The notes below the pieces were generated by a model. The model was not told the DNA's origin and did not search any database. It saw nothing but the letters and a program-made list of their open reading frames with translations. From assembly GCF_900110505.1 (NCBI RefSeq), contig NZ_FODZ01000004.1, positions 1 through 64,000 on the forward strand: a stretch of 64,000 nt of DNA, given 5' to 3'. Position 1 is the stretch's first letter. Each line of letters starts with the position of its first letter. Shown piece by piece: positions 1 through 64,000 of the stretch. Source of the stretch: Luteibacter sp. UNC138MFCol5.1. GTDB lineage: Bacteria; Pseudomonadota; Gammaproteobacteria; Xanthomonadales; Rhodanobacteraceae. Both the position numbers and the translations under genes were made by a program.

Positions 1-161
1 GGCATGGCGGCCTGTCGTTCCCGATATTGCTCGACCCAACGACGCAGCGCCGTCGGGCCAATACCCATCATCCGGGCCGCTTCAGGCGGGGAATGCCCCG
101 CCTCGACCACCAGTCGGACCGCTTCGGCCTTCAGAGCCGACGAAATCTTCTTGTATCCCAT
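1..161 (-). CDS. IS3-family transposase OrfA, partial (N-terminus)
   Basis: Reverse translation from ATG at 161 gives MGYKKISSALKAEAVRLVVE and then a helix-turn-helix ending in GPTALRRWVEQYRERQ, the N-terminal DNA-binding HTH (transposase_8 type) of IS3-family OrfA. 53 codons are visible before the window edge and no stop is reached. A GAGGTGATCC stretch just before the ATG is a plausible ribosome site. In this family OrfA is normally joined to the catalytic OrfB by -1 frameshifting, which cannot be seen here. Confidence 0.75.
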   Translation of the reverse strand, partial: MGYKKISSALKAEAVRLVVEAGHSPPEAARMMGIGPTALRRWVEQYRERQAAM

Positions 162-221
162 GGATCACCTCGCAGGAGATTTTGCTCCTACTCGGTGGTC
201 CAGAAATACCCGGACACTACA
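1..221 (-). mobile_element. IS3-family-like insertion sequence, left end, cut by the window edge
   Basis: The transposase OrfA start at 161 (minus) is preceded by about 60 bp ending in what looks like a terminal inverted repeat. Read on the minus strand from 221 it begins TGTAGTGTCCGGGTATTTCT, the TG-start, AT-richer end typical of IS3-family elements. The other end, OrfB and any target duplication lie outside the window, so family and boundary are inferred from OrfA and this end only. Confidence 0.6.
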
Positions 222-284
222 GCCCTGCGCGCGACAGCTTTTCGCGAAGAGCATCAGGTCCTGACGCTCACGGCCTCAAAAGAT

Positions 285-310
285 GTCGCGCGCAGAGCGC
301 GCTCCTACCG
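285..310. repeat. Small palindromic (REP-like) hairpin, possible terminator of the upstream-reading kinase gene
   Basis: Perfect GCGCGC-AGA-GCGCGC hairpin at 288-302, followed by GCTCCTACC. It lies 16 bp beyond the stop of the minus-strand histidine kinase. The GCTCC/GGAGC edge also occurs in the larger hairpin at 59806-59867, so it may belong to a dispersed REP-like family. There is no T-run, so a terminator role is only a guess. Confidence 0.35.
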
Positions 311-317
311 CGAGGGT

Positions 318-3300
318 TCAGCGTTTCTTCCGATCCCGCGCGTAGGCCACGCGCGCCGGCACCTTCGCCGTGACCGCCACACCGCGCTGCGGCAGCGATA
401 CCACCTCGAGTCGGCCGTTCAGTCGCGCGGCGCGTTCGCGCATGCCGACGATGCCGTAATGTCCGTCGCCGGGCATCATGCTCGGCGAACCGTCGAAGCC
501 GTCGCCATCGTCGCGCACGGTCACCGTGAGCCATCGCCGCGCGTATTCGATGGTGATCCAGATCGACTTCGCGTGGCTGTGCTGGGTGGCGTTGAGCAAC
601 GCCTCGCGCACGATGCTGTGCAACTCGTCGGTCGCCACTTCGCTGACCGGACGGCGCATCCGCGGTGCGATCACCTCGAAATGCACCGGAATGCCGATGT
701 CTTCCGACTGTGCCGCGATGCGCTCCTCCAGCGACCCGTGCACGGACGCCTGCGTGCGCAGGCCCTTGACGCGGTCACGGCCTTCCACGAGCAACGCCTC
801 GGCGCGATCGATGGTGCGCTCCAGCGTCTTGCGCGAGCGGTCCTCGGGCGATAGTCCATCGACGAAGGCCTGGAAGCGCAGGATCAGCCCCTGCACGCCC
901 TGCAGCAGCGTGTCGTGCAGATCGCGGGCGATGCGTTCGCGCTCGCGATGGCGTTCGTCGAGCCGCATGCGCAGGCGGCGCGTGAGCAGGCGGACGCGCC
1001 ACCGGTGCGCCAGCCAGACGAGCAGTCCGACGAGGCCGAGGCAGGCGAGCTGGAACCAGCGCATTTCGAACAGCCGCGCGGGCACGCGTACGGCAAGCGG
1101 TTCGGAGCGACTCCAGTGCCGACCGTCGTACGACGCCTCGGCGACGAAGCGGTAGTCGCCCGGCGCGAGGTCCATGTAATGCGCATCGCGATGCACGGTG
1201 CCGTCCTGGTACGTGGCGTCGACGCCTTCCAGCCGGTAGCGGAACAGCACGCCTCGCGGTCGTCCGGGCGCTAGCGCGGTGTACGACACGTGCAGATCGC
1301 GGCTGCGCTTCAGCACGACGTCTTCGTTGCGGTGAATGGTCGTCGTGCCGGATTCGATCGCGCGGATGATGACCGGCGGCGGTGGCGGACGGGCGAGCGG
1401 CTTGGAGGTGTCGAGCCACGCGAGCCCTTGCGATCCGGAAAACCACAGGTAGCCGTTGCGCGCCGCGAACACGGTGGGCAGGGGCCGTACGAGCTGCGCC
1501 GGCCCCGGCACGCCGTCTTCCATCGTCAGCACCATGGCCTCGACCGGCGTCTCCGGCTTCGCCAGCGCGGCCCTCCACGCGTCATGCGTGAAGTGGATCA
1601 GGCCGTTCACACCGTACGCCCAGACCGCGCCGTCGCGCGTGCCGACGATGCCGGTGACCATATCGAGGCGGTCCCGGGGCAGGGAAGTGAGCATGCGGAA
1701 GCGGTCGCCGTCGAGGAACGACATGCCGTGTTCGGAACCGACCACCAGCGTGTCGCCGACCGATGCCACCGCCGACACCGGTCCCAGTCGCAGCCCCTCG
1801 GCCTCGGCGTAACGGCGCATCCTCGCGCCGTCGAAGACCGATACCGAGCCGTCCTGGTAGCCGAACCAGGGGCGGCCGCGCGGGTCGATGTGGATGACCC
1901 ACGGGGCGACCTCCGACGGCGCGCCGAGCGGCGTCGCCGACTGCCACGCTCCGTCGCCATCCTGGTAGAACACGCCGCGCAGGCGCAGCGACAGCCACAA
2001 CCGCCCCGTGCCGTCGCGCGCGATGGCCTGAACGATGGAACGTCGCTTCGCCGCGCCCTCCGGCAAGGGCACGGACACGGGCAGCGCGCCGGTGTTCTTG
2101 CGCCACATCTCGCCATAGCCGCCCATCAGGGTGCTTCCGTCGGGCTCGGTCCAGACGCTCGTGAGCGGGCCGGCGAATCCCGGAAGCGGAACGGGATCGG
2201 GCGTGAGGGTCCACAACCGGTCATCGTACGCGGCAAGCGTCGCCGTACCCGTCCACACCGTGCCGGCGGCGTCTTCGAACACGGAGAAGTACAGCGACAT
2301 CTGCGGGAAGCGCACGGTCGCCAGCCAGCTGTCGCGGAAGCGGTCGAGGCCCGCCTTCGTCGCCACCCAGATGTCGCCGTCGCGGTCCTCCAGCATGGTC
2401 ATCGTGCCTTGCGACGTCATGCCGAGCCGTTCGCTCATGGCCTGGACCTTCGGGTTTTCGCCGAGGTCGCCCGCTCGTTCCACCGAGCCCGCCGGAACGC
2501 GGCAGAGGTTCCGGTCGCAGGCGACCGTCCACAGCGTGCCATCGCGATCCAGCAGCGTCGTGCTGCCGTTGGCGCGGCGTGGCCGCGCGAAGGGATGCGG
2601 TTTGCCCCAGTCGCCGGGAAGCGGTGCCACGCCGGATTCGTGGCGGCGCCAGATGCTGCCGTCGTTGTCGAGCAGAAGCACCTGCGGCGATGGCGTCGGG
2701 AGTCCGGTGTCCTCGAAACGGCGGGCGCCCTTCGGCAGCACGAAGGTTCCCTGATCGGTCACCACCCAGAGCACGCCGTCCGGCGCTTCGAGGAACTGGT
2801 CGAATTCGCCTTTCAGTCCCCAGTCCGACACGTCGTTCCAGCGCGAACCGTCGAAACGGAAGATGCCCGCCTCGGACGCGACCCAGAGCGCGCCGTCGCC
2901 CGCGGTGGCGAACTCGTCGACCGCGACGTGATCCGGCAGGCCCTCGTTGGCGCCGTACGACGTGACGGTGTCGTGGCGCAGCCGCAGCAGACCGCCGCCG
3001 GCGCGGGCCACCCAGAGGTCGCCGCCGGGAGCCGCGTAAAGCGCCCACATCGCCTCGCTCTCGTTGCTCGCGGGCGGAAGCAGCGGGTATTTCTCGAACT
3101 CGAAACCGTCGTAACGGAACAGGCCGATCCGCGTGGCGAACCACAGCCAGCCGTCTTCGGTCTGCGCGATCGACGTCGCCCCGACCGGCGCGCCGTCCTG
3201 CGCACGCAAGGCGGTGTGATGCAGCTGTTCGAGCGTGCGTGTCGGATCCGTGGCGCGCGCGGCCGGCACGCCGGTGCACAGCGCGACCAGGCACAACAGG

Positions 3301-3332
3301 AAGCGGATCGCGCGACGCGCAGTGAAGATCAT
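318..3332 (-). CDS. Sensor histidine kinase with periplasmic two-component-regulator beta-propeller
   Basis: A 1004-residue membrane sensor kinase. Residues 1-27 are a signal peptide ending ARA. About 30-690 is a long array of propeller blades with repeated DG-x-LW (W-[FV]-A-[ST]) motifs. A Y_Y_Y domain and one membrane helix (near FQLACLGLVGLLVWLA) follow. The cytoplasmic part is a HisKA_3 dimerisation domain with RIARDLHDTLLQG (phospho-His about 806) and a HATPase with REALLNA and DDGDGF. Start ATG 3332 gives the signal peptide; the SD is weak. The partner is probably a NarL-type regulator, but none is adjacent; NarL regulators at 24159, 34351 and 36720 are candidates. The propeller ligand is unknown. 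The frame stays open far upstream on this strand, but that extension is antisense to DUF2339. Confidence 0.9.
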   Translation of the reverse strand: MIFTARRAIRFLLCLVALCTGVPAARATDPTRTLEQLHHTALRAQDGAPVGATSIAQTEDGWLWFATRIGLFRYDGFEFEKYPLLPPASNESEAMWALYAAPGGDLWVARAGGGLLRLRHDTVTSYGANEGLPDHVAVDEFATAGDGALWVASEAGIFRFDGSRWNDVSDWGLKGEFDQFLEAPDGVLWVVTDQGTFVLPKGARRFEDTGLPTPSPQVLLLDNDGSIWRRHESGVAPLPGDWGKPHPFARPRRANGSTTLLDRDGTLWTVACDRNLCRVPAGSVERAGDLGENPKVQAMSERLGMTSQGTMTMLEDRDGDIWVATKAGLDRFRDSWLATVRFPQMSLYFSVFEDAAGTVWTGTATLAAYDDRLWTLTPDPVPLPGFAGPLTSVWTEPDGSTLMGGYGEMWRKNTGALPVSVPLPEGAAKRRSIVQAIARDGTGRLWLSLRLRGVFYQDGDGAWQSATPLGAPSEVAPWVIHIDPRGRPWFGYQDGSVSVFDGARMRRYAEAEGLRLGPVSAVASVGDTLVVGSEHGMSFLDGDRFRMLTSLPRDRLDMVTGIVGTRDGAVWAYGVNGLIHFTHDAWRAALAKPETPVEAMVLTMEDGVPGPAQLVRPLPTVFAARNGYLWFSGSQGLAWLDTSKPLARPPPPPVIIRAIESGTTTIHRNEDVVLKRSRDLHVSYTALAPGRPRGVLFRYRLEGVDATYQDGTVHRDAHYMDLAPGDYRFVAEASYDGRHWSRSEPLAVRVPARLFEMRWFQLACLGLVGLLVWLAHRWRVRLLTRRLRMRLDERHRERERIARDLHDTLLQGVQGLILRFQAFVDGLSPEDRSRKTLERTIDRAEALLVEGRDRVKGLRTQASVHGSLEERIAAQSEDIGIPVHFEVIAPRMRRPVSEVATDELHSIVREALLNATQHSHAKSIWITIEYARRWLTVTVRDDGDGFDGSPSMMPGDGHYGIVGMRERAARLNGRLEVVSLPQRGVAVTAKVPARVAYARDRKKR

Positions 3333-3470
3333 CGGCACAGGACGGGAGGGACGAACGCCCAGCGTACCGTATCGAGGCGGTGGCGCGGCCGGGCGGCCGA
3401 TCCGCAACGTCCCGCTTTCATGCCAGACTCTCCCGAAGACAACGGACGTGGTCGGTGGGGGAGCAAGGGC

Positions 3471-6149
3471 ATGTATGTGGTGTGGGCCATCGTGGGTGCG
3501 ATCATCGGCGCCTTTGTGGGTGAGGGCGTTGCCGGCGCCGTTGCCGGATTCGCCATCGGATTTCTCTGGGCGCGCACCGCCCAGCTGCGTCGCGATCTCG
3601 ACGACGCGCGTCGGCTGATCGACGGCCTGGCCGGCGGCAAGCGAGCGGAAGCCGCGGATACGACACCGCCCCCGATACCGTCGCCCCGGCGCGCGCCGGA
3701 GCCCGTATCCCCGGTCCCCCCGGTCGCGACACCCGCGACCCCCACGACGGCGGCCAGGCCGGCGGCTTCCGTGCACGCCGCCGCCGAGCCACCCAGCGGC
3801 CCGACCCTCGCCGACCGCCTCACCACCGCCATCAAACGCTGGTTCACAGAAGGCAACGTGCCGGTGAAGGTCGGCATGCTCGTGCTCTTCGCCGGCGTCG
3901 CCGCGTTCCTCAAGTACGCCGCCGACACCGGCCTGCTGCGCGTGCCCGTGTCGGTGCGCCTGTGCATCGTCGCGCTCGCCGCCATCGCGGGTGTCGTGTT
4001 CGGCTGGCTGCAACGCGACCGGCGCCGCGCGTTCGCCCTGTCGCTGCAGGGCGGCGCCATCGGCGTGCTGGTGATGACCGTCTTCGCCGCATACCGCATG
4101 TACGGGCTGCTTCCCGCCGGATGGACGTTCGCGCTGCTGATCGTCTTCGTCGGTGCCCTCGGCGTGCTCGCGGTGCTGCAGGATGCCCTCGCGCTCGCGG
4201 TGCTCGGCCTCGTCGCCGGTTTCGCCGCGCCGATCATCGCGTCCACCGGGCAGGGCAACCACGTCGCGCTGTTCTCGTACTACGCCGTGCTCAACCTGGG
4301 CATCCTCGGCATCGCCTGGGAACGCGCATGGCGCGTGCTCAACGTGCTGGGTTTCGTCGGCACGTTCGGCGTGGGCACGCTGTGGGGCGTGCTCAGCTAT
4401 CGGCCCGGGCTGTTCGCCAGCACGGAGCCGTTCCTCGTGCTGCATTTCCTGCTCTACCTCGCCGTGCCCTGGCTGCACGTGCTGCGTTCGCCGCGGCGCG
4501 GGCGGGCGATCCTCGACGGCTGCCTGATGTTCGGCAATCCCATCGCCAGCCTGCTGCTGCAGGGCGCGCTGCTCGACTGGCGGCCCATGCCCCTGGCGAT
4601 CTCCGCGCTGGTGGCCGCGGCGATCTACGTCGCGATCGCCTTCGCCATCCGCCGTCGCGACGACATGACGCTGCTGCGCGAGACGTGGGCCGTGCTCGCG
4701 GTCGCGTTCGCGACGATCGCCGTGCCGCTCGCGCTCAGCGCCAGCGTGACGGCGAGCGTGTTCGCGCTGGAGGGTGCTGGCCTGATCTGGCTCGGCTTCC
4801 GCCAGGGCCGCCGCCTGCCGCGCTGGGCCGGCGTGTTCCTGCAGTTCGCGGCGGGCGCGGCCTGGGTGGTCGCCGCGCTGTTCCGCCACGGCGTGGACGA
4901 CGTGCCGTTCCTCAATGCCGCCTTCATCGGAAGCCTGCTGCTCGTGATCGGGGCCGTCGTGGGCATGTGGCAATTCGATCGCCATGGCGCGTCGCGCGGC
5001 GTCTCCGCGCTCGCGCGCATCGGCCTGCTGGTCTGGGCCACGCTGTGGTGGCTCGTCGGTTTCGCCGACCAGATCGATCGCTTCGTCGTCGACGGCGCAC
5101 AGCAGGCCGCGAGCTGGCTCGCGCTGTCGTCCGTCACCGCCGCGTTGCTGGCGATCGCGTGCCCGCGTGCGCGCAAGCTCGACCTGGGCACCACGCTCGC
5201 CTTCGGCGTGCCGCTGTTCGTGCTCGTCGGCCTGGGCGTGATCCTCGATGCCGCCAACGCCGGGACGCAGTGGCTCAGCGGCTGGCCGCTCGTCGCGGTG
5301 GCGGTGATGGGTGTATCCGGCTGGTTCGCGCTGGCCGGCGAAGCGAAACACCCGATCGCCGCGGTCGCCACGTCCACGATCTGGTGGGTGCGCTGGCTCG
5401 CCGTGTTCACCGTCGCGATCGCCATCGCGCTCGACGGTGCGTCGGTGGGGCAGGGCTGGCGGCTGCTCGCGGTCTCGATGCCGACGCTGCTGCTCGCCGC
5501 GCTCGTGCTGTGGGGCGCGCGCTGGCTGGCGATGCCGCTGCACGCGCATGCCCGCGAGATCCGTCTCGCCGTGGGGGCGTGCACGACGCTGGGCATGATC
5601 GCGATCGGCATCGGCGCGCTCGGCGCCGCGGGCGATCCACGACCGCTGCCGTTCGTGCCGGTGCTCAACCCGGTCGACCTGCTGCTGGTCGCCGTGCTGC
5701 TCTTCGTGGCGCGTGCCATCTCCGACGACGCCATCCCCTCCGACGTGCGGCGACTGCGACCCGCGGTGCTCGCGGCCCTGTTCTTCGTGATCGCCACCAG
5801 CATGACGCTGCGTGCCGTGCACCACCTGGGCGGCGTGCCGTGGGACGGCGACATGCATCGCAGCAGCCTCGCCGAGCTGTCGCTCACGGTGGTGTGGAGC
5901 GTCATCGGCGTGGTGGCCTGGGTGCTGGGCTCGAAGCGAGGGCAGCGCATGCTCTGGCTGGCAGGCGCGGTGACCATGGCGCTGGTGCTGCTGAAGCTCC
6001 TGATCGTCGATCGCGGGCACCTCGGCAACCTGTTCGGCATCGCGTCGTTCATCGCGTACGGTCTGCTCTGCACCGTGATCGGTTATCTCGCGCCCGCGCC
6101 GCCACGGCAGGGTTCGGTTCCTCCTCCGGAGTCGTCGCATGCAGCGTGA
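3471..6149 (+). CDS. DUF2339 domain-containing polytopic membrane protein
   Basis: 892 residues. An N-terminal membrane helix (VVWAIVGAIIGAFVGEGVAG) is followed by a Pro/Ala-rich linker (about 60-125) and then more than 15 closely packed hydrophobic helices to the C-terminus, the layout of DUF2339 proteins. Function is unknown. ATG 3471 is preferred because GGTGGGGGAG lies 7-8 bp upstream; an in-frame ATG at 3420 has no ribosome site. The 3' end overlaps the next gene by 11 bp, so the two are probably translated together. DUF2339 and DUF3999 proteins are commonly neighbours, which suggests one inner-membrane assembly. Confidence 0.88.
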   Translation: MYVVWAIVGAIIGAFVGEGVAGAVAGFAIGFLWARTAQLRRDLDDARRLIDGLAGGKRAEAADTTPPPIPSPRRAPEPVSPVPPVATPATPTTAARPAASVHAAAEPPSGPTLADRLTTAIKRWFTEGNVPVKVGMLVLFAGVAAFLKYAADTGLLRVPVSVRLCIVALAAIAGVVFGWLQRDRRRAFALSLQGGAIGVLVMTVFAAYRMYGLLPAGWTFALLIVFVGALGVLAVLQDALALAVLGLVAGFAAPIIASTGQGNHVALFSYYAVLNLGILGIAWERAWRVLNVLGFVGTFGVGTLWGVLSYRPGLFASTEPFLVLHFLLYLAVPWLHVLRSPRRGRAILDGCLMFGNPIASLLLQGALLDWRPMPLAISALVAAAIYVAIAFAIRRRDDMTLLRETWAVLAVAFATIAVPLALSASVTASVFALEGAGLIWLGFRQGRRLPRWAGVFLQFAAGAAWVVAALFRHGVDDVPFLNAAFIGSLLLVIGAVVGMWQFDRHGASRGVSALARIGLLVWATLWWLVGFADQIDRFVVDGAQQAASWLALSSVTAALLAIACPRARKLDLGTTLAFGVPLFVLVGLGVILDAANAGTQWLSGWPLVAVAVMGVSGWFALAGEAKHPIAAVATSTIWWVRWLAVFTVAIAIALDGASVGQGWRLLAVSMPTLLLAALVLWGARWLAMPLHAHAREIRLAVGACTTLGMIAIGIGALGAAGDPRPLPFVPVLNPVDLLLVAVLLFVARAISDDAIPSDVRRLRPAVLAALFFVIATSMTLRAVHHLGGVPWDGDMHRSSLAELSLTVVWSVIGVVAWVLGSKRGQRMLWLAGAVTMALVLLKLLIVDRGHLGNLFGIASFIAYGLLCTVIGYLAPAPPRQGSVPPPESSHAA

Positions 6150-7491
6150 CTGGCGTCGTGTCCTTCCCCTCGCTGGCCTGCTCGCCACCCTGGCGCAGGC
6201 CGACGCACCGCCGCGCTTCGCGGTGAGCTATCCGCTGGCCGCTGCGCCCGGCGCGAAGGCGTACGTCGTGTCCATGCCCGAAGACGTCTACGCCTGGGCC
6301 GTGCGCGATGCGGGCCTCACCGACGTCGTCGTGGTGGATGCGAAAGGGCGCCAGGTGGCGGCGGGCATCTACCACGCCGCCGACCCGACGTCGCACCCGC
6401 TGAGGGTGGACGCGCCGATGCTCACCGTGCCGCCGAGCGCGAACGGTGCCGTGGGCCCGCGCATCCAGCGCAGCACCACGGGCGACATCCTGATCGAGCC
6501 CGGCGCCGCCGCCACGAGCGGCAAGCCCACCGAATGGCTCGTCGACGCGCGCCAGCCGCTGCGACCCGAGCGCATCGAGTTCGCGCCGCTGGGGCGCGAC
6601 GCGAACCTGCGGATCGACGTCGACGCCAGCACCAACCTGCAGGACTGGACACCGCTCGTGCGTGGCGCGTCGGTCGTCTCGCTCGGCAGCGGCGATGGCG
6701 CGGTCGACGCGCGCGTCGTGAAGCTCGCCGGCGACACGGCACGCTATTACCGCGTGCGCGTGACGTCGGGCGACGCGCCCTGGGCCGACGGCCACCCCGG
6801 CAGCGTGACGCTGTCCGGCACGGTGACCGATGCCTCGGCGAAGGACGAATCCGCGCGCCGATGGCTCGACCTCGGCCCGACCGACACCGCGACCAAGGAC
6901 CAGGGCGTCGACTACGACTACCGGCTACCTGCCGCGGTGCCCGTCGGCGCGCTCCGCGTGAAGCTGGGGCGGGGCGACAACGTCGCGCGCCTCGACGCCA
7001 TCGCGGTGCAGGACACGATGCGCGGCGAGCAGCTCGGCACGCTGGTGGTGACCCCGGGTGCGCCGAACGGCGACGTCCATCCACTGGAGCTGACCCCGAT
7101 CCGCCGCGATCTCATCCGCCTGCATTCGGTGACGCCGCTGCGCGAGCCGCCGCGCCTGCTGGTGGGCTGGCGACCCGATCGCATCGTCTTCCTGCCCGAG
7201 GGCGATGGCCCGTACCGCCTGTTCGTCGGCAGCCGTTCGGAGCGTCGCCCGGCCTGGCCGATCGACGAGGCCGTCGCGGCATTGCGCAAGGAGGGCGGCC
7301 CCGCGTGGCGTCCGGCGGAAGCCACGACGGGCAGGGCGCAGGAGCTGGCGGGCAAGAAGGCCGTCGACCCCGCCGACGCGCCGTTCGACTGGACGCGCCC
7401 GCTGCTGTGGGTGGTGCTGCTGCTTGGTGCGGCGGTGGTCGCCGCCATGGCCGCCAGCCTCCTGCGGAAGCCGAAGAACGGCGGCGAATGA
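6139..7491 (+). CDS. DUF3999 domain-containing envelope protein
   Basis: 450 residues: a signal peptide (VLPLAGLLATLAQADA), a long beta-rich exported region and a single C-terminal anchor (LLWVVLLLGAAVVAAMAASLL) ending with a basic tail. This matches DUF3999, a family of unknown function usually encoded beside DUF2339. The start overlaps the DUF2339 stop (ATGCAGCGTGAC). The exported body and lone anchor suggest it is the periplasmic partner of the polytopic protein; this is inference from gene pairing. Confidence 0.85.
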   Translation: MQRDWRRVLPLAGLLATLAQADAPPRFAVSYPLAAAPGAKAYVVSMPEDVYAWAVRDAGLTDVVVVDAKGRQVAAGIYHAADPTSHPLRVDAPMLTVPPSANGAVGPRIQRSTTGDILIEPGAAATSGKPTEWLVDARQPLRPERIEFAPLGRDANLRIDVDASTNLQDWTPLVRGASVVSLGSGDGAVDARVVKLAGDTARYYRVRVTSGDAPWADGHPGSVTLSGTVTDASAKDESARRWLDLGPTDTATKDQGVDYDYRLPAAVPVGALRVKLGRGDNVARLDAIAVQDTMRGEQLGTLVVTPGAPNGDVHPLELTPIRRDLIRLHSVTPLREPPRLLVGWRPDRIVFLPEGDGPYRLFVGSRSERRPAWPIDEAVAALRKEGGPAWRPAEATTGRAQELAGKKAVDPADAPFDWTRPLLWVVLLLGAAVVAAMAASLLRKPKNGGE

Positions 7492-7514
7492 GCCGTTGAG
7501 GCGCCATGCACGGG

Positions 7515-7536
7515 GAACGCGCGATAATGCGCGTTC
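7515..7536 (+). promoter_or_regulatory. Candidate -10 box for rarA inside a perfect hairpin
   Basis: GAACGCGC (7515-7522), GATAAT loop (7523-7528), GCGCGTTC (7529-7536): a perfect 8-bp inverted repeat. The loop GATAAT resembles a sigma-70 -10 element 19 bp before the rarA start. The same GCGATAAT string occurs before serS (9915-9922). No convincing -35 is seen at 17 bp. Confidence 0.35.
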
Positions 7537-7546
7537 ACCGCACGTC

Positions 7547-8884
7547 ATGAGCCCCATGTCCTTCCAGTCCCCCGGCCTGTTCGCCGAACCCGAAGCCCTG
7601 AAGCCGCTCGCCGAGCGCATGCGGCCGCGCGCCCTCGACGAGATCGTGGGCCAGCAGCGCGTGGTGGGCGAGGGCAAGCCGCTGCGCCGTGCGCTGGAGG
7701 CGGGCAGGGTGCATTCGATGATCCTCTGGGGCCCGCCGGGCTGCGGCAAGACCACGCTGGCCCTGCTGGTGGCGCGTTACGCCGACGCCGACTTCCGCGC
7801 GATTTCCGCGGTGATGAGCGGACTGCCCGACGTGCGCAAGGCGCTGGCCGAAGCGGAAGGCAACTTCGCGCGGGGCCGCCGCACCGTGCTGTTCGTGGAC
7901 GAGGTGCACCGCTTCAACAAGGCGCAGCAGGACGCCTTCCTGCCGCACATCGAACGCGGCGTGATCATCTTCGTCGGCGCCACCACCGAGAACCCGTCGT
8001 TCGAGCTCAACTCCGCGTTGCTCTCGCGCTGCCGCGTGCACGTGCTCGACGCCGTCGGCGTCGACGACATTGTCGCCGCGCTGCACCGCGCGCTCGCCGA
8101 TACCGAGCGCGGCCTCGGCGATCTCGGGCTGCATGTCGACGAAGGCTCGCTCCGGCTCATCGCCAGCGCGGCCGACGGCGACGTGCGCCGCGCGCTCACG
8201 CTGCTGGAAATCGCCGCGGAACTCGCGGAAGACGGCCGCATCGACGACACCACGCTGGAACAGGTGCTCGCCGACCGCACGCGCCGCTTCGACAAGAGCG
8301 GCGAGCAGTTCTACGACCAGATCTCGGCGCTGCACAAATCCGTGCGCTCGTCCGATCCCGACGCCGCCGTGTACTGGCTGACGCGCATGCTCGACGGCGG
8401 CTGCGATCCGCTCTACCTAGCGCGCCGCATGACGCGCATGGCGGTGGAAGACGTGGGCCTCGCCGAGCCGCGCGCATGGCGCATGGCGCTGGACGCGTGG
8501 GACACCTACGAGCGCCTCGGCAGCCCCGAAGGCGAACTCGGCCTCGCGCAGCTCGCCATCTGGCTCGCCATCGCACCGAAGAGCAACGCGGCGTACATGG
8601 CGTACAACAAGGCGAAGGCCACGGTGAAGCAGATGGGCACGCTCGACGTGCCCATGCACCTGCGCAACGCACCGACGAAGCTGATGAAAGGCCTCGGCTA
8701 CGGCAAGGACTACCAGTACGACCACGACGCCGAAGGCGGCATCGCCCTCGATCAGCAATGCCTGCCCGACGAGCTCGAAGGCATGACGTTCTACGAGCCC
8801 GTCGACCGCGGCCTCGAACTCAAGCTCGGCGAGAAACTCAACGCCCTCCGCGCCGCACGAGCCGAAGCCCGTAAGAAGCGCTGA
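7547..8884 (+). CDS. rarA: Replication-associated recombination protein A (MgsA/RarA AAA+ ATPase)
   Basis: 445 residues of the RarA/MgsA/WRNIP1 clamp-loader-like AAA+ family, which acts at stalled replication forks. Visible motifs are Walker A GPPGCGKTT (about 66-74), Walker B LFVDEVHRF, sensor 1 region GATTENPSFE and the C-terminal MgsA region with CDPLYLARR and LGYGKDYQYDHD. The length fits the family (about 440-450). ATG 7547 is used; an in-frame ATG at 7556 is possible. A separate transcript from the preceding DUF3999 gene is likely. Confidence 0.95.
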   Translation: MSPMSFQSPGLFAEPEALKPLAERMRPRALDEIVGQQRVVGEGKPLRRALEAGRVHSMILWGPPGCGKTTLALLVARYADADFRAISAVMSGLPDVRKALAEAEGNFARGRRTVLFVDEVHRFNKAQQDAFLPHIERGVIIFVGATTENPSFELNSALLSRCRVHVLDAVGVDDIVAALHRALADTERGLGDLGLHVDEGSLRLIASAADGDVRRALTLLEIAAELAEDGRIDDTTLEQVLADRTRRFDKSGEQFYDQISALHKSVRSSDPDAAVYWLTRMLDGGCDPLYLARRMTRMAVEDVGLAEPRAWRMALDAWDTYERLGSPEGELGLAQLAIWLAIAPKSNAAYMAYNKAKATVKQMGTLDVPMHLRNAPTKLMKGLGYGKDYQYDHDAEGGIALDQQCLPDELEGMTFYEPVDRGLELKLGEKLNALRAARAEARKKR

Positions 8885-8904
8885 ACGCGCGCCAACCTAC
8901 CGAA

Positions 8905-8945
8905 GGGTGGGAGCCGATCGCATCGGCGATCCCGCGCCAGCGGGC
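8905..8945. repeat. Small intergenic palindrome downstream of rarA
   Basis: GATCGC-ATCG-GCGATC inverted repeat at 8916-8931, followed by CCCGC-GCCA-GCGGG (8931-8944). Two adjacent hairpins 30-60 bp after the rarA stop may work as a terminator or be REP-like. There is no T-run. Confidence 0.3.
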
Positions 8946-9040
8946 AATCTCGCCAACGCCCGCACCCCTGCCAAAAGTCCGATACCCCCGACGCCACGCC
9001 GGACGTACCCTCGGCCCATCCAACCCGCGGGAGCACGGCC

Positions 9041-9613
9041 ATGCGCATCGCCATCGCAACGCTGCTGGGCGGCATCGTGATGTTCCTCTGGGGCGCGTTC
9101 GCGCACATGGTGCTGCCGCTGGGCGAGATGTCCATGCGCGCACCGCTCGACGAAGACAAGGTGCTGGCCGCTCTGCACGACGGCCTCCCGGGCGAGCACG
9201 GCATCTACGTGCTCCCGCACTACGACCCCGCCACGCAGGGCGACGAAAAGTCCATCGCCATGTTCTCCGCCAAGGCCAAGGCCAACCCGTACGCCTTCAT
9301 CGTCTACACGCCCTACGGCAAGGACCCCATGGCGTCGATGCCGTACAACCTGTTTCACCAGTGGCTCTCCGAGACCCTCGCCGCGTTGGTTGTCGCGCTG
9401 ATCATGATCCGCGCAGGCACCGGCGCCGCCAGGGGCCTGCTCATCGGCCTGGGCTTCGGCATCTTCAGCTGGCTCTCGCTCAGCGTGCCGTACTGGAACT
9501 GGTACCGCTTCCCCGGCGCGTTCACCCTCGGCAGCCTCGTCGAACAGGCCTTCGGCTGGCTCGTCGCCGGCGCCGTCATGGGCTGGTGGCTAGGCCGCCA
9601 CCGCACCCCCTGA
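9041..9613 (+). CDS. Small membrane protein of unknown function
   Basis: 190 residues, family not recognised. An N-terminal hydrophobic segment (IATLLGGIVMFLWGAFAHMV) is followed by a polar region of about 70 residues (extracytoplasmic or cytoplasmic). Three more hydrophobic segments end at WWLGRHRTP. It stands alone between rarA and serS in the same direction. ATG 9041 follows a CGGGAGCACGGCC stretch that can serve as ribosome site. The hydrophobic pattern supports inner-membrane placement; no catalytic motif is evident. Confidence 0.7.
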   Translation: MRIAIATLLGGIVMFLWGAFAHMVLPLGEMSMRAPLDEDKVLAALHDGLPGEHGIYVLPHYDPATQGDEKSIAMFSAKAKANPYAFIVYTPYGKDPMASMPYNLFHQWLSETLAALVVALIMIRAGTGAARGLLIGLGFGIFSWLSLSVPYWNWYRFPGAFTLGSLVEQAFGWLVAGAVMGWWLGRHRTP

Positions 9614-11233
<1,620 letters not shown>

Positions 11234-11247
11234 GGGTAAGGGCAGGG

Positions 11248-11253
11248 TACAAT
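11248..11253 (+). promoter_or_regulatory. Candidate -10 box for tRNA-Ser
   Basis: TACAAT, followed by the very GC-rich CGGCGCGCCGGCC typical of growth-rate-controlled stable-RNA promoters, about 80 bp before the tRNA. No good -35 is visible, and read-through from serS is also possible. Confidence 0.35.
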
Positions 11254-11332
11254 CGGCGCGCCGGCCGCCCAGCGCCCGGCGTGTCGACGCAAGGAGCCGC
11301 CACGTGCAACGCGTGGCGGTGAGGAACAAAAC

Positions 11333-11422
11333 GGAGAGATGGCCGAGTGGTTTAAGGCAGCAGTCTTGAAAACTGCCGTAGGTGTAAGCCTACCGTGGGT
11401 TCGAATCCCACTCTCTCCGCCA
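11333..11422 (+). tRNA. tRNA-Ser (anticodon UGA)
   Basis: The acceptor arm GGAGAGA (11333-11339) pairs with TCTCTCC (11412-11418), followed by G and encoded CCA (11420-11422). Anticodon stem GCAGT/ACTGC encloses loop CTTGAAA with anticodon TGA at 11367-11369. A long variable arm (about 11377-11393) and the TTCGAATC T-loop confirm a type II serine tRNA. The 3' half of tRNA genes is a common integration site, and integrase remnants begin 70 bp downstream. Confidence 0.97.
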
Positions 11423-11491
11423 GACTGATTTTATGTAATCAGTAACTTGCAAGAGTCGTGCGGAACCGCCATCGGGACACAAGAGTCCCTT

Positions 11492-11740
11492 ATGCGCATC
11501 CCACACTATCTGGTCAGGTCCCCGAGCGGCGCTTACCGCTTCCGGCGGAGAATTCCCGCCGTGGTGGCCAGACTCTTCGAAAAGCAGGCCATCAAGAAAC
11601 CCCTGCTGACCCGCGACGTCAACCTCGTGTATGACCTCGCCCTCGCACTTTGGCGGCAGATAGGGGCATTGTTGAATGCCTTGCGCAGGCTTCCGCGCTC
11701 CTCCGTGCCTGACGAGGTCACCTTTTACTGCCAGTGGTGA
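11492..11740 (+). pseudogene. Truncated tyrosine-recombinase integrase (N-terminal domain only)
   Basis: The frame starts MRIPHYLVRSPSGAYRFRRR and continues through IKKPLLTRDVNLVYDLALAL, which matches the DUF6538-type N-terminal domain of tRNA-targeting phage/island integrases. It stops after 82 residues. The core-binding and catalytic domains with the R-H-R-Y residues are absent, so it cannot be active. It lies 70 bp after tRNA-Ser, the expected place for an island integrase. The 3' end overlaps the convergent DGQHR gene by 23 bp, so the deletion fused the two. Confidence 0.75.
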
Positions 11741-12959
11741 GATTGAGCTTTGCCCTGATTTCCCGTGATATCAGGCTACGCCCCGAGCCCGACGCATTGA
11801 ACCTGTCCTCATTGAAATCGATGTCGCCAGCGGGACGAAGGCGATCTCTGAACCAGCTGGTTGCTATGGTCCCCTCTGCCAGGGCTTCCGGAATCAGCAG
11901 TCGGAGCACATCAAAGAGGGCCTGCACGCCGACCGTGCGCGTGATGAAGGAATCCGGCTGCTTCTTCCAGAACTCCTCCTTGCACGCCGACAGGAAGTTG
12001 AATGCGATGGTGTAGATGAGAAGGTCGTTTCCCTCGATGAACGCCGGTCGCAGGGGTGAGTTGTCCTTGCGGAAACGCTCAAGCGACGAACGCGGTTTGC
12101 GCTTGCCTGCGAGCATCTGAGTCGCGTCCCGGCCTGGATTGGACGAGTACAGGCGGGAGATGCCCTGGACCACGGTTGCGGTCGACACCCTCCACAGTTT
12201 CTCGTTCGTCAGGGCTTCAAGTGCCTTGTCTTTCTTCGGGGCAATGATGATGCGCTTAAACAGCGGGGAATCCTTCTCGACGGCCAGACGCCTGCTCAGG
12301 AACACTGCGAGCTTGTCAGGCGTCCACATCTCCGGTTCCTCGTCGAGGACGTTATAGCCGAACTGCTCATAGGTGAGGCTCTTGTCGACCGGCTTTTGCG
12401 TAGAATTGATGATGGCAAAGAGCTGCGCCTGAAACGGTTGTGGCAGGTCGAGGAAGATGGCGCAAACGAGCCCCATGTGGTCGACCGCATCGACAGGCGC
12501 ACGTGCGAGGCCAAAGAGCCGATGCTGGCCGTCGATGATGTTGGCCATCTTCCTGTCGCTCGGAATCGTTAGCTGGAATTGCCCAGCAGGGCCTTCCACG
12601 ATGGACCATTCATCGCCGTCATCGAGGTCCTCAGCGTCGTCGCTGGCATTGGCAACAGTATCGGCTCCTTCAGGAAGCTGTGGCGCGTTGCCGGCCAGGA
12701 TGATGGCGTTGGGAAAGGCGGCATCGACCCGGCTCACGTATTTCGCAATGGCTTCCAGGCGGGGCATCTGTGCCGCTCGCTGGGTGCCCGTGATGGTGTA
12801 CTCGTTTTTCTTGGACGAGTACCTGGCAGAGAGACGGTCACTGTAGGCCACATCAAGGACCACGGCCGCGGGAAGCGAGACGATGTAGAAGATGCCCAGG
12901 GGCTGGTCGACGCGCAGTGCGGTGGTGACGAAGGGGTAAGTCGGCCTTTTCATGGTCAT
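11718..12959 (-). CDS. DGQHR-domain protein (DndB-like)
   Basis: 413 residues. The diagnostic motif sits in ANIIDGQHRLFGL (DGQHR 143-147), and AIINSTQKPVDKSL follows, as in DndB/DGQHR-family proteins. Known members include DndB, the repressor of DNA phosphorothioation (dnd) operons, and other ParB/sulfiredoxin-fold-like proteins. An acidic insertion (about 105-118) precedes the motif. The start ATG 12959 overlaps the stop of the upstream membrane gene (ATGA), so it is the last gene of a coupled minus-strand operon that began with a cysteine desulfurase. The C-terminus abuts the integrase junction and may be altered. Confidence 0.8.
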   Translation of the reverse strand: MTMKRPTYPFVTTALRVDQPLGIFYIVSLPAAVVLDVAYSDRLSARYSSKKNEYTITGTQRAAQMPRLEAIAKYVSRVDAAFPNAIILAGNAPQLPEGADTVANASDDAEDLDDGDEWSIVEGPAGQFQLTIPSDRKMANIIDGQHRLFGLARAPVDAVDHMGLVCAIFLDLPQPFQAQLFAIINSTQKPVDKSLTYEQFGYNVLDEEPEMWTPDKLAVFLSRRLAVEKDSPLFKRIIIAPKKDKALEALTNEKLWRVSTATVVQGISRLYSSNPGRDATQMLAGKRKPRSSLERFRKDNSPLRPAFIEGNDLLIYTIAFNFLSACKEEFWKKQPDSFITRTVGVQALFDVLRLLIPEALAEGTIATSWFRDRLRPAGDIDFNEDRFNASGSGRSLISREIRAKLNLTTGSKR

Positions 12960-13477
12960 TTCGTCTTCAAGCCGCTGAGGGTGCCCGGCAACTCGGCTGC
13001 AGCCGCGTCGGCCGGCCCGGTGGCCGGCGGGATTGGCTCGTCAAATATCTCAGTGTTCTCGGCGTTGGCAATCCACCAGACCCAGAGCGCCGCGTTCGAC
13101 AGGACTATTTGCGCAACGATTGCACTGGTTGACGTGGCATTGCCAAACGCCACGCAACAGGCGGCAAAGATAATCGTCATCAAAAGGCCGAAACCCCGCA
13201 GAAATTTCGGGACGGTCTCGTTGAAGATGAGCTGGGCCGCAGCGGCACAACCCAGCGAGGGATAAAAGACGTTGACGGCCAAACGCAGGCTTTCTGTCTT
13301 CCATTCGGTCGCGTCCATGGCACGGTAGAGTTCGACCCAAATGCCAAGGCCGGCTGTTATGACGACGATGGCGGCGAACAGCAGAAAGCTCGGACTCTTG
13401 AGTGGCAGGAGGGTGCGGTCCCTGAACGTCCGCCGCAGGCGCTTCCAATGCCCGTCGTGGGGCCGCTCTTCACTCAT
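12956..13477 (-). CDS. Four-helix membrane protein of unknown function, island operon
   Basis: 173 residues, family not recognised. A basic cytoplasmic start (RLRRTFRDR) precedes four hydrophobic segments, about FLLFAAIVVITAGLGIWVEL, VFYPSLGCAAAAQLIF, FGLLMTIIFAACCVAF and IVAQIVLSNAALWVWWI. A short Pro/Ala-rich tail follows. ATG 13477 is chosen because GAGG lies 8 bp upstream; a GTG at 13483 would add two residues. The stop overlaps the DGQHR gene start, implying coupled expression. Confidence 0.65.
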   Translation of the reverse strand: MSEERPHDGHWKRLRRTFRDRTLLPLKSPSFLLFAAIVVITAGLGIWVELYRAMDATEWKTESLRLAVNVFYPSLGCAAAAQLIFNETVPKFLRGFGLLMTIIFAACCVAFGNATSTSAIVAQIVLSNAALWVWWIANAENTEIFDEPIPPATGPADAAAAELPGTLSGLKTK

Positions 13478-13541
13478 CTGCACGACCTCATCACGGCGTC
13501 CCTCTCCAGAGTCGCGATGAAATCAGCAAATTCTCAGCCGG

Positions 13542-14615
13542 TCAATCGGCGCCCTCGGCCCACCTTGCCGCCTTGGCCGACCAGCGGGTTTGTGAGTGGT
13601 ACAGCCGCTTGTAGTCCCGCTCGATGAGCAGGTCGAGGAGCCTTGGATAGACGGTCGAGTAGTTGGCAACCCAGGACGCGTCGGCGTTGCACTGGGCCCG
13701 CTCGAAGATCTCCTTCAGGACCCGCTGGTGGGCGAGGTAGACAGCGATGTGGGCGCCGAGCCAGGTGCTCCTCGGGTCAAGCAGTCCGCCGTTTTTGTGC
13801 AGGTGGTCCGCCAGGAGGTCGCCCGTCGACACCATCTCCCCGACGGTCGACATGAGGTCGGGATAGGTGTTCTTGACGAAGGCCATCTCGTCAATGAGCC
13901 GGAACCCACGCGCCGGCACGTCCCTTCGCTTGATGACCAGTCGTCGTTCGCGCCCGCCTCCTTCAAATTTCAGGGTCGCGCCGCCGTCCGCCTTCCAGCT
14001 TGCCAACAGCCGGTGGTCGAACTCATCGCGGAGCACACGGATTTGCGAGAGCAGTACGCGGAAGGGACCATAGAACTCGTTGAGCTGCCGGGTGCGGAAC
14101 GCCTGAAGGTTGGCCATGGCCTCGAGCCCGAAGTCCCGCTCCGCCTTTCGCATCTCGCGCACAGCACGGCGCTTGTCGGCGTCCTTCTCGGCCTTGAGGC
14201 GCCAGCTCTGCAGGATGATGCCGAACAGTCCGGTGACACCGGCACCGGCGAGAACACCGAGGAACCCCATTTTTGCAGCGAGCCATTTGTCGTCGCCGGC
14301 CCCGGCCAGATGGTCGAGGCTTTTACTGATGCCCTCAAGCTCCTTGTGGAGGTCATGGGCGACGGCATTGAGCATGGCATCGCTTACCGGGCGGTCGCCG
14401 GGGAGTGCGGGTGTCGCCAGCAATGACGCCTTCGTCTGGGTCACCGGCATGGGCACCGGGGTTGGCGCAACCGGGGCGGCGGCCGCACTCGAGGCTTGGG
14501 CGGGAGCCGTGGTGTTGCCTCGGGATTGGCCGTCGGGGGCCTGCGCACAGGCCATCGTCGACCCGGCAAGACCGAGGATGAGGGCGGCCGTGCGTGCAGT
14601 GGGTAGGGTGCTCAC
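13542..14615 (-). CDS. Membrane-anchored protein of unknown function, island operon
   Basis: 357 residues, not recognised. It has an N-terminal signal-like segment with ACAQ (possible but poor lipobox), a low-complexity Ala/Pro region (about 35-75), a second hydrophobic helix (LGVLAGAGVTGLFGIILQSW) and then a charged coiled-coil stretch (KAEKDADKRRAVREMRKAE). A mixed helical C-terminal domain rich in Tyr/Arg ends the protein. The GTG start at 14615 overlaps the TGA of the cysteine desulfurase fragment (GTGA), so translation was coupled. This predicts a membrane-tethered partner for the island system; function is unknown. Confidence 0.65.
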   Translation of the reverse strand: MSTLPTARTAALILGLAGSTMACAQAPDGQSRGNTTAPAQASSAAAAPVAPTPVPMPVTQTKASLLATPALPGDRPVSDAMLNAVAHDLHKELEGISKSLDHLAGAGDDKWLAAKMGFLGVLAGAGVTGLFGIILQSWRLKAEKDADKRRAVREMRKAERDFGLEAMANLQAFRTRQLNEFYGPFRVLLSQIRVLRDEFDHRLLASWKADGGATLKFEGGGRERRLVIKRRDVPARGFRLIDEMAFVKNTYPDLMSTVGEMVSTGDLLADHLHKNGGLLDPRSTWLGAHIAVYLAHQRVLKEIFERAQCNADASWVANYSTVYPRLLDLLIERDYKRLYHSQTRWSAKAARWAEGAD

Positions 14616-15088
14616 AGGCTTCTCAGCGTCCCAATGCCGTCAATGAGGGCGGTGGCCGCCAAGTCGATGTCGGCTTGTGTGGTCAGTCGTCCTGGTGAGA
14701 GGCGGAAGGCCTGCCGGCTTCGCGGGGAGTCGCCCCACATGGCAAGCAGCACATGGGAGGTGACAAATGACTCTGTAGAACACGCGCTCGAGGCCGAGAA
14801 GGCGACCGTCTCCCGCAGGAGCCGCATGAGGGCCAAAGGTTCGACGCCGTCGATGGACAAAGAGAGGTTGCTGGCAAGGCGCCCGGTCGCGTGCCCGTTG
14901 ACGGCCACGCCGGCAACGTCGGCGACAAGGCGATCCCGGAGACGGTCCCGGAAGGCGGTCACGCGCGCCTGGTCGGCCTTCCAATCTCTGGCGGCAATGG
15001 CCATTGCTTCGCCAAAGGCGACTACGAGGGGGGTATTGACCGTTCCGCTCCGCAGCCCCCTTTCCTGACCGCCGCCCCAGCTCAGGGC
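14612..15088 (-). pseudogene. Cysteine desulfurase (IscS/DndA type), 5'-truncated
   Basis: On the minus strand the frame opens at about 15088 with LSWGGGQERGLRSGT, the strongly conserved GGGQERxxRSGT segment of NifS/IscS/DndA. It continues past the catalytic cysteine loop SASSACSTES and the FRLSPGRLTT segment to a normal C-terminus. The N-terminal half, including the PLP lysine, is missing because the sequence switches to an unrelated efflux gene at about 15088. These enzymes supply sulfur from cysteine; in dnd/ssp islands they feed DNA phosphorothioation. Here the gene headed a coupled operon and is now broken. Confidence 0.85.
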
Positions 15089-15089
15089 G

Positions 15090-15623
15090 GCGAGTGTCGG
15101 CGTCGCGCGGGCGGCGTTCTATCCCACCATCAGCCTGGGTGTTGCGTTGGGTTGGCAGGACGTGGGGCACGGCAATCTCCTGGCCGCCAGCAACGAGTTC
15201 TGGAGCCTTGGGCCCTTGGCCTCGCTCAATCTGTTGGATGGTGGCGTGCGTCGCGGGCGCGAGGCGGAAGCCAAGGCGGAATTTTCGGCAGCCTCAGCCC
15301 AGTACCGCGGATTGGTGCTGCATGCGTTTCAGCAAGTCGAAGACAACCTGTCCTTGATTCAGGAGTTGGGCCGGGAAGGCCAGCAGGAGATGGCAGCGGC
15401 CGACGCGGCCAAGCAGTCCGAGACCTTGGCGACCAACCGATACAACGAGGGCGTCGTCAGTTACCTCGAGGTGGTGACGGCGCAGACCGCGGCGCTAAAG
15501 GCGCAGCGTACGGCTGAGTTGGTGCGCACCCGGCAGCTCCAGGCAAGCGTCGATCTGATTCGTGCACTGGGCGGAGGATGGCGCGCCGCTGCGCAAGACC
15601 AACCGCAGGTCAGCGCACGCTGA
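15090..15623 (+). pseudogene. TolC/OprM-type outer-membrane efflux protein, 5'-truncated
   Basis: From about 15090 the frame reads ASVGVARAAFYPTISLGVAL, a hallmark stretch of RND-type outer-membrane factors. It continues with coiled-coil helices (YRGLVLHAFQQVEDNLSLIQ), RYNEGVVSYLEVVTAQTAAL and the usual end DLIRALGGGW. About the first 300 residues, including the signal peptide and lipobox, are absent. It is joined head-to-head to the cysteine desulfurase fragment, so both genes lost their 5' ends in the same rearrangement. Confidence 0.88.
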
Positions 15624-16135
15624 CCCGAGGCGCTTCCCACTGTTTAGCCTGGCGTTCTGACGGGCCAGCGCGTTTGCCGGCACGCTCGAAGCGGCCACCG
15701 CGTTGGGCAGCATTACGGGGCGAGATTCGCGGACGTTGGGCGATGGTGACGCGACAGCGACGCGCATGGGTCTTTCCCCTGCTCAGACGGTCGCGGCCGA
15801 AACGCCCGCGTGGCAGGTGCTCGACGCCACCGCCCCGAATTGACACAGGAATCATAGGCGGCATCTGATCCAAGGCTTTACCATCCGGGCTTTCACCGCC
15901 CGAGTGAATCTCGGGCGAGACGCCTCGGGTCCCGATCCATGGGCCGCAACACCGGTAACGCGATCGCTGAACTCGTTGCAGTTGAGCCCGCGAGCCGTGC
16001 CGCGAACCCAGAATACTGGGGATCATCGCATCTGTGATTGATACGTCCTGCGTATCGTAGAGGCGGACACTCGATATTGGACGAGTTCCGTCATGAGGGA
16101 GAAAATGCCTGGACATAACCGCAAGGCCTAAATCG
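15624..16135. other. 512-bp stretch with no supported gene
   Basis: Contains mixed composition and several short frames without family signatures. A plus frame 15662-15844 (AFAGTLEAATALGSITGRDS, ending DATAPN) looks faintly coding but lacks a start. A long minus frame (15610-16116) has no recognisable motif and poor codon pattern. A hairpin-like CGCCCGAGTGAATCTCGGGCG is at about 15898-15918. Probably residual island DNA. Confidence 0.5.
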
Positions 16136-16519
16136 ATGCTCGACCATATCGATCACATTGTTCTGACCTGCACGGATGTCGCAAGAACCACGGCGTTTTT
16201 TACGGAGGTCCTCAAAATGCGGCACGAAACATTCAAGGGTGGACGTGTCGCATTTTCGTTCGGCTCGCAGAAGATCAACCTGCACGAGCGCGGAAATGAA
16301 TTCGAACCGAAAGCTCACCTCCCCGTGCCCGGGGCGTTGGACCTCTGCTTTATCGCCGCGGTGCCCTTGTCGGAGGTTGTAGAGCACCTCAATCGGTGCG
16401 GATGGCCCATCGTTGAGGGGCCTGTGGAACGAACGGGCGCGACGGGTCCGATCCGCTCGGTGTATGTACGCGATCCCGACCTGAACCTGATTGAGATTTC
16501 TGAGCGGCTATCCCGCTAA
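16136..16519 (+). CDS. VOC family protein (glyoxalase/bleomycin-resistance fold)
   Basis: 127 residues starting MLDHIDHIVLTCTDVARTTA, the typical first beta-alpha unit of a vicinal-oxygen-chelate protein, with DLCFIAA opening the second half and VYVRDPDLNLIEIS closing it. Metal ligand candidates are His7 and the Glu in NLIEIS. Such proteins are glyoxalases, dioxygenases or drug-binding proteins; the substrate cannot be told. It converges on the CPBP gene with 4 bp between them. It is an intact gene in island territory. Confidence 0.8.
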   Translation: MLDHIDHIVLTCTDVARTTAFFTEVLKMRHETFKGGRVAFSFGSQKINLHERGNEFEPKAHLPVPGALDLCFIAAVPLSEVVEHLNRCGWPIVEGPVERTGATGPIRSVYVRDPDLNLIEISERLSR

Positions 16520-16523
16520 TTCC

Positions 16524-17405
16524 TTAGCCTGTGTAGGGATGCCGCGGCCCGAATCGACAGAGCAGCGCCAATGCCATGCCAACCGCAACGAAGGCGAACA
16601 CGCTGCCCTCGGGACCTACCTGGCCGCCGGTAATGGACACAGCCCCCGTTGGCTGAAGATCCAGAAGGTGCCCGGCGTCGAGATAGCCACTACCCGCGGC
16701 GCCGAACAAGGGCGCGCTGGCCCAGTTCCATCCCGTGTGATAGCCGACCGACCACCAGAGCGATCCGGTCCGGTACACCGCGTATGCCAGAACCGCCCCT
16801 TGCAGCGCGAGCCGCGCAAGCCAGACGGGCGACGCCCCCGGGTTCTCGATGTGTACCACCGAGAACATAATCGCTGAAACGGCAATCGCGCCGCCGCGGG
16901 CCAAGAAGCGCTCACTGACCAGAAGAAGAGCCGCACGGCCGAAGAGTTCTTCACCTAGGGAGCCGATCCCGTCGAATAGGAGCCAACCGGTTCCATGAAC
17001 CGCTGCCGAGGTGACGCTTTGATGATGAATACTGAGCTCGGCATCACCGCATGCAAGGATCGCAATGATCGCGAGGGACATCACCGAAATGCCGATCCCC
17101 AATCCGAGGACGGCATGCCGAAGCAGCCGGGGGTCTTTTATTGGGAAACCGTTTGTCTGATCGTTCAGGACGGACGATAACGCGGCAACGAGCGCCGCAT
17201 TCCACACAAGGCGAACCACCATCAGAGCGCCGTACGCGCCTAGCGACATCTCGCCGTTCTCGAACATGTGGAGATTGGCCGCGTCCCTTAACGGGTCAAA
17301 TATCCACGCTTCGACCGGCGCTTGCACCGCGTACATTCCCACGAGGACGCCCAGGGCAGCCCACGAGCGAACGCTGCGCAGGTTCTTCGTTACAGACGGC
17401 GGCAC
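16524..17405 (-). CDS. CPBP-family intramembrane glutamic endopeptidase (Abi-like)
   Basis: About 293 residues with several transmembrane helices and the CPBP/Abi signature in order: GEELFGR (Glu152, Glu153, Arg157), FSVVH (His185) and HTGWN (His223, Asn227). Relatives are Rce1-like intramembrane proteases; in bacteria they are linked to bacteriocin maturation or immunity, and some to phage exclusion. The start is uncertain: the open frame begins at GTG 17405 with no clear ribosome site, and Met24 is an alternative. There is no peptide-substrate gene next to it, so its role in the island is open. Confidence 0.82.
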   Translation of the reverse strand: MPPSVTKNLRSVRSWAALGVLVGMYAVQAPVEAWIFDPLRDAANLHMFENGEMSLGAYGALMVVRLVWNAALVAALSSVLNDQTNGFPIKDPRLLRHAVLGLGIGISVMSLAIIAILACGDAELSIHHQSVTSAAVHGTGWLLFDGIGSLGEELFGRAALLLVSERFLARGGAIAVSAIMFSVVHIENPGASPVWLARLALQGAVLAYAVYRTGSLWWSVGYHTGWNWASAPLFGAAGSGYLDAGHLLDLQPTGAVSITGGQVGPEGSVFAFVAVGMALALLCRFGPRHPYTG

Positions 17406-17632
17406 GAAAGAGCGCTCTCAGAGAAATGCCACAAGTGTCTGGATGATGACTTTCGCGAGGCTTTCCCGGCCTTCCCAAAGCGACCGGCCGATTGCCCTGG
17501 TTCCACCGGCAAACCAAAAAAAACCGGAAGAAAACGTCGATTTCACGATGCGCGGCGGTGTTTACCCTAACGTGACCCACGAGACCGCGCGGAGATGGCG
17601 CGCCCGCGACCCACGTCCGGGGAAGGCCAGCG

Positions 17633-19005
17633 ATGAAGACGGGAAGGAGCGTGGGTGTGAACGTGTTCGAACGCCAGGACCGGATGGAGCAGCTGCGCTG
17701 GTTGCTGGACCGCGGATGGCTCGCCGCCCAGATGTTTCGGGGCGACGAATTGTTGCCCGTCGTCGCCTCCATCCAGGCTCAGCTCGTCCGTCCTCACGCC
17801 GCCTTCGAACGCGGATTGCGCGATGAAATGGTGGCTCTGGTCGTGGTCGGCGCCGTCTGGCGGGACGATATCGCCGAAGCGCGACGCTGGGCCCGCGAGA
17901 CTCATGGCGCCCACAAGTTGTCCCGGTTCCGTTCCACGCTGCGGACGGCCATGCGCTACGTCGCCTGGCGCCTGCGCGACCCTTGCGCGTTCTATGCGCT
18001 GTCGACGCCACGACTTGGTCGGCTCTCGGAACCCGCGATCGCGGCGCGGATCGCCAATCTCGCCATGGAAGGCGCCGCGGAAGCCGAGCAACTTCGCTTC
18101 AAGGCCGCCGAGCGGCTGTCGAAAGACGCTCTCAAGCTGTTCGCGGAGCGGGGCGGTGTCCATGGAAACACCCTGCTGCTGCCCACGTGCGTCCTCGCGA
18201 CGCTGGCGTTCGAGTCGGGCTCCGTCGATGAGGCCGATGTATTGATCCGCGGCAAGATCGCCGACTTGGAACGGTACGGCTCCATGGAGAGCACGCTCTG
18301 GGGCTTTGCCGTGGCCGGCCGGGTCGCCGTGGCGCGCGGCAAGATCAACGTCGTTTTGCTACTGCTGGAGCGAGGCGAGGGGCTGGGGGTTCGCCGGCGA
18401 TGGCCGCGCCTGGCCACGCGTTGCGCGCTCGACCGCATCGCGCTCCAGTTGGGGCTGGGTGCGGGTGCGTCCGCTCATCGCACCCTCGAGCGCGCCGAGC
18501 AATGGCTCGGGACCCTTGGCCCCGACGTGCCGCATTTTCCATTCGACCGCTGGCCGCTCGAGCTCGCCCGCTGCCGCGTGCTCCTGTTCGATGGGTATCC
18601 CGATGCGGCCGCTCGACTGGCGCGCACGTGGCGCGATCAGGCCGTCCAATGCAACCATCCCTATGTCGTGGTTCGCTTCGCGTTGATCGTGGTGGGCGCG
18701 CTGTTCGCGATGGATGACATCGAGGCGGCGAAGAGGGAGCTGCTCGCCGCATTGCGCCAAGGCGCGGGCACCGGGCTTTTCCGGACCTTCTGCGATGACG
18801 CGTGGATGATCGAGCCGTGCCTGCGCCTCGTGCGCCGCGAGGATCGTGCGGCGCTGGGGCGCCTGACGGTCTTCATCGATAGCGTGCTGGATGCGGGGAG
18901 GAGCGGTGGCCTCTCGGTGCGGCGGCGGGTTCCCGCCAGAGGCATTGCCGAGCCGCTGACCGAGGGTGAAACCGTGGTGCTGCGGTTGATGAGCCTGGGG
19001 CTATC
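17633..19005 (+). pseudogene. LuxR/MalT-type regulator with TPR-like sensor region, broken inside the HTH
   Basis: The frame gives about 455 residues of helical repeat (TPR-like) sequence, then a linker and the beginning of a LuxR HTH, EGETVVLRLMSLGLS. Instead of the recognition helix the sequence switches frame and family at about 19002. The in-frame continuation is meaningless and stops at 19063. Without the HTH it cannot bind DNA. Start ATG 17633 is provisional; GTG 17657 has a better AAGGAG site. No P-loop domain is present upstream. Confidence 0.6.
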
Positions 19006-19113
19006 GCCGCCAAGGCGTTCGATCTCCTGCGCTACTTCGCCGAGCATCCCGGCCGGCTGTTGACGCATCGCGAATTGCTCGAGGCACTCTGGGCCGAGGT
19101 CGACGTGCAGCCA
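19000..19113 (+). pseudogene. Fragment of an OmpR/CadC-type winged-helix regulator
   Basis: In the +1 frame after the LuxR break, the sequence reads AKAFDLLRYFAEHPGRLLTH and then RELLEALWAEVDVQP, the recognition part of a Trans_reg_C winged helix as found in CadC-like or TPR-fused regulators. Only about 37 codons remain. Neither a start nor the rest of the protein is present. At about 19110 it runs into an antisense fragment of another gene. Confidence 0.65.
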
Positions 19114-19201
19114 GGCAGTCGCTCGAGTAGTGCCAGGGTGGATTCCTGTTGAGCGTCGAGTCGCCCTGGGGCGTGAGCGGAACCGTGAAGCCTTTCAACA
19201 T
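19109..19201 (-). pseudogene. N-terminal fragment of an acetoacetate-decarboxylase-family gene
   Basis: From ATG 19201 on the minus strand: MLKGFTVPLTPQGDSTLN, then PPWHYSSDCLA, matching the conserved start of acetoacetate-decarboxylase-like proteins (GFTVPLxPxG ... PPWHY). After about 31 codons the match ends at 19109, where the winged-helix fragment begins on the opposite strand, with roughly 4 bp shared. The remaining 200-odd residues are gone. Confidence 0.6.
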
Positions 19202-19363
19202 GGCGCGTTCTCCGATGCGAAGTGGGGAGGAGCGGCCAAAAGTCTGCGCGGGTGGCCACTTACGGCCATCCCCCGTTTGGGGCGCGGACTTGAACGGTTC
19301 ATCCGCGTCGCACGCGCGAGGCGCGCGTAATGTTCCGACGCACGGTGCGGGCGGCGCCCGAGC

Positions 19364-20392
19364 TCACGAACCCGCGTGCAGTCGCCTGTACTGCGCGGGG
19401 CTCAATCCGAAGCTGCGTGAGAACGCGCGACTGAAGCTGTCCGGATCGGCGAAGCCGCATGCGGCGGCCACCTGCTTTGGCGTCCGGTTGGCATCGAGCA
19501 TCAGCCGCGCGGCGGCGAGTCGCACGTCGGCCAACCACGCGCCCGGGGCCTTGCCCACCTCGTCCGTGAACATGCGCGCGAAGTGCCGTGGGCTCAGGTG
19601 CAATCGATCGGCGAGGCTTGCGACCGTGTGCGGCAGCTCGGGATGCGCAAGGACATAGCGCTGCAGCTCCTGCAGCGCGGCGCGGCCCGCGACGCGCGCC
19701 GTACCCGCTTTCGAAAAGGGCGCCTGGCCACCCGGACGGCGGAAGTACATCACCAGTTGCGAGGCGACCTCGTGGGCGGTGTCGGGCCCCAGGTCTTCCT
19801 CGACGAGCGAGAGGGCCAGGTCGAGCCCCGCCGTCACGCCGGCGGCGGTCCGCAGCTTCCCGTCCGCCACATGTATGGCATCCACGTCGACGACCACATC
19901 CGGAAAGCGCGAGGCGAACGCATCGGCATGCGCCCAATGCGTGGTGATGCGCCGACGCGCAAGAAGTCCCGTCTGAGCGAGAAGAAAAGCACCGGTACAC
20001 ACCGAGCCGAAGCGTCTCGCCGCTTTCGCATGCGCGGCAAGCGCGTCGATGGATCTCGCCGGGAGGAGGGTATCCGGGGCGTCCGGCGCGCCGGCGACCA
20101 GGAAGGTGTCGGCCGGGGCGGCGTCGCCAAGGACACCGTCCGGCATGAGTCGCACGCCGGCCGACGAAACGAGGGGGCCCTTCGTCAGCGCGTGGACGCG
20201 GGTCTGGTACTGCGTCCGGCCCGAGCCGCGGTTGGCTTCGGCGAAAACGTCGAGTGGTCCCGCCACATCGAGCAGCTGAAACCCCGGCATGGCGAGGACG
20301 ACGACGGTACGGGATGGCTTCGGCATCGGATTTGGCAGGTTCTGCGGGACGGATGTCCGGATCGGACGGTTTCCGGTGATTGAGGACAGCAT
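19364..20392 (-). CDS. GlxA-family transcriptional regulator (DJ-1/PfpI domain + AraC HTH)
   Basis: 342 residues. The N-terminal DJ-1/PfpI-like domain (about 28-195) has VVVLAMPGFQLLDVAGPLDV and the nucleophile-elbow-like FGSVCTGAFLLAQTGLL. The C-terminal AraC HTH (about 240-335) contains SLADRLHLSPRHFARMF and AAACGFADPDSFSRAFSRSF. GlxA-type regulators sense small metabolites, but the ligand is unknown. ATG 20392 has AGGATC upstream; a TAGGAT -10-like box just before it would favour Met23 (20326). It is divergent from the HD-domain gene 45 bp away, its likely target. Confidence 0.9.
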   Translation of the reverse strand: MLSSITGNRPIRTSVPQNLPNPMPKPSRTVVVLAMPGFQLLDVAGPLDVFAEANRGSGRTQYQTRVHALTKGPLVSSAGVRLMPDGVLGDAAPADTFLVAGAPDAPDTLLPARSIDALAAHAKAARRFGSVCTGAFLLAQTGLLARRRITTHWAHADAFASRFPDVVVDVDAIHVADGKLRTAAGVTAGLDLALSLVEEDLGPDTAHEVASQLVMYFRRPGGQAPFSKAGTARVAGRAALQELQRYVLAHPELPHTVASLADRLHLSPRHFARMFTDEVGKAPGAWLADVRLAAARLMLDANRTPKQVAAACGFADPDSFSRAFSRSFGLSPAQYRRLHAGS

Positions 20393-20437
20393 GCGCCGAT
20401 CCTACGCTGGAAACCAACCCCTTCATCGAGGCATACC

Positions 20438-21079
20438 ATGCATTCCTCCATCCACGGCATCGCCATCCCCGACAGCGCGATGGCCCGCCAGATAACCGAG
20501 CTCGTCCGGGACACGGCAGGCGAATTGCTCTTCAACCACTCGTCGCGCGTGTATTGCTGGGGAGCGCTCCAGGGCGGGAAGCGCGGTCTGAGTTTCGATC
20601 CCGAACTCCTCTATGCCAGCGCCATGTTCCACGACATGGGTCTCGTCGCCCCCTATAGCTCGGCGACCGAGCGCTTCGAGGTCGACGGCGCGAACGCGGC
20701 CCGGGCGTTCCTGCGCACCCACGGCATCAGCGAATCCGACATCGACCTCGTGTGGACCGGCATCGCGCTGCACACGACGCCCGGCATTCCGGTCCACATG
20801 CACCCGGTGGTGTCGCTGGTGACGGCCGGTGTCGAGATGGATGTGCTGGGGCTGACCTACCGTGAGTTCAGCGACACCGAGCGAGACGCCGTGACGCGGC
20901 TCTTCCCACGGTCGCAGACGTTCAAGGAAGACATAATCGACGCGTTCTACAACGGTATCAGGCACAAGCCGGAGACGACGTTCGGCAACGTGAAGGCCGA
21001 CGTCATCGCCGACAAGGACCCGCATTTCCATCGAGGCAACTTCTGCGACGTCATTCGTCGTTCCGCCTGGCCGGCTTAG
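20438..21079 (+). CDS. HD-domain metal-dependent hydrolase
   Basis: 213 residues with HD-superfamily ligands in order: FNHSSRVYCWG (His), ASAMFHDMGL (HD pair), WTGIALHTTPG (His) and HMHPVVSLVTAGVEMDVLG (Asp). The arrangement resembles cyanamide-hydratase-like or phosphohydrolase-type HD proteins. The substrate is unknown. The gene is divergent from the GlxA-type regulator with a 45-bp shared intergenic region, which suggests that regulator controls it. A strong hairpin terminator follows. Confidence 0.85.
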   Translation: MHSSIHGIAIPDSAMARQITELVRDTAGELLFNHSSRVYCWGALQGGKRGLSFDPELLYASAMFHDMGLVAPYSSATERFEVDGANAARAFLRTHGISESDIDLVWTGIALHTTPGIPVHMHPVVSLVTAGVEMDVLGLTYREFSDTERDAVTRLFPRSQTFKEDIIDAFYNGIRHKPETTFGNVKADVIADKDPHFHRGNFCDVIRRSAWPA

Positions 21080-21102
21080 GAAAGCCTGCGTCGGAGGCGG
21101 GA

Positions 21103-21130
21103 AAAGGCAGCGCGGGCCAGCGCTGCCTTT
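21103..21130. terminator. Hairpin terminator after the HD-domain gene
   Basis: AAAGGCAGCG (21103-21112), 8-nt loop, CGCTGCCTTT (21121-21130): a perfect 10-bp stem flanked by A and T runs on its own arms, so it can act in both directions. It lies 24 bp after the HD gene stop and downstream of the convergent DUF2256 gene. Confidence 0.8.
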
Positions 21131-21293
21131 GGGCCGGATGGGCGGGAGACCGGAGCCCATCCCACCGGCTCTATCGCCTGTCCGAAGTACGAAGACTCAC
21201 GATGCATTGATCGGCTCGATTGTTGCGCATGACATCGCGTGTCGACACGACAATGGCTACATCGCCCTTCACGAACGATGCAGACGGTAACGG

Positions 21294-21455
21294 CTAGTCC
21301 GATGGCGTCGCGGTGCGTTTCGCGTTCCGGCATCGATCCGAGCAATAGCGCACCTGCTCCCAGTCACGCGCCCACTTGCGCCGCCAGGTGAAGGGGCGCC
21401 CACAGCTGGCGCAGGGCTTCTGCGGGAGCTCCGTCTTTTTCTTCATGCGGGGCAT
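21294..21455 (-). CDS. DUF2256 zinc-ribbon mini-protein
   Basis: 53 residues, starting [20 protein letters not shown] with a second pair YCSDRC: a CxxC...CxxxC zinc-ribbon-like arrangement with conserved [20 protein letters not shown] context, matching DUF2256. Members often sit near cryptochrome/photolyase genes, but none is present here. ATG 21455 has AAGG 8 bp upstream; ATG 21446 is an alternative. Function is unknown. It stands alone between the terminator at 21103 and the LysR gene. Confidence 0.85.
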
Positions 21456-21525
21456 GTCGGAACCTTACCGCTTTTTTGCGCGATAACGTGGATTCGTTGT
21501 CGGCGCGACAACCGACCGTCCCGTC

Positions 21526-22464
21526 TCACCGATGGGCGTCGACGGTCCGGTCCCATGGGGTCGGGGCGACGAGCGTCTGTTCGAGGAAATCGACGAACGC
21601 CCGCACGGCCGGATTCTCGCGCCGGCTTTCCGGCCAGAGCGCGACGATCGGCGCGCGGTCCACGGTCAGTTCGGGGAGGACGGGGCGCAGGAGGCCGATC
21701 GATACGTACTGCGCGGCGACGTAAGTGGGCGATATGCCGATGCCACCGCCGGCGACGAGCGCGGCGGCGACGGCCTCGCTGGTATCGATGACCAGCGGCG
21801 CGAGCACGTCGAAGGGACGCTTGCCCCGGTCGCCCGGCCAGCGCAGGAGCTGGCCGGTGCTCTGGAAACGGAAATTGACGAGGTCGTGCTCTGCGAGATC
21901 GTCGATGCTCGACGGAATGCCGCGCTCGGCGAGGTAGCCCGGTGAAGCGAAGGCGCCGATACGGTGCATCGCGATCGGGCGCGAGATCAGTCGCGAGTCG
22001 GACTGATCGCCGACGCGCAGGGCGATGTCGATGCCCTCGCGCACCAGGTCGACGAAGCCATCACTGAGGCGAAGATCGATCGTCACCTTCGGGTAGCGGC
22101 GGCGGAAGGCGGGAAGGTAAGGCGCGAGCACATGCACGCCCACGGGCAGGGGCGCCGTGATCTTCAGCATGCCCGACGGCTCGGCTTTCGCGGCGAACGC
22201 GGTCTGTTCCAGCGCGTCGACTTCCTGCAGGAGGCGAACCGCTCGCTCGTACAGATCGCGGCCACCCGCGGTGAGCGTCAACGAGCGGGTGGTGCGCGCG
22301 AACAATGCGAGGCCGAGCTCGCGCTCGAGCCGGTTGATGCTCTTGCTCACGGCTGATGGTGACACGCCAAGTGCGCGCGCCGCCGAGGTATAGCTGCCGA
22401 GCGCCGCGACGCGCGCGAAGGCGATGAGCCCGGTGAGCCGGTGCAAGCCGATTTGTTCCGTCAT
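21526..22464 (-). CDS. LysR-family transcriptional regulator
   Basis: 312 residues. The N-terminal winged HTH has FARVAALGSYTSAARALGVS and SKSINRLERELGLALFARTT, followed by the effector-binding domain of the type-2 periplasmic-binding fold (about 95-300). It is divergent from two SDR genes, with a nested palindrome in the intergenic gap. By the usual LysR layout it should control that SDR pair. The effector is unknown. Confidence 0.93.
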   Translation of the reverse strand: MTEQIGLHRLTGLIAFARVAALGSYTSAARALGVSPSAVSKSINRLERELGLALFARTTRSLTLTAGGRDLYERAVRLLQEVDALEQTAFAAKAEPSGMLKITAPLPVGVHVLAPYLPAFRRRYPKVTIDLRLSDGFVDLVREGIDIALRVGDQSDSRLISRPIAMHRIGAFASPGYLAERGIPSSIDDLAEHDLVNFRFQSTGQLLRWPGDRGKRPFDVLAPLVIDTSEAVAAALVAGGGIGISPTYVAAQYVSIGLLRPVLPELTVDRAPIVALWPESRRENPAVRAFVDFLEQTLVAPTPWDRTVDAHR

Positions 22465-22523
22465 GGAAAGAGTGAAACGACCTTCGGGTGAGTGGTGAGG
22501 GCGAATCGCGATGCATACAGTGT

Positions 22524-22547
22524 TTGCTCGTCACCACGAGATAGCAA
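22524..22547. promoter_or_regulatory. Candidate LysR operator between the regulator and SDR genes
   Basis: Nested inverted repeats: TTGCT (22524-22528) with AGCAA (22543-22547), and CTCGT-CACC-ACGAG (22527-22540) inside. It lies about 40 bp before the SDR start and 60 bp before the LysR start, the right place for a divergent LysR site. The assignment is positional. Confidence 0.4.
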
Positions 22548-22587
22548 GCAACACGTCCGCTGTTTCCCTGTTCCAGGAGAGCCACGC

Positions 22588-23340
22588 TTGAACGTTTCCT
22601 CGCTTCATTCGACGCCGACGAGCGGACGCCTCGACGGCAAGACCGTGCTCATCGTCGGTGGCACCTCCGGCATCGGTCTTTCGGCCGCGATCCAGGCCAG
22701 CGCGATCGGCGCGCGTGTGATCGTCACGGGCTTCAACAGCGAGCAGGCCAGGGACGTTGCCGCGACGCAAGGGTTCGCCGGCTGGCGAGCCTTCGACATC
22801 ACCGACGAGGGTTCCGTCGCGGCATCGCTGGCCGACCTGGAGCGTGTCGATCATCTCGTGGTGCTCGCCGGCAGCTTCGTGGTCGGCAAGGTCCTGGAGG
22901 CCGAGCTTTCCTACCTTCGCCGCGCGTTCGACGAGCGCGTGTGGGGGGCGCTTCATGTGCTTCGTGCGCTCGGCGGCCGGCTCGCTCGCGATGGCTCAGT
23001 GACCTTCATCTCCGGTGTGCTGGCCGACAGGCCGAACGCCATGGGAACGGCCGTCATCGCCTCGGCGTCCGCCGCGATGGAAGCCCTCGCGCGAGGCCTC
23101 GCGGTGGAACTCGCGCCGCTGCGGGTCAATGCACTGTCGCCCGGAACGATCGACACGCCGCTGCTGGCGAAGGCGCTCGGCGAGCATCGCGCAGCCTATG
23201 TCGCCGGCGTCGCGGAGAAGCTGCCCGTCGGGCGCGTCGGCGCGGCGGAAGACGCCGGCGCCGCGATCCTCTTCCTCATCACCAACGGCTTCGTATCGGG
23301 CGAGACGCTGCACGTCGATGGTGGCGCGCGTCTCGTCTGA
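22588..23340 (+). CDS. SDR-fold protein lacking the catalytic Tyr-Lys pair
   Basis: 250 residues from TTG 22588, chosen because AGGAG lies 8 bp upstream; the ATG options upstream have no such site. The nucleotide-binding motif VGGTSGIG is intact and FISG carries the usual Ser, but the segment from FISG to VELAPLRVNALSPG contains no Tyr or Lys, so the YxxxK motif is lost (about VIASASAAMEAL). Similar SDRs without YxxxK exist, so it may be a non-canonical reductase or NAD(P)-binding regulator. It is followed by a normal SDR 31 bp later. Confidence 0.85.
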   Translation: MNVSSLHSTPTSGRLDGKTVLIVGGTSGIGLSAAIQASAIGARVIVTGFNSEQARDVAATQGFAGWRAFDITDEGSVAASLADLERVDHLVVLAGSFVVGKVLEAELSYLRRAFDERVWGALHVLRALGGRLARDGSVTFISGVLADRPNAMGTAVIASASAAMEALARGLAVELAPLRVNALSPGTIDTPLLAKALGEHRAAYVAGVAEKLPVGRVGAAEDAGAAILFLITNGFVSGETLHVDGGARLV

Positions 23341-23371
23341 CAACACCGTATCACTCAATCGCAGGCATACC

Positions 23372-24121
23372 ATGAGCAAGCTCAAAGACAAGGTCGTACT
23401 CGTCACGGGTGCGTCGAAAGGCATCGGCGCCGGCATCGCGCGCGCGATGGCGGAGGAGGGCGCGGCCGTGGCCGTTCATTACGGATCGAGCGCGTCCGAC
23501 GCGAAACGCGTGGTCGACGACATCGTCGCGGCGGGCGGACGCGCCCAGGCCTTCCAGGCCGACATGTCGCAGCCCGACGAGGTGCGCAAGCTGTTCGCCG
23601 AGGCCCGCGCGGCGCTCGGTACGATCGACGTGCTGGTGAACAACGCCGGCATCTACGAGTTCGCCGCGCTCGACGACATCACGGAGCAACACTTCCGCCG
23701 GCATTTCGATCTCAACACGCTCGGTCCCCTCATCGCGATGCAGGAGGCGGCGCGTCAGTTCCCCGCGTCGGGCGGGTCGATCATCAACGTCAGCACCATC
23801 GGCACGGTGTCGCCGACGCCGACCGCGTCGGTCTACTCGGCGTCCAAGGGCGCGCTGGACACCCTCACGCGCGTGCTCGCCAAGGAGCTCGGGCCGCGCC
23901 AGATCCGCGTCAACGCCATCAATCCCGGCCCGACGGAGACCGAAGGCCTGACGGCGGCCGGCATCAGGGGTAGCGACTTCGAGAAGGTCATGATCGACAG
24001 CACGGCGCTGGGACGGATCGGCACGCCGCGGGACATCGCTAAGGTCGCGGTATTCCTCGCCTCGGACGATGCGGGGTGGCTCACCGGCAACATCGTCATC
24101 GCGGCGGGAGGCATGACGTAA
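23372..24121 (+). CDS. SDR-family oxidoreductase (3-oxoacyl-ACP-reductase-like)
   Basis: 249 residues with TGASKGIG (cofactor), NNAG, the Ser of INVSTIG and YSASK, so the catalytic Ser-Tyr-Lys set is complete. HYGSSASDA after beta-2 suggests NADPH preference. The family reduces carbonyls or oxidises alcohols; the exact substrate is unknown. It is probably co-transcribed with the atypical SDR upstream and controlled by the divergent LysR protein. The stop is 38 bp from the convergent NarL regulator. Confidence 0.92.
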   Translation: MSKLKDKVVLVTGASKGIGAGIARAMAEEGAAVAVHYGSSASDAKRVVDDIVAAGGRAQAFQADMSQPDEVRKLFAEARAALGTIDVLVNNAGIYEFAALDDITEQHFRRHFDLNTLGPLIAMQEAARQFPASGGSIINVSTIGTVSPTPTASVYSASKGALDTLTRVLAKELGPRQIRVNAINPGPTETEGLTAAGIRGSDFEKVMIDSTALGRIGTPRDIAKVAVFLASDDAGWLTGNIVIAAGGMT

Positions 24122-24158
24122 TGGCGGTCGACGACAGGCGCGACGCGGTCGTCTCGCC

Positions 24159-24779
24159 CTACCTCAGAAAGCCCCTCTCGATCGCGATCGCCACCGCATG
24201 CGTGCGATTGTTGGCGTGCAGTTTGCTCATCGCGTGGGAGAGGTGTTCCTTGATGGTCTCCGGCGAAAGGCCGAGGCGCTCCGCGATCTGCTTGTTCTCC
24301 AGGCCCGCGGCGGCTCCGCGAAGGATCGATACCTCCCGTTCGCTGAGGACCTTCGTCGCCGGGTGGTCGGCGAGATCCCTGGCGACGGAGGCGGAGATGT
24401 GGTGCCGCCCCGCGTGCACGCCTCGGATCGCCGCGGCCAGATCGTTGCCGGCGGTCGTCTTCAGGAGGTAGGCCTGCGCGCCGGCGGCTAGCGCCCGGCG
24501 CGCCTGCGTATCGCCACCGTAGGTGGTCAGCACCACCACGCGGGCCGCGGGGTCGATCAGGCGGATGGCCTTGATGACGCCGACGCCGTCCGTGCCGGGC
24601 ATGACGAGGTCGACCAGCGTCACGTCGGGGCGCGTCCGCTCGAAAGCGGCGATGCCCATGAGAGCGTCTTCGGCCTCCGCCACCACGGTCATGTCCGGCG
24701 TGCTGTCGATGAGCGCGACGATGCCGGCGCGGTAAACCGGATGATCGTCGACGACGAGGATGCGGATGGCGTGGGTCAT
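24159..24779 (-). CDS. NarL/FixJ-type response regulator (first of three)
   Basis: 206 residues. Receiver domain: ILVVDDHPVYRAG, phosphoacceptor Asp in DVTLVDLVMPGTDG, Thr in VVLTTYGG, Lys in YLLKT. LuxR HTH: LSEREVSILRGAAAGLENKQ then LGLSPETIKEHL. The start overlaps the stop of the GNAT gene (ATGA), so the two are co-translated. No kinase is adjacent. It is very similar to the regulators at 34351 and 36720, and the propeller kinases at 318 and 44771 are plausible partners. Targets may include the nearby molybdenum hydroxylase genes. Confidence 0.92.
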   Translation of the reverse strand: MTHAIRILVVDDHPVYRAGIVALIDSTPDMTVVAEAEDALMGIAAFERTRPDVTLVDLVMPGTDGVGVIKAIRLIDPAARVVVLTTYGGDTQARRALAAGAQAYLLKTTAGNDLAAAIRGVHAGRHHISASVARDLADHPATKVLSEREVSILRGAAAGLENKQIAERLGLSPETIKEHLSHAMSKLHANNRTHAVAIAIERGFLR

Positions 24780-25084
24780 CGGCGGAGCAGCTGCCATCCG
24801 TCGCTCGTGAGCAGGTCCTGCGTCTCGGGATGTTTCCGCATGTAGTCGACGACGAAGGCGCACGCGGGCTCCACGAGCAGGTTCTGCTCGCGCGCCTGCG
24901 CCAGCGCCACGCGCATGAGTTGGGTCCCCACGCCATCGGCTTCGAGGCTTCGGGAGATGTCGACGCGATGGAAGCGCAGCACGCGGCCGGTGCGCTCGTA
25001 CCACGCGCTCGCTGTCTGCGAGCGCAGTTCGGCCACGAAGCGCCCCTCGTCGGGCGCGTCCCTGATGACGATATCCGCTGCCAT
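24776..25084 (-). CDS. Small GNAT-family acyltransferase-like protein
   Basis: 102 residues. ISRSLEADGVGTQLMRVALA is the pyrophosphate-binding A-motif region (R/Q-x-x-G-x-G/A variant) and VEPACAFVVDYMRKHPE the following strand-helix, as in the short YjdJ-type N-acetyltransferases. The substrate is unknown. Overlap with the downstream response regulator start suggests a two-gene operon and possibly a role in modifying that regulator or a signal, which is speculative. Confidence 0.75.
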   Translation of the reverse strand: MAADIVIRDAPDEGRFVAELRSQTASAWYERTGRVLRFHRVDISRSLEADGVGTQLMRVALAQAREQNLLVEPACAFVVDYMRKHPETQDLLTSDGWQLLRR

Positions 25085-25322
25085 GCTCGCGCCAGTGAAA
25101 GAGCCGGAAGCCCGGCGACCGCGAAATCCTAGCGCGTGCGTTCCGAACGAGCTTGCACGATCGGTGTCATGCGATCACACATGTTCAACGGATCCGGGGT
25201 GAGGGTCGGCAGGGTACGTCATGTAAGTCCTGACGACTGACATTCGTTCAATCCGTCGCGCGCCCGCTGTAGCAGCATGCCGGGTACATGGGGCGTGCGC
25301 CCGAAGAACCGGGACCGGAACG

Positions 25323-26585
25323 ATGCGCTGGAGACGAACAGGATACGTGGCGGGTGCGGTACTTCTCGCAGGCGTCATCGTCTTCGCGGCGATCGCATGG
25401 CAGCCCGCGATCCCGCCGGTGAAGTCGCCCGACATCGCGATCACGCCGGAACTCGTTTCGAAAGGACGAACGGTGGTCGCGCTCGGCGACTGCGCCGTGT
25501 GCCATTCGCCGGAGGGCCACCCGGCGTTCTCGGGCGGCCTTGGCCTCCGGACACCGTTCGGCGTCATCTACACCACGAACATCACGCCCGACGTCGAGAC
25601 GGGCATCGGGGCATGGTCGCTCGATGCCTTCATGCGTGCGATGCGCCATGGCGTGTCGCGCGACGGGCATCTTCTCTACCCCGCGTTTCCCTACATCCAT
25701 TACACGAAGGTCACCGACGACGATCTTCGGGCCGCTTACGCGTACCTCATGACACAGCCGGCCGTGCACGCGCCCGCGCCGCGCAACGATCTGCCGCTTC
25801 CGTTGCGGTTTCGTCCCGCGCTCGCCGTGTGGAACCTGCTCTACCTGCGACCCGGCGCGGCACCGGCCCTGGATGCCTCGCCGCGCGAGCGCGGTCGATA
25901 TCTCGTCGAGGGGCTGGGCCATTGCTCGTCGTGCCACACGGCCCTCGGGATCATCGGCGGCGAATCCGGCAGGTACCTGGGCGGCGGCGATGTCGACGGA
26001 TGGCATGCGCCCGCGCTCGACGTGCTCGCGCACGCGCCGCGCCCGTGGACGGTGGAACAACTGTCGGCCTACCTGACCACCGGTCTGGCGAGCGAACACG
26101 GGGCGTCGGCGGGCCCGATGCGGCCGGTCACTGACAACCTCGGGGACGTGCCGCCGGAGGATGTGCACGCGATCGCTACCTACCTGATGACGATTCAGAC
26201 CTCGCAGCCGCCGACGGCACCCAAGGCGGGCGCGGTGGCCGATGCCTCGCAGCTCGCACGGGGGCATGCCCTGTTCGATGGGGTCTGCGCGACGTGCCAC
26301 GGCGATGGCGGTCCCATGGAAACCCAGCTGGGACGCCCCCCGCTGGCGGCCAGTTCCGCGCTCCAGGGCCCGACGCCACGCAACGCCATCATGATGGTGC
26401 TGCAGGGCATCCCGTGGCCATCGCACCCGAAGCCGACCGCGTACATGCCCGCTTTCGCGGACAACCTGACGGACGACCAGATCGCCGATCTCGTCGTCTA
26501 TCTGCGGTCGACCACCAGCCAGCCGCCCTGGCCCGATGTGCGGGACGAGGTGCGTCGCGCACGCAAGGATCTGTCCCATGATTGA
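25323..26585 (+). CDS. Membrane-anchored triheme cytochrome c (electron acceptor of a molybdenum hydroxylase)
   Basis: 420 residues: an N-terminal uncleaved or signal helix (GYVAGAVLLAGVIVFAAIAW) and three c-type heme sites, CAVCH (57-61), CSSCH (201-205) and CATCH (322-326). The layout is that of cytochrome subunits of membrane-bound alcohol, gluconate and aldehyde dehydrogenases. It overlaps the 2Fe-2S gene by 8 bp, and the Mo subunit follows. The protein should pass electrons from the hydroxylase to the quinone pool or oxidase. The 238-bp gap upstream likely holds the promoter. Confidence 0.93.
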   Translation: MRWRRTGYVAGAVLLAGVIVFAAIAWQPAIPPVKSPDIAITPELVSKGRTVVALGDCAVCHSPEGHPAFSGGLGLRTPFGVIYTTNITPDVETGIGAWSLDAFMRAMRHGVSRDGHLLYPAFPYIHYTKVTDDDLRAAYAYLMTQPAVHAPAPRNDLPLPLRFRPALAVWNLLYLRPGAAPALDASPRERGRYLVEGLGHCSSCHTALGIIGGESGRYLGGGDVDGWHAPALDVLAHAPRPWTVEQLSAYLTTGLASEHGASAGPMRPVTDNLGDVPPEDVHAIATYLMTIQTSQPPTAPKAGAVADASQLARGHALFDGVCATCHGDGGPMETQLGRPPLAASSALQGPTPRNAIMMVLQGIPWPSHPKPTAYMPAFADNLTDDQIADLVVYLRSTTSQPPWPDVRDEVRRARKDLSHD

Positions 26586-27069
26586 ACTGACCGTCAACGG
26601 TGCGACGCATCGCGTGGACGTCGACCCCGCCACGCCGCTGCTTTATGTCTTGCGTAACGAACTGGCGCTCAACGGCGCCAAGTTCGGCTGCGGGATGGGG
26701 CAGTGCGGTGCGTGCACCGTGCTCGTCGACGATCGGCCGGTCTTTTCCTGCCTCTATCCCGTGTCGTCCACGGCCGGTCGTCGGGTCCGCACCGTCGAAG
26801 GCTTTGGAACACCCGAGAAGCCAGGACCCCTGCAGCAGGCCTTCATCGACCGGCAGGCCGTGCAGTGCGGCTACTGCATCGCGGGCATGATCGTGCGGGC
26901 CCAGGCGTTGCTGGAGCGCGTGGCGCATCCGACGGAACAGCAGATCCGCGAGCACATGAATCCCAATCTGTGCCGCTGTGGCACGCACATGCGCATCCTG
27001 GACGCGATACGGGCCGTCGCCGCCACGGGCGAACTGCACCGCGCCGGGGAGAAGGGGCCGGCATCATGA
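26578..27069 (+). CDS. 2Fe-2S small subunit of an aldehyde/isoquinoline-type molybdenum hydroxylase
   Basis: 163 residues. The plant-ferredoxin-type cluster is bound by Cys38, Cys43, Cys46 and Cys58 (GCGMGQCGACTV...FSC). The C-terminal four-helix domain's second 2Fe-2S cluster is bound by CGYC (97-100) and CRC (132-134). This is the small subunit of the xanthine-oxidase family two-subunit type (IorA/AldB-like), carrying electrons from the Mo site to cytochrome c. ATG overlaps the upstream stop, and its own stop overlaps the next ATG. Confidence 0.95.
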   Translation: MIELTVNGATHRVDVDPATPLLYVLRNELALNGAKFGCGMGQCGACTVLVDDRPVFSCLYPVSSTAGRRVRTVEGFGTPEKPGPLQQAFIDRQAVQCGYCIAGMIVRAQALLERVAHPTEQQIREHMNPNLCRCGTHMRILDAIRAVAATGELHRAGEKGPAS

Positions 27070-29351
27070 CCACCGATAGGGACGAACCCGTCAGCAGGAG
27101 CCGTCGCGCTTTCCTGGCCGGTGGTGGTCTGATGGTCAGCTTCGCGCTGTTCGGCTCCCTGCGTGTGAGCGCGGGGCAGGAGAACACGCTGGGGGCCACC
27201 ATCCTGAATCCGAAGCTGCCGGGCGACCTCAAGATCGAGCCGATGCTGGATGCGTGGATACGGATCGATGCTTCGGGCGTCACGGTATGCAGCGGGAAGG
27301 TCGAACTGGGCACAGGGGTGAGAACCGCCCTGTGGCAGGTGGCGGCGGACCAGCTGGCCTTGCCGCTGGAGCGTTTCCGCTTCGTCACGGCCGATACCGC
27401 GCTGACGCCCGACGAAGGCTACACCGCGGGGTCGCACACGATGGCCGACGGCGGTACCGCCATCTTCCACGCGGCGGCGCAGGTGCGGGCGATGCTCGTC
27501 GACGCGGCCGCGCGCAAGCTCGCCGTGCCGCCGGAACGGCTCGTGCTCGAGAATGGCGTCATCAAGGCCCCGGACGGGAGGCAACTCACCTACGAGGACG
27601 CCGCGGCCGGTCTCGACCTGCATCGCATGGCCACGGAGACGTCGCCTCCGTCCGATCCTTCGGCCTATCGCTACATCGGCAAGAGCGTTCCGCGCGTCGA
27701 CATCCTCGCCAAGGTCACGGGCGGCGCGGCGTACGTGCAGGACATGCGACCCGACGGCATGCTCCATGCGCGCGTCGTGCGGCCGCCGAACCACGGAGCG
27801 ACGCTTGTCTCGGCGGACGTCGATGCCGTGTCGCGAATGCCGGGCGTGGTGCGCGTCGTCCATGACGGCGACTACCTCGCCGTCGTCGCGCGTGGCGAAT
27901 GGCAGGCGGTGCTCGCGATGCGCGCGCTGCAGGCGTCGGCGCGCTGGCGCCAGACGGAGACGTTTCCGGATAACGCCACCATCCATGACGTGCTGAAGAC
28001 GCTTCCCCGGCTCGACTATGTCACGACGCGCCAGGGCGTTGACGGCGAGGTGCATCAGGCGGCGCCCGTGGCGAACGCCGCGCCGGCGGCGGCGTCGACC
28101 GGTGCGCGCGTCGAGCGTGTCGAAGCCACGAAGCAGTACGTGCTCCACGGGTCCATCGGTCCATCGTGCGCGCTGGCGGTCTGGCGGGACGGCATTCTCA
28201 CCGTGTGGACGCACAGCCAGGGCGTGTTCCCGTTGCGGGCGGGCATCGCGGGCCTGCTCGGCCTGCCGAAGGAGCAGGTCCGCTGCGTGCACGTCGAGGG
28301 ATCCGGCTGCTACGGTCACAACGGCGCCGACGACGTGGCCGCCGACGCGGCGTTGCTGGCGCATCGCATGCCGGGCGCGCCGATCCGGGTGCAGTGGATG
28401 CGCGACCAGGAGGCCGGCTGGGAACCGCTCGGGCCGGCCATGGAGACGAGCCTCGAGGTCGCGACAGACGCGGACGGCGCGCTCACGGCGTGGCGTCACG
28501 CGCTCTGGAGCACGCCGCACAACGAACGCATCACCAACCCCGGCCGCTTGCTTCCCGCCTGGCTCGTCAGCCAGTCGATCGCGCCGTCGCCTCCGTCGCC
28601 CATTCCGCAACCGGAGGGCGACGCGGACCGGAACGCCGTCCCGCTCTACCGCGTGCCGGATGTGCGGGTCGACATGCACTTCGTCACGCAGATGCCGTTC
28701 CGCACGTCGGCCATGCGTTCGCTGGGCGCGCATATCAACGTGGTCACCATCGAAGCGATGATGGACCGGCTCGCCGCCGCGCACGGGAAGGACCCCGTGG
28801 CCTACCGGCTCGCGCAGCTCGACGACCCGCGTGCGAAGGCGGTCATCCAGCGGGCGGCCGAGGCGTTCGGGTGGACGGCCAATCCGGCGCTGCCGCCGAA
28901 CCGCGGCGTGGGTTTCGCCTTCGCCCGCTACAAGAACCTGATGGGCTATTGCGCGATCGCGCTGGAAGTCGAGGTCGATCCCGACCGGCGGGCCGTCCGC
29001 GTCGATCGCGTGGTGACGGCGGTCGACTGCGGCCAGATCGTCAATCCCGACGGCCTGACGAACCAGATCGAAGGCGGCATCGTGCAATCGTCGAGCTGGA
29101 CGCTGTACGAACAGGTGCGCATCGGCGCCGTCGGCGTGGAGAGCGTCGACTGGCAGAGTTATCCCATCCTGCGTTTTCCGCAGGTGCCGGCGCGCATCGA
29201 CGTGCACATGATCGACCAGCCAGGCATGCCGTTTCTCGGCGCGGCCGAGATCGCGCAGGGACCCACCGCGGCGGCCCTCGTGTCGGCCGTCGCACAGGCC
29301 ACCGGCCGTCGTCTGCTCCGGTTGCCGCTCGTTCCCCACCTATGGCCATGA
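27066..29351 (+). CDS. Molybdopterin-binding large subunit, isoquinoline 1-oxidoreductase/aldehyde dehydrogenase type
   Basis: 761 residues. A Tat-type signal (SRSRRAFLAGGGLMVSFALF) predicts folded export to the periplasm. Mo-cofactor segments include SGKVELGTGVRTALWQVAAD, GYTAGSHTMADGG, GHNGADDVAADAALLA and the C-terminal GAAEIAQGPTAAAL with the catalytic-type Glu. The architecture fits IorB/membrane-bound aldehyde dehydrogenase subunits that use a cytochrome c partner. The substrate (aldehyde or N-heterocycle) cannot be decided. There is no cofactor-maturation (XdhC-like) gene nearby. Confidence 0.93.
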   Translation: MTTDRDEPVSRSRRAFLAGGGLMVSFALFGSLRVSAGQENTLGATILNPKLPGDLKIEPMLDAWIRIDASGVTVCSGKVELGTGVRTALWQVAADQLALPLERFRFVTADTALTPDEGYTAGSHTMADGGTAIFHAAAQVRAMLVDAAARKLAVPPERLVLENGVIKAPDGRQLTYEDAAAGLDLHRMATETSPPSDPSAYRYIGKSVPRVDILAKVTGGAAYVQDMRPDGMLHARVVRPPNHGATLVSADVDAVSRMPGVVRVVHDGDYLAVVARGEWQAVLAMRALQASARWRQTETFPDNATIHDVLKTLPRLDYVTTRQGVDGEVHQAAPVANAAPAAASTGARVERVEATKQYVLHGSIGPSCALAVWRDGILTVWTHSQGVFPLRAGIAGLLGLPKEQVRCVHVEGSGCYGHNGADDVAADAALLAHRMPGAPIRVQWMRDQEAGWEPLGPAMETSLEVATDADGALTAWRHALWSTPHNERITNPGRLLPAWLVSQSIAPSPPSPIPQPEGDADRNAVPLYRVPDVRVDMHFVTQMPFRTSAMRSLGAHINVVTIEAMMDRLAAAHGKDPVAYRLAQLDDPRAKAVIQRAAEAFGWTANPALPPNRGVGFAFARYKNLMGYCAIALEVEVDPDRRAVRVDRVVTAVDCGQIVNPDGLTNQIEGGIVQSSSWTLYEQVRIGAVGVESVDWQSYPILRFPQVPARIDVHMIDQPGMPFLGAAEIAQGPTAAALVSAVAQATGRRLLRLPLVPHLWP

Positions 29352-29422
29352 TGTCGCGGTGTCACGCGTGGCCCGTCCAGCGCGTAGCATGCGTCCCCTG
29401 ATTCGTTCCCTGGAAGTGCACC

Positions 29423-30631
29423 ATGTCGTCATCCACCCAATCCGTCGGCGGCCCCGGTCGGGGCACGCTGTTCGCCATGGCGCTCGCCGCGGGTCTCGCG
29501 GTCGCGTCGATCTATTACAACCAGCCCATGCTCGGTGTGATGTCGGGCGCGTTCCACGACGCCCGCGTGGGCGGCTGGATCCCCACGCTCACCCAGCTCG
29601 GGTACGCCGCGGGTCTCCTGTTCCTGCTGCCACTGGGCGACATGCTCGAGCGGCGCAGGCTGATCGTCGTGCAGTTCGGCGTGCTCGCGCTCGCCCTGGT
29701 GATCATGGCGCTGGCGCCGGGACTCGCCGTGCTGGCCATCGCGTCGGTGCTGGTCGGCGCGGCCGCCACCGTCGCGCAGCAGATCGTGCCGTTCGCGGCC
29801 ATCCTGTCCGCGCCCGAGAAACGGGGCGCCGCCATCGGCACGGTGATGAGCGGCCTGCTCACGGGCATCCTGCTCAGCCGCACGCTCGCCGGTCTCGTCT
29901 CGAGCCTCGCGGGCTGGCGCGCGATGTTCTGGCTGGCGGTGCCGCTGGCCGTCCTCGGTGCGGTGCTCATGGCGCGGACGCTTCCGGCACACCATCCGGT
30001 GAGGAAGGTTCGCTATCGCGAGCTGTTCGGTTCGCTGGTTCACCTCTGGCGTCACGAGCCCGTGCTGCGGCGCGCGGCGTTTACCCAGGCGCTGCTCTTC
30101 GCGTCGTTCTCGGCGTTCTGGACGACGCTCGCGCTTCGCCTCGCCCAGCCACCTCTCCATCTCGGTGCTGCGTCGGCGGGCTTGTTCGGCATCGTCGGCG
30201 CGGTCGGCGTGGCCATGGCGCCCGTGGCAGGGCGCATGGCGGACCGTCGCGGGCCGGCACCGGTGATCGCGCTGGGCGCGGCGTCCACGATCGTCGCCTG
30301 GCTCGTGTTCGGGTTCTGGCAGGGCATCGCCGGCCTCGTCGTCGGTGTGATCGTGCTCGACTTCGGCGTGCAGATTTCCCTCGTCTCCAACCAGCATCTC
30401 ATCTACGGCCTGCACCCCGAGTACAAGAGCCGTCTCAACACGCTCTTCATGACCACGATGTTCGTGGGCGGCGCGCTCGGTTCGCTCGCGGCGTCCACGG
30501 CATGGGGTCATGGCGGCTGGGCCGCGGTGTGCGTTCTCGGCGGTGTGCTTCCCGTGGGCGCGCTGCTGCTCAACGTCGCACGGCGTCCCTCACCTCACTC
30601 GCTCAACCGAATCGACGGAAACTCACCATGA
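29423..30631 (+). CDS. MFS transporter (12-helix, drug/sugar efflux type)
   Basis: 402 residues with MFS features: ASIYYNQPML in helix 1, GDMLERRRLI between helices 2 and 3, and GRMADRRGPAPV between helices 8 and 9. It resembles proton-driven exporters of the YygY/NepI kind. Its stop overlaps the start of the MPH-like hydrolase (ATGA), so pump and exported hydrolase are coupled. A TAGCAT box at 29385-29390 is a candidate -10 for this pair. Confidence 0.88.
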   Translation: MSSSTQSVGGPGRGTLFAMALAAGLAVASIYYNQPMLGVMSGAFHDARVGGWIPTLTQLGYAAGLLFLLPLGDMLERRRLIVVQFGVLALALVIMALAPGLAVLAIASVLVGAAATVAQQIVPFAAILSAPEKRGAAIGTVMSGLLTGILLSRTLAGLVSSLAGWRAMFWLAVPLAVLGAVLMARTLPAHHPVRKVRYRELFGSLVHLWRHEPVLRRAAFTQALLFASFSAFWTTLALRLAQPPLHLGAASAGLFGIVGAVGVAMAPVAGRMADRRGPAPVIALGAASTIVAWLVFGFWQGIAGLVVGVIVLDFGVQISLVSNQHLIYGLHPEYKSRLNTLFMTTMFVGGALGSLAASTAWGHGGWAAVCVLGGVLPVGALLLNVARRPSPHSLNRIDGNSP

Positions 30632-31578
30632 CTCCCAGCTCGCTGATCCGATCCTGTTCCCTGCGTGCCGCGACCACCTTCTGCTTAGCAATGGCAACCG
30701 CGTCCGTGGCGCACGCGGGCGATGCCGCCTCCGCCGGCTTCCTGAAAATGCCGTTCGGAGAGATCACCGTCGTCGCGCTTTCCGACGGGAGCTTCACGCT
30801 CCCGGCGTCGAAGCTCATGATCGACGCCCACAAGGGCGAGGTCCGGGACGCCCTCGCGAAGGAGCACCTCGGCGACGACGTGCCGACCTCCGTCAACGCG
30901 TTCCTCATCGACACCGGCGACAAACGCATCCTCATCGATACGGGATCCGGCGTGCTGCTCGGGCCCACGCTCGGCCAGGTGAACCAGCATCTTCAGGCGG
31001 CGGGTTATCGCCCCGATCAGATCGACGAGATACTCATCACGCACCTGCATGCGGATCACGTCGGCGGACTCGTCGACCGTGGGCGGATGGTGTATCCGAA
31101 CGCTACCGTGCGCGTGGACGCCCGTGAAAAGGCGTTCTGGGAGAACCGCGGCAACCTCGACAAGGTCGATGGCTCCGTGAAGAACACGTTCGAGGCGGTA
31201 CCGATGGCGCTTGGGCCCTACGAAGCGGCGGGTCACGTCAGGACGTTCACCGCGGGCGAGCATGTCGGTCCGGGTATCACCGCGGTGAGCGAGCCCGGAC
31301 ATACCGAAGGCCACAGTGGCTTCCGTGTCGAGAACGGCGGCGAGGTGCTGCTCGTCTGGGGCGACGTCATCCATCTCGCGGTCGCGCAGTTTCCCGATCC
31401 GAAGGTCACGATCCACTTCGACAGCAAGCCCGCGGACGCGGTGAAAACGCGCGAGAAGGCGCTTTCGGCAGCTAGCGCCTCGCGGTACCGGGTCGCCGGA
31501 GCGCATATCGCGTTCCCCGGGATCGGCACGGTGGGCAAGGCGGCAAGCGGCTACACGTGGACGCCCATCGCACCGTAA
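30628..31578 (+). CDS. Exported MBL-fold hydrolase, methyl-parathion-hydrolase-like (copy 1)
   Basis: 316 residues: a signal peptide (to about AHA30) and then a metallo-beta-lactamase fold with THLHADHVGG (His139, His141, Asp143, His144), PGHTEGH (His225), WGDVIH (Asp246) and AHIAFPG (His293), a full binuclear zinc site. The C-terminal FPGIGTVGKAASGYTWTPI matches the methyl parathion hydrolase subgroup, whose ancestors are lactonases/arylesterases. The likely substrate is a lactone or aryl ester in the periplasm. It is coupled to the MFS gene and followed by a strong hairpin. Confidence 0.88.
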   Translation: MTPSSLIRSCSLRAATTFCLAMATASVAHAGDAASAGFLKMPFGEITVVALSDGSFTLPASKLMIDAHKGEVRDALAKEHLGDDVPTSVNAFLIDTGDKRILIDTGSGVLLGPTLGQVNQHLQAAGYRPDQIDEILITHLHADHVGGLVDRGRMVYPNATVRVDAREKAFWENRGNLDKVDGSVKNTFEAVPMALGPYEAAGHVRTFTAGEHVGPGITAVSEPGHTEGHSGFRVENGGEVLLVWGDVIHLAVAQFPDPKVTIHFDSKPADAVKTREKALSAASASRYRVAGAHIAFPGIGTVGKAASGYTWTPIAP

Positions 31579-31588
31579 GAGCAGCAGG

Positions 31589-31615
31589 AACAAGGGCGCC
31601 GTGGGCGCCCTTGTT
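31589..31615. terminator. Bidirectional hairpin terminator
   Basis: AACAAGGGCGCC (31589-31600), loop GTG, GGCGCCCTTGTT (31604-31615): a perfect 12-bp stem followed by CTTCC. It sits exactly between the convergent MPH-like hydrolase and alpha/beta hydrolase genes and can serve both. Confidence 0.88.
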
Positions 31616-31630
31616 CTTCCGTGCTTTCGC

Positions 31631-32338
31631 TCAGCCTCGCGTGGCCGCCTCGGCGGCGGCCACGATGGCATCGACGACCGCGTCGGCGTGGGACAGGAGC
31701 GACATGTGGCTCGACGGGACTTCCGTGATGGTCGAATTCATCAGCTTCGCCGCGTCGCGCTGGAGGTCCGGCGACACCGCGCGGTCGCTCGTCGAGAGGA
31801 TGAACCACGACGGGCGGGTGCGCCATGCGGTTTTCGTCAACGCATCGGCGAACGTGCTCTTGGCGAGAGGCCCTTGCGTGGCGGCGAGAAGCCGCGCCGT
31901 GTCCGCCGGAAGGTCCTGTGCGACGTCGTCGACGAACGCCTGTTCGGAGAGATAGACGAAGCCGTTGCCGTCATCGCGGATCCCGCCGAGTGCCGGCGGC
32001 GACGGATACTTGCCGACCAGCTCTCCGGTCGTGTTACCGACATCGCCGGAAAAGGCCGAGACGTACACGAGCGATTTCACCTTCGCATCCTCACCGGCCT
32101 CGGTGACGACGAATCCCGCCCAGCTGTGACCGACGAGGACGACCGGCCCGTCGACGAAATCGATCACCCGCTTCGTCGCGGCGACGTCGTCCGCGAGTGA
32201 GGTGAGGGGATTCTGCACGGCGACGGCCTTCAGGCCCTTCGCGAGCAGCCGGGGAATCACGGCGCTCCAGCTGGAGCCGTCGGCCCAGGCGCCGTGGATG
32301 AGGACGATAGTGGGTGCGGGTTGTGACGTGGCGTTCAT
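31631..32338 (-). CDS. Alpha/beta hydrolase
   Basis: 235 residues. IVLIHGAWADGSSW is the oxyanion-hole strand, GHSWAG the nucleophile elbow (Ser), with an acid near TSDRAVSP and His in SSHMSLLSH. It belongs to the large alpha/beta-hydrolase group of esterases with the HGAW motif (MES/salicylate-esterase-like in bacteria). ATG 32338 is chosen over an upstream in-frame ATG because AAGGA lies 8 bp before it. The substrate is unknown. Confidence 0.88.
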   Translation of the reverse strand: MNATSQPAPTIVLIHGAWADGSSWSAVIPRLLAKGLKAVAVQNPLTSLADDVAATKRVIDFVDGPVVLVGHSWAGFVVTEAGEDAKVKSLVYVSAFSGDVGNTTGELVGKYPSPPALGGIRDDGNGFVYLSEQAFVDDVAQDLPADTARLLAATQGPLAKSTFADALTKTAWRTRPSWFILSTSDRAVSPDLQRDAAKLMNSTITEVPSSHMSLLSHADAVVDAIVAAAEAATRG

Positions 32339-32547
32339 GATGGTTCCTTCGATGGAGCAGGCGACGGTGGGTCGGGAAGCGATCGCCACACGCTAGGCCA
32401 ACCAGGGGCATCGGGCTTGCAGGAAGACGAGGCGGACGATCGTGCTACGCGCGTGCTCACGCCGGGCCAACGGGCGTTCCATTCGTGCTATTGCGGCTTC
32501 TCTCGTGTCGTTACGCTGAAACTCGTCCTGGTTTCCGTCGAAGCGCA

Positions 32548-33411
32548 ATGAAACACCATACCGTCAAGGCCAACGGCATCCGCCAGCATTTCATCGAAGC
32601 GGGGGAGGGCGCGCCGGTCGTCCTCCTCCACGGCTTCCCCGAGACGAACTACGCCTGGCGTCACCAAATCCCGGTGCTGGCGAAGACGTACCGCGTCATC
32701 GCGCCGGACCTGCGCGGCTACGGCAAGACCGACAAGCCGGCGTCCGGCTACGACAAACGCACGATGGCGAACGACCTGATCGCGTTGCTCGACCATCTGG
32801 GCATCGATCGCATCGCGCTGGTGGGACACGACCGGGGCGCGCGTGTGGCGACGCGTTTCGCCAAGGATCATCCCGATCGTCTGGATCGTCTCGTGGTGAT
32901 GGACAACGTGCCGACGCGGATCGTCGCGACATCGATGAACGCGAAGGTCGCGAAGGCCTACTGGTTCTTCACCTTCCACCAGGTGCCCGACCTGCCCGAG
33001 GCGCTCATCGCGGGGCGCGAGGACGTCTGGCTACGCCACTTCTTCAGCGACTGGTGCTACGACCCGCACACCATCGCGGGCGCGGACTTCGACGCCTACG
33101 TCGCGGCGTATCGCGAACCGGGCGCGGTGCGCGGCGCCATGGCCGACTATCGGGCGGCGCCCGAGGACGTGCTGCAGGACCAGGAAGACGCCGACCGCCT
33201 CATCGCGTGCCCGACGATGTCGATCTGGGGGGCCGACTTCGAAGCCGTCGGCGGCACGTTCGACATGGCGGCCGTCTGGCGCGGCATGGCGACGCACCTT
33301 CGCGCGGAGCCGATCGCCCAGTGCGGTCATCTGCCACAGGAGGAACAGCCGGAGATCGTCAATCGCCTGTTGCTCGATTTTCTCGGCGGATGGAAAGGGG
33401 GTGCGGCATGA
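32548..33411 (+). CDS. Alpha/beta hydrolase of the haloacetate dehalogenase/epoxide hydrolase group
   Basis: 287 residues. HGFPET (29-33) precedes VGHDRGAR with Asp95 as nucleophile and Arg96/Arg99 placed like the two carboxylate-binding arginines of fluoroacetate dehalogenase. MDNVPT and a late CGHLPQEEQPE His complete the triad. However, the His-Trp fluoride-pocket pair of that enzyme is not seen at the expected place (YWFFTF), so defluorination is doubtful. It is coupled to the next gene by ATGA overlap. Confidence 0.85.
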   Translation: MKHHTVKANGIRQHFIEAGEGAPVVLLHGFPETNYAWRHQIPVLAKTYRVIAPDLRGYGKTDKPASGYDKRTMANDLIALLDHLGIDRIALVGHDRGARVATRFAKDHPDRLDRLVVMDNVPTRIVATSMNAKVAKAYWFFTFHQVPDLPEALIAGREDVWLRHFFSDWCYDPHTIAGADFDAYVAAYREPGAVRGAMADYRAAPEDVLQDQEDADRLIACPTMSIWGADFEAVGGTFDMAAVWRGMATHLRAEPIAQCGHLPQEEQPEIVNRLLLDFLGGWKGGAA

Positions 33412-34349
33412 AACGCGTCGCGCTCCTGGTCGCGCTCCTGCTCACGACGGCGGTCGCCGCCGCCGGCGACGTGCGCATCGGCCCGCAGGGGCCGGGTTTC
33501 TATCGTATGCGCGTCGGCGCGGACGAGGTCACCGCGCTGCTCGACGGCACGCATCCGTTCCCCGCCGACGAGCTCCTGACGCATGTGGATCGGGCGAAGG
33601 TCGACGGTCTGCTGAAGGCCGAGTACCTTGCCTCGCCTGTGCAGGGTTCGATCAATGCCTTCCTCGTGAAGACCGCGGATCGCCTGGTGCTCATCGACAC
33701 CGGCGCCGGCCCCCTGTACGCGGGCGACGGCGGGTTCCTGCCCACGGCGCTGCTCGCCTCGGGCTATCGTCCGGAAGACGTCACCGACATCCTGCTGACG
33801 CATCTGCATCGCGACCATGTCGGCGGACTGATCCGCAACGGCACGATGCTGTTCCCCAACGCCACGGTCCACGTCAGCAAGGCCGATGCCGATTTCTGGC
33901 TCGACACGGCCAACGAGCGCAAGGTCAAGGACATCCTCCTGCCGATGTTTCCCGGCGCCATGGACTCCCTCGGGCCTTACCTGAAGGCCGGGCGCGTCGC
34001 GACGTTCCAGGGAGAAACCGACGTGCTGCCGGGATTCCATGCCATTCCGGCGCCCGGACATACGCCGGGGCATACCTGGTACCTCGTCACGAGCGGGTCG
34101 GAACACCTGCTCGCGTGGGGCGATACGGTGCACGTCGCCGCCGTGCAGCTCGCGGAGCCCGGCGCCTCGATCCGCTACGACGTGGACGAGGAAGCGGCGG
34201 CCACGTCGCGCAAGCGCGCGCTGGACGAGGCGGTGGCGAAGGGTTACTGGGTGGCCGCGGCGCACGTCTCGTTCCCCGGCCTCGGGCACATCCGGCGCAC
34301 GGCATCCGGTTACGCGTGGGTGCCGGTCAACTACACGCGGACGCCGTGA
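33408..34349 (+). CDS. Exported MBL-fold hydrolase, methyl-parathion-hydrolase-like (copy 2)
   Basis: 313 residues with a short signal peptide (VALLLTTAVAAAG) and the zinc motif THLHRDHVGG (His132, His134, Asp136, His137), then PGHTPGH, WGDTVH and AHVSFPGLGHIRRTASGYAW with end VPVNY. This closely follows the methyl parathion hydrolase pattern and is clearly a paralogue of the gene at 30628. It is coupled to an alpha/beta hydrolase. Its stop is 1 bp from the convergent NarL regulator. A lactone or ester substrate is inferred. Confidence 0.88.
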   Translation: MKRVALLVALLLTTAVAAAGDVRIGPQGPGFYRMRVGADEVTALLDGTHPFPADELLTHVDRAKVDGLLKAEYLASPVQGSINAFLVKTADRLVLIDTGAGPLYAGDGGFLPTALLASGYRPEDVTDILLTHLHRDHVGGLIRNGTMLFPNATVHVSKADADFWLDTANERKVKDILLPMFPGAMDSLGPYLKAGRVATFQGETDVLPGFHAIPAPGHTPGHTWYLVTSGSEHLLAWGDTVHVAAVQLAEPGASIRYDVDEEAAATSRKRALDEAVAKGYWVAAAHVSFPGLGHIRRTASGYAWVPVNYTRTP

Positions 34350-34350
34350 A

Positions 34351-34974
34351 TCAGGCGAGATAGCCTCGTTCCAGCGCGATGGAGAGCGCGTGGGCACGGT
34401 TGGTCGCGCGAAGCTTCGCCATGGCGTGGGAGAGGTGTTCTTTCACCGTGTCCGCCGCTATCCCGAGGTGCCGCGCGATCTGTTTGTTCTCCATCCCGGC
34501 GGCGACGCCGCGCAGCACGGACAGTTCGCGTTCGGTGAGGTCTTCGTCGCCGCGGTACTCGGAAAGACGCCTGGCGACTTCCGCGGAGACGCGATGCTGC
34601 CCGGCATGCACGTCGCGGACGACACCGATCAGATCGTTGGCGAGCGCCGTCTTCAGCAGGTAGGCCTGGGCTCCCGCCGCAAGCGTCCGCCGCGCCGCGG
34701 CATCGCCGCCATACGTGGTCAGGACGATCACGCGGGCCAGCGGCTCGATCCTGCGCATGGCGCCGACGACCTCGTCGCCGTCCATGTCGGGCAGCTTGAG
34801 GTCGACGACGGCGACGTCCGGCCGCATGGCGCGGAACAGCTCGATACCTTCCGCCGCCGTTCCGGCCTGCCCGACGATGAGGATGCCGGGCTCGCCGGCG
34901 AGCATGGCCACGACGCCGGCGCGGAACAGGGGATGGTCGTCGACGACGAGGATGCGGATCGCGGTGGACGTCAT
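34351..34974 (-). CDS. NarL/FixJ-type response regulator (second of three)
   Basis: 207 residues. Receiver with ILVVDDHPLFRAG, Asp in VAVVDLKLPDMDG, VVGAMRRIEP and YLLKT; HTH with LTERELSVLRGVAAGMENKQ and LGIAADTVKEHLSHA. No adjacent kinase. The linker and HTH are nearly those of the 24159 and 36720 regulators, so the three probably arose by duplication. It sits between the hydrolase genes and the OprD-like porin gene, which reads the same way upstream. Confidence 0.92.
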   Translation of the reverse strand: MTSTAIRILVVDDHPLFRAGVVAMLAGEPGILIVGQAGTAAEGIELFRAMRPDVAVVDLKLPDMDGDEVVGAMRRIEPLARVIVLTTYGGDAAARRTLAAGAQAYLLKTALANDLIGVVRDVHAGQHRVSAEVARRLSEYRGDEDLTERELSVLRGVAAGMENKQIARHLGIAADTVKEHLSHAMAKLRATNRAHALSIALERGYLA

Positions 34975-35070
34975 GACCGTGCCAGGGAACCAACTGGCCA
35001 CGAGGATATCCGGGGGCGGGCCGTCTGGCTTGACGGCTTGCATGGCCGGATTCACCGATGCGCCCGGCCC

Positions 35071-36426
35071 TCAGAACGCATACGAGATCATCACGCGGTT
35101 GTACGAGAAGGGGCGGTTGCGGGGGTTGAGGTTGTTCGTTCCGCCCGTCGAGCGTTCCCAGCGGTTGCGTAGCTGCAGCCCCTTCAGGGCGCCGGTGAAA
35201 CGGTAGATCACGTCGAGGTACACGTCGTGGCTGTCGCCACGGTAGAGCGTGCGGTACCGGGTGTACGCCGCCACCACCTGCAGCCGTTCACCGAAGACCT
35301 GCTGGGCGACCTTCGCCTTCCATGCGTACCCCGGGCCTTGTTCGACTAGTCCCCTGAGCATCGAGGTCGTGTAGAGCGGGTCGGTGGCGTACGTCGCCGT
35401 GAAGGGCGACACGAGCGCACCGCCGCCGATCGTTCCTCCGGCCTGACGGAGGATACGGTTCCAGGCCACATCGACACGCGTATGCCCGACGCGCACACCG
35501 GCATCGACGCCGAGCACTTCGCTTCGCACCCGTCGCCCGGGCACGCCCAGAAGCTTCGTTCCGGTGTCCACGAGGGTGTTGTCGCCCGTCGTCCATTCCT
35601 CGACGAGCTGCGCGGAGACGAAGGGCGTGGCACGGCCCACGGCCGGCAACGTCAACGTGCCGTCGGTGTAGGCCATGCGGGCGAAGCGCAGGAAATCGTA
35701 GAGCCAGGTCTGTCCGCTGAACCGGCCGTGCCGGTAGGTCGCGCCGACCAGCCAGGTGCCGTCGTACGCCCGCGCATCGGCAGGCAACGACGCGTTTCCG
35801 CCGTAGATCGGATCGCCATCGAAGCGGGTGGGGTAGTAGAGGTTGTCCGCGAAGAAGCGCTCCGACGTGCGGCTCTTCCAGCGGAACGTGCGCGCGAACT
35901 GGAACGAGAGGCCGGGGCTGGCGTCGAAGCGCGCGCTCAGGGCGCGGTAGGCCGCGGGAATCAGGCGTGAATCGCTCACGCCCTGCCAGGGGGTGTCGAG
36001 GTACTGATCTCCTCCGCGTAACGTCCAGCCTGCCGCGCGGTACTGCACGTAGGCCTGGCTGACCGTACCGATCGCGTTCTTCCTTCCCATGAGTGTCACG
36101 TCGACGCGATTGGCCGGCGTGTTACGTGTCCCGAGGGCGTTGGCATAAGCCAACGACATCGCACCGGAGAAGCCATCGGCCTCCCCGGTGCGCAGGTTGA
36201 CGAGCAACGCGGTGGCGAAGGCGGCGGCGTCGGGCATGGCAGGCGCCGCGTATATGCGGTGGTAGTCGTAGAGGCGTAGCGACCCGTCGGCATGGCCGCC
36301 GGCAAGAAAATCATCCGCGACGCATACGCCTGGCAGCAGGGAAAGCGCGATCCGCACCCATCGGGCGGCACGTCGCGTGCACGTGTGAACGCGGGAGCGG
36401 GAAGCGAGTGACTTTACGACGGACAT
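35071..36426 (-). CDS. OprD-like outer-membrane porin
   Basis: 451 residues with an N-terminal signal (WVRIALSLLPGVCVA), alternating beta-strand sequence throughout and a C-terminal strand ending in Phe (YNRVMISYAF), as needed for BAM recognition. Features such as SLRLYDYHRIY and GGDQYLDTPW resemble OprD-family substrate-specific channels. It should pass small organic acids or similar solutes. It is divergent from the third NarL regulator, and the operator at 36576 lies in the shared 293-bp gap. Confidence 0.75.
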   Translation of the reverse strand: MSVVKSLASRSRVHTCTRRAARWVRIALSLLPGVCVADDFLAGGHADGSLRLYDYHRIYAAPAMPDAAAFATALLVNLRTGEADGFSGAMSLAYANALGTRNTPANRVDVTLMGRKNAIGTVSQAYVQYRAAGWTLRGGDQYLDTPWQGVSDSRLIPAAYRALSARFDASPGLSFQFARTFRWKSRTSERFFADNLYYPTRFDGDPIYGGNASLPADARAYDGTWLVGATYRHGRFSGQTWLYDFLRFARMAYTDGTLTLPAVGRATPFVSAQLVEEWTTGDNTLVDTGTKLLGVPGRRVRSEVLGVDAGVRVGHTRVDVAWNRILRQAGGTIGGGALVSPFTATYATDPLYTTSMLRGLVEQGPGYAWKAKVAQQVFGERLQVVAAYTRYRTLYRGDSHDVYLDVIYRFTGALKGLQLRNRWERSTGGTNNLNPRNRPFSYNRVMISYAF

Positions 36427-36575
36427 GGTGCGGCATTCGGCGGCGGCCGGTGCAGTATGCGAGCGTGCGCGCGCCGTCGATTGGCCGCGCCTGTGGCTGC
36501 GCAAGTGACATTCCGACTAAAACGTCGTTGCACCGGACGCCCTGCACGCATTCGGTTTCCGACGCTGCGAAAAGA

Positions 36576-36622
36576 GACCCCCCATACAGGGGGTCAGTGC
36601 ATCGACGTGCGCGGTTAGCATC
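36576..36622 (+). promoter_or_regulatory. Inverted-repeat operator plus -10 box (site A)
   Basis: GACCCCCCATACAGGGGGTC (36576-36595; arms GACCCCC/GGGGGTC, 6-bp spacer). The next base is A, then 19 bp, then TAGCATC (36616-36622) as -10. The right arm falls where -35 should be, so an activator site is likely. The same 20-mer and spacing occur at 58614-58660. The start of the NarL regulator is about 100 bp further on; the OprD-like gene is divergent. Confidence 0.75.
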
Positions 36623-36719
36623 CGATCCGCAACCGTCCGGAGCCACCTTTCCATTTCATTCAGGCGTCATCGAACCCGATGTACCGCACACCTTCCTGCA
36701 GCGCCCGCCCGTTCCACCC

Positions 36720-37397
36720 ATGACCGCTCCACCGTTCGACCCCGCACTGGACCCCGCATCCCCGGTTTCACCCACGCCGCCCATCCGCATCCTCGTCGTC
36801 GACGATCACCCGGTGTTCCGCGCGGGCCTCGTCGCCATTCTTTCCGGCGCCCCGGATCTGCACGTGCTGGGTGAAGCGGCGACCGGGCAGGAGGCGATCT
36901 CGCTGTTTCGCATGCATCGGCCGGACGTGACGCTCGTCGACATGATGCTGCCGGATTTTCCCGGCGACCGCGTGATTCTCGGGATCCGCCAACTGGATCC
37001 CGGTGCGCGCAGTGTCGTCGTCACCGCATTCGCCGGTGACTGCGTGGCGCGACGCGCGCTGAACGCCGGCGCGCAGGCGTATCTGCTGAAGAGCGCGACC
37101 GGCGCCGACCTCATCGACACCATCCGTGCGGTCCATCGCGGCGAGCAGCGCATCGACGCGGAGGTGGCGCAGCAGCTGGCGAACTTCCAGGGACAGGAGG
37201 TGCTCTCCGAACGCGAACTCGACGTTCTCAGAGGAGTGGCGATGGGTTTCGAGAACAAACAGATCGCGTCGCGCCTCGGTCTCTCGCCCGAGACCGTCAA
37301 GGAATACCTGTCCAATGCCATGGCCAAGCTGCGCGCGAACAATCGGGCGCACGCGGTATCGGTCGCGCAGCAGCGGGGTTTTTTTCGCCAGGCGTGA
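36720..37397 (+). CDS. NarL/FixJ-type response regulator (third of three)
   Basis: 225 residues with a Pro-rich N-terminal extension (about 20 residues), then ILVVDDHPVFRAG, Asp in DVTLVDMMLPDFPG and YLLKS. The HTH has LSERELDVLRGVAMGFENKQ and LGLSPETVKEYLSNA. ATG 36720 is used. Expression likely starts at the operator/promoter 36576-36622, perhaps under its own control. The operon that follows and the propeller kinase at 44771 make a natural signalling unit. Confidence 0.92.
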   Translation: MTAPPFDPALDPASPVSPTPPIRILVVDDHPVFRAGLVAILSGAPDLHVLGEAATGQEAISLFRMHRPDVTLVDMMLPDFPGDRVILGIRQLDPGARSVVVTAFAGDCVARRALNAGAQAYLLKSATGADLIDTIRAVHRGEQRIDAEVAQQLANFQGQEVLSERELDVLRGVAMGFENKQIASRLGLSPETVKEYLSNAMAKLRANNRAHAVSVAQQRGFFRQA

Positions 37398-37515
37398 TTT
37401 TTGCGAAACGTGCGGCGCGACGGATTCCAAAGCTTCTATTCGCACGTGGGTCCGCCTGCCTATCGTGCATGCACTCGCGGGAGTGTCCCGCGATACATCC
37501 ACGAGGTCTCCTTCC

Positions 37516-38157
37516 ATGCCATTCAACGAACTCATCACGCCGGACAGCTGCGCGCTCGCGCTCATCGACTTCCAGCCGGCGATGTTCCAGGGCGTCCAGA
37601 GTCACGACCGCAAGTCCATCATGGACAACGTGCAGATCCTCGCGCGCGCGGCGAAGCTCTTCAGGGTTCCGGTGATCCTGACGACGGTGGCCAAGGACAG
37701 CTTCTCCGGTCCGTTCATGCCCGAAGTCACCGAAGACGTCTTCCCGGGACAGGACGTGATCGACCGTACCTCCATCAATTCATGGCTGAATGAGGACTTT
37801 CGCAAGGCGGTCGCGGCGACGGGAAGGAAGCGCTTCGTGCTCGCCGGTCTGTGGACGGGGGCGTGTGTGAACTTCCCCACGCTGGACATGCTGCGCGAAG
37901 GGTACGAAGTCATCGTGGTAACCGACGCATGCGGCGACACCAGCGTCGAGGCGCACGAGCGCGCCGTGCAGCGGATGGTTCAGGCCGGCGCGGTACCGAT
38001 GACCACGTTGCAATTCATGTTCGAGCTGCAGCAGGACTGGGCGCGCACGGGAACCTACGAAGGCGTCATGGACATCCTGCGTGCGCTCACGCCGTATGGC
38101 ATCCAGGTCCGCTTCTCGAAATGGGCGCTGGGCGAGCACGCCTCGGAAGCAGGTTGA
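37516..38157 (+). CDS. YcaC-like cysteine hydrolase (isochorismatase superfamily)
   Basis: 213 residues. The catalytic Asp is in LALIDFQPAMF (Asp18) and the nucleophile Cys in GLWTGACVNF (Cys117). INSWLNEDFRKAVAATG and VVTDACGDTS match the YcaC subgroup of isochorismatase-like hydrolases, which act on unknown amides/imides. It is first in a run of seven same-strand genes to 44633; XapX follows after 4 bp. A GGTCTCC stretch precedes ATG 37516. Confidence 0.9.
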   Translation: MPFNELITPDSCALALIDFQPAMFQGVQSHDRKSIMDNVQILARAAKLFRVPVILTTVAKDSFSGPFMPEVTEDVFPGQDVIDRTSINSWLNEDFRKAVAATGRKRFVLAGLWTGACVNFPTLDMLREGYEVIVVTDACGDTSVEAHERAVQRMVQAGAVPMTTLQFMFELQQDWARTGTYEGVMDILRALTPYGIQVRFSKWALGEHASEAG

Positions 38158-38161
38158 GGCC

Positions 38162-38404
38162 ATGACGCCCTACCTCGTCTCTCTCGGCTTCGGTCTTGCG
38201 GTCGGCATCGCGTACGGCTGCTTCGGCGTCCGCTCCCCGGCGCCGCCGATGATCGCGTTGATCGGCCTCCTCGGCATGCTCGCAGGGGAGGCGGCCGTGT
38301 CGTGGGCGAAGGGCCACCCGGACGTCTGGGCCAACCTCTGGCACAGCAAGACCTTCGCCATCACCAAGCGTGAGCCAACCCGTTCCGACGACGACGCCGT
38401 CTGA
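38162..38404 (+). CDS. XapX-domain (DUF1427) small membrane protein
   Basis: 80 residues with two hydrophobic segments (LVSLGFGLAVGIAYGCFGV and PPMIALIGLLGMLAGEAAV) and the GVRSPAPP signature of XapX proteins. Function is unknown. These proteins are regularly found beside isochorismatase-like hydrolases and amidohydrolases, as here. It is separated by 4 bp from the YcaC-like gene and 18 bp from the amidohydrolase. Confidence 0.88.
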   Translation: MTPYLVSLGFGLAVGIAYGCFGVRSPAPPMIALIGLLGMLAGEAAVSWAKGHPDVWANLWHSKTFAITKREPTRSDDDAV

Positions 38405-38422
38405 CCCCGCCGGAGTGTCACC

Positions 38423-40309
38423 ATGTCGCATGTTCCCGTTCCGGACCTCATCCTGCATCGAGGCCTTTTCACCACGCTCGATCGCCGCCAGCCCACGGTG
38501 CCAGCCGTCGCCATCCATGGTGGGCGGTTCCTGAAAGTGGGTAGCGATCACGACGTGCTTGCGCTGGCCGGAGAGGGGACGCGCGTGGTGGATGTCGGCG
38601 GCCGCCGCGTGCTTCCCGGCCTCATCGACAATCATCTGCACCTCATCCGCGGCGGGCTGAACTACAACATGGAGCTCCGCTGGGACGGTGTGCCGAGCCT
38701 CGCCGACGCCATGAGGATGCTTCGCCGTCAGGTCGAGATCACGCCGCCGCCCCAGTGGGTCCGCGTGGTCGGCGGCTTCACCGAACACCAGTTCGTCGAG
38801 AAGCGGCTGCCGACCATCGACGAACTCAACGCGGTGGCACCGGACACGCCGGTGTTCATTCTTCATCTCTACGACCGGGCGCTTCTCAACGCCGCGGCGC
38901 TGCGTGTCTGCGGTTTCACGAAGGACACGCCGAACCCGCCAGGCGGTGAAATCCTGCGCGACGCCAGCGGCACCCCGACGGGACTGCTGCTCGCGAAGCC
39001 GAATGCGTCGATTCTCTATGCCACGCTGGCCAAGGGACCGAAGCTGCCGTTCGAATACCAGGTCAACTCCACCCGGCATTTCATGCGCGAGCTCAATCGC
39101 CTCGGCGTCACCGGGGCGATCGACGCCGGCGGTGGCTCGCAGAACTGGCCGGACGATTACGCGGTGGTGCGACAGCTGTCCGAGGCGGGGCAACTCACCA
39201 TCCGTATCGCCTACAACCTGTTCACGCAGAAGCCGAAGCAGGAGAAGGAGGACTTCCTCGCCTGGACGAAGTCGGTGACCTATCAACAAGGCGACGACTA
39301 TTTCCGGCATAACGGCGCGGGCGAGATGCTGGTGTTCTCGGCAGCCGACTTCGAGGATTTCCGACAGCCTCGGCCCGACATGGTGCCCGAGATGGAGGGC
39401 GAGCTCGAGGAGGTCGTCCGGATCCTTGCGCAGAACCGCTGGCCATGGCGGCTGCACGCGACGTACGACGAGACCATCAGTCGCGCGCTCGACGTCTTCG
39501 AAAAGGTCGCGCAGGACATTCCCCTCGATCGCATCCATTGGTTCTTCGATCACGCCGAAACGATTTCCGATGCGTCGATCGACCGTATCGCGGCCCTCGG
39601 GGGTGGCGTGGCCGTGCAGCACCGCATGGCCTACCAGGGCGAGTACTTCGTGGAGCGATACGGCATCGGTGCCGCGCAGTCGACGCCGCCGATCAGGAAA
39701 ATGCTCGAGGCCGGCGTCAAGGTATCGGCCGGGACCGACGCGACGCGCGTCGCGTCGTATAACCCGTGGGTATCGCTTGCGTGGCTGACGACCGGCCGTA
39801 CCGTGGGTGGCATGCGTCTGTATCCTCAGCGCAACTGCCTCGATCGCGAGGAGGCCCTGCGCATGTGGACGGAGAACGTCACCTGGTTTTCGAACGAGGA
39901 AGGCCGGAAGGGGCGCATCGCCGAAGGTCAGCTCGCCGATCTGATCATTCCCGACCGCGACTTCTTCGCGTGCGCCGAAGACGACATCGTCGGCACGACG
40001 TCGCTGCTCACCATGGTGGGCGGCAAGGTGGTCTATGCGGCTGGCCCGTTCGGTTCGCTGGACGAAGGCGACGTGCCTGCCGCGATGCCGGACTGGTCGC
40101 CCGTCAACGCCTACGGCGGCTATGCGGCATGGGCCGCACGGGCGTCACGGATGGAAGGGGCCGAACGCGGGCAGGCCGTGGCCTGCGGCTGCGCGAGCGG
40201 TTGCTCGGTGCATGGGCACGACCATGCCCGCGCACATGCGGCGCCACTGCCTGTGGACGATTTCAAGAGCTTCTGGGGCGCGCTCGGTTGCGCGTGCTGG
40301 GCCGTATGA
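38423..40309 (+). CDS. YtcJ-like amidohydrolase with Cys/His-rich C-terminal tail
   Basis: 628 residues. The metal motif DNHLHL (HxH) and conserved later elements WFFDHAET, AVQHRMAYQGE, SAGTDATRVASYNPW identify an amidohydrolase of the YtcJ/exoenzyme-regulatory AepA-like branch. The last about 45 residues are unusual: ACGCASGCSVHGHDHARAH and a terminal GCACWAV, rich in Cys and His. This tail could bind metal or a cofactor. The neighbouring XapX and YcaC-like genes suggest stepwise breakdown of an amide or cyclic imide. Confidence 0.88.
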   Translation: MSHVPVPDLILHRGLFTTLDRRQPTVPAVAIHGGRFLKVGSDHDVLALAGEGTRVVDVGGRRVLPGLIDNHLHLIRGGLNYNMELRWDGVPSLADAMRMLRRQVEITPPPQWVRVVGGFTEHQFVEKRLPTIDELNAVAPDTPVFILHLYDRALLNAAALRVCGFTKDTPNPPGGEILRDASGTPTGLLLAKPNASILYATLAKGPKLPFEYQVNSTRHFMRELNRLGVTGAIDAGGGSQNWPDDYAVVRQLSEAGQLTIRIAYNLFTQKPKQEKEDFLAWTKSVTYQQGDDYFRHNGAGEMLVFSAADFEDFRQPRPDMVPEMEGELEEVVRILAQNRWPWRLHATYDETISRALDVFEKVAQDIPLDRIHWFFDHAETISDASIDRIAALGGGVAVQHRMAYQGEYFVERYGIGAAQSTPPIRKMLEAGVKVSAGTDATRVASYNPWVSLAWLTTGRTVGGMRLYPQRNCLDREEALRMWTENVTWFSNEEGRKGRIAEGQLADLIIPDRDFFACAEDDIVGTTSLLTMVGGKVVYAAGPFGSLDEGDVPAAMPDWSPVNAYGGYAAWAARASRMEGAERGQAVACGCASGCSVHGHDHARAHAAPLPVDDFKSFWGALGCACWAV

Positions 40310-40716
40310 GCCGGCCTGTCCCCGTGCGCATGGACCTCGTGCTGTGGATCGCGCTGCTGGCGCTGTGCTCGGCGTACCTGCAGGGCGCCTTCTGCAAGCT
40401 CGTCGACTTCGATGCGGCCGTCGCAGAGGTGCGGCACTTCGGTCTGTCGCCACCGCGCTTCGTCGCCGCAGGCCTCATCGTGTTCGAGGTGGCGTGCTCC
40501 GTCGCCATTCTCACCGGCCGGCTGCGCTGGCTCGGCGCCTTCGCGCTCGCGGCCTTCACCGTCGCGGCGAGCTTTCTCGCCAACGCCTGGTGGCACGAAC
40601 CCCCGGGACCGGCACGGGATATGTCGATGAACGGTTTCTTCGAGCACGTCGGCCTTGCCGGCGCCTTCATCCATGTGGGTTGGCTCGATCTGCGGGGACG
40701 TCTCCATGGCCGTTGA
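40306..40716 (+). CDS. DoxX-family membrane protein
   Basis: 136 residues with four hydrophobic helices (LVLWIALLALCSAYLQGAFC, FVAAGLIVFEVACSVAIL, LGAFALAAFTVAASFLANAW and VGLAGAFIHVGWL), and GAFCKLVDFDAAVAEVRHFGL typical of DoxX. DoxX-like proteins are quinone-associated or redox-linked membrane proteins; the exact role is unknown. It is coupled to the amidohydrolase (ATGA overlap) and overlaps the MFS start by 11 bp. Confidence 0.85.
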   Translation: MSRPVPVRMDLVLWIALLALCSAYLQGAFCKLVDFDAAVAEVRHFGLSPPRFVAAGLIVFEVACSVAILTGRLRWLGAFALAAFTVAASFLANAWWHEPPGPARDMSMNGFFEHVGLAGAFIHVGWLDLRGRLHGR

Positions 40717-42325
40717 GAAGGGTGGGCTTTCCGACAGTCTGGCGCCGCTCAGGCACGCCACGTTCGCGATCCTGTGGGTGGCGACGGTGCTGGGCAACAC
40801 CGGCACGTTCATGCGCGACATCGCCAGTTCCTGGATGGTGACCGAACTGGGAGGCGGCCCCGCCGCCGTGTCGCTCATCCAGGCAGCCGGTTCCTTGCCG
40901 ATCTTCCTGCTCGCCATTCCGGCCGGAGTGCTTTCCGACATCCTCGATCGTCGCCGCTTCCTGATCGCCGTGCAGGTCCTTCTCGCCTGTGTCAGCGCGA
41001 CGCTCATGATGCTCGCGGCCACCGGCAACCTCAGCATCGCGGCGCTCATCGCCTTGACGTTCGTCGGCGGGATCGGGGCGGCACTGATCGGACCTACCTG
41101 GCAATCGATCGTGCCCGAGCTCGTCGAGCGCAAGGAACTGAAGGACGCCGTCGCGCTCAACTCGCTCGGCATCAACATCGCGCGCGCCATCGGGCCGGCA
41201 GCGGGTGGCCTGATCCTCGCCGGCATGGGCGCGGCCGTGACGTACGGCACGGATGTCTGCAGTTACTTCCTCGTGATCGCAGCGCTCGTCTGGTGGCGCC
41301 GGAAGACGGCGGCCGAGACCGCCCTGCCGGAGAACTTCCTGGGTGCTTTCCGTGCGGGGCTGCGCTATACCAAGGCGAGCCGTGAACTGCACGTCGTCCT
41401 CATTCGCGCGGCCGTGTTCTTCGCTTTCGCCTCCGCCGTCTGGGCACTGTTGCCGTTGGTCGCGCGCGGGACGCTTCATGGCGGCGCGGGCTTCTATGGT
41501 GTGCTGATGGGCGCCGTCGGCGCCGGTGCCATCGGCGGCGCGTTGCTGCTGCCGAAGATGCGCGCGAAGTGCAGCGCGGACGCCCTGTTGCTCGGTGCGT
41601 CGCTGCTCTCGGCGCTGGTCATGGCCGTTCTCGCACTCGTACCCGACAAGCTCGTGGCGCTGCTCGCGTTGCTCGTGCTGGGCGGCGCATGGATCATGTC
41701 GCTGACGACGTTCAATGGCGTGGCCCAAGGCATCCTGCCCAATTGGGTGCGGGGCAGGGCGCTCGCGGTGTACCTCACCGTCTTCAACGGGGCGATGGCC
41801 GCGGGAAGCATCGGCTGGGGTGCGCTCGCCGAAGCGATCGGCGTCGGTCCCGCGCTGCTGGCCAGCGCGCTGGGCCTCGTCGTCGCCGCGTGCATCATGC
41901 GCGCCATGCCCTTGCCCTCCGCGGAGCTCGACCTGACCTCGGCGCACCAATGGGCCGAACCGCTGGTCGCCGAGCCGGTAGCCAACGATCGCGGCCCGGT
42001 CCTCATCCTCGTGGAGTACGACATCGCGCGCGATCGTCTGCCCGCCTTCCTCGCCGTCCTCGAGCGCTTCTCCATGGAGCGCCTGCGTGACGGCGCCTAT
42101 GCCTGGGGGGTGACCCAGGACTCGGGCAATCCCGAGCGGATCGTCGAGTGGTTCATGGTGGAATCGTGGGCGGAACACCTCCGACAGCACGAGCGCTTCA
42201 GCCATGCGGGCGCGGACCTCCAGACGGAGGCCCTGGCGTTCCACCGGGGCAGCAGCCCACCCTCGGTCACCCACCTCATCGGTGTCCACGCGCGAGCGAT
42301 GGCCCACGGTCTGTCTTCTTCCTAA
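40706..42325 (+). CDS. MFS transporter (EntS/MFS_3 type) with C-terminal ABM-like domain
   Basis: 539 residues. Residues 1 to about 415 are a 12-helix MFS_3 transporter (FRDIASSWMV-like start, GVLSDILDRRRFL between helices 2 and 3). Residues about 430-539 form a soluble domain starting LILVEYDIARDRLPAFLAVL, resembling an antibiotic-biosynthesis-monooxygenase-like (dimeric alpha-beta barrel) fold. Such transporter fusions are known in the enterobactin-exporter-like group. The start overlaps the DoxX gene. It may export a product of the operon. Confidence 0.88.
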   Translation: MAVEKGGLSDSLAPLRHATFAILWVATVLGNTGTFMRDIASSWMVTELGGGPAAVSLIQAAGSLPIFLLAIPAGVLSDILDRRRFLIAVQVLLACVSATLMMLAATGNLSIAALIALTFVGGIGAALIGPTWQSIVPELVERKELKDAVALNSLGINIARAIGPAAGGLILAGMGAAVTYGTDVCSYFLVIAALVWWRRKTAAETALPENFLGAFRAGLRYTKASRELHVVLIRAAVFFAFASAVWALLPLVARGTLHGGAGFYGVLMGAVGAGAIGGALLLPKMRAKCSADALLLGASLLSALVMAVLALVPDKLVALLALLVLGGAWIMSLTTFNGVAQGILPNWVRGRALAVYLTVFNGAMAAGSIGWGALAEAIGVGPALLASALGLVVAACIMRAMPLPSAELDLTSAHQWAEPLVAEPVANDRGPVLILVEYDIARDRLPAFLAVLERFSMERLRDGAYAWGVTQDSGNPERIVEWFMVESWAEHLRQHERFSHAGADLQTEALAFHRGSSPPSVTHLIGVHARAMAHGLSSS

Positions 42326-42342
42326 TCACACGGACTCTTCCC

Positions 42343-43215
42343 ATGCGCCTTCACTCCCTGTTCGCCTCCCTGGCGCTGCTGGCCTCTTCGGCAAGCCTGG
42401 CTTCGACGCCCGACTATGCCGTCGGTGCGCAGTACGATACGACCCACGTCTATGTGGCGCCGTCCGATGTCGACGCGTTCGTCCGGAGCTTCACGGCCAC
42501 GTTCGGCGGCCAGTCCACCCGGCAAGTGGTGGTCACCGTCACGCCGACACCGTCGAGTACGTCCTCCCAGCTGGTGCAGACGCCGGTCGGCACGGTATCG
42601 GTATTCGGGTTCCGTACGCCGGTTCCGTATCCGTTCGGCCTCGAGCGCACGGGTTATCTCGTTACCGATCTCGACGCCGCGGTGAGGGCCGCGAACGCGG
42701 CCGGCGCGGCGACGCTCGTGGCACCGTTCGACGATCCGATCGGACGCGACGCCATCGTGACCTGGCCCGGCGGCGTCAACATGCAGCTCTACTGGCATAC
42801 GAAGAAACCGGCCTACGCGGCGTTCGAGCACGTGCCCGAAAATCGCATCTACCTCCCCGCCGGATCGGCCGATGCGTTCGTCAATGCCTTCGTTCGATTC
42901 GCCCACGGCAAGGTCGTGTCGGATGTTCGTGACGCGCCGGCTGCCGAACTCGGCCGCAAGGACGGAACGTATCGGCGAATCCGCATCGCATCCGGTTACG
43001 GTAAGGCGACCGTGCTGGTCACCGACGGCCATCTGGATTGGCCCTATGGAACGGAACTGACGGGCTACGAGGTGTCCGATCTCGATGCCACGCTCGCGCG
43101 TGCGCGAGAGAGCGGTGCGAAGGTGGTGGTCGACGCGCATGCGGAAGGCGATCGTCGCGCCGCGATGGTGCAGTTCCCCGGCGGCCATGTCGCCGAGATT
43201 CACAGCGGGCAATGA
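42343..43215 (+). CDS. Exported two-domain VOC (glyoxalase-fold) protein
   Basis: 290 residues: a signal peptide (LFASLALLASSASLAS), then two VOC repeats, the first from THVYVAPSDVDAFVRSFT to WPGGVNMQLYW, the second from ENRIYLPAGSADAFVNAFV to QFPGGHVAEIHSG. VOC proteins are usually cytoplasmic, so predicted export is notable. The substrate is unknown. It ends overlapping the porin start (ATGA), suggesting periplasmic processing next to an outer-membrane channel. Confidence 0.82.
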   Translation: MRLHSLFASLALLASSASLASTPDYAVGAQYDTTHVYVAPSDVDAFVRSFTATFGGQSTRQVVVTVTPTPSSTSSQLVQTPVGTVSVFGFRTPVPYPFGLERTGYLVTDLDAAVRAANAAGAATLVAPFDDPIGRDAIVTWPGGVNMQLYWHTKKPAYAAFEHVPENRIYLPAGSADAFVNAFVRFAHGKVVSDVRDAPAAELGRKDGTYRRIRIASGYGKATVLVTDGHLDWPYGTELTGYEVSDLDATLARARESGAKVVVDAHAEGDRRAAMVQFPGGHVAEIHSGQ

Positions 43216-44633
43216 AACGAGCCGGTGCATCGATCGTCGCGGCGTTGCTGTTCGCCGCGGCGGCCCCGGCGCAGGACGTGCCCGAGGAAAAGGCCACGAC
43301 CAACGACGGCCTCGTGAGCACGCCGGACCGACCGGTCGTCCTGCCCAATCGCTGGCAGGAGGACTGGTCCGTGCTCGCCGACCCGGCGGTGCCCCGGAAC
43401 CCGGGCGATGCGCTGAAATACGTGCCGGTCGGGCCCGGAGGCGATCATTACCTCACCTTCGGCGCGCTGCTGCGCGAACGGGTGGAGAGCAACGACGCGC
43501 CTGCGTTCGGCATCGGCCGGGACGACGATACGTATCTGCTACAGCGGCTCCAGGTACATGCAGGCTTGCACTGGGGCGCGCCGTGGCTCGCCTTCGTGCA
43601 GCTGGAGGATGCGCGTCCGTTCGCGAAGTCGAGCTGGGGTCCGACGGACCGGAACCACGCGGACGTCCGTCTGGCCTTCGTCGCCTGGCGCGGCGAGTGG
43701 CTCGATGGCACCGTTCGCGTGCGCGCGGGGCGCCAGGACTTCGCCCTCGACCTGCAGCGCTTCGTATCGCTGCGAGACGGACCGAACGTGCGTCAGTCGT
43801 TCGATGCGCTCTGGGCCAACTTCGAGCGCGGCCCGTGGCGTGTCATCGCGTTCGTGAGCCATCCGGTGCAGTACCGCGACGACCGCGGGTTCGACGACAC
43901 GTCCGGTTCGGATCACCGGTTCCACATGATCCGCGTCGAACGGCACGTGCTCGGCACCAACGAACTGTCGTACTACCACGCCTGGTACGACGCCGATGGC
44001 GCGAGCTTCCTCGATGCGCGCGGAAACGAGCGCCGCCAGGTCGACGACGTGCGATTCGCCGGCAAGCACGGCTCGCTCGACTGGGATCTCGAGGGCATGC
44101 GGCAGCATGGCAGGGTGGGCGATGCCAGGGTTCGGGCATGGGCGCTTGGAACCCGCGCGGGGTGGACTCTGACGGAGACGGCTTGGACGCCACGGCTGGG
44201 CCTCCAGCTCGACACCGCGTCCGGAGACCGGCACGCGGGCGACGGTCGTCTGGGAACCTTCAACCCGCTCTTCCCGAATGGTTATTACTTTTCGCTCGCG
44301 GGTTATACCGGCTACGTCAACCTCGTCCATGTCAAACCGAGCCTCACCGTGAAACCCACGTCGACCCTCACCCTGCTCGGCGCGGTCGGACTTCAGTGGC
44401 GGCGCACCACTTCCGACGCCATCTACGTTCAGCCGAACCTCGCGCTGCCGGGAACCGCGGGCAGGGGATCGAAGTGGACGGGCATGTATGGACAGGTCCG
44501 TCTCGACTGGAAGTGGCGCCCGGGCGTCACGTTCTCGATCGAAGGCGATCACTTCCGCGCCGGTCGGACGATCCGCGAGGCCGGAGGGTCCCACGGCAAC
44601 TACGGCAGCGTGCAGGTGCTTCTGGGCTGGTAG
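43212..44633 (+). CDS. Alginate-export-family outer-membrane porin
   Basis: 473 residues with signal peptide (ASIVAALLFAAAAPAQ) and beta-barrel composition. LTFGALLRERVESNDAPAFG near the N-terminus, RAGRQDFALDLQRFVSLRDG and GSVQVLLGW at the end are typical of the Alginate_exp (AlgE-like) family, many of which are not alginate-specific. It is last in the operon from 37516. The preceding exported VOC protein suggests a role in uptake or release of the pathway compound. Confidence 0.85.
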   Translation: MKRAGASIVAALLFAAAAPAQDVPEEKATTNDGLVSTPDRPVVLPNRWQEDWSVLADPAVPRNPGDALKYVPVGPGGDHYLTFGALLRERVESNDAPAFGIGRDDDTYLLQRLQVHAGLHWGAPWLAFVQLEDARPFAKSSWGPTDRNHADVRLAFVAWRGEWLDGTVRVRAGRQDFALDLQRFVSLRDGPNVRQSFDALWANFERGPWRVIAFVSHPVQYRDDRGFDDTSGSDHRFHMIRVERHVLGTNELSYYHAWYDADGASFLDARGNERRQVDDVRFAGKHGSLDWDLEGMRQHGRVGDARVRAWALGTRAGWTLTETAWTPRLGLQLDTASGDRHAGDGRLGTFNPLFPNGYYFSLAGYTGYVNLVHVKPSLTVKPTSTLTLLGAVGLQWRRTTSDAIYVQPNLALPGTAGRGSKWTGMYGQVRLDWKWRPGVTFSIEGDHFRAGRTIREAGGSHGNYGSVQVLLGW

Positions 44634-44770
44634 TCGGGAAGGGTGCGAGGCGCCGTTCGCACGGTCTATTGACGGGTCGAGGGAAGCACCCCGATAGTCG
44701 ACCGCACGATTCGCGTCTGCGTGCTTGCGACGTTCAGGGGTGCGATGTGAGACATGGGATCGATCGGCGG

Positions 44771-47737
44771 ATGAATGTTTTCCTGGCTGCGCTCGCGATC
44801 GTCGCGGTGGGCCTTTCGGCCTGGACCGAGGCGGCCGCCGAGGAAGTGAAGGTTCCGGGATACGTCGTCACCGTGTGGGGCGCGTCCGAGGGTGCGCCGC
44901 AGGATGTCGGCAACATCGCGCAGACGACCGACGGCACGCTCTGGCTGGGAACGAACAACGGTCTGTTCCGCTTCGACGGTCATCGCTTCACCGAATACGA
45001 CGTGGCCCCCCGGCCGCTGCCGGCGTCGCGCCAGGTCCGCGACGTCGTTCCCGACCCGAAGGGCGGCCTATGGGTGCTCTACGGCGATGCGGTCGAGATC
45101 CATCTCGCGGCGGACGGGCGCACGGTCAGCGTGCCGACCGGGTTGCCGTCGAGCGGTATCGATGGCGCGTTCGTGCACGCCGACGGGCGCACCTTCGTCA
45201 CCGCGAACGACCAGCTGTACGTCCTCGAGGGCGATCGCTGGAAGCGTTGCGAAGCGCCCGAATGGACGTTGCCCTCGGGCGAGATGGACACCCCGTCCAG
45301 CGACGCCGAGGGCGGCATGCTCACCGCCGCCGGGGACGCGATCTATCGCCTGCCGCGAGGCTCGCAGCATTTCGTCGAAGTCGCGAAGCTCGCCGAACCC
45401 GGCTTCGGCGGCCAGCTCGTGGGCGACCCGACCGGGAGGCTCTGGGTGACGTACCGGAAGTACACGGAGGTCCCCGGCATCCGCATGCCCACGCGGCCCG
45501 CGCCGGTGAATACCAACCACATCACGCTCTTCGATCCGCACGGCACGTTCTGGACGGTGCAGCAGGGATGCGACGGCCTTTGCATGGCGCCTTTCGACAC
45601 CGCCGTCGCCGACATGCGCGAAGGACGCCGCCCGACGCGGATGTCCGTCATTCCGGCAGGGAACCTGACCGCCCTCACGCTGATGCGCGACGCGACCGGT
45701 GACATCTGGGTGGGCGCACGGCAGGGACTGATCCGCCTGCACAAGTCGGTCGCGCAACCCATCACGGCCTTCGAGAGGGGACTGGGCTGGTTCGGCGTGT
45801 CGCCGGGCGCGGACGGTACGACGCTGGTGACCACGTACACGCGCGGCGGATACAACAAGATCGGACGCATCGATGGTCAGGACGTCGAGCTGATCGGAGG
45901 GGAGAAGGCCATCTCGGCACTGACGCGTCTTCCGGACGGCAGCGCGGTCCTGGTGGGCGACGACGCGATGTACCGGGTGACGGGCAGCGCGATCGAGACG
46001 ATGTCGCAACGGCCCGGCGTCGGCCCTGCCGCTCCCGTGCATCCCGCGCAGATCGTGTTGCCGCAGGCACCGGGTCGCTTCTGGGTGAGCATCCGGGACG
46101 AGGGACTCTATCTCGTGGACGGCACGAACTGGCGTCACGTCGGTGCGAAGGAGGGATTCCCGACCGTCTATCCGATGAGCGGTGCGCGAGGGCCCGATGG
46201 GACGACGTGGTTCGGTTACGCGGATGGCGCGCTGGCGGCGCTGTCGCCGGGTCCCACGTCGGCACCGCTGATGAGCCGCGTGCCGTCCATCGGCGCGATC
46301 AACGCGATCAGTCCGGGCGATCCGTTCCTCGTCGGTGGCGAAACGGGTGCCGGGATCGTGGAGAACGGAACATTCAGCCCGCTGCGGCTTCGTCGCGGTG
46401 GACTGCTCCGTGGCGTCACAGGCATCGTCCGCACGCCCGATGGAGACGCGTGGTTCAACACGGCCAGGGGCCTGATACGCGTGGCGGCGGGCGACCTGGC
46501 CACGTTGCGTGACGACCCGACGCGAGTCCTTCCGTACGCCATCCTCACCACCGCCGATGGCCTGCCGGGTGGCGCCCAGCAGGTCCGCCCACTGCCTACG
46601 TTGAACCTGGCGTCGGATGGTTTGCTCTGGGTCGCCGGCGTTTCGGGCCTCGCCACCGTGGATCCCCGACACGTTCCGACGGCGAGCGCGGCGGCCCCTG
46701 TTCTTCTGGACATGCGCGATGGAAAGGGCGCGTCGATCCTCGCCGGTGGCGTGTTGCAGCCGGGGTCGCGCGCGATCGACGCCGAGCTCGCGGGGGTGTC
46801 GCTCAGCGATCCGGGGTTCGTGGACCTTCGCTATCGGCTCGTCGGCGTCGACCCGGACTGGCGCCACGCCACGGACGAGGCGCGCATCAGCTACGCGGAT
46901 CTCCCACCCGGTCGCTTCCGCCTCGAAGTGCAGGCGAGGGGGCCGACGGGGGATTGGTCGCCCAGTGTGTTGTCGGCGCCGGTCGATTCCATGCCCGCCT
47001 TCTTCGAGACGCGCTGGTTCGCGGCGCTGATGGTCGTGCTCGTGGTCGCCGCCGCGTTCGCGGGGCATCTCTTCCGGATGGCCGTCGTGCGTCGACGGCA
47101 GGAGGCGACCGCCAACGCGAAGCTTCGCGAGCGCGACCGCATCGCGCGCGAACTGCACGATTCCATGCTCCAGGGCATGGCGGGCGTCATGCTGAGGGTG
47201 ATCGCCTGGGAACGCGACAAGCGGGCGCCCGATGAGTTGCGATCGGGTTTCCGCACCGTCGCCGACCAGCTGTCGTCGCTGATCATGGAGGCGCGGGCGC
47301 GCGTGATCGCGTTGCGGAGCGTCGCGTCGTACCGCATGCCGCTGTCCGAAGCCCTCGCGATGGTGGGCGAGGATTACGGCTCGGCGAGCGCGGCGAGCTT
47401 CCACCTGCGGGTCGAGGGGCAGGAGACGCCGCTCGACGACGTCGCGCACCTGGCCGTCATGGACATCGTGCGCGAGGCGCTCAACAACGCGTTCTCGCAC
47501 GCGCAGGCCACGGCCATCGAAGTGACGCTCCGCTACGGCGACGCCGATCTCGTCGTCGCGGTGAAGGACAACGGCGTTGGCCTCCCGGAGCTCGTGACCG
47601 CCGAAGGACGGCGTCCGGGGCATTGGGGTATGGTGACGATGCGCGAGCGGGCGACCGAGATGGGCGGCGGCGTGTCGATCGACACGGACGGGAGCGGCAC
47701 CACGGTGACGCTGGTGGTGCCGAAACCCCGCACGTGA
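44771..47737 (+). CDS. Sensor histidine kinase with periplasmic beta-propeller (second)
   Basis: 988 residues. A signal peptide (LAALAIVAVGLSAWTEAAA) precedes propeller blades (about 30-690, motifs such as DGTLWLGTNNGLFRF). A Y_Y_Y domain, a membrane helix (FAALMVVLVVAAAFAGHLF) and HisKA_3 with RIARELHDSMLQG (phospho-His about 796) follow. The HATPase has REALNNA and DNGVGL. ATG 44771 gives the signal peptide. It is separated by 137 bp from the porin operon. It is the same family as the kinase at 318 but not a close duplicate. The likely partner is the NarL regulator at 36720; the ligand may be a compound handled by the operon. Confidence 0.9.
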   Translation: MNVFLAALAIVAVGLSAWTEAAAEEVKVPGYVVTVWGASEGAPQDVGNIAQTTDGTLWLGTNNGLFRFDGHRFTEYDVAPRPLPASRQVRDVVPDPKGGLWVLYGDAVEIHLAADGRTVSVPTGLPSSGIDGAFVHADGRTFVTANDQLYVLEGDRWKRCEAPEWTLPSGEMDTPSSDAEGGMLTAAGDAIYRLPRGSQHFVEVAKLAEPGFGGQLVGDPTGRLWVTYRKYTEVPGIRMPTRPAPVNTNHITLFDPHGTFWTVQQGCDGLCMAPFDTAVADMREGRRPTRMSVIPAGNLTALTLMRDATGDIWVGARQGLIRLHKSVAQPITAFERGLGWFGVSPGADGTTLVTTYTRGGYNKIGRIDGQDVELIGGEKAISALTRLPDGSAVLVGDDAMYRVTGSAIETMSQRPGVGPAAPVHPAQIVLPQAPGRFWVSIRDEGLYLVDGTNWRHVGAKEGFPTVYPMSGARGPDGTTWFGYADGALAALSPGPTSAPLMSRVPSIGAINAISPGDPFLVGGETGAGIVENGTFSPLRLRRGGLLRGVTGIVRTPDGDAWFNTARGLIRVAAGDLATLRDDPTRVLPYAILTTADGLPGGAQQVRPLPTLNLASDGLLWVAGVSGLATVDPRHVPTASAAAPVLLDMRDGKGASILAGGVLQPGSRAIDAELAGVSLSDPGFVDLRYRLVGVDPDWRHATDEARISYADLPPGRFRLEVQARGPTGDWSPSVLSAPVDSMPAFFETRWFAALMVVLVVAAAFAGHLFRMAVVRRRQEATANAKLRERDRIARELHDSMLQGMAGVMLRVIAWERDKRAPDELRSGFRTVADQLSSLIMEARARVIALRSVASYRMPLSEALAMVGEDYGSASAASFHLRVEGQETPLDDVAHLAVMDIVREALNNAFSHAQATAIEVTLRYGDADLVVAVKDNGVGLPELVTAEGRRPGHWGMVTMRERATEMGGGVSIDTDGSGTTVTLVVPKPRT

Positions 47738-47753
47738 CGGCCACCGCGCGCGG

Positions 47754-48449
47754 TCAGCCCAGGTGCTTCCTCAGGAACGCCCACGTCCGGTCGTTCGCGG
47801 TCCGGGCGGCCTCCGCGTTGTAATGCGCGCCACCGTGACGCGAGAACGCGTGATTGCAACCCGCGTAGCTGTGAATGGTGACGTTGGGCTTGCCGTCCAG
47901 CGCCTTCTTGATCGCGTTCTGCGCGTCCTGGGAGATGAACTCGTCCTCGTCGGCCAGGTGCATGAGGAAGGGGGCGCGGATCGCGTCCGCCTCGTCGAGG
48001 TATCTGTCGGTGTCGCCACCGTGGAAGGCCACGGCGGCATCCACGGGATGCCGTGCGGCGGTAAGGAAGGTCATCAGGCCGCCAAGGCAATAACCCATGA
48101 CGCCGACCTTGCCGCTCGCGCGCGGCAGGGACGCCGCCGCGGCCATGGTCGCGACGACGTCCCGGACGCCCGCGTCGCGGTCGTACGCCATGTAGAGCGC
48201 AAGGCCCTTCTTCCAGTCGGCCTCGGAGGTCACGCTCAGGTCGACGCCTCGCTCCTGCCGCCAGAACAACTCCGGCGCCACGGCGATGAAGCCTTGCCCG
48301 GCCAGCGCGTCGCACGTCTGACGGATGTCGTCGTTGACGCCGAACACTTCGTGGAGCACCACGACGGCGGGTGCGCGTTCGGCCTGGGGATACGACACGA
48401 AGGCGTCGAACTGCCCGTCGCCGGTCGTCACGGTGATGTTCTCGTGCAT
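47754..48449 (-). CDS. Dienelactone hydrolase family protein
   Basis: 231 residues with the DLH pattern: Glu in LHEVFG, nucleophile GYCLGG (Cys121), Asp in LADEDEF and His in GCNHAFS (His200). These Cys-His-Asp hydrolases open dienelactones or cleave related esters in the cytoplasm. AAGGAG lies before ATG 48449. It converges with the second propeller kinase, leaving 16 bp between stops. Confidence 0.93.
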   Translation of the reverse strand: MHENITVTTGDGQFDAFVSYPQAERAPAVVVLHEVFGVNDDIRQTCDALAGQGFIAVAPELFWRQERGVDLSVTSEADWKKGLALYMAYDRDAGVRDVVATMAAAASLPRASGKVGVMGYCLGGLMTFLTAARHPVDAAVAFHGGDTDRYLDEADAIRAPFLMHLADEDEFISQDAQNAIKKALDGKPNVTIHSYAGCNHAFSRHGGAHYNAEAARTANDRTWAFLRKHLG

Positions 48450-48544
48450 GGTGATGCTCCTTTCGTCGGGCGGAACGCCCCGCCCGGAAGATTACGATAT
48501 CCGCGCTACCGTGACGCCTGTGGGCCGACGATCCGTGCCGAGCC

Positions 48545-50392
48545 TCAGGGCTGTACGAACGAGCCGACGACGGTGAAGTTCGCGCTCTGCGTTTCGCCCA
48601 CGACACGCACGTACCAGCGACCCGACGCGGGCGAGCTCGACGCCACGACTTCCGCGTTGCCCGCATGCCGCGAGACGAGCGTCGCATCCGAACCGTCCGC
48701 GGCGGGTAGCTGGCCCAGGCGCGCGTAGAGGGTGACGTCTCCCGATCCGCCGGTCGTCCTCAGGGTGAGGGCGCGCGCGCCGGTCGGAACGTCGAGGGCG
48801 TACGCGCTCGAACCACCCGTCGGAAGCGCCGCGCCGGTCACGGGCACGTTGCGCGTGAGGATCGTCAGAGGCGGCGGCAGTGGCGTCCCGGCGGCCGCAT
48901 GGATGGCGGCGTTGGCGTCGATGATCCCGGCGCCTAGCGAGGGATTCTGCGCGCTCGGGAACGGTCGCGACGTACTGACCAGGAGCGATTTGAGTTGGCC
49001 GGGCGTCAGCGCCGGTAGTTGGGCCGATCGCGCAGCGGCGATCATCAGGGCGAGGGTTCCGGCCACGTGCGGCGTGGCCTGCGAGGTGCCGGCCATGCCG
49101 CCATAGGCATAGCCGTCGGTGGACTCGTCCGGTTCGTGCGCACCCGTGTTGACCGCCGACCAGACGAAGCCCGCGTCGACGAGTTCGCCCGACGCCGCGT
49201 CGCCGGCATACGCACCGCCGCCGGGTGCCGCCACCGTGACGGTGCTGCCCCAGTTCGAGTAGAACGCGCGCCTGCCGCCGACACCCACCGCGCCCACCGT
49301 GATGACGCCGGGGCAGCTCGCCGGCGAGTAGCCGGCGGCGTTGTCGGCGCTGTTGCCGGCGGCGACGACCACCGTGATTCCGCGCGATACGGCGTTCTGG
49401 ATCGCGATCGCTTCGGGCGAGTCCGGATAGCACTGGCCGGGGCCACCGAGGCTCATGCTGATGACGTCGGCCGGATGGGTGTTGTCCGGAACGCCGTCCA
49501 CATGGCCGCCCGAGGCCCATTCGATCGCATCGGAGATGTCCGACTCGTATCCGCCACAGTGGCCCAGCGCGCGGATCGGGAGTACGCGTGCGCCGGGCGC
49601 CACACCCGCCATGCCGATGCCATTGTTCGTGAGTTCGGCGATGGTTCCGGACACGTGCGTGCCGTGCCACGAACTGTCCTCGGCGGCCTCCGGCGTCGTG
49701 CATCCGCCCGGCGCGTCGTACGGCGCGCCGCTGGTCCAGTCGCCGGTGTCCCATCCGCCCGGCGCACGGTCGTCGGTGTCGCGCCCGGAGATGAAGCCGC
49801 TGGAAATGAAATCGTAGCCGGCGTCGCCCAGTGTCAGGTCGATGTCGGGATGATGCGTCAGGCCGGTGTCGATGACCGCGACGGTCGTGCCGCTGCCGAT
49901 GCCGACCTGCCATGCGTCGACGGCGTTGACGCCGCCGAGGTTGGCGACGGCGGACGCATCCCGCCCGATCGTTTCCATGCTGCCGTTGCCGGGACGGAGG
50001 TGCCATTGATACCGCGTGAAATACGGATCGTCCGGGGTCGCCGCGTTCGCGTACGCGTGGCGGAGGTGGTCGGGTCGCACGCTGGCGACCGCGGGGTCGG
50101 CCGCGATCGCGTTCACGAGATCGGCGAGCGCGGCGTCGGAAAGCTTCGCGTCGATCGCCACGACGTCGAAGCCGCTGGCGAGGGTGCGGACGGGTCGGAC
50201 GGTCGCCCGCGCGGTGCCGCCACGGAGGCGCGACTGCGCCGCGCGGGAGACCACGGCGGCGGCGTTGGCGGCGGTCGACGCGACGCCGGGTTGCATCCGG
50301 ACGATCAGACGGGTCTGGAAGGCGGGTGCGGCGAGCGTCGCCTGGCAGGCCGCGAGCGCGGCAACGAAGGTCAGTGAGCGAAGGATGGTCAT
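48545..50392 (-). CDS. Secreted S8-family serine protease (subtilase) with PPC-like domain
   Basis: 615 residues: signal peptide (to about LAA), an I9-like propeptide (about 30-115), then the catalytic domain with Asp175 (VAVIDTG), His243 (HGTHVSG) and Ser437 (GTSQATPHVAG). The C-terminal domain (about 520-615, VTLYARLGQLP, GRWYVRVVG) is the pre-peptidase PPC type. ATG 50392 has GAGGA 5 bp upstream. It starts 8 bp after the trimeric autotransporter stop, so the two are co-transcribed. It may process the adhesin or act on host or competitor proteins. Confidence 0.92.
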   Translation of the reverse strand: MTILRSLTFVAALAACQATLAAPAFQTRLIVRMQPGVASTAANAAAVVSRAAQSRLRGGTARATVRPVRTLASGFDVVAIDAKLSDAALADLVNAIAADPAVASVRPDHLRHAYANAATPDDPYFTRYQWHLRPGNGSMETIGRDASAVANLGGVNAVDAWQVGIGSGTTVAVIDTGLTHHPDIDLTLGDAGYDFISSGFISGRDTDDRAPGGWDTGDWTSGAPYDAPGGCTTPEAAEDSSWHGTHVSGTIAELTNNGIGMAGVAPGARVLPIRALGHCGGYESDISDAIEWASGGHVDGVPDNTHPADVISMSLGGPGQCYPDSPEAIAIQNAVSRGITVVVAAGNSADNAAGYSPASCPGVITVGAVGVGGRRAFYSNWGSTVTVAAPGGGAYAGDAASGELVDAGFVWSAVNTGAHEPDESTDGYAYGGMAGTSQATPHVAGTLALMIAAARSAQLPALTPGQLKSLLVSTSRPFPSAQNPSLGAGIIDANAAIHAAAGTPLPPPLTILTRNVPVTGAALPTGGSSAYALDVPTGARALTLRTTGGSGDVTLYARLGQLPAADGSDATLVSRHAGNAEVVASSSPASGRWYVRVVGETQSANFTVVGSFVQP

Positions 50393-50400
50393 GGAAGTCC

Positions 50401-52545
50401 TCAAAGATCGAAACCGAAGCCGACGCCGGCGGAGTTCTGCGATCCGCTGAACGCCCCGCCGACACTGACGTGCGCGCGTTCGCCGATGGAGCGCGCGTAA
50501 CCCACGGCCATGGCCTGCTGTCCTCCCTGCGTGCCGATGCCGACGGCGATGCGACCTCCTTGCGTGGACGCACCGCCCGCGTTGATCGCCATCTGCGTCG
50601 ACGCCTGCCCCATCGCACCCGTACGGTTGAGATCGCGATCGAGCGACCGGAAGCGGCGGTTCGTCTCGTCGCGGAACGCGTCGAATTCGTTCCGCCCGAC
50701 GCCGAAGCTGCCGATGCGCGCATCGGTATATGCATTGGCTTTGGCCAGCGTCGTGGCGTCGCCCTGGTCCGCGTACGAGCGCGCCGTGGTCAACGCCTCG
50801 TCGACCTGCCCGACGTTCGCCGCGTCGGTGGCGTGCACGCCGGCGGCCACGTTGCTGACCCGACGCTCGCGACCCTGCGTGCCGACCGACACGGTGTCGG
50901 CCTCCGTCGCGACCGAACCGGCGCCGAGCGCGACGCTGTTGGCGGCTGGTGCGGAGGCTCCGGATCCGACGGCGACCGACGACGCCTCGCTCGCCGCGCT
51001 GCCCGTCCCGACGGCGAGGCCGGGACCGGTGCCGGCCGGCACGCCCGACGACGGTCCCTGCGACACGTCCGCCAGCGATGTCAGCGTCCGGTCGACCGCA
51101 CCGAAGGCGTCCTGCAGGCTCGTGTAGACGGTGCCCTGGATGAGGTAACTCGCACCGGGGCCACCGATGGCGGACAGCGAACGGTTGAGCTGGCCGAGGT
51201 TGACCGCGTCGAAATCGTCCGTGCCGTCGGCGACGCCGGTGAGCTGCCGGCGGAGCACCGGCGATCCGTCGCTGCCGTCGCTGCCGAACGAGACCGTCCC
51301 GGCGCGGAAGTTGCGTGCGCCGGAGCCGAGCGCGACGCCGTCCTCGACGTCGACCTGCGAATACGCGCCGATGGCGATGGCGCCTTTCTGCTCGAGATTG
51401 GCCACGGCGAAGTTGCCGATCGCGATGCTGTCCTCGCCGGTCGCCTGCGCGGCGGAACCGAGCGCCGTCGCGGAAACGCCGGTCGCGACGGCGCCGCTGC
51501 CGAACGCCGACGCCCGGAATCCTATGGCGGAGGTGATCTGGTACGAGCCGAACCCGTAGTCGTGCGCACCGCCCACGGCGGTCGCCTCGTTGTCCACGGC
51601 GCGCGCGAACATGCCGATCGCGACACCCCGGTCGCCGGTCGCCGCCGAAAGGCGTCCCATGGAAATGCTGTCGGGCGACGCGGCGTATGCGGTATAGCCC
51701 GATGCGAACGCGTACATGCCCTCCGCGAACGACCCGGCGCCGATCGCGGTCGCGTAGTCGCCGCCTGCCTCGCTGCCCGACCCGATCGATGTCGACGCGA
51801 GTCCCGCGGCGTTCGGCGCGAGCAGTGGCGTTCCGGGGGAAAATTCGAGCAGCGCACCCGTGGCATCGCGGCCCGCGCTGCCGATGGCGATCGCGCTGGC
51901 GCCCGTCGCCTGGGCACCGGTGCCGATGGCGGTGCCGTTGGTGCTGGAGGCGCTCGCGCCGAATCCGGCGGCGATGGCGTAGTCGCCGCTGGCGTTCGCG
52001 CCGCCGCCGAGCGCCGTCGCCGCCTGCCCCGAGGCGGAGGTGAGGCGCGACACCGGCGAGCCATAGTCGTCGAAACCTTCCGCGTACCCGCCGATGGCCA
52101 GTGCCGACGTACCGGTCACCGAGCTTCCCGCGCCGAACGCCGACGCATAGTCAGCCGTGACCGTCGCGCCGTCGCCGATCGCGGTCGAGTGCGCGCCGGC
52201 GGCGAGGGAGTAACTGCCCAGCGAGAGCGCGCCGATGCCGTAGGCCTGCGCAAAGTAGCCGAGCGCCGTGCTCGCATCGCCCGCCGCGACGGACGAGGCG
52301 CCGCCCGCGACCGATCCCGCGCCCAGCGCCAGTGCATCGTCGCTGCCGTCCGCGGCACCGTCGCCCTGGAAATAGTTGCTTCCCGCCGCCTGCGTTGCGC
52401 GCGCGGTGGGCGCTTGCTGTTCGGGCGCGTTACCATCGACGTTTGCGGCGTTCGACGTGCCGGGCAGGGCAAGCGCGACGCAAAGCGCAAGGAACAGTGG
52501 TGCGTATCCGGCACGGGGGTGCCGGGAGGATGGCAGGCAGGACAT
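50401..52545 (-). CDS. Trimeric autotransporter adhesin (YadA-like)
   Basis: 714 residues. A signal peptide (about 1-34) precedes many YadA-head repeats of the form A-x-A-[IL]-G-x-G/x-x-A (e.g. DSIAIGNFAVA, GAIAIGAYSQV). A neck (RQLTGVADGTDDFDAVNLGQ), a short second head, a second neck (RVSNVAAGVHATDAANVGQV), a coiled-coil stalk (SLDRDLNRTGAMGQAS) and a YadA anchor of four strands ending GVGFGFDL follow. It should trimerise in the outer membrane and mediate adhesion. A subtilase gene follows after 8 bp. Confidence 0.93.
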   Translation of the reverse strand: MSCLPSSRHPRAGYAPLFLALCVALALPGTSNAANVDGNAPEQQAPTARATQAAGSNYFQGDGAADGSDDALALGAGSVAGGASSVAAGDASTALGYFAQAYGIGALSLGSYSLAAGAHSTAIGDGATVTADYASAFGAGSSVTGTSALAIGGYAEGFDDYGSPVSRLTSASGQAATALGGGANASGDYAIAAGFGASASSTNGTAIGTGAQATGASAIAIGSAGRDATGALLEFSPGTPLLAPNAAGLASTSIGSGSEAGGDYATAIGAGSFAEGMYAFASGYTAYAASPDSISMGRLSAATGDRGVAIGMFARAVDNEATAVGGAHDYGFGSYQITSAIGFRASAFGSGAVATGVSATALGSAAQATGEDSIAIGNFAVANLEQKGAIAIGAYSQVDVEDGVALGSGARNFRAGTVSFGSDGSDGSPVLRRQLTGVADGTDDFDAVNLGQLNRSLSAIGGPGASYLIQGTVYTSLQDAFGAVDRTLTSLADVSQGPSSGVPAGTGPGLAVGTGSAASEASSVAVGSGASAPAANSVALGAGSVATEADTVSVGTQGRERRVSNVAAGVHATDAANVGQVDEALTTARSYADQGDATTLAKANAYTDARIGSFGVGRNEFDAFRDETNRRFRSLDRDLNRTGAMGQASTQMAINAGGASTQGGRIAVGIGTQGGQQAMAVGYARSIGERAHVSVGGAFSGSQNSAGVGFGFDL

Positions 52546-52692
52546 GTGGTTTCCCCGGATGGTTCTGGTTTCGCCTGCGAAGCAGGGCCGTCTCGGTGAC
52601 GGCGGCGTCTTTTATAGGCGTCATCTGCCTGCAATACACGCACGTACGCGCACGGAAACCTCACGGACGCTCACTTTTTCCGGAGCCCTGCC

Positions 52693-54351
52693 ATGCCCGT
52701 CGTTCGTCCCGCCATCGCCTGGTTGAAGGCGGCGCCCGTCACCGATCCCATCGATGCACGGCACGCCCCCGCGATCCAGTTCCTGCTGCTCTTCATGATG
52801 GTGACGCTGCCGCTCAACTGGGCTTATCACCTGTTCCTCGTCAGGACGCCGGTGCGGCCGGACATGGTCGTCGACCTTGGCGTCGACGTGATGGTGTGGA
52901 CGACGGCGTTACTCTGCGTGTGGCTCATTCGCCAGGGACGCCTGCGGCGTGCGGTGCAGTGGTTCGTCACGGCCATGCTCGTGGCGCTGGCCATCATGTA
53001 CCTGTCGATCGGCCTGACGCGGCAGATGCTGGACCAGACCTATCCGGTGCTGACCATCGTGCTCGGCGGACTCATCCTCGGCCGGCGTTCGTTGTGGACG
53101 ATCTACGCGCTCATCGTCCTCATGATGTGGGGCGGAGGCATCGTCGACGTGGTGCACCTGACCGCGCGGAACTATCCCCGTCCGTGGCTCGGCGCGGCCA
53201 ATGCGCCGTCGATGTCGATGAGCTACTTCGTGATCACCCTCGTGCTCGATCGCTGCGTGTGGGCGATGCGCGGGGCGCTCGAGGAAGCGAGGAAATCCGG
53301 TGCCGAACTGCTGTCGGCGAACGCGGCGCTGCGCGCGGAGATGCAGGCCCGCGAACGCGCGCAGGAAATGACGCTCTATGCGCATCGCATGGAGACGGTG
53401 GGGCGTCTTTCGGGCGGGATCGCGCACGACGTCAACCACCTCGTCGCCATCGTCGAGGGCGCGGCGGAGCGAAGCCATGCCGTGAACGAGCCGCGCGAGC
53501 TGCGCGCGCTGATCCGCGACATCGGTTCGGCGGCGACGCGCGCCCGCGAGCTGGTCCGCCGCCTCACGGCGTTCGCACGGCGCGGCGGCGCCATGCCGGA
53601 AAGCTTCGACGCCACCCAGGCGATCGACGATATCCGGCCGGTGCTCCGGCAGATCTTCCCGTCCGCCGTGACGCTCGACGTCGATGCCTCGGCCGCCTCG
53701 ATGGTCTGGATGGACCGCAGCCACTTCGACCTCGCGCTGATCAACGTCGCGACGAACGCACGCGACGCCATGGGTGCGTCGGGACGATTCGTCGTCCACG
53801 TCGGCCGACGCAGGCGCGACGACATCATGGGCGTCAGCGTCGCCCTGACGGATAGCGGACCCGGCATGACCGAGGCCATCCTGCGACGCGCGTGCGAGCC
53901 GTTCTTCACGACGAAAGCGCCGGGCAAGGGGACCGGGCTCGGGCTGGCGATGGTCAAGGACATGCTCGTGCGGAACGGCGGAGATCTCGCGATCAGGAGC
54001 GAGCCGGGATTGGGTACCACGGTCGAACTCTGGCTGCCCGAGCGCGTCGAGGACCGGCCGCTCGCGACGGTCCGCGTCATGGTGATCGAATCCGACGATG
54101 CGCGCCGCGACGCCATGTCGACGGCGCTCGAGGACATGGGTTGCATCGTCGTGGCCGTCGCCGGCGCCGGCGAAGCCTCGACGATCCTCGAACATATCGC
54201 CGACGATCTCGACGTGATCCTGGCGTCCGATATCCCCGAGGGAGCGGGTCACCTCGTCGTGATCGCACCTCGGCGCGACGTCGCCGCGGACGCGGCCGCA
54301 CGCATGGCCATCAACGCCTTCCGGTCGCCGGGGCGTCCGGCGGCAGCATGA
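52693..54351 (+). CDS. Membrane sensor histidine kinase with degenerate C-terminal receiver
   Basis: 552 residues. About five hydrophobic segments (27-47, 65-83, 89-108, 117-150, 172-192) precede a coiled linker and HisKA with GGIAHDVNHL (phospho-His245). The HATPase has NVATNARDAM, DSGPGM and KGTGLGLAMV. After residue about 450 a receiver-like segment begins VRVMVIESDDARRDAM, but the phosphoacceptor position reads DVILASDIPEG, so the usual Asp is displaced or lost. The 3' end overlaps the convergent OmpR-type regulator by 41 bp; that regulator is the obvious partner. Confidence 0.88.
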   Translation: MPVVRPAIAWLKAAPVTDPIDARHAPAIQFLLLFMMVTLPLNWAYHLFLVRTPVRPDMVVDLGVDVMVWTTALLCVWLIRQGRLRRAVQWFVTAMLVALAIMYLSIGLTRQMLDQTYPVLTIVLGGLILGRRSLWTIYALIVLMMWGGGIVDVVHLTARNYPRPWLGAANAPSMSMSYFVITLVLDRCVWAMRGALEEARKSGAELLSANAALRAEMQARERAQEMTLYAHRMETVGRLSGGIAHDVNHLVAIVEGAAERSHAVNEPRELRALIRDIGSAATRARELVRRLTAFARRGGAMPESFDATQAIDDIRPVLRQIFPSAVTLDVDASAASMVWMDRSHFDLALINVATNARDAMGASGRFVVHVGRRRRDDIMGVSVALTDSGPGMTEAILRRACEPFFTTKAPGKGTGLGLAMVKDMLVRNGGDLAIRSEPGLGTTVELWLPERVEDRPLATVRVMVIESDDARRDAMSTALEDMGCIVVAVAGAGEASTILEHIADDLDVILASDIPEGAGHLVVIAPRRDVAADAAARMAINAFRSPGRPAAA

Positions 54352-55039
54352 CGTAACCGCGTGCGCGTACGGCACGGACGGGTAGCGTGCCGGCGTTTGC
54401 GCGCGACACCTTCGTGCGCAGCCGATGGATCGTCATCTCCAGCCGGTGCGGATCGAAATCGCCCGACCCGTCGGACAGCGCCGCGATCAGAGCGTCGCGC
54501 TCGACGGCGAAACCCCGCCGTTCATGCAGGAGTTGGAGCACGCAGCGCTCATGCGCCGTCAGCGCCACCGAGGTTCCGTCGGGCGAGCGGAGGACCCACC
54601 CGCCGTCGTGGAACGTCCAGTCCGCGCCGACACTCGCCGTGCTCGTCGACGGGCCGGATGCTAGACGACGCGCCACGCTGCGGATGGTCGCGGCGAGTAC
54701 CGGTATGGCGACGGGTTTCGCCAGATACGCATCGGCGCCGTCTTCCAGGCCGCGCACGCGATCGGTGTTCTCGTCGCGTGCCGTCAGGAGGACGAGGCCC
54801 AGCGACGGCGTGCTACGCAGCCGCCGCACGATGCTGAACCCATCTTCATCGGGCAGGCCGACATCGAGAACGACCACGTCGACCGCCGCGGACGCGAGGA
54901 TGGCGTCGAGTTCCGCGGGACGGCCGGCGGTGCGCACGTCGAAACCGTAGGTCTTCAGCTCCGGCGCGAGGACGCGTTCACGCAGTGCCTCGTCGTCCTC
55001 GAGCAAGGCGACGGACAACGCTGGAGGGGGCTGGGTCAT
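54311..55039 (-). CDS. OmpR-type response regulator
   Basis: 242 residues. Receiver with ALLEDDEALRERV, phosphoacceptor Asp in VVLDVGLPDEDG, LLTARDEN and Lys in YLAKP. The winged helix has LTAHERCVLQLLHERRGFAV and the DPHRLEMTIHRLRTKVSRA recognition region, ending with VRAVRARGYVM. It converges on and overlaps the kinase gene at 52693 by 41 bp, which supports a pair in which antisense transcription could balance levels. Targets are unknown. Confidence 0.93.
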   Translation of the reverse strand: MTQPPPALSVALLEDDEALRERVLAPELKTYGFDVRTAGRPAELDAILASAAVDVVVLDVGLPDEDGFSIVRRLRSTPSLGLVLLTARDENTDRVRGLEDGADAYLAKPVAIPVLAATIRSVARRLASGPSTSTASVGADWTFHDGGWVLRSPDGTSVALTAHERCVLQLLHERRGFAVERDALIAALSDGSGDFDPHRLEMTIHRLRTKVSRANAGTLPVRAVRARGYVMLPPDAPATGRR

Positions 55040-55127
55040 GATCGGTCGGAGCGGCAGGACAGGCGTGCATCGTAGCCTCGCTTCCCCGATGGGTCACGGG
55101 CCATCGCTCGTCCGCCGCCCGACGCGT

Positions 55128-56630
55128 TCAGGGCCCGACGTTCTCGATCTTCAGCACGGCGGCGGTGGCCGCCCGGGTGGCATCGCACGCCGCCGCGTCC
55201 TTCGTGAGGTCGATGCCGTAGGTGGGGAAGATCGCCCGGAGCTTCGGCAGCCACGCGGAATCCGTGAGCCGGTCCGCGAAACAGGTCTGCAGCACTTCCA
55301 CCGCGATCGCCGCGGCGGTGGACGCGCCAGGCGAGGCACCGAGCAAAGCCACGAGCGACTTGTCCGCCGCGGCCACGAGTTCGGTACCGAAGATCAGCCG
55401 GCCGCCAAGGTCGCCGTCGTCCGGCTTGATGATCTGCACCCGCTGGCCCGCCACGGCTTCCTTCCACTGAGGCCGCCGCGCGTTCGGGAAGAACGCCTGG
55501 AGCATCTCGAACTGGTGGTGCGCGCTCTGGAAGACCTGGCCGATCAGGTACTCCTCGAGCGAGGCGTTCTGTTTCGCCACGGACAGCAGCGGAAGGATGT
55601 TGTGCGCCGTGACGGATTCGAGAAGGTCGGCCGGCGAACCGTGCTTGAGGAACTTGGTCGAGAAGCCGGCATAGGGACCGAACAGCAACGACGTCTTGCC
55701 GTCGATCACGCGCGTGTCGAGATGCGGCACGGACATCGGCGGCGAGCCGGTGGACGCCTTGCCGTACACCTTCGCGTGATGCCGCGCCGAAACCTCGTCG
55801 ACGTCGCAACGCAGCCAGATGCCGCTCACCGGGAAGCCACCGTAGCCCTTCGCCTCCGGAATGCCGGACTTCTGCAGCAGACGGATCGCGGCACCGCCGG
55901 CACCGATGAACACGAAGCGCGCGGACAGGCTCCGTGGCGTGCCGTCCGAGGTATTCCCGAAGGTCACGTTCCAGCGTCCATCACTTGCACGTTCGAGCGC
56001 GGTGACTTCGCTGTCGTAGTGCACGTCGACGCCATCGCCCTGCAGATGGTGGATCAGCAGATGGGTCAGGGCGCCGTAATCCACGTCGGTGCCCGTGACG
56101 ATCCGGGTCGCCGCGACTTTCTGGTCCGGGTCGCGTCCTTCCATGATCAGCGGGGCCCACTCGGCGATCCGCGCATGGTCCTCCGTGTACTCCATACCGC
56201 GGTAGCAGTGGTGCGCGCTCATGGCGGCATGCCGAGCCTTGAGGAACGCGACGTTCTCCTCGCCCCAGACGAAGCTCATGTGCGGGCAGGGGTGCAGGAA
56301 AGCGCGCGGATCGGGAATGGCGCCGTTCTCGACGAGGTGTGCCCAGAGTTGCCGCGACACGTCGAACTGGGTGTTGACCTTCAGTGCGTCCGCGATGTCG
56401 ACGCTCCCGTCGGCACGTTGCGGCGTGTAGTTGAGCTCGCAGTTCGCCGCATGCCCCGTGCCGGCGTTGTTCCAGGCCATGGAGCTCTCCAGCCCGCAGT
56501 CCTCGAGCCGCTCGACCACGGCGATCTTCAGTGTGGGATCCAGCGCGTGGAGCAGCGTGCCGGTGGTGGCGCTCATGATGCCCGCGCCGATGAGGAGCAC
56601 GTCGACGCGCGCCGCGTTGTCCTGGCTCAT
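55128..56630 (-). CDS. mqo: Malate:quinone oxidoreductase
   Basis: 500 residues, normal for Mqo. The FAD site DVLLIGAGIMSATTG at the N-terminus is followed by the diagnostic SSMAWNNAGTGHAANCELNY and later GAGGAAIRLLQKSGIP. This peripheral membrane flavoprotein oxidises malate to oxaloacetate and reduces quinone. It is last in the operon fumC-cupin-mqo; its ATG overlaps the cupin stop (ATGA). Placing it after fumC makes consecutive citric-acid-cycle steps. Confidence 0.96.
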   Translation of the reverse strand: MSQDNAARVDVLLIGAGIMSATTGTLLHALDPTLKIAVVERLEDCGLESSMAWNNAGTGHAANCELNYTPQRADGSVDIADALKVNTQFDVSRQLWAHLVENGAIPDPRAFLHPCPHMSFVWGEENVAFLKARHAAMSAHHCYRGMEYTEDHARIAEWAPLIMEGRDPDQKVAATRIVTGTDVDYGALTHLLIHHLQGDGVDVHYDSEVTALERASDGRWNVTFGNTSDGTPRSLSARFVFIGAGGAAIRLLQKSGIPEAKGYGGFPVSGIWLRCDVDEVSARHHAKVYGKASTGSPPMSVPHLDTRVIDGKTSLLFGPYAGFSTKFLKHGSPADLLESVTAHNILPLLSVAKQNASLEEYLIGQVFQSAHHQFEMLQAFFPNARRPQWKEAVAGQRVQIIKPDDGDLGGRLIFGTELVAAADKSLVALLGASPGASTAAAIAVEVLQTCFADRLTDSAWLPKLRAIFPTYGIDLTKDAAACDATRAATAAVLKIENVGP

Positions 56631-57022
56631 GCCTCGTTCCTCTTCGCCGTGAAATGGAGTGGGGTGTTCGCGTCATAGACGGCGTACGCGCGCCGCCACG
56701 GTTCGCTTCCGATGAGGCGCCAGCGATGGCCGCTGCCCGAATCGTCCTGCGCGATCAGCACGTCGCCCGGATGGATCGTGAACGTCGCCCCGGACTTCAC
56801 CTCGAATTCCACGGTGCCGGCGAGCGTGATGACGAACTGGGGTTGCGGGTCCTGGTGCCATTCGAAGGAACCGCCCGTCGCCGTCTCCTGGAACGAGAGC
56901 TCGCGGACCGCGATGGGCAGGCCGGACGCGCGGCCGTGCAGTCCCGCACCGATATCGAGCTCGCCTTCCTCGAAAAGGGAGTTCCCGTCGGGCCCCGTCC
57001 ACATTCTTACGCATCGAATCAT
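56627..57022 (-). CDS. Cupin-domain protein between fumC and mqo
   Basis: 131 residues. The cupin core has SFEWHQDPQPQFVITLAGTV (motif 1, with His but not the full HxH set) and IHPGDVLIAQDDSGSGHRWR (motif 2). Only part of the usual metal-ligand set is evident, so it may be a sensor or a non-metal cupin. AAGGAG precedes ATG 57022. It is 12 bp after fumC and overlaps mqo, so its product is made with two malate-handling enzymes; a role in sensing or protecting that step is inferred. Confidence 0.82.
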   Translation of the reverse strand: MIRCVRMWTGPDGNSLFEEGELDIGAGLHGRASGLPIAVRELSFQETATGGSFEWHQDPQPQFVITLAGTVEFEVKSGATFTIHPGDVLIAQDDSGSGHRWRLIGSEPWRRAYAVYDANTPLHFTAKRNEA

Positions 57023-57034
57023 CGTCGTACTCCT

Positions 57035-58483
57035 TCAGGCGCCGGCCAGGCCATGGCCGACCATGTCCAGCGGGCGTATCGTCTTCTCGAACAGCGCTTC
57101 GTCGACCAGTCCGGAGGCAAGCGCGGCCTCTTTCAGGCTCGTTCCGTCGGCGATGGCCTTCTCGGCGATGTGCGCGGCGTTCTGGTAGCCGATGACGGGC
57201 GAGAGCGCCGTCACGAGCATCACGCTGCCCGCGACGTACTGCGCGATCTTCTCCGGGACGATCGCGGTGCCCTCCACGGAGAACTCGCGGAAGCGATCGC
57301 AGCCGTCGGCGAGGATGCGTATGGAATGCAGCACGTTGTTGATGATCACCGGCCGCATGGCGTTGAGTTCGAAATTGCCCTGGCTGCCCGCGATGGCGAC
57401 GGCAGAGTCGTTCCCGAGCACCTGGATCGCGATCATGACGATCGCCTCGCACTGCGTGGGATTGACCTTGCCGGGCATGATCGACGAACCCGGCTCGTTG
57501 TCCGGCAACTTCAGTTCGCCCAGCCCGCAGCGCGGGCCGGATGCGAGCCAGCGCATGTCGTTGGCGATCTTCATCAACGCGACGGCAAGGCCCCTGAGGC
57601 CCGCGGACGCACGCACCATGGCGTCGAGCGATCCCTGCGCCGCGAACTTGTTGGGCGCGGTGACGAAGGGCTTGCCCGTCAATGTCGCCACGCTCGCGGC
57701 GACATCGCGCGAGAACCCGGGCGGCGCGTTCAGTCCCGTGCCGACGGCGGTGCCGCCCACGGCCAGTTCATAGAGTCCGCCTCGCGTCGCTTCGATCGCC
57801 TCCAGGCAGGCGCGCAGCTGACCGGCCCAGCCATGCCACTCCTGGCCGACGGTCAGCGGCACGGCGTCCTCGAGATGCGTCCTGCCGATCTTCACCACCG
57901 TCATCCATTCGTCGGCTTTGCGCTCGATGACCTCGACGAGGCGTGTCACCGCCGGGATGAGCTGCTCGTCGATGGCGAGCACCGTCGCGACGTGCATGGC
58001 GGTCGGGAACGTATCGTTGGACGACTGGCCCATGTTGACGTCGTCGTTCGGGCCGACGGGATGCTGCGTTCCGAGCGTGCCGCCGAGCAACTGGATCGCG
58101 CGGTTCGACAGCACCTCGTTGACGTTCATGTTCGACTGCGTGCCCGACCCCGTCTGCCACACGTACAGGGGAAAATGCGCGTCGAGTTTTCCGGCGATGG
58201 CTTCGTCGGCGGCCTGCACGATGGCGTCTCGCTTCCACGCCGGCAGCCGTCCCGCCGTCGCGTTCACCAGTGCGCAGGCCTTCTTCACGTACCCGTACGC
58301 GCGGTAGACCGCGACGGGCATGTGGTCGCCGCCGATGTCGAAATGATGCAACGAGCGTTCGGTCTGCGCACCCCAGTAGCGGTCGGCCGGCACGGAAACC
58401 TTTCCCATGCTGTCGAATTCTTCGCGGCGACCCGTGGCATCGATTCCGATCGGCACGGGACGCAGGCTCGGTGTGTCGTTCAA
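57035..58483 (-). CDS. fumC: Class II fumarate hydratase
   Basis: 482 residues from TTG 58483, which has GAGGAG 6 bp upstream; Met27 (MGKVSVPADRYWG) would give a more usual 456 residues. Class II signatures: SGTQSNMNVNEV, VGPNDDVNMGQSSNDTFP (site for fumarate) and GSSIMPGKVNPTQCEA. It hydrates fumarate to malate, without an iron-sulfur cluster. It is first in the operon with the cupin and mqo. It is divergent from an AraC regulator with the conserved operator (58614) between them. Confidence 0.95.
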   Translation of the reverse strand: MNDTPSLRPVPIGIDATGRREEFDSMGKVSVPADRYWGAQTERSLHHFDIGGDHMPVAVYRAYGYVKKACALVNATAGRLPAWKRDAIVQAADEAIAGKLDAHFPLYVWQTGSGTQSNMNVNEVLSNRAIQLLGGTLGTQHPVGPNDDVNMGQSSNDTFPTAMHVATVLAIDEQLIPAVTRLVEVIERKADEWMTVVKIGRTHLEDAVPLTVGQEWHGWAGQLRACLEAIEATRGGLYELAVGGTAVGTGLNAPPGFSRDVAASVATLTGKPFVTAPNKFAAQGSLDAMVRASAGLRGLAVALMKIANDMRWLASGPRCGLGELKLPDNEPGSSIMPGKVNPTQCEAIVMIAIQVLGNDSAVAIAGSQGNFELNAMRPVIINNVLHSIRILADGCDRFREFSVEGTAIVPEKIAQYVAGSVMLVTALSPVIGYQNAAHIAEKAIADGTSLKEAALASGLVDEALFEKTIRPLDMVGHGLAGA

Positions 58484-58613
58484 GGCGGTCTCCTCGGTCA
58501 GGCGGTGAGCGGGATTCCTCCCGGAGGCTAGGTCATGCCGCTCCGAAGCGGCTTGAAGGAAGCGGAAGCGGACGATTTTTCTATGCGACGCAAGGTTCGC
58601 CGATCGACGACGC

Positions 58614-58660
58614 GACCCCCCATACAGGGGGTCAAACGCGCGAGGCGCTTCGATAGCATC
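58614..58660 (+). promoter_or_regulatory. Inverted-repeat operator plus -10 box (site B)
   Basis: GACCCCCCATACAGGGGGTC at 58614-58633, A, 19 bp, then TAGCATC at 58654-58660: identical repeat and spacing to site A (36576). The -10 box lies about 25 bp before the AraC start. fumC reads the other way, 131 bp from the repeat. The match beyond the repeat (TAGCATC, then TCCG) suggests the same promoter class and regulator. Confidence 0.75.
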
Positions 58661-58683
58661 GGGTCCGTCTTCGACCACTGAAG

Positions 58684-59247
58684 ATGGTGACCCTCATGCG
58701 AATCGACAGCTCACTTCCATCGGCGCCCGCGGGCGTTGGAAGTTCCCCGATACACGATGTGCAGCGGCTGCTCCAGCTCGCGCTGCGGCAGATCGCGGAC
58801 ACGGAGCGCGCCGACCGCCGCGCTTGCGCCTACTACATCGAACAGGCGCTCCGGCTCCACCGGCACGCCGCTTCGGTGCGGGCCCGGCCCGGCACCCACA
58901 ACGGACTGGCGCCGTGGCAGGTCGCTACCGTGGAGAAGGTCGCGCTCGCTCGCCTGGACAACAACCTGTCGATCTCGGACCTCGCCTCCGCGTGCCGTCT
59001 CTCCCGGGGCTATTTCAGCCGCGCGTTCAAGGCGACGTTCGGTGAAAGCCCGCATCGCTGGCGCCACAAGAAGCGCATCGAGCATGCATGCCGGCAGATC
59101 GTCGGCACCACGGACACGCTGGCGCAGATCGCCGTGGCATGCGGCTTCAACGACCAGGCACACTTCACCCGGTCGTTCAAAGCCGCGGTCGGCACGACGC
59201 CGCACCTTTATCGGAAGGGTGCGGGCGAGCAGGGCGCCTCCTGCTGA
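58684..59247 (+). CDS. AraC-type HTH regulator without a sensor domain
   Basis: About 187 residues, the N-terminal third unrelated to the usual cupin sensor. The double HTH at the C-terminus has LSISDLASACRLSRGYFSRA and QIAVACGFNDQAHFTRSFKA. The short form suggests control by its own level or by another regulator. ATG 58684 or 58696 are both possible. Its promoter carries site B. The divergent fumC-cupin-mqo operon is a probable target. Confidence 0.88.
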   Translation: MVTLMRIDSSLPSAPAGVGSSPIHDVQRLLQLALRQIADTERADRRACAYYIEQALRLHRHAASVRARPGTHNGLAPWQVATVEKVALARLDNNLSISDLASACRLSRGYFSRAFKATFGESPHRWRHKKRIEHACRQIVGTTDTLAQIAVACGFNDQAHFTRSFKAAVGTTPHLYRKGAGEQGASC

Positions 59248-59357
59248 CATCCGGGACGACTCGCGGTGACCGCGCCGTGTGACCACCTGGGCGCTACCCG
59301 CTTTTCACGGTGTCCTGCCGTTTCGCATCGCAGTCTCCTCGTACCAAGGAGACCCTC

Positions 59358-59792
59358 ATGACGATAAAGACGCTCGAAGACCTCTCGAAGAAAATGGCCG
59401 GCATCGATTTCGCGATGCTGCAGACCCATGCGGCGAACGGCGAGATCGCCGGACGCCCGATGAGCAACAACGGCGACGTCGAATACGACGGCGACAGCTG
59501 GTTCTTCTCGCTGGAAGAGACGCACGTCGTCGGCGAGATCGAGGCCAATCCCGCCGTGGCGCTGTCGTTCACCGGTTCCAAATCGCTGCTCGGCAAGCCG
59601 CCGCTGTTCGTGGCGGTCGAGGGGCGCGGGCAGATCGTTCGCGAGAAGGCCGAACTCGAGCGCCACTGGCAGAGCGATCTGGAACGCTGGTTCAAGGACG
59701 GCGTGGACACACCCGGGCTGGTGCTGATCAAGGTGAAGGCCGTCCGTATCACGTGGTGGGACGGCATGGACGAGGGAGAGATCATCCCCTGA
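59358..59792 (+). CDS. Pyridoxamine-phosphate-oxidase-fold protein (general stress protein 26-like)
   Basis: 144 residues of split-barrel flavin-binding fold: MLQTHAANGEIAGRPMSNNG, the SWFFSL strand, GEIEANPAVALSF and the closing WWDGMDEGEIIP. These small proteins bind FMN/FAD or F420-like cofactors and are induced by stress in several bacteria. AAGGAG lies 7 bp before ATG 59358. It may be transcribed with the AraC gene, 110 bp upstream. Confidence 0.88.
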   Translation: MTIKTLEDLSKKMAGIDFAMLQTHAANGEIAGRPMSNNGDVEYDGDSWFFSLEETHVVGEIEANPAVALSFTGSKSLLGKPPLFVAVEGRGQIVREKAELERHWQSDLERWFKDGVDTPGLVLIKVKAVRITWWDGMDEGEIIP

Positions 59793-59805
59793 TCGTTCGC
59801 CTGTA

Positions 59806-59867
59806 GGAGCGCACCTGGGCACGATTGGGGCCTCTCGCGAGCGCCCTATCGCGCCCAGGTACGCTCC
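59806..59867. repeat. Long REP-like hairpin
   Basis: Left arm GGAGCGCACCTGGGCACGAT (59806-59825) and right arm ATCGCGCCCAGGTACGCTCC (59848-59867) pair at 18 of 20 positions, with a 22-bp loop that itself holds CTCGCGAG. It lies just after the 59358 gene and may end its transcript. The GTAGGAGCG edge recalls the 285-310 hairpin and common REP elements of high-GC gammaproteobacteria. Confidence 0.7.
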
Positions 59868-59971
59868 AACCTTCCCCTCGCAGCGTTCGTCGCCGTCCGG
59901 ATCCGATCTTCACGCGGTTCCTCATCCGGGGGCTTTCGCCGCGCCGAAAATCTGCGGTAGGCTCTGACACG

Positions 59972-60062
59972 TTCCGAGGGGTGTCCTGCGTTGGCAGGGC
60001 TGAGATGGCGGCAGCCGGACCCTTTGAACCTGATCCGGGTCATGCCGGCGAAGGGACGGGAA
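59972..60062 (+). ncRNA. TPP riboswitch (THI element)
   Basis: The leader has the THI-box core: GGGGTG at the 5' side, CTGAGA (60000-60005) and ACCCTTTGAACCTGATC (60019-60035), then CGGGTCATGCCGGCGAAGGG. The closing P1 stem joins TTCC (59972-59975) with GGAA (59-62 of the 60,000s). It precedes thiC by about 70 bp, which is the expected position. Thiamine pyrophosphate binding should shut off the thi operon. Confidence 0.95.
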
Positions 60063-60090
60063 TGCAGCGCGCCGAGGGCGTGCGCCCTGA

Positions 60091-62931
<2,841 letters not shown>

Positions 62932-62935
<4 letters not shown>

Positions 62936-63126
62936 CCATCTTCGTCAATGGCGAGGCGCAGGCGCATGCGGCGAACCTCGCCGCGTTGCTGGAGCGGATG
63001 GCGCTGTCGGGCGCCGCCGTGGCCACCGCCGTCAACGGTTGCTTCGTTCCTCGTAGCCAGCGCGAGCGGACGCGCCTCGACGACGGCGACCACGTCGAAG
63101 TGCTCGCCCCGATGCAGGGAGGATGA
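62932..63126 (+). CDS. thiS: Sulfur-carrier protein ThiS
   Basis: 64 residues with a ubiquitin-like beta-grasp, [40 protein letters not shown], and the essential Gly-Gly C-terminus (LAPMQGG). Its thiocarboxylate donates sulfur to the thiazole in the ThiG reaction. Start overlaps the thiO stop and its stop overlaps thiG. Confidence 0.95.
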
Positions 63127-63908
63127 CGATGGACGACCTCGACCTTTACGGGCGCAGGTTGTCCTCGCGACTCCTGCTCGGCACGGCCCAGTACCCGTCG
63201 CCGGCTTGTCTGGAGCATGCGGTCCGTGCCGCGCGAAGCGAGATCGTCACGGTGTCGCTGCGACGCGAGTCCGGTGGGCCCAGCGGCGGCCAGCCGTTCT
63301 GGAAGCTGGTCCAGGGGCTCGGCTGTCGCATCCTGCCGAACACGGCGGGTTGCCACACGGTGAAGGACGCGGTGACGACCGCCCACATGGCGCGCGAACT
63401 GTTCGATACGCCATGGATCAAGCTGGAGGTGATCGGCGACGACGACACGTTGCGTCCCGATGTGTTCGGGTTGGTGGAGGCGGCGCGGATCCTCTGCGTG
63501 GAGGGTTTCGAAGTCTTTCCGTACACGACCGACGATCTGGGCGTCGCGGGCCGCCTGCTGGATGCCGGCTGTCGCGTGCTGATGCCCTGGGCGGCGCCGA
63601 TCGGTAGCGGCCGGGGCCTAACGGATCCGTATGCGCTGCGTACGCTGCGCGCGCATTTTCCTGACGTGCCGCTCATCGTGGACGCCGGGATCGGTCTTCC
63701 ATCCCAGGCCGCGGCGGCCATGGAGATGGGCTACGACGCCGTGTTGCTCAATACCGCCGTCGCACGTGCCGGCGACCCGGTGCGAATGGCCGCCGCGTTC
63801 GCCGCGGCCGTCGGCGCGGGGCGCTCGGCGTGGCTTGCCGGTCCCATGGGCGAACGCGACATGGCCTCGCCATCGACGCCGGTCATGGGACTCGCGCAGT
63901 GGACGTGA
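63123..63908 (+). CDS. thiG: Thiazole synthase
   Basis: 261 residues, a TIM barrel. [20 protein letters not shown] starts the barrel, with Lys in [10 protein letters not shown] (imine-forming), [13 protein letters not shown] and [20 protein letters not shown] (phosphate binding). With ThiS and ThiO products it forms the thiazole phosphate. ATG 63123 overlaps thiS; ATG 63129 also possible. The 92 bp left in the window after it show no gene, so thiE/thiD are not seen here. Confidence 0.96.
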
Positions 63909-64000
63909 GCGTGTCGGGAAGGCGATGGTGACCCAGGCGGCATTTCCGGCGACGGGTGTTCCCCCTTAGACCCACCGCACCGGCTGTCCTCCCGATGGCC

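Follow-up and report, generated by a model that had tools for sequence, protein, structure and literature searches.

Gene content of the locus

In the window, the 64,000-nucleotide stretch of Luteibacter sp. UNC138MFCol5.1 analyzed here, four minus-strand ORFs form a block between position 11718 and ~15097, bordered by a tRNA-Ser gene and by half of an efflux gene (Table 1). The preliminary description had reported four tightly arranged minus-strand genes, and the ORFs, their order, their overlaps and the gaps were all confirmed. The start of the 357-aa gene overlaps the stop of the desulfurase gene by 4 bases (GTGA) and the 175-aa gene overlaps the DGQHR gene, also by 4 bases (ATGA). The gap between the 357-aa and 175-aa genes (13484-13541) is 58 bp, or 64 bp if the ATG at 13477 is used as start. 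Based on homology to intact dndA, the desulfurase fragment extends to ~15097 and not only to 15088.

Table 1. Features identified at the locus (positions in the window).
Feature	Position	Strand	Details
tRNA-Ser, TGA anticodon; left edge of variable region	11333-11422	+	ARAGORN
Short ORF (97 aa), DUF6538 match, read as 5' fragment of an integrase gene	11447-11740	+	PF20172, residues 21-81
DGQHR protein (DndB-like, near TIGR04172 DGQHR_dnd_1)	11718-12959	-	ATG start; 413 aa; intact ORF
175-aa membrane protein, proposed DGQHR partner	12956-13483	-	GTG start, or ATG at 13477; intact ORF
357-aa protein, one hydrophobic segment	13542-14615	-	GTG start; intact ORF; no family match
DndA-type cysteine desulfurase, C-terminal 161 residues, 5' part gone	14612-15097	-	PADLOC DndA 6.2e-40
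RND-efflux outer-membrane gene (NodT/OEP family), 3' half only	15097-15623	+	TIGR01845 positions 297-460 of 460

Homology to same-genus stretches ended at window positions 11422-11449, at or just after the tRNA-Ser, in all four stretches that were fetched. The short ORF that follows matches DUF6538, which is presumably a marker of integrases. When an attachment-site repeat was searched for, the 25-base 3' end of the tRNA-Ser was found only once in the 64 kb (allowing up to 3 mismatches), and therefore the right-hand end of the island was not located within the window.

The DGQHR protein matched TIGR04172 (DNA phosphorothioation-associated DGQHR protein 1) over its full length (positions 2-380 of 381) with 417.8 bits, which is under the curated cut-off of 450 bits. 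The dnd-adjacent protein of G844, a genome of the same family, is also under this cut-off (424.7), whereas one from E. coli is over it (476.2). The DGQHR domain TIGR03187 was clearly recognized (168.3 bits, cut-off 58.85), and the DGQHR motif at residues 143-147 is invariant in 9 rows of the alignment. This domain is shared with the dnd regulator DndB (TIGR03233), to which DGQHR1 showed a moderate profile match in an N-terminal stretch of 160 columns (82% probability, E 1e-5). However, DndB proteins form a separate group in the tree (100/100) and G844 carries both genes in one run. The window protein falls inside the dnd-linked set (99/99, ten-row group), apart from the proteins linked to methyltransferases. 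For DGQHR1 no PDB sequence match was obtained at E up to 1. Two AlphaFold2 models, one from a two-row alignment and used for the question of a ParB/Srx fold, the other from a single sequence, had mean pLDDT values of 33 and 39, too low to be of use. The ParB/Srx fold of the DndB-like DGQHR protein is taken here from excerpts of PMC4619093 and PMC10853773.

In a Kyte-Doolittle scan, the 175-aa protein showed three hydrophobic segments; no credible match to it was found in Pfam, PADLOC or NCBIfam. The 357-aa protein contains a single hydrophobic segment (residues 117-135) behind an Ala/Pro-rich N-terminus. The designation of both as membrane proteins in the preliminary description is thus correct only in part. 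The 357-aa protein had no family match in Pfam, PADLOC or NCBIfam and its best match to a solved structure had an E of 0.059. A counterpart was found only in G844, and no relatives were present in the plasmids or viral contigs searched. At the order level (398 genomes), matches besides its own were limited to weak ones to the Ala/Pro-rich N-terminal part in two genomes, which were taken as chance, and at the phylum level (339 genomes) only the window's own protein was matched.

Correspondence to a complete dnd operon

In G844 eight genes form one gene run, in which dndB-C-D-E-A is followed by the genes for the 357-aa, 175-aa and DGQHR proteins. The last four genes of this operon correspond to those of the window in the same order and with the same 4-base overlaps, with protein identities of 77% for the DGQHR protein, 44% for the 175-aa protein, 61% for the 357-aa protein and 77% for the desulfurase piece, which represents residues 225-385 of G844 DndA. 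Between the counterparts of the four genes pN is well below pS. Judged from the sequence, the four-gene block is real, as the score of the DGQHR protein and the same-order counterparts in G844 exclude chance. Of the G844 operon, dndB, dndC, dndD, dndE and the first 224 codons of dndA have no counterpart in the window. The SGHK stretch, located before residue 225 in the G844 protein, is not part of the remaining DndA.

The break could be placed at a single position from both sides, since homology to dndA runs up to 15097 and homology to the efflux gene starts at 15097-15099. From 15099 on, the efflux fragment has 88% identical DNA in a genome of the same genus. In profile searches of the window's genome (16 contigs, 99.98% estimated completeness), neither dndC (TIGR03183) nor dndD (TIGR03185) was matched, while both models matched in G844. 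An assembly artefact in a strain that holds a complete dnd operon would be in line with the number of contigs and with a break that sits between two interrupted genes, but after a misjoin the other operon genes should normally turn up on one of the contigs, and at this completeness no contig carried a dndC or dndD match, which makes this explanation very unlikely.

A functional DndABCDE system would not be expected, as DndC and DndD were not matched in the genome and only part of the dedicated cysteine desulfurase remains; DndE is absent from the locus. Other class-V aminotransferase matches occur in the genome, and substitution by a host desulfurase would therefore be possible in principle. 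When Ssp models were used, the sole match was the desulfurase fragment (SspA 3.6e-39 vs. DndA 6.2e-40).

The block thus shares gene order and overlaps with a fuller operon and is broken inside a dnd gene. Very probably, it is what remains at the 3' end of a dnd (DNA phosphorothioation) operon, with the order dndB-C-D-E-A followed by the 357-aa, 175-aa membrane and DGQHR1 genes, that lost its main enzymes. The full operon in G844, the break at ~15097, the lack of dndC and dndD matches in the genome and the tRNA-Ser with its integrase-like fragment together point to a relic. This supports the link to dnd loci made in the preliminary description and its alternative that the block is a relic of one. 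Its main reading was a membrane-associated variant of a modification or defence system, with membrane proteins substituting for dndC/D/E. The window by itself indeed shows exactly such a gene set; however, since both tail genes lie downstream of dndBCDEA in a single G844 run, dndB to dndE are missing in the window and not replaced. With the desulfurase cut and its first 224 codons gone, this variant is least probable of all, and replacement of dndCDE by the membrane proteins was rejected. Among the loci examined, none combined an intact desulfurase and these homologues with a lack of dndC.

The dnd operon was probably gained horizontally at the tRNA-Ser. Subsequently, dndBCDE and the 5' part of dndA (224 codons) would have been lost in a deletion or rearrangement that broke the DNA at ~15097 and joined the remainder to the interrupted efflux gene, with the left end abutting the integrase-like fragment. 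No phosphorothioation would be expected in this genome, and the DGQHR, 175-aa and 357-aa ORFs, all intact, are likely stranded and probably poorly expressed. Counter to a relic, these undamaged ORFs could likewise be explained by a function that was kept or by a loss that happened recently.

Small membrane protein genes next to DGQHR genes

Homologues of the two tail proteins do co-occur elsewhere with DGQHR or desulfurase genes, so that the refuting condition set in the preliminary description did not hold. The 357-aa protein recurs in G844 between dndA and the membrane and DGQHR pair, and in dnd loci the gene immediately ahead of the DGQHR gene encodes a homologue of the 175-aa protein. Besides the window, 14 dnd-linked loci were examined, and all of them have dndC on the same record and a small membrane gene immediately 5' of the DGQHR gene. 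Among 12 annotated plasmid loci, selected for holding a DGQHR gene like that of the window, 11/12 DGQHR genes had a small membrane neighbour, compared with 1/99 other same-strand pairs. The loci counted had been chosen for resemblance to the DGQHR protein of the window, and near-copies (H5, H10-H12, H18-H20) were excluded. E. coli was counted once, with the hydropathy scan from L079 and the dndC annotation from L087.

In related loci with a methyltransferase nearby, a small membrane gene directly precedes the DGQHR gene in five of seven, a count that takes in Zymomonas (Dam two genes away) and a phage (methyltransferase directly upstream). In these five (Rhizobium B230/85, Roseateles XES5, Acinetobacter TR3, G657 and G1197) the arrangement resembles that of the dnd-linked loci, but no dnd genes were seen nearby. 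When 15 further loci were scanned, a motif-bearing ORF was present in 14, and a small membrane neighbour in L032 (G657) and L069 (G1197). The other 12 had none, and some lacked an upstream ORF within reach; the 310-aa upstream ORF of L018, with 5 segments, was not counted as a small membrane neighbour. The pairing is not universal, since directly upstream of the DGQHR gene no small membrane gene was found in Burkholderia glumae, where a transposase gene is located, nor, judged by annotation, in Agrobacterium S7/73, Zymomonas pZZM405 and Acinetobacter phage MD-2021a. In Lactiplantibacillus pCD033 the upstream gene encodes 273 aa. No profile similarity was found between the methyltransferase-linked and the dnd-linked membrane proteins (0.9% probability), leaving their homology unsupported, and homology between the two dnd-linked sets was weak and local (68%).

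The methyltransferase-linked loci bear on whether the 357-aa, membrane and DGQHR genes were kept as a working dnd-independent system, acting alone or with another host modification enzyme. All three ORFs are intact, the five loci combine a related DGQHR gene and a membrane neighbour with adenine methyltransferases, and one of these genomes, G1197, has no dndC match. However, the window protein groups with the dnd-linked set, no methyltransferase gene lies directly beside the block and at its 5' end the remnant continues into antisense sequence of the efflux fragment. Moreover, the one minus-strand promoter-like match lies inside the 175-aa gene (13071-13044), and a single match does not exceed what shuffles yield (mean 0.6, sd 0.8). 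Such a system is therefore unlikely, though less so than a misassembly.

Possible role of the pair

For the complete operons, the most likely, still tentative, suggestion is that the small membrane protein and its DGQHR neighbour act as one unit, to which gene position and hydrophobicity point. The small partner might anchor the DndB-like, ParB/Srx-related DGQHR protein to the inner membrane, where the DGQHR protein could sense DNA or nucleotides or act on them, and might adjust the modification system or serve as its backup. The pair is proposed to be an accessory of DNA-modification systems that is ParB-like and tethered to the membrane. Somewhat more doubtful is the broader idea that the two genes, encoding a small multi-pass membrane protein and a DndB-like DGQHR protein, form a portable membrane-tethered module that has become associated with dnd as well as with adenine methylation and whose target at the inner membrane is incoming or modified DNA, with the window holding a stranded copy; for the methyltransferase group, the term module is an argument from gene position.

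With these results, the false lead of a dnd system without dnd enzymes is removed and a testable one takes over, namely a little-noticed membrane and DGQHR pair that is also found next to DNA-modification genes elsewhere among bacteria. Should the pair be a membrane-anchored component of such systems, dnd control or defence would in part operate at the membrane.

For E. coli dnd islands, excerpts of PMC4373003 report that 1 to 3 hypothetical proteins are encoded between dpt and dnd and that they are restricted to dnd-positive genomes, and in these excerpts no membrane partner is described. In the texts of PMC10853773 and PMC11662687, searched for 'membrane' and 'transmembrane', none is described either. 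In one E. coli dnd strain (L087), the slot between dpt and dnd is occupied by the membrane and DGQHR pair. The DGQHR gene of the E. coli locus L079 looks interrupted. DNA matching the E. coli pair was detected in 123 of 5426 E. coli genomes.

Genes and boundaries of the window block

The four minus-strand open reading frames that the preliminary description had read as an operon with features of DNA phosphorothioation (dnd) loci, possibly a membrane-associated variant of a DNA-modification or defence system or a relic of one, could be recovered together with their ATGA and GTGA overlaps (see table). The DGQHR protein matched the DndB-like family TIGR04172 (DGQHR1) over its whole length with 417.8 bits, below the curated NCBIfam cut-off of 450, and the DGQHR domain TIGR03187 with 168.3 bits, above the cut-off of 58.85. 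For the desulfurase piece, DndA was the top PADLOC match with SspA as a close second. The 175-aa and 357-aa proteins gave no credible Pfam, PADLOC or NCBIfam match.

A tRNA-Ser and a 97-aa ORF, whose DUF6538 match stops near 11690, stand before the block, and its far end abuts an efflux outer-membrane gene of which the 3' half is left. Homology to dndA extends to 15097, and homology to the efflux gene of two same-genus genomes begins at 15097 and 15099. The equivalent of DndA residues 225-385 is retained; the SGHK stretch in the DndA of G844, a genome of the same family, precedes that part, and in this protein family its lysine binds PLP. In the whole window genome, no match to dndC or dndD was found. 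Sequence common to the window and same-genus 20-kb stretches ended at or just past the tRNA-Ser (11422-11449) in all four stretches fetched, and therefore this site is variable. The dnd islands of E. coli are described as tRNA-linked and mosaic (PMC4373003). We conclude that the window locus is a relic.

At 9620-10000, upstream of the gene at 9953-11233, near-identical stretches (16 protein letters, not shown) recur in the ORF translations and resemble short dispersed repeats.

The membrane-DGQHR pair in dnd-linked loci

Among 233 same-family genomes, the window DGQHR protein found matches in five, its own included. The closest relative was that of G844 (77% identity), and the remaining three showed 29-39%. 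In G844 the gene sits in an eight-gene plus-strand run of dndB, dndC, dndD, dndE and dndA (NCBIfam), which ends with counterparts of the 357-aa, 175-aa membrane and DGQHR proteins. Its dndA and DGQHR proteins score under the curated NCBIfam cut-offs and the other four over theirs. The dndA/357-aa and membrane/DGQHR genes overlap by 4 bases in G844 and window alike, and for all four genes pairwise pN (0.14-0.36) was far under pS (0.62-0.73). An extra DGQHR/DndB-like gene (426 aa, minus strand) lies ∼3.6 kb before dndB of G844.

In six annotated plasmid loci and one Pseudomonas locus, a 171-185-aa protein encoded directly 5' of DGQHR1 aligned with the window 175-aa protein (BLASTP E 1e-27 to 3e-4, database size set by hand), and a similar gene takes this position in two further genomes (G910 and G1110). 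In the more distant dnd-linked loci (G1127, E. coli, Aliivibrio, Pseudoalteromonas) the same slot codes for a protein of 157-228 aa, in which 3 or 4 hydrophobic segments were seen. Thus, counting G844 and excluding the window, in all 14 dnd-linked loci examined, selected by similarity to the window DGQHR protein, the gene immediately upstream of DGQHR1 encodes a small membrane protein. All 14 records also contain dndC, at ∼23 kb in G1110 and ∼11 kb in Pseudomonas. In the 12 annotated plasmid loci, selected in the same way, a membrane-type upstream neighbour (same strand, 150-240 aa, at least 2 segments by a crude hydropathy scan) was present for 11 of 12 DGQHR genes, compared to 1 among 99 other pairs of adjacent genes on one strand.

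The DGQHR gene of E. coli dnd islands spans two annotated pieces and looks interrupted in 11 of the 15 rows listed of 123 records; other islands carry a whole gene. Many listed rows annotate the membrane partner as 'accessory gene regulator B family protein'.

A ProPhylo table from 2011 ties a DGQHR protein to dnd genomes in 7 of 7 cases (PMC3226654). In the open literature on DndB-like proteins, on dndB with membrane proteins and on dptH-dndE, the titles and abstract openings listed contained no description of the membrane-DGQHR pair, and no open paper on 'accessory gene regulator B' was found. In the text of PMC10853773 the words 'transmembrane' and 'membrane' occur a single time each, the former in the title of a reference; PMC11662687 has neither word.

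DndB of Salmonella is reported as a regulator binding the dnd promoter (PMC4507180), Rakesh et al. place DndB in the ParB superfamily, members of which can have NTPase and nuclease activity (PMC10853773), and GmrS/DUF262 proteins are described as sharing a related motif, with a predicted ParB/Srx fold (PMC4619093). On these grounds, the DGQHR protein may act on DNA or nucleotides while tethered by its membrane partner.

DGQHR loci near methyltransferase genes

Among the related DGQHR loci examined, seven lie close to a methyltransferase gene, with no dnd genes seen around them, and in five of these a small membrane protein is encoded directly upstream of DGQHR. None was found there in Zymomonas pZZM405 and Acinetobacter phage MD-2021a.

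Coordinates of window genes and fetched stretches, and features of methyltransferase-linked DGQHR loci
Feature	Position	Membrane neighbour	Enzyme genes
Window DGQHR	11718-12959		
Window 175-aa membrane protein	12956-13483		
Window 357-aa protein	13542-14615		
Window desulfurase (dndA) piece	14612-15097		
G844, extra DGQHR/DndB-like gene	L035:2917-4197		
E. coli, DGQHR gene in two pieces	L079:8458-10137		
E. coli, whole DGQHR gene	L087:9578-10738		
Rhizobium B230/85		+	MT-A70 and BglII-type nuclease, few genes off
Roseateles		+	Dam
Acinetobacter		+	annotated adenine methylase and BglII-type nuclease
G1197		+	D12-class enzyme
G657	L086:6720-9303	+	D12-class enzyme
Phage MD-2021a	L091:5138-7047		methyltransferase

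Phylogenetic analysis of 25 DGQHR proteins placed the five methyltransferase-linked ones with a membrane neighbour in one group (99/98); the dnd-linked proteins formed a weak group (73/55), with DndB outside. Relatedness between the membrane proteins of the two kinds of loci was not detectable. The membrane-DGQHR pairing thus recurs beyond dnd, and the likeness of the membrane partner seen here is one of position.

In G657, a genome of the window's family, D12 methyltransferase, membrane protein and DGQHR genes form a compact run with an integrase and a dus gene near. This run is possibly an adenine-methylation counterpart of the pair. The DGQHR protein of the phage had a very long branch and its placement in the 25-protein tree was unsure; in the phage, the methyltransferase gene is followed directly by DGQHR, with no membrane gene between.
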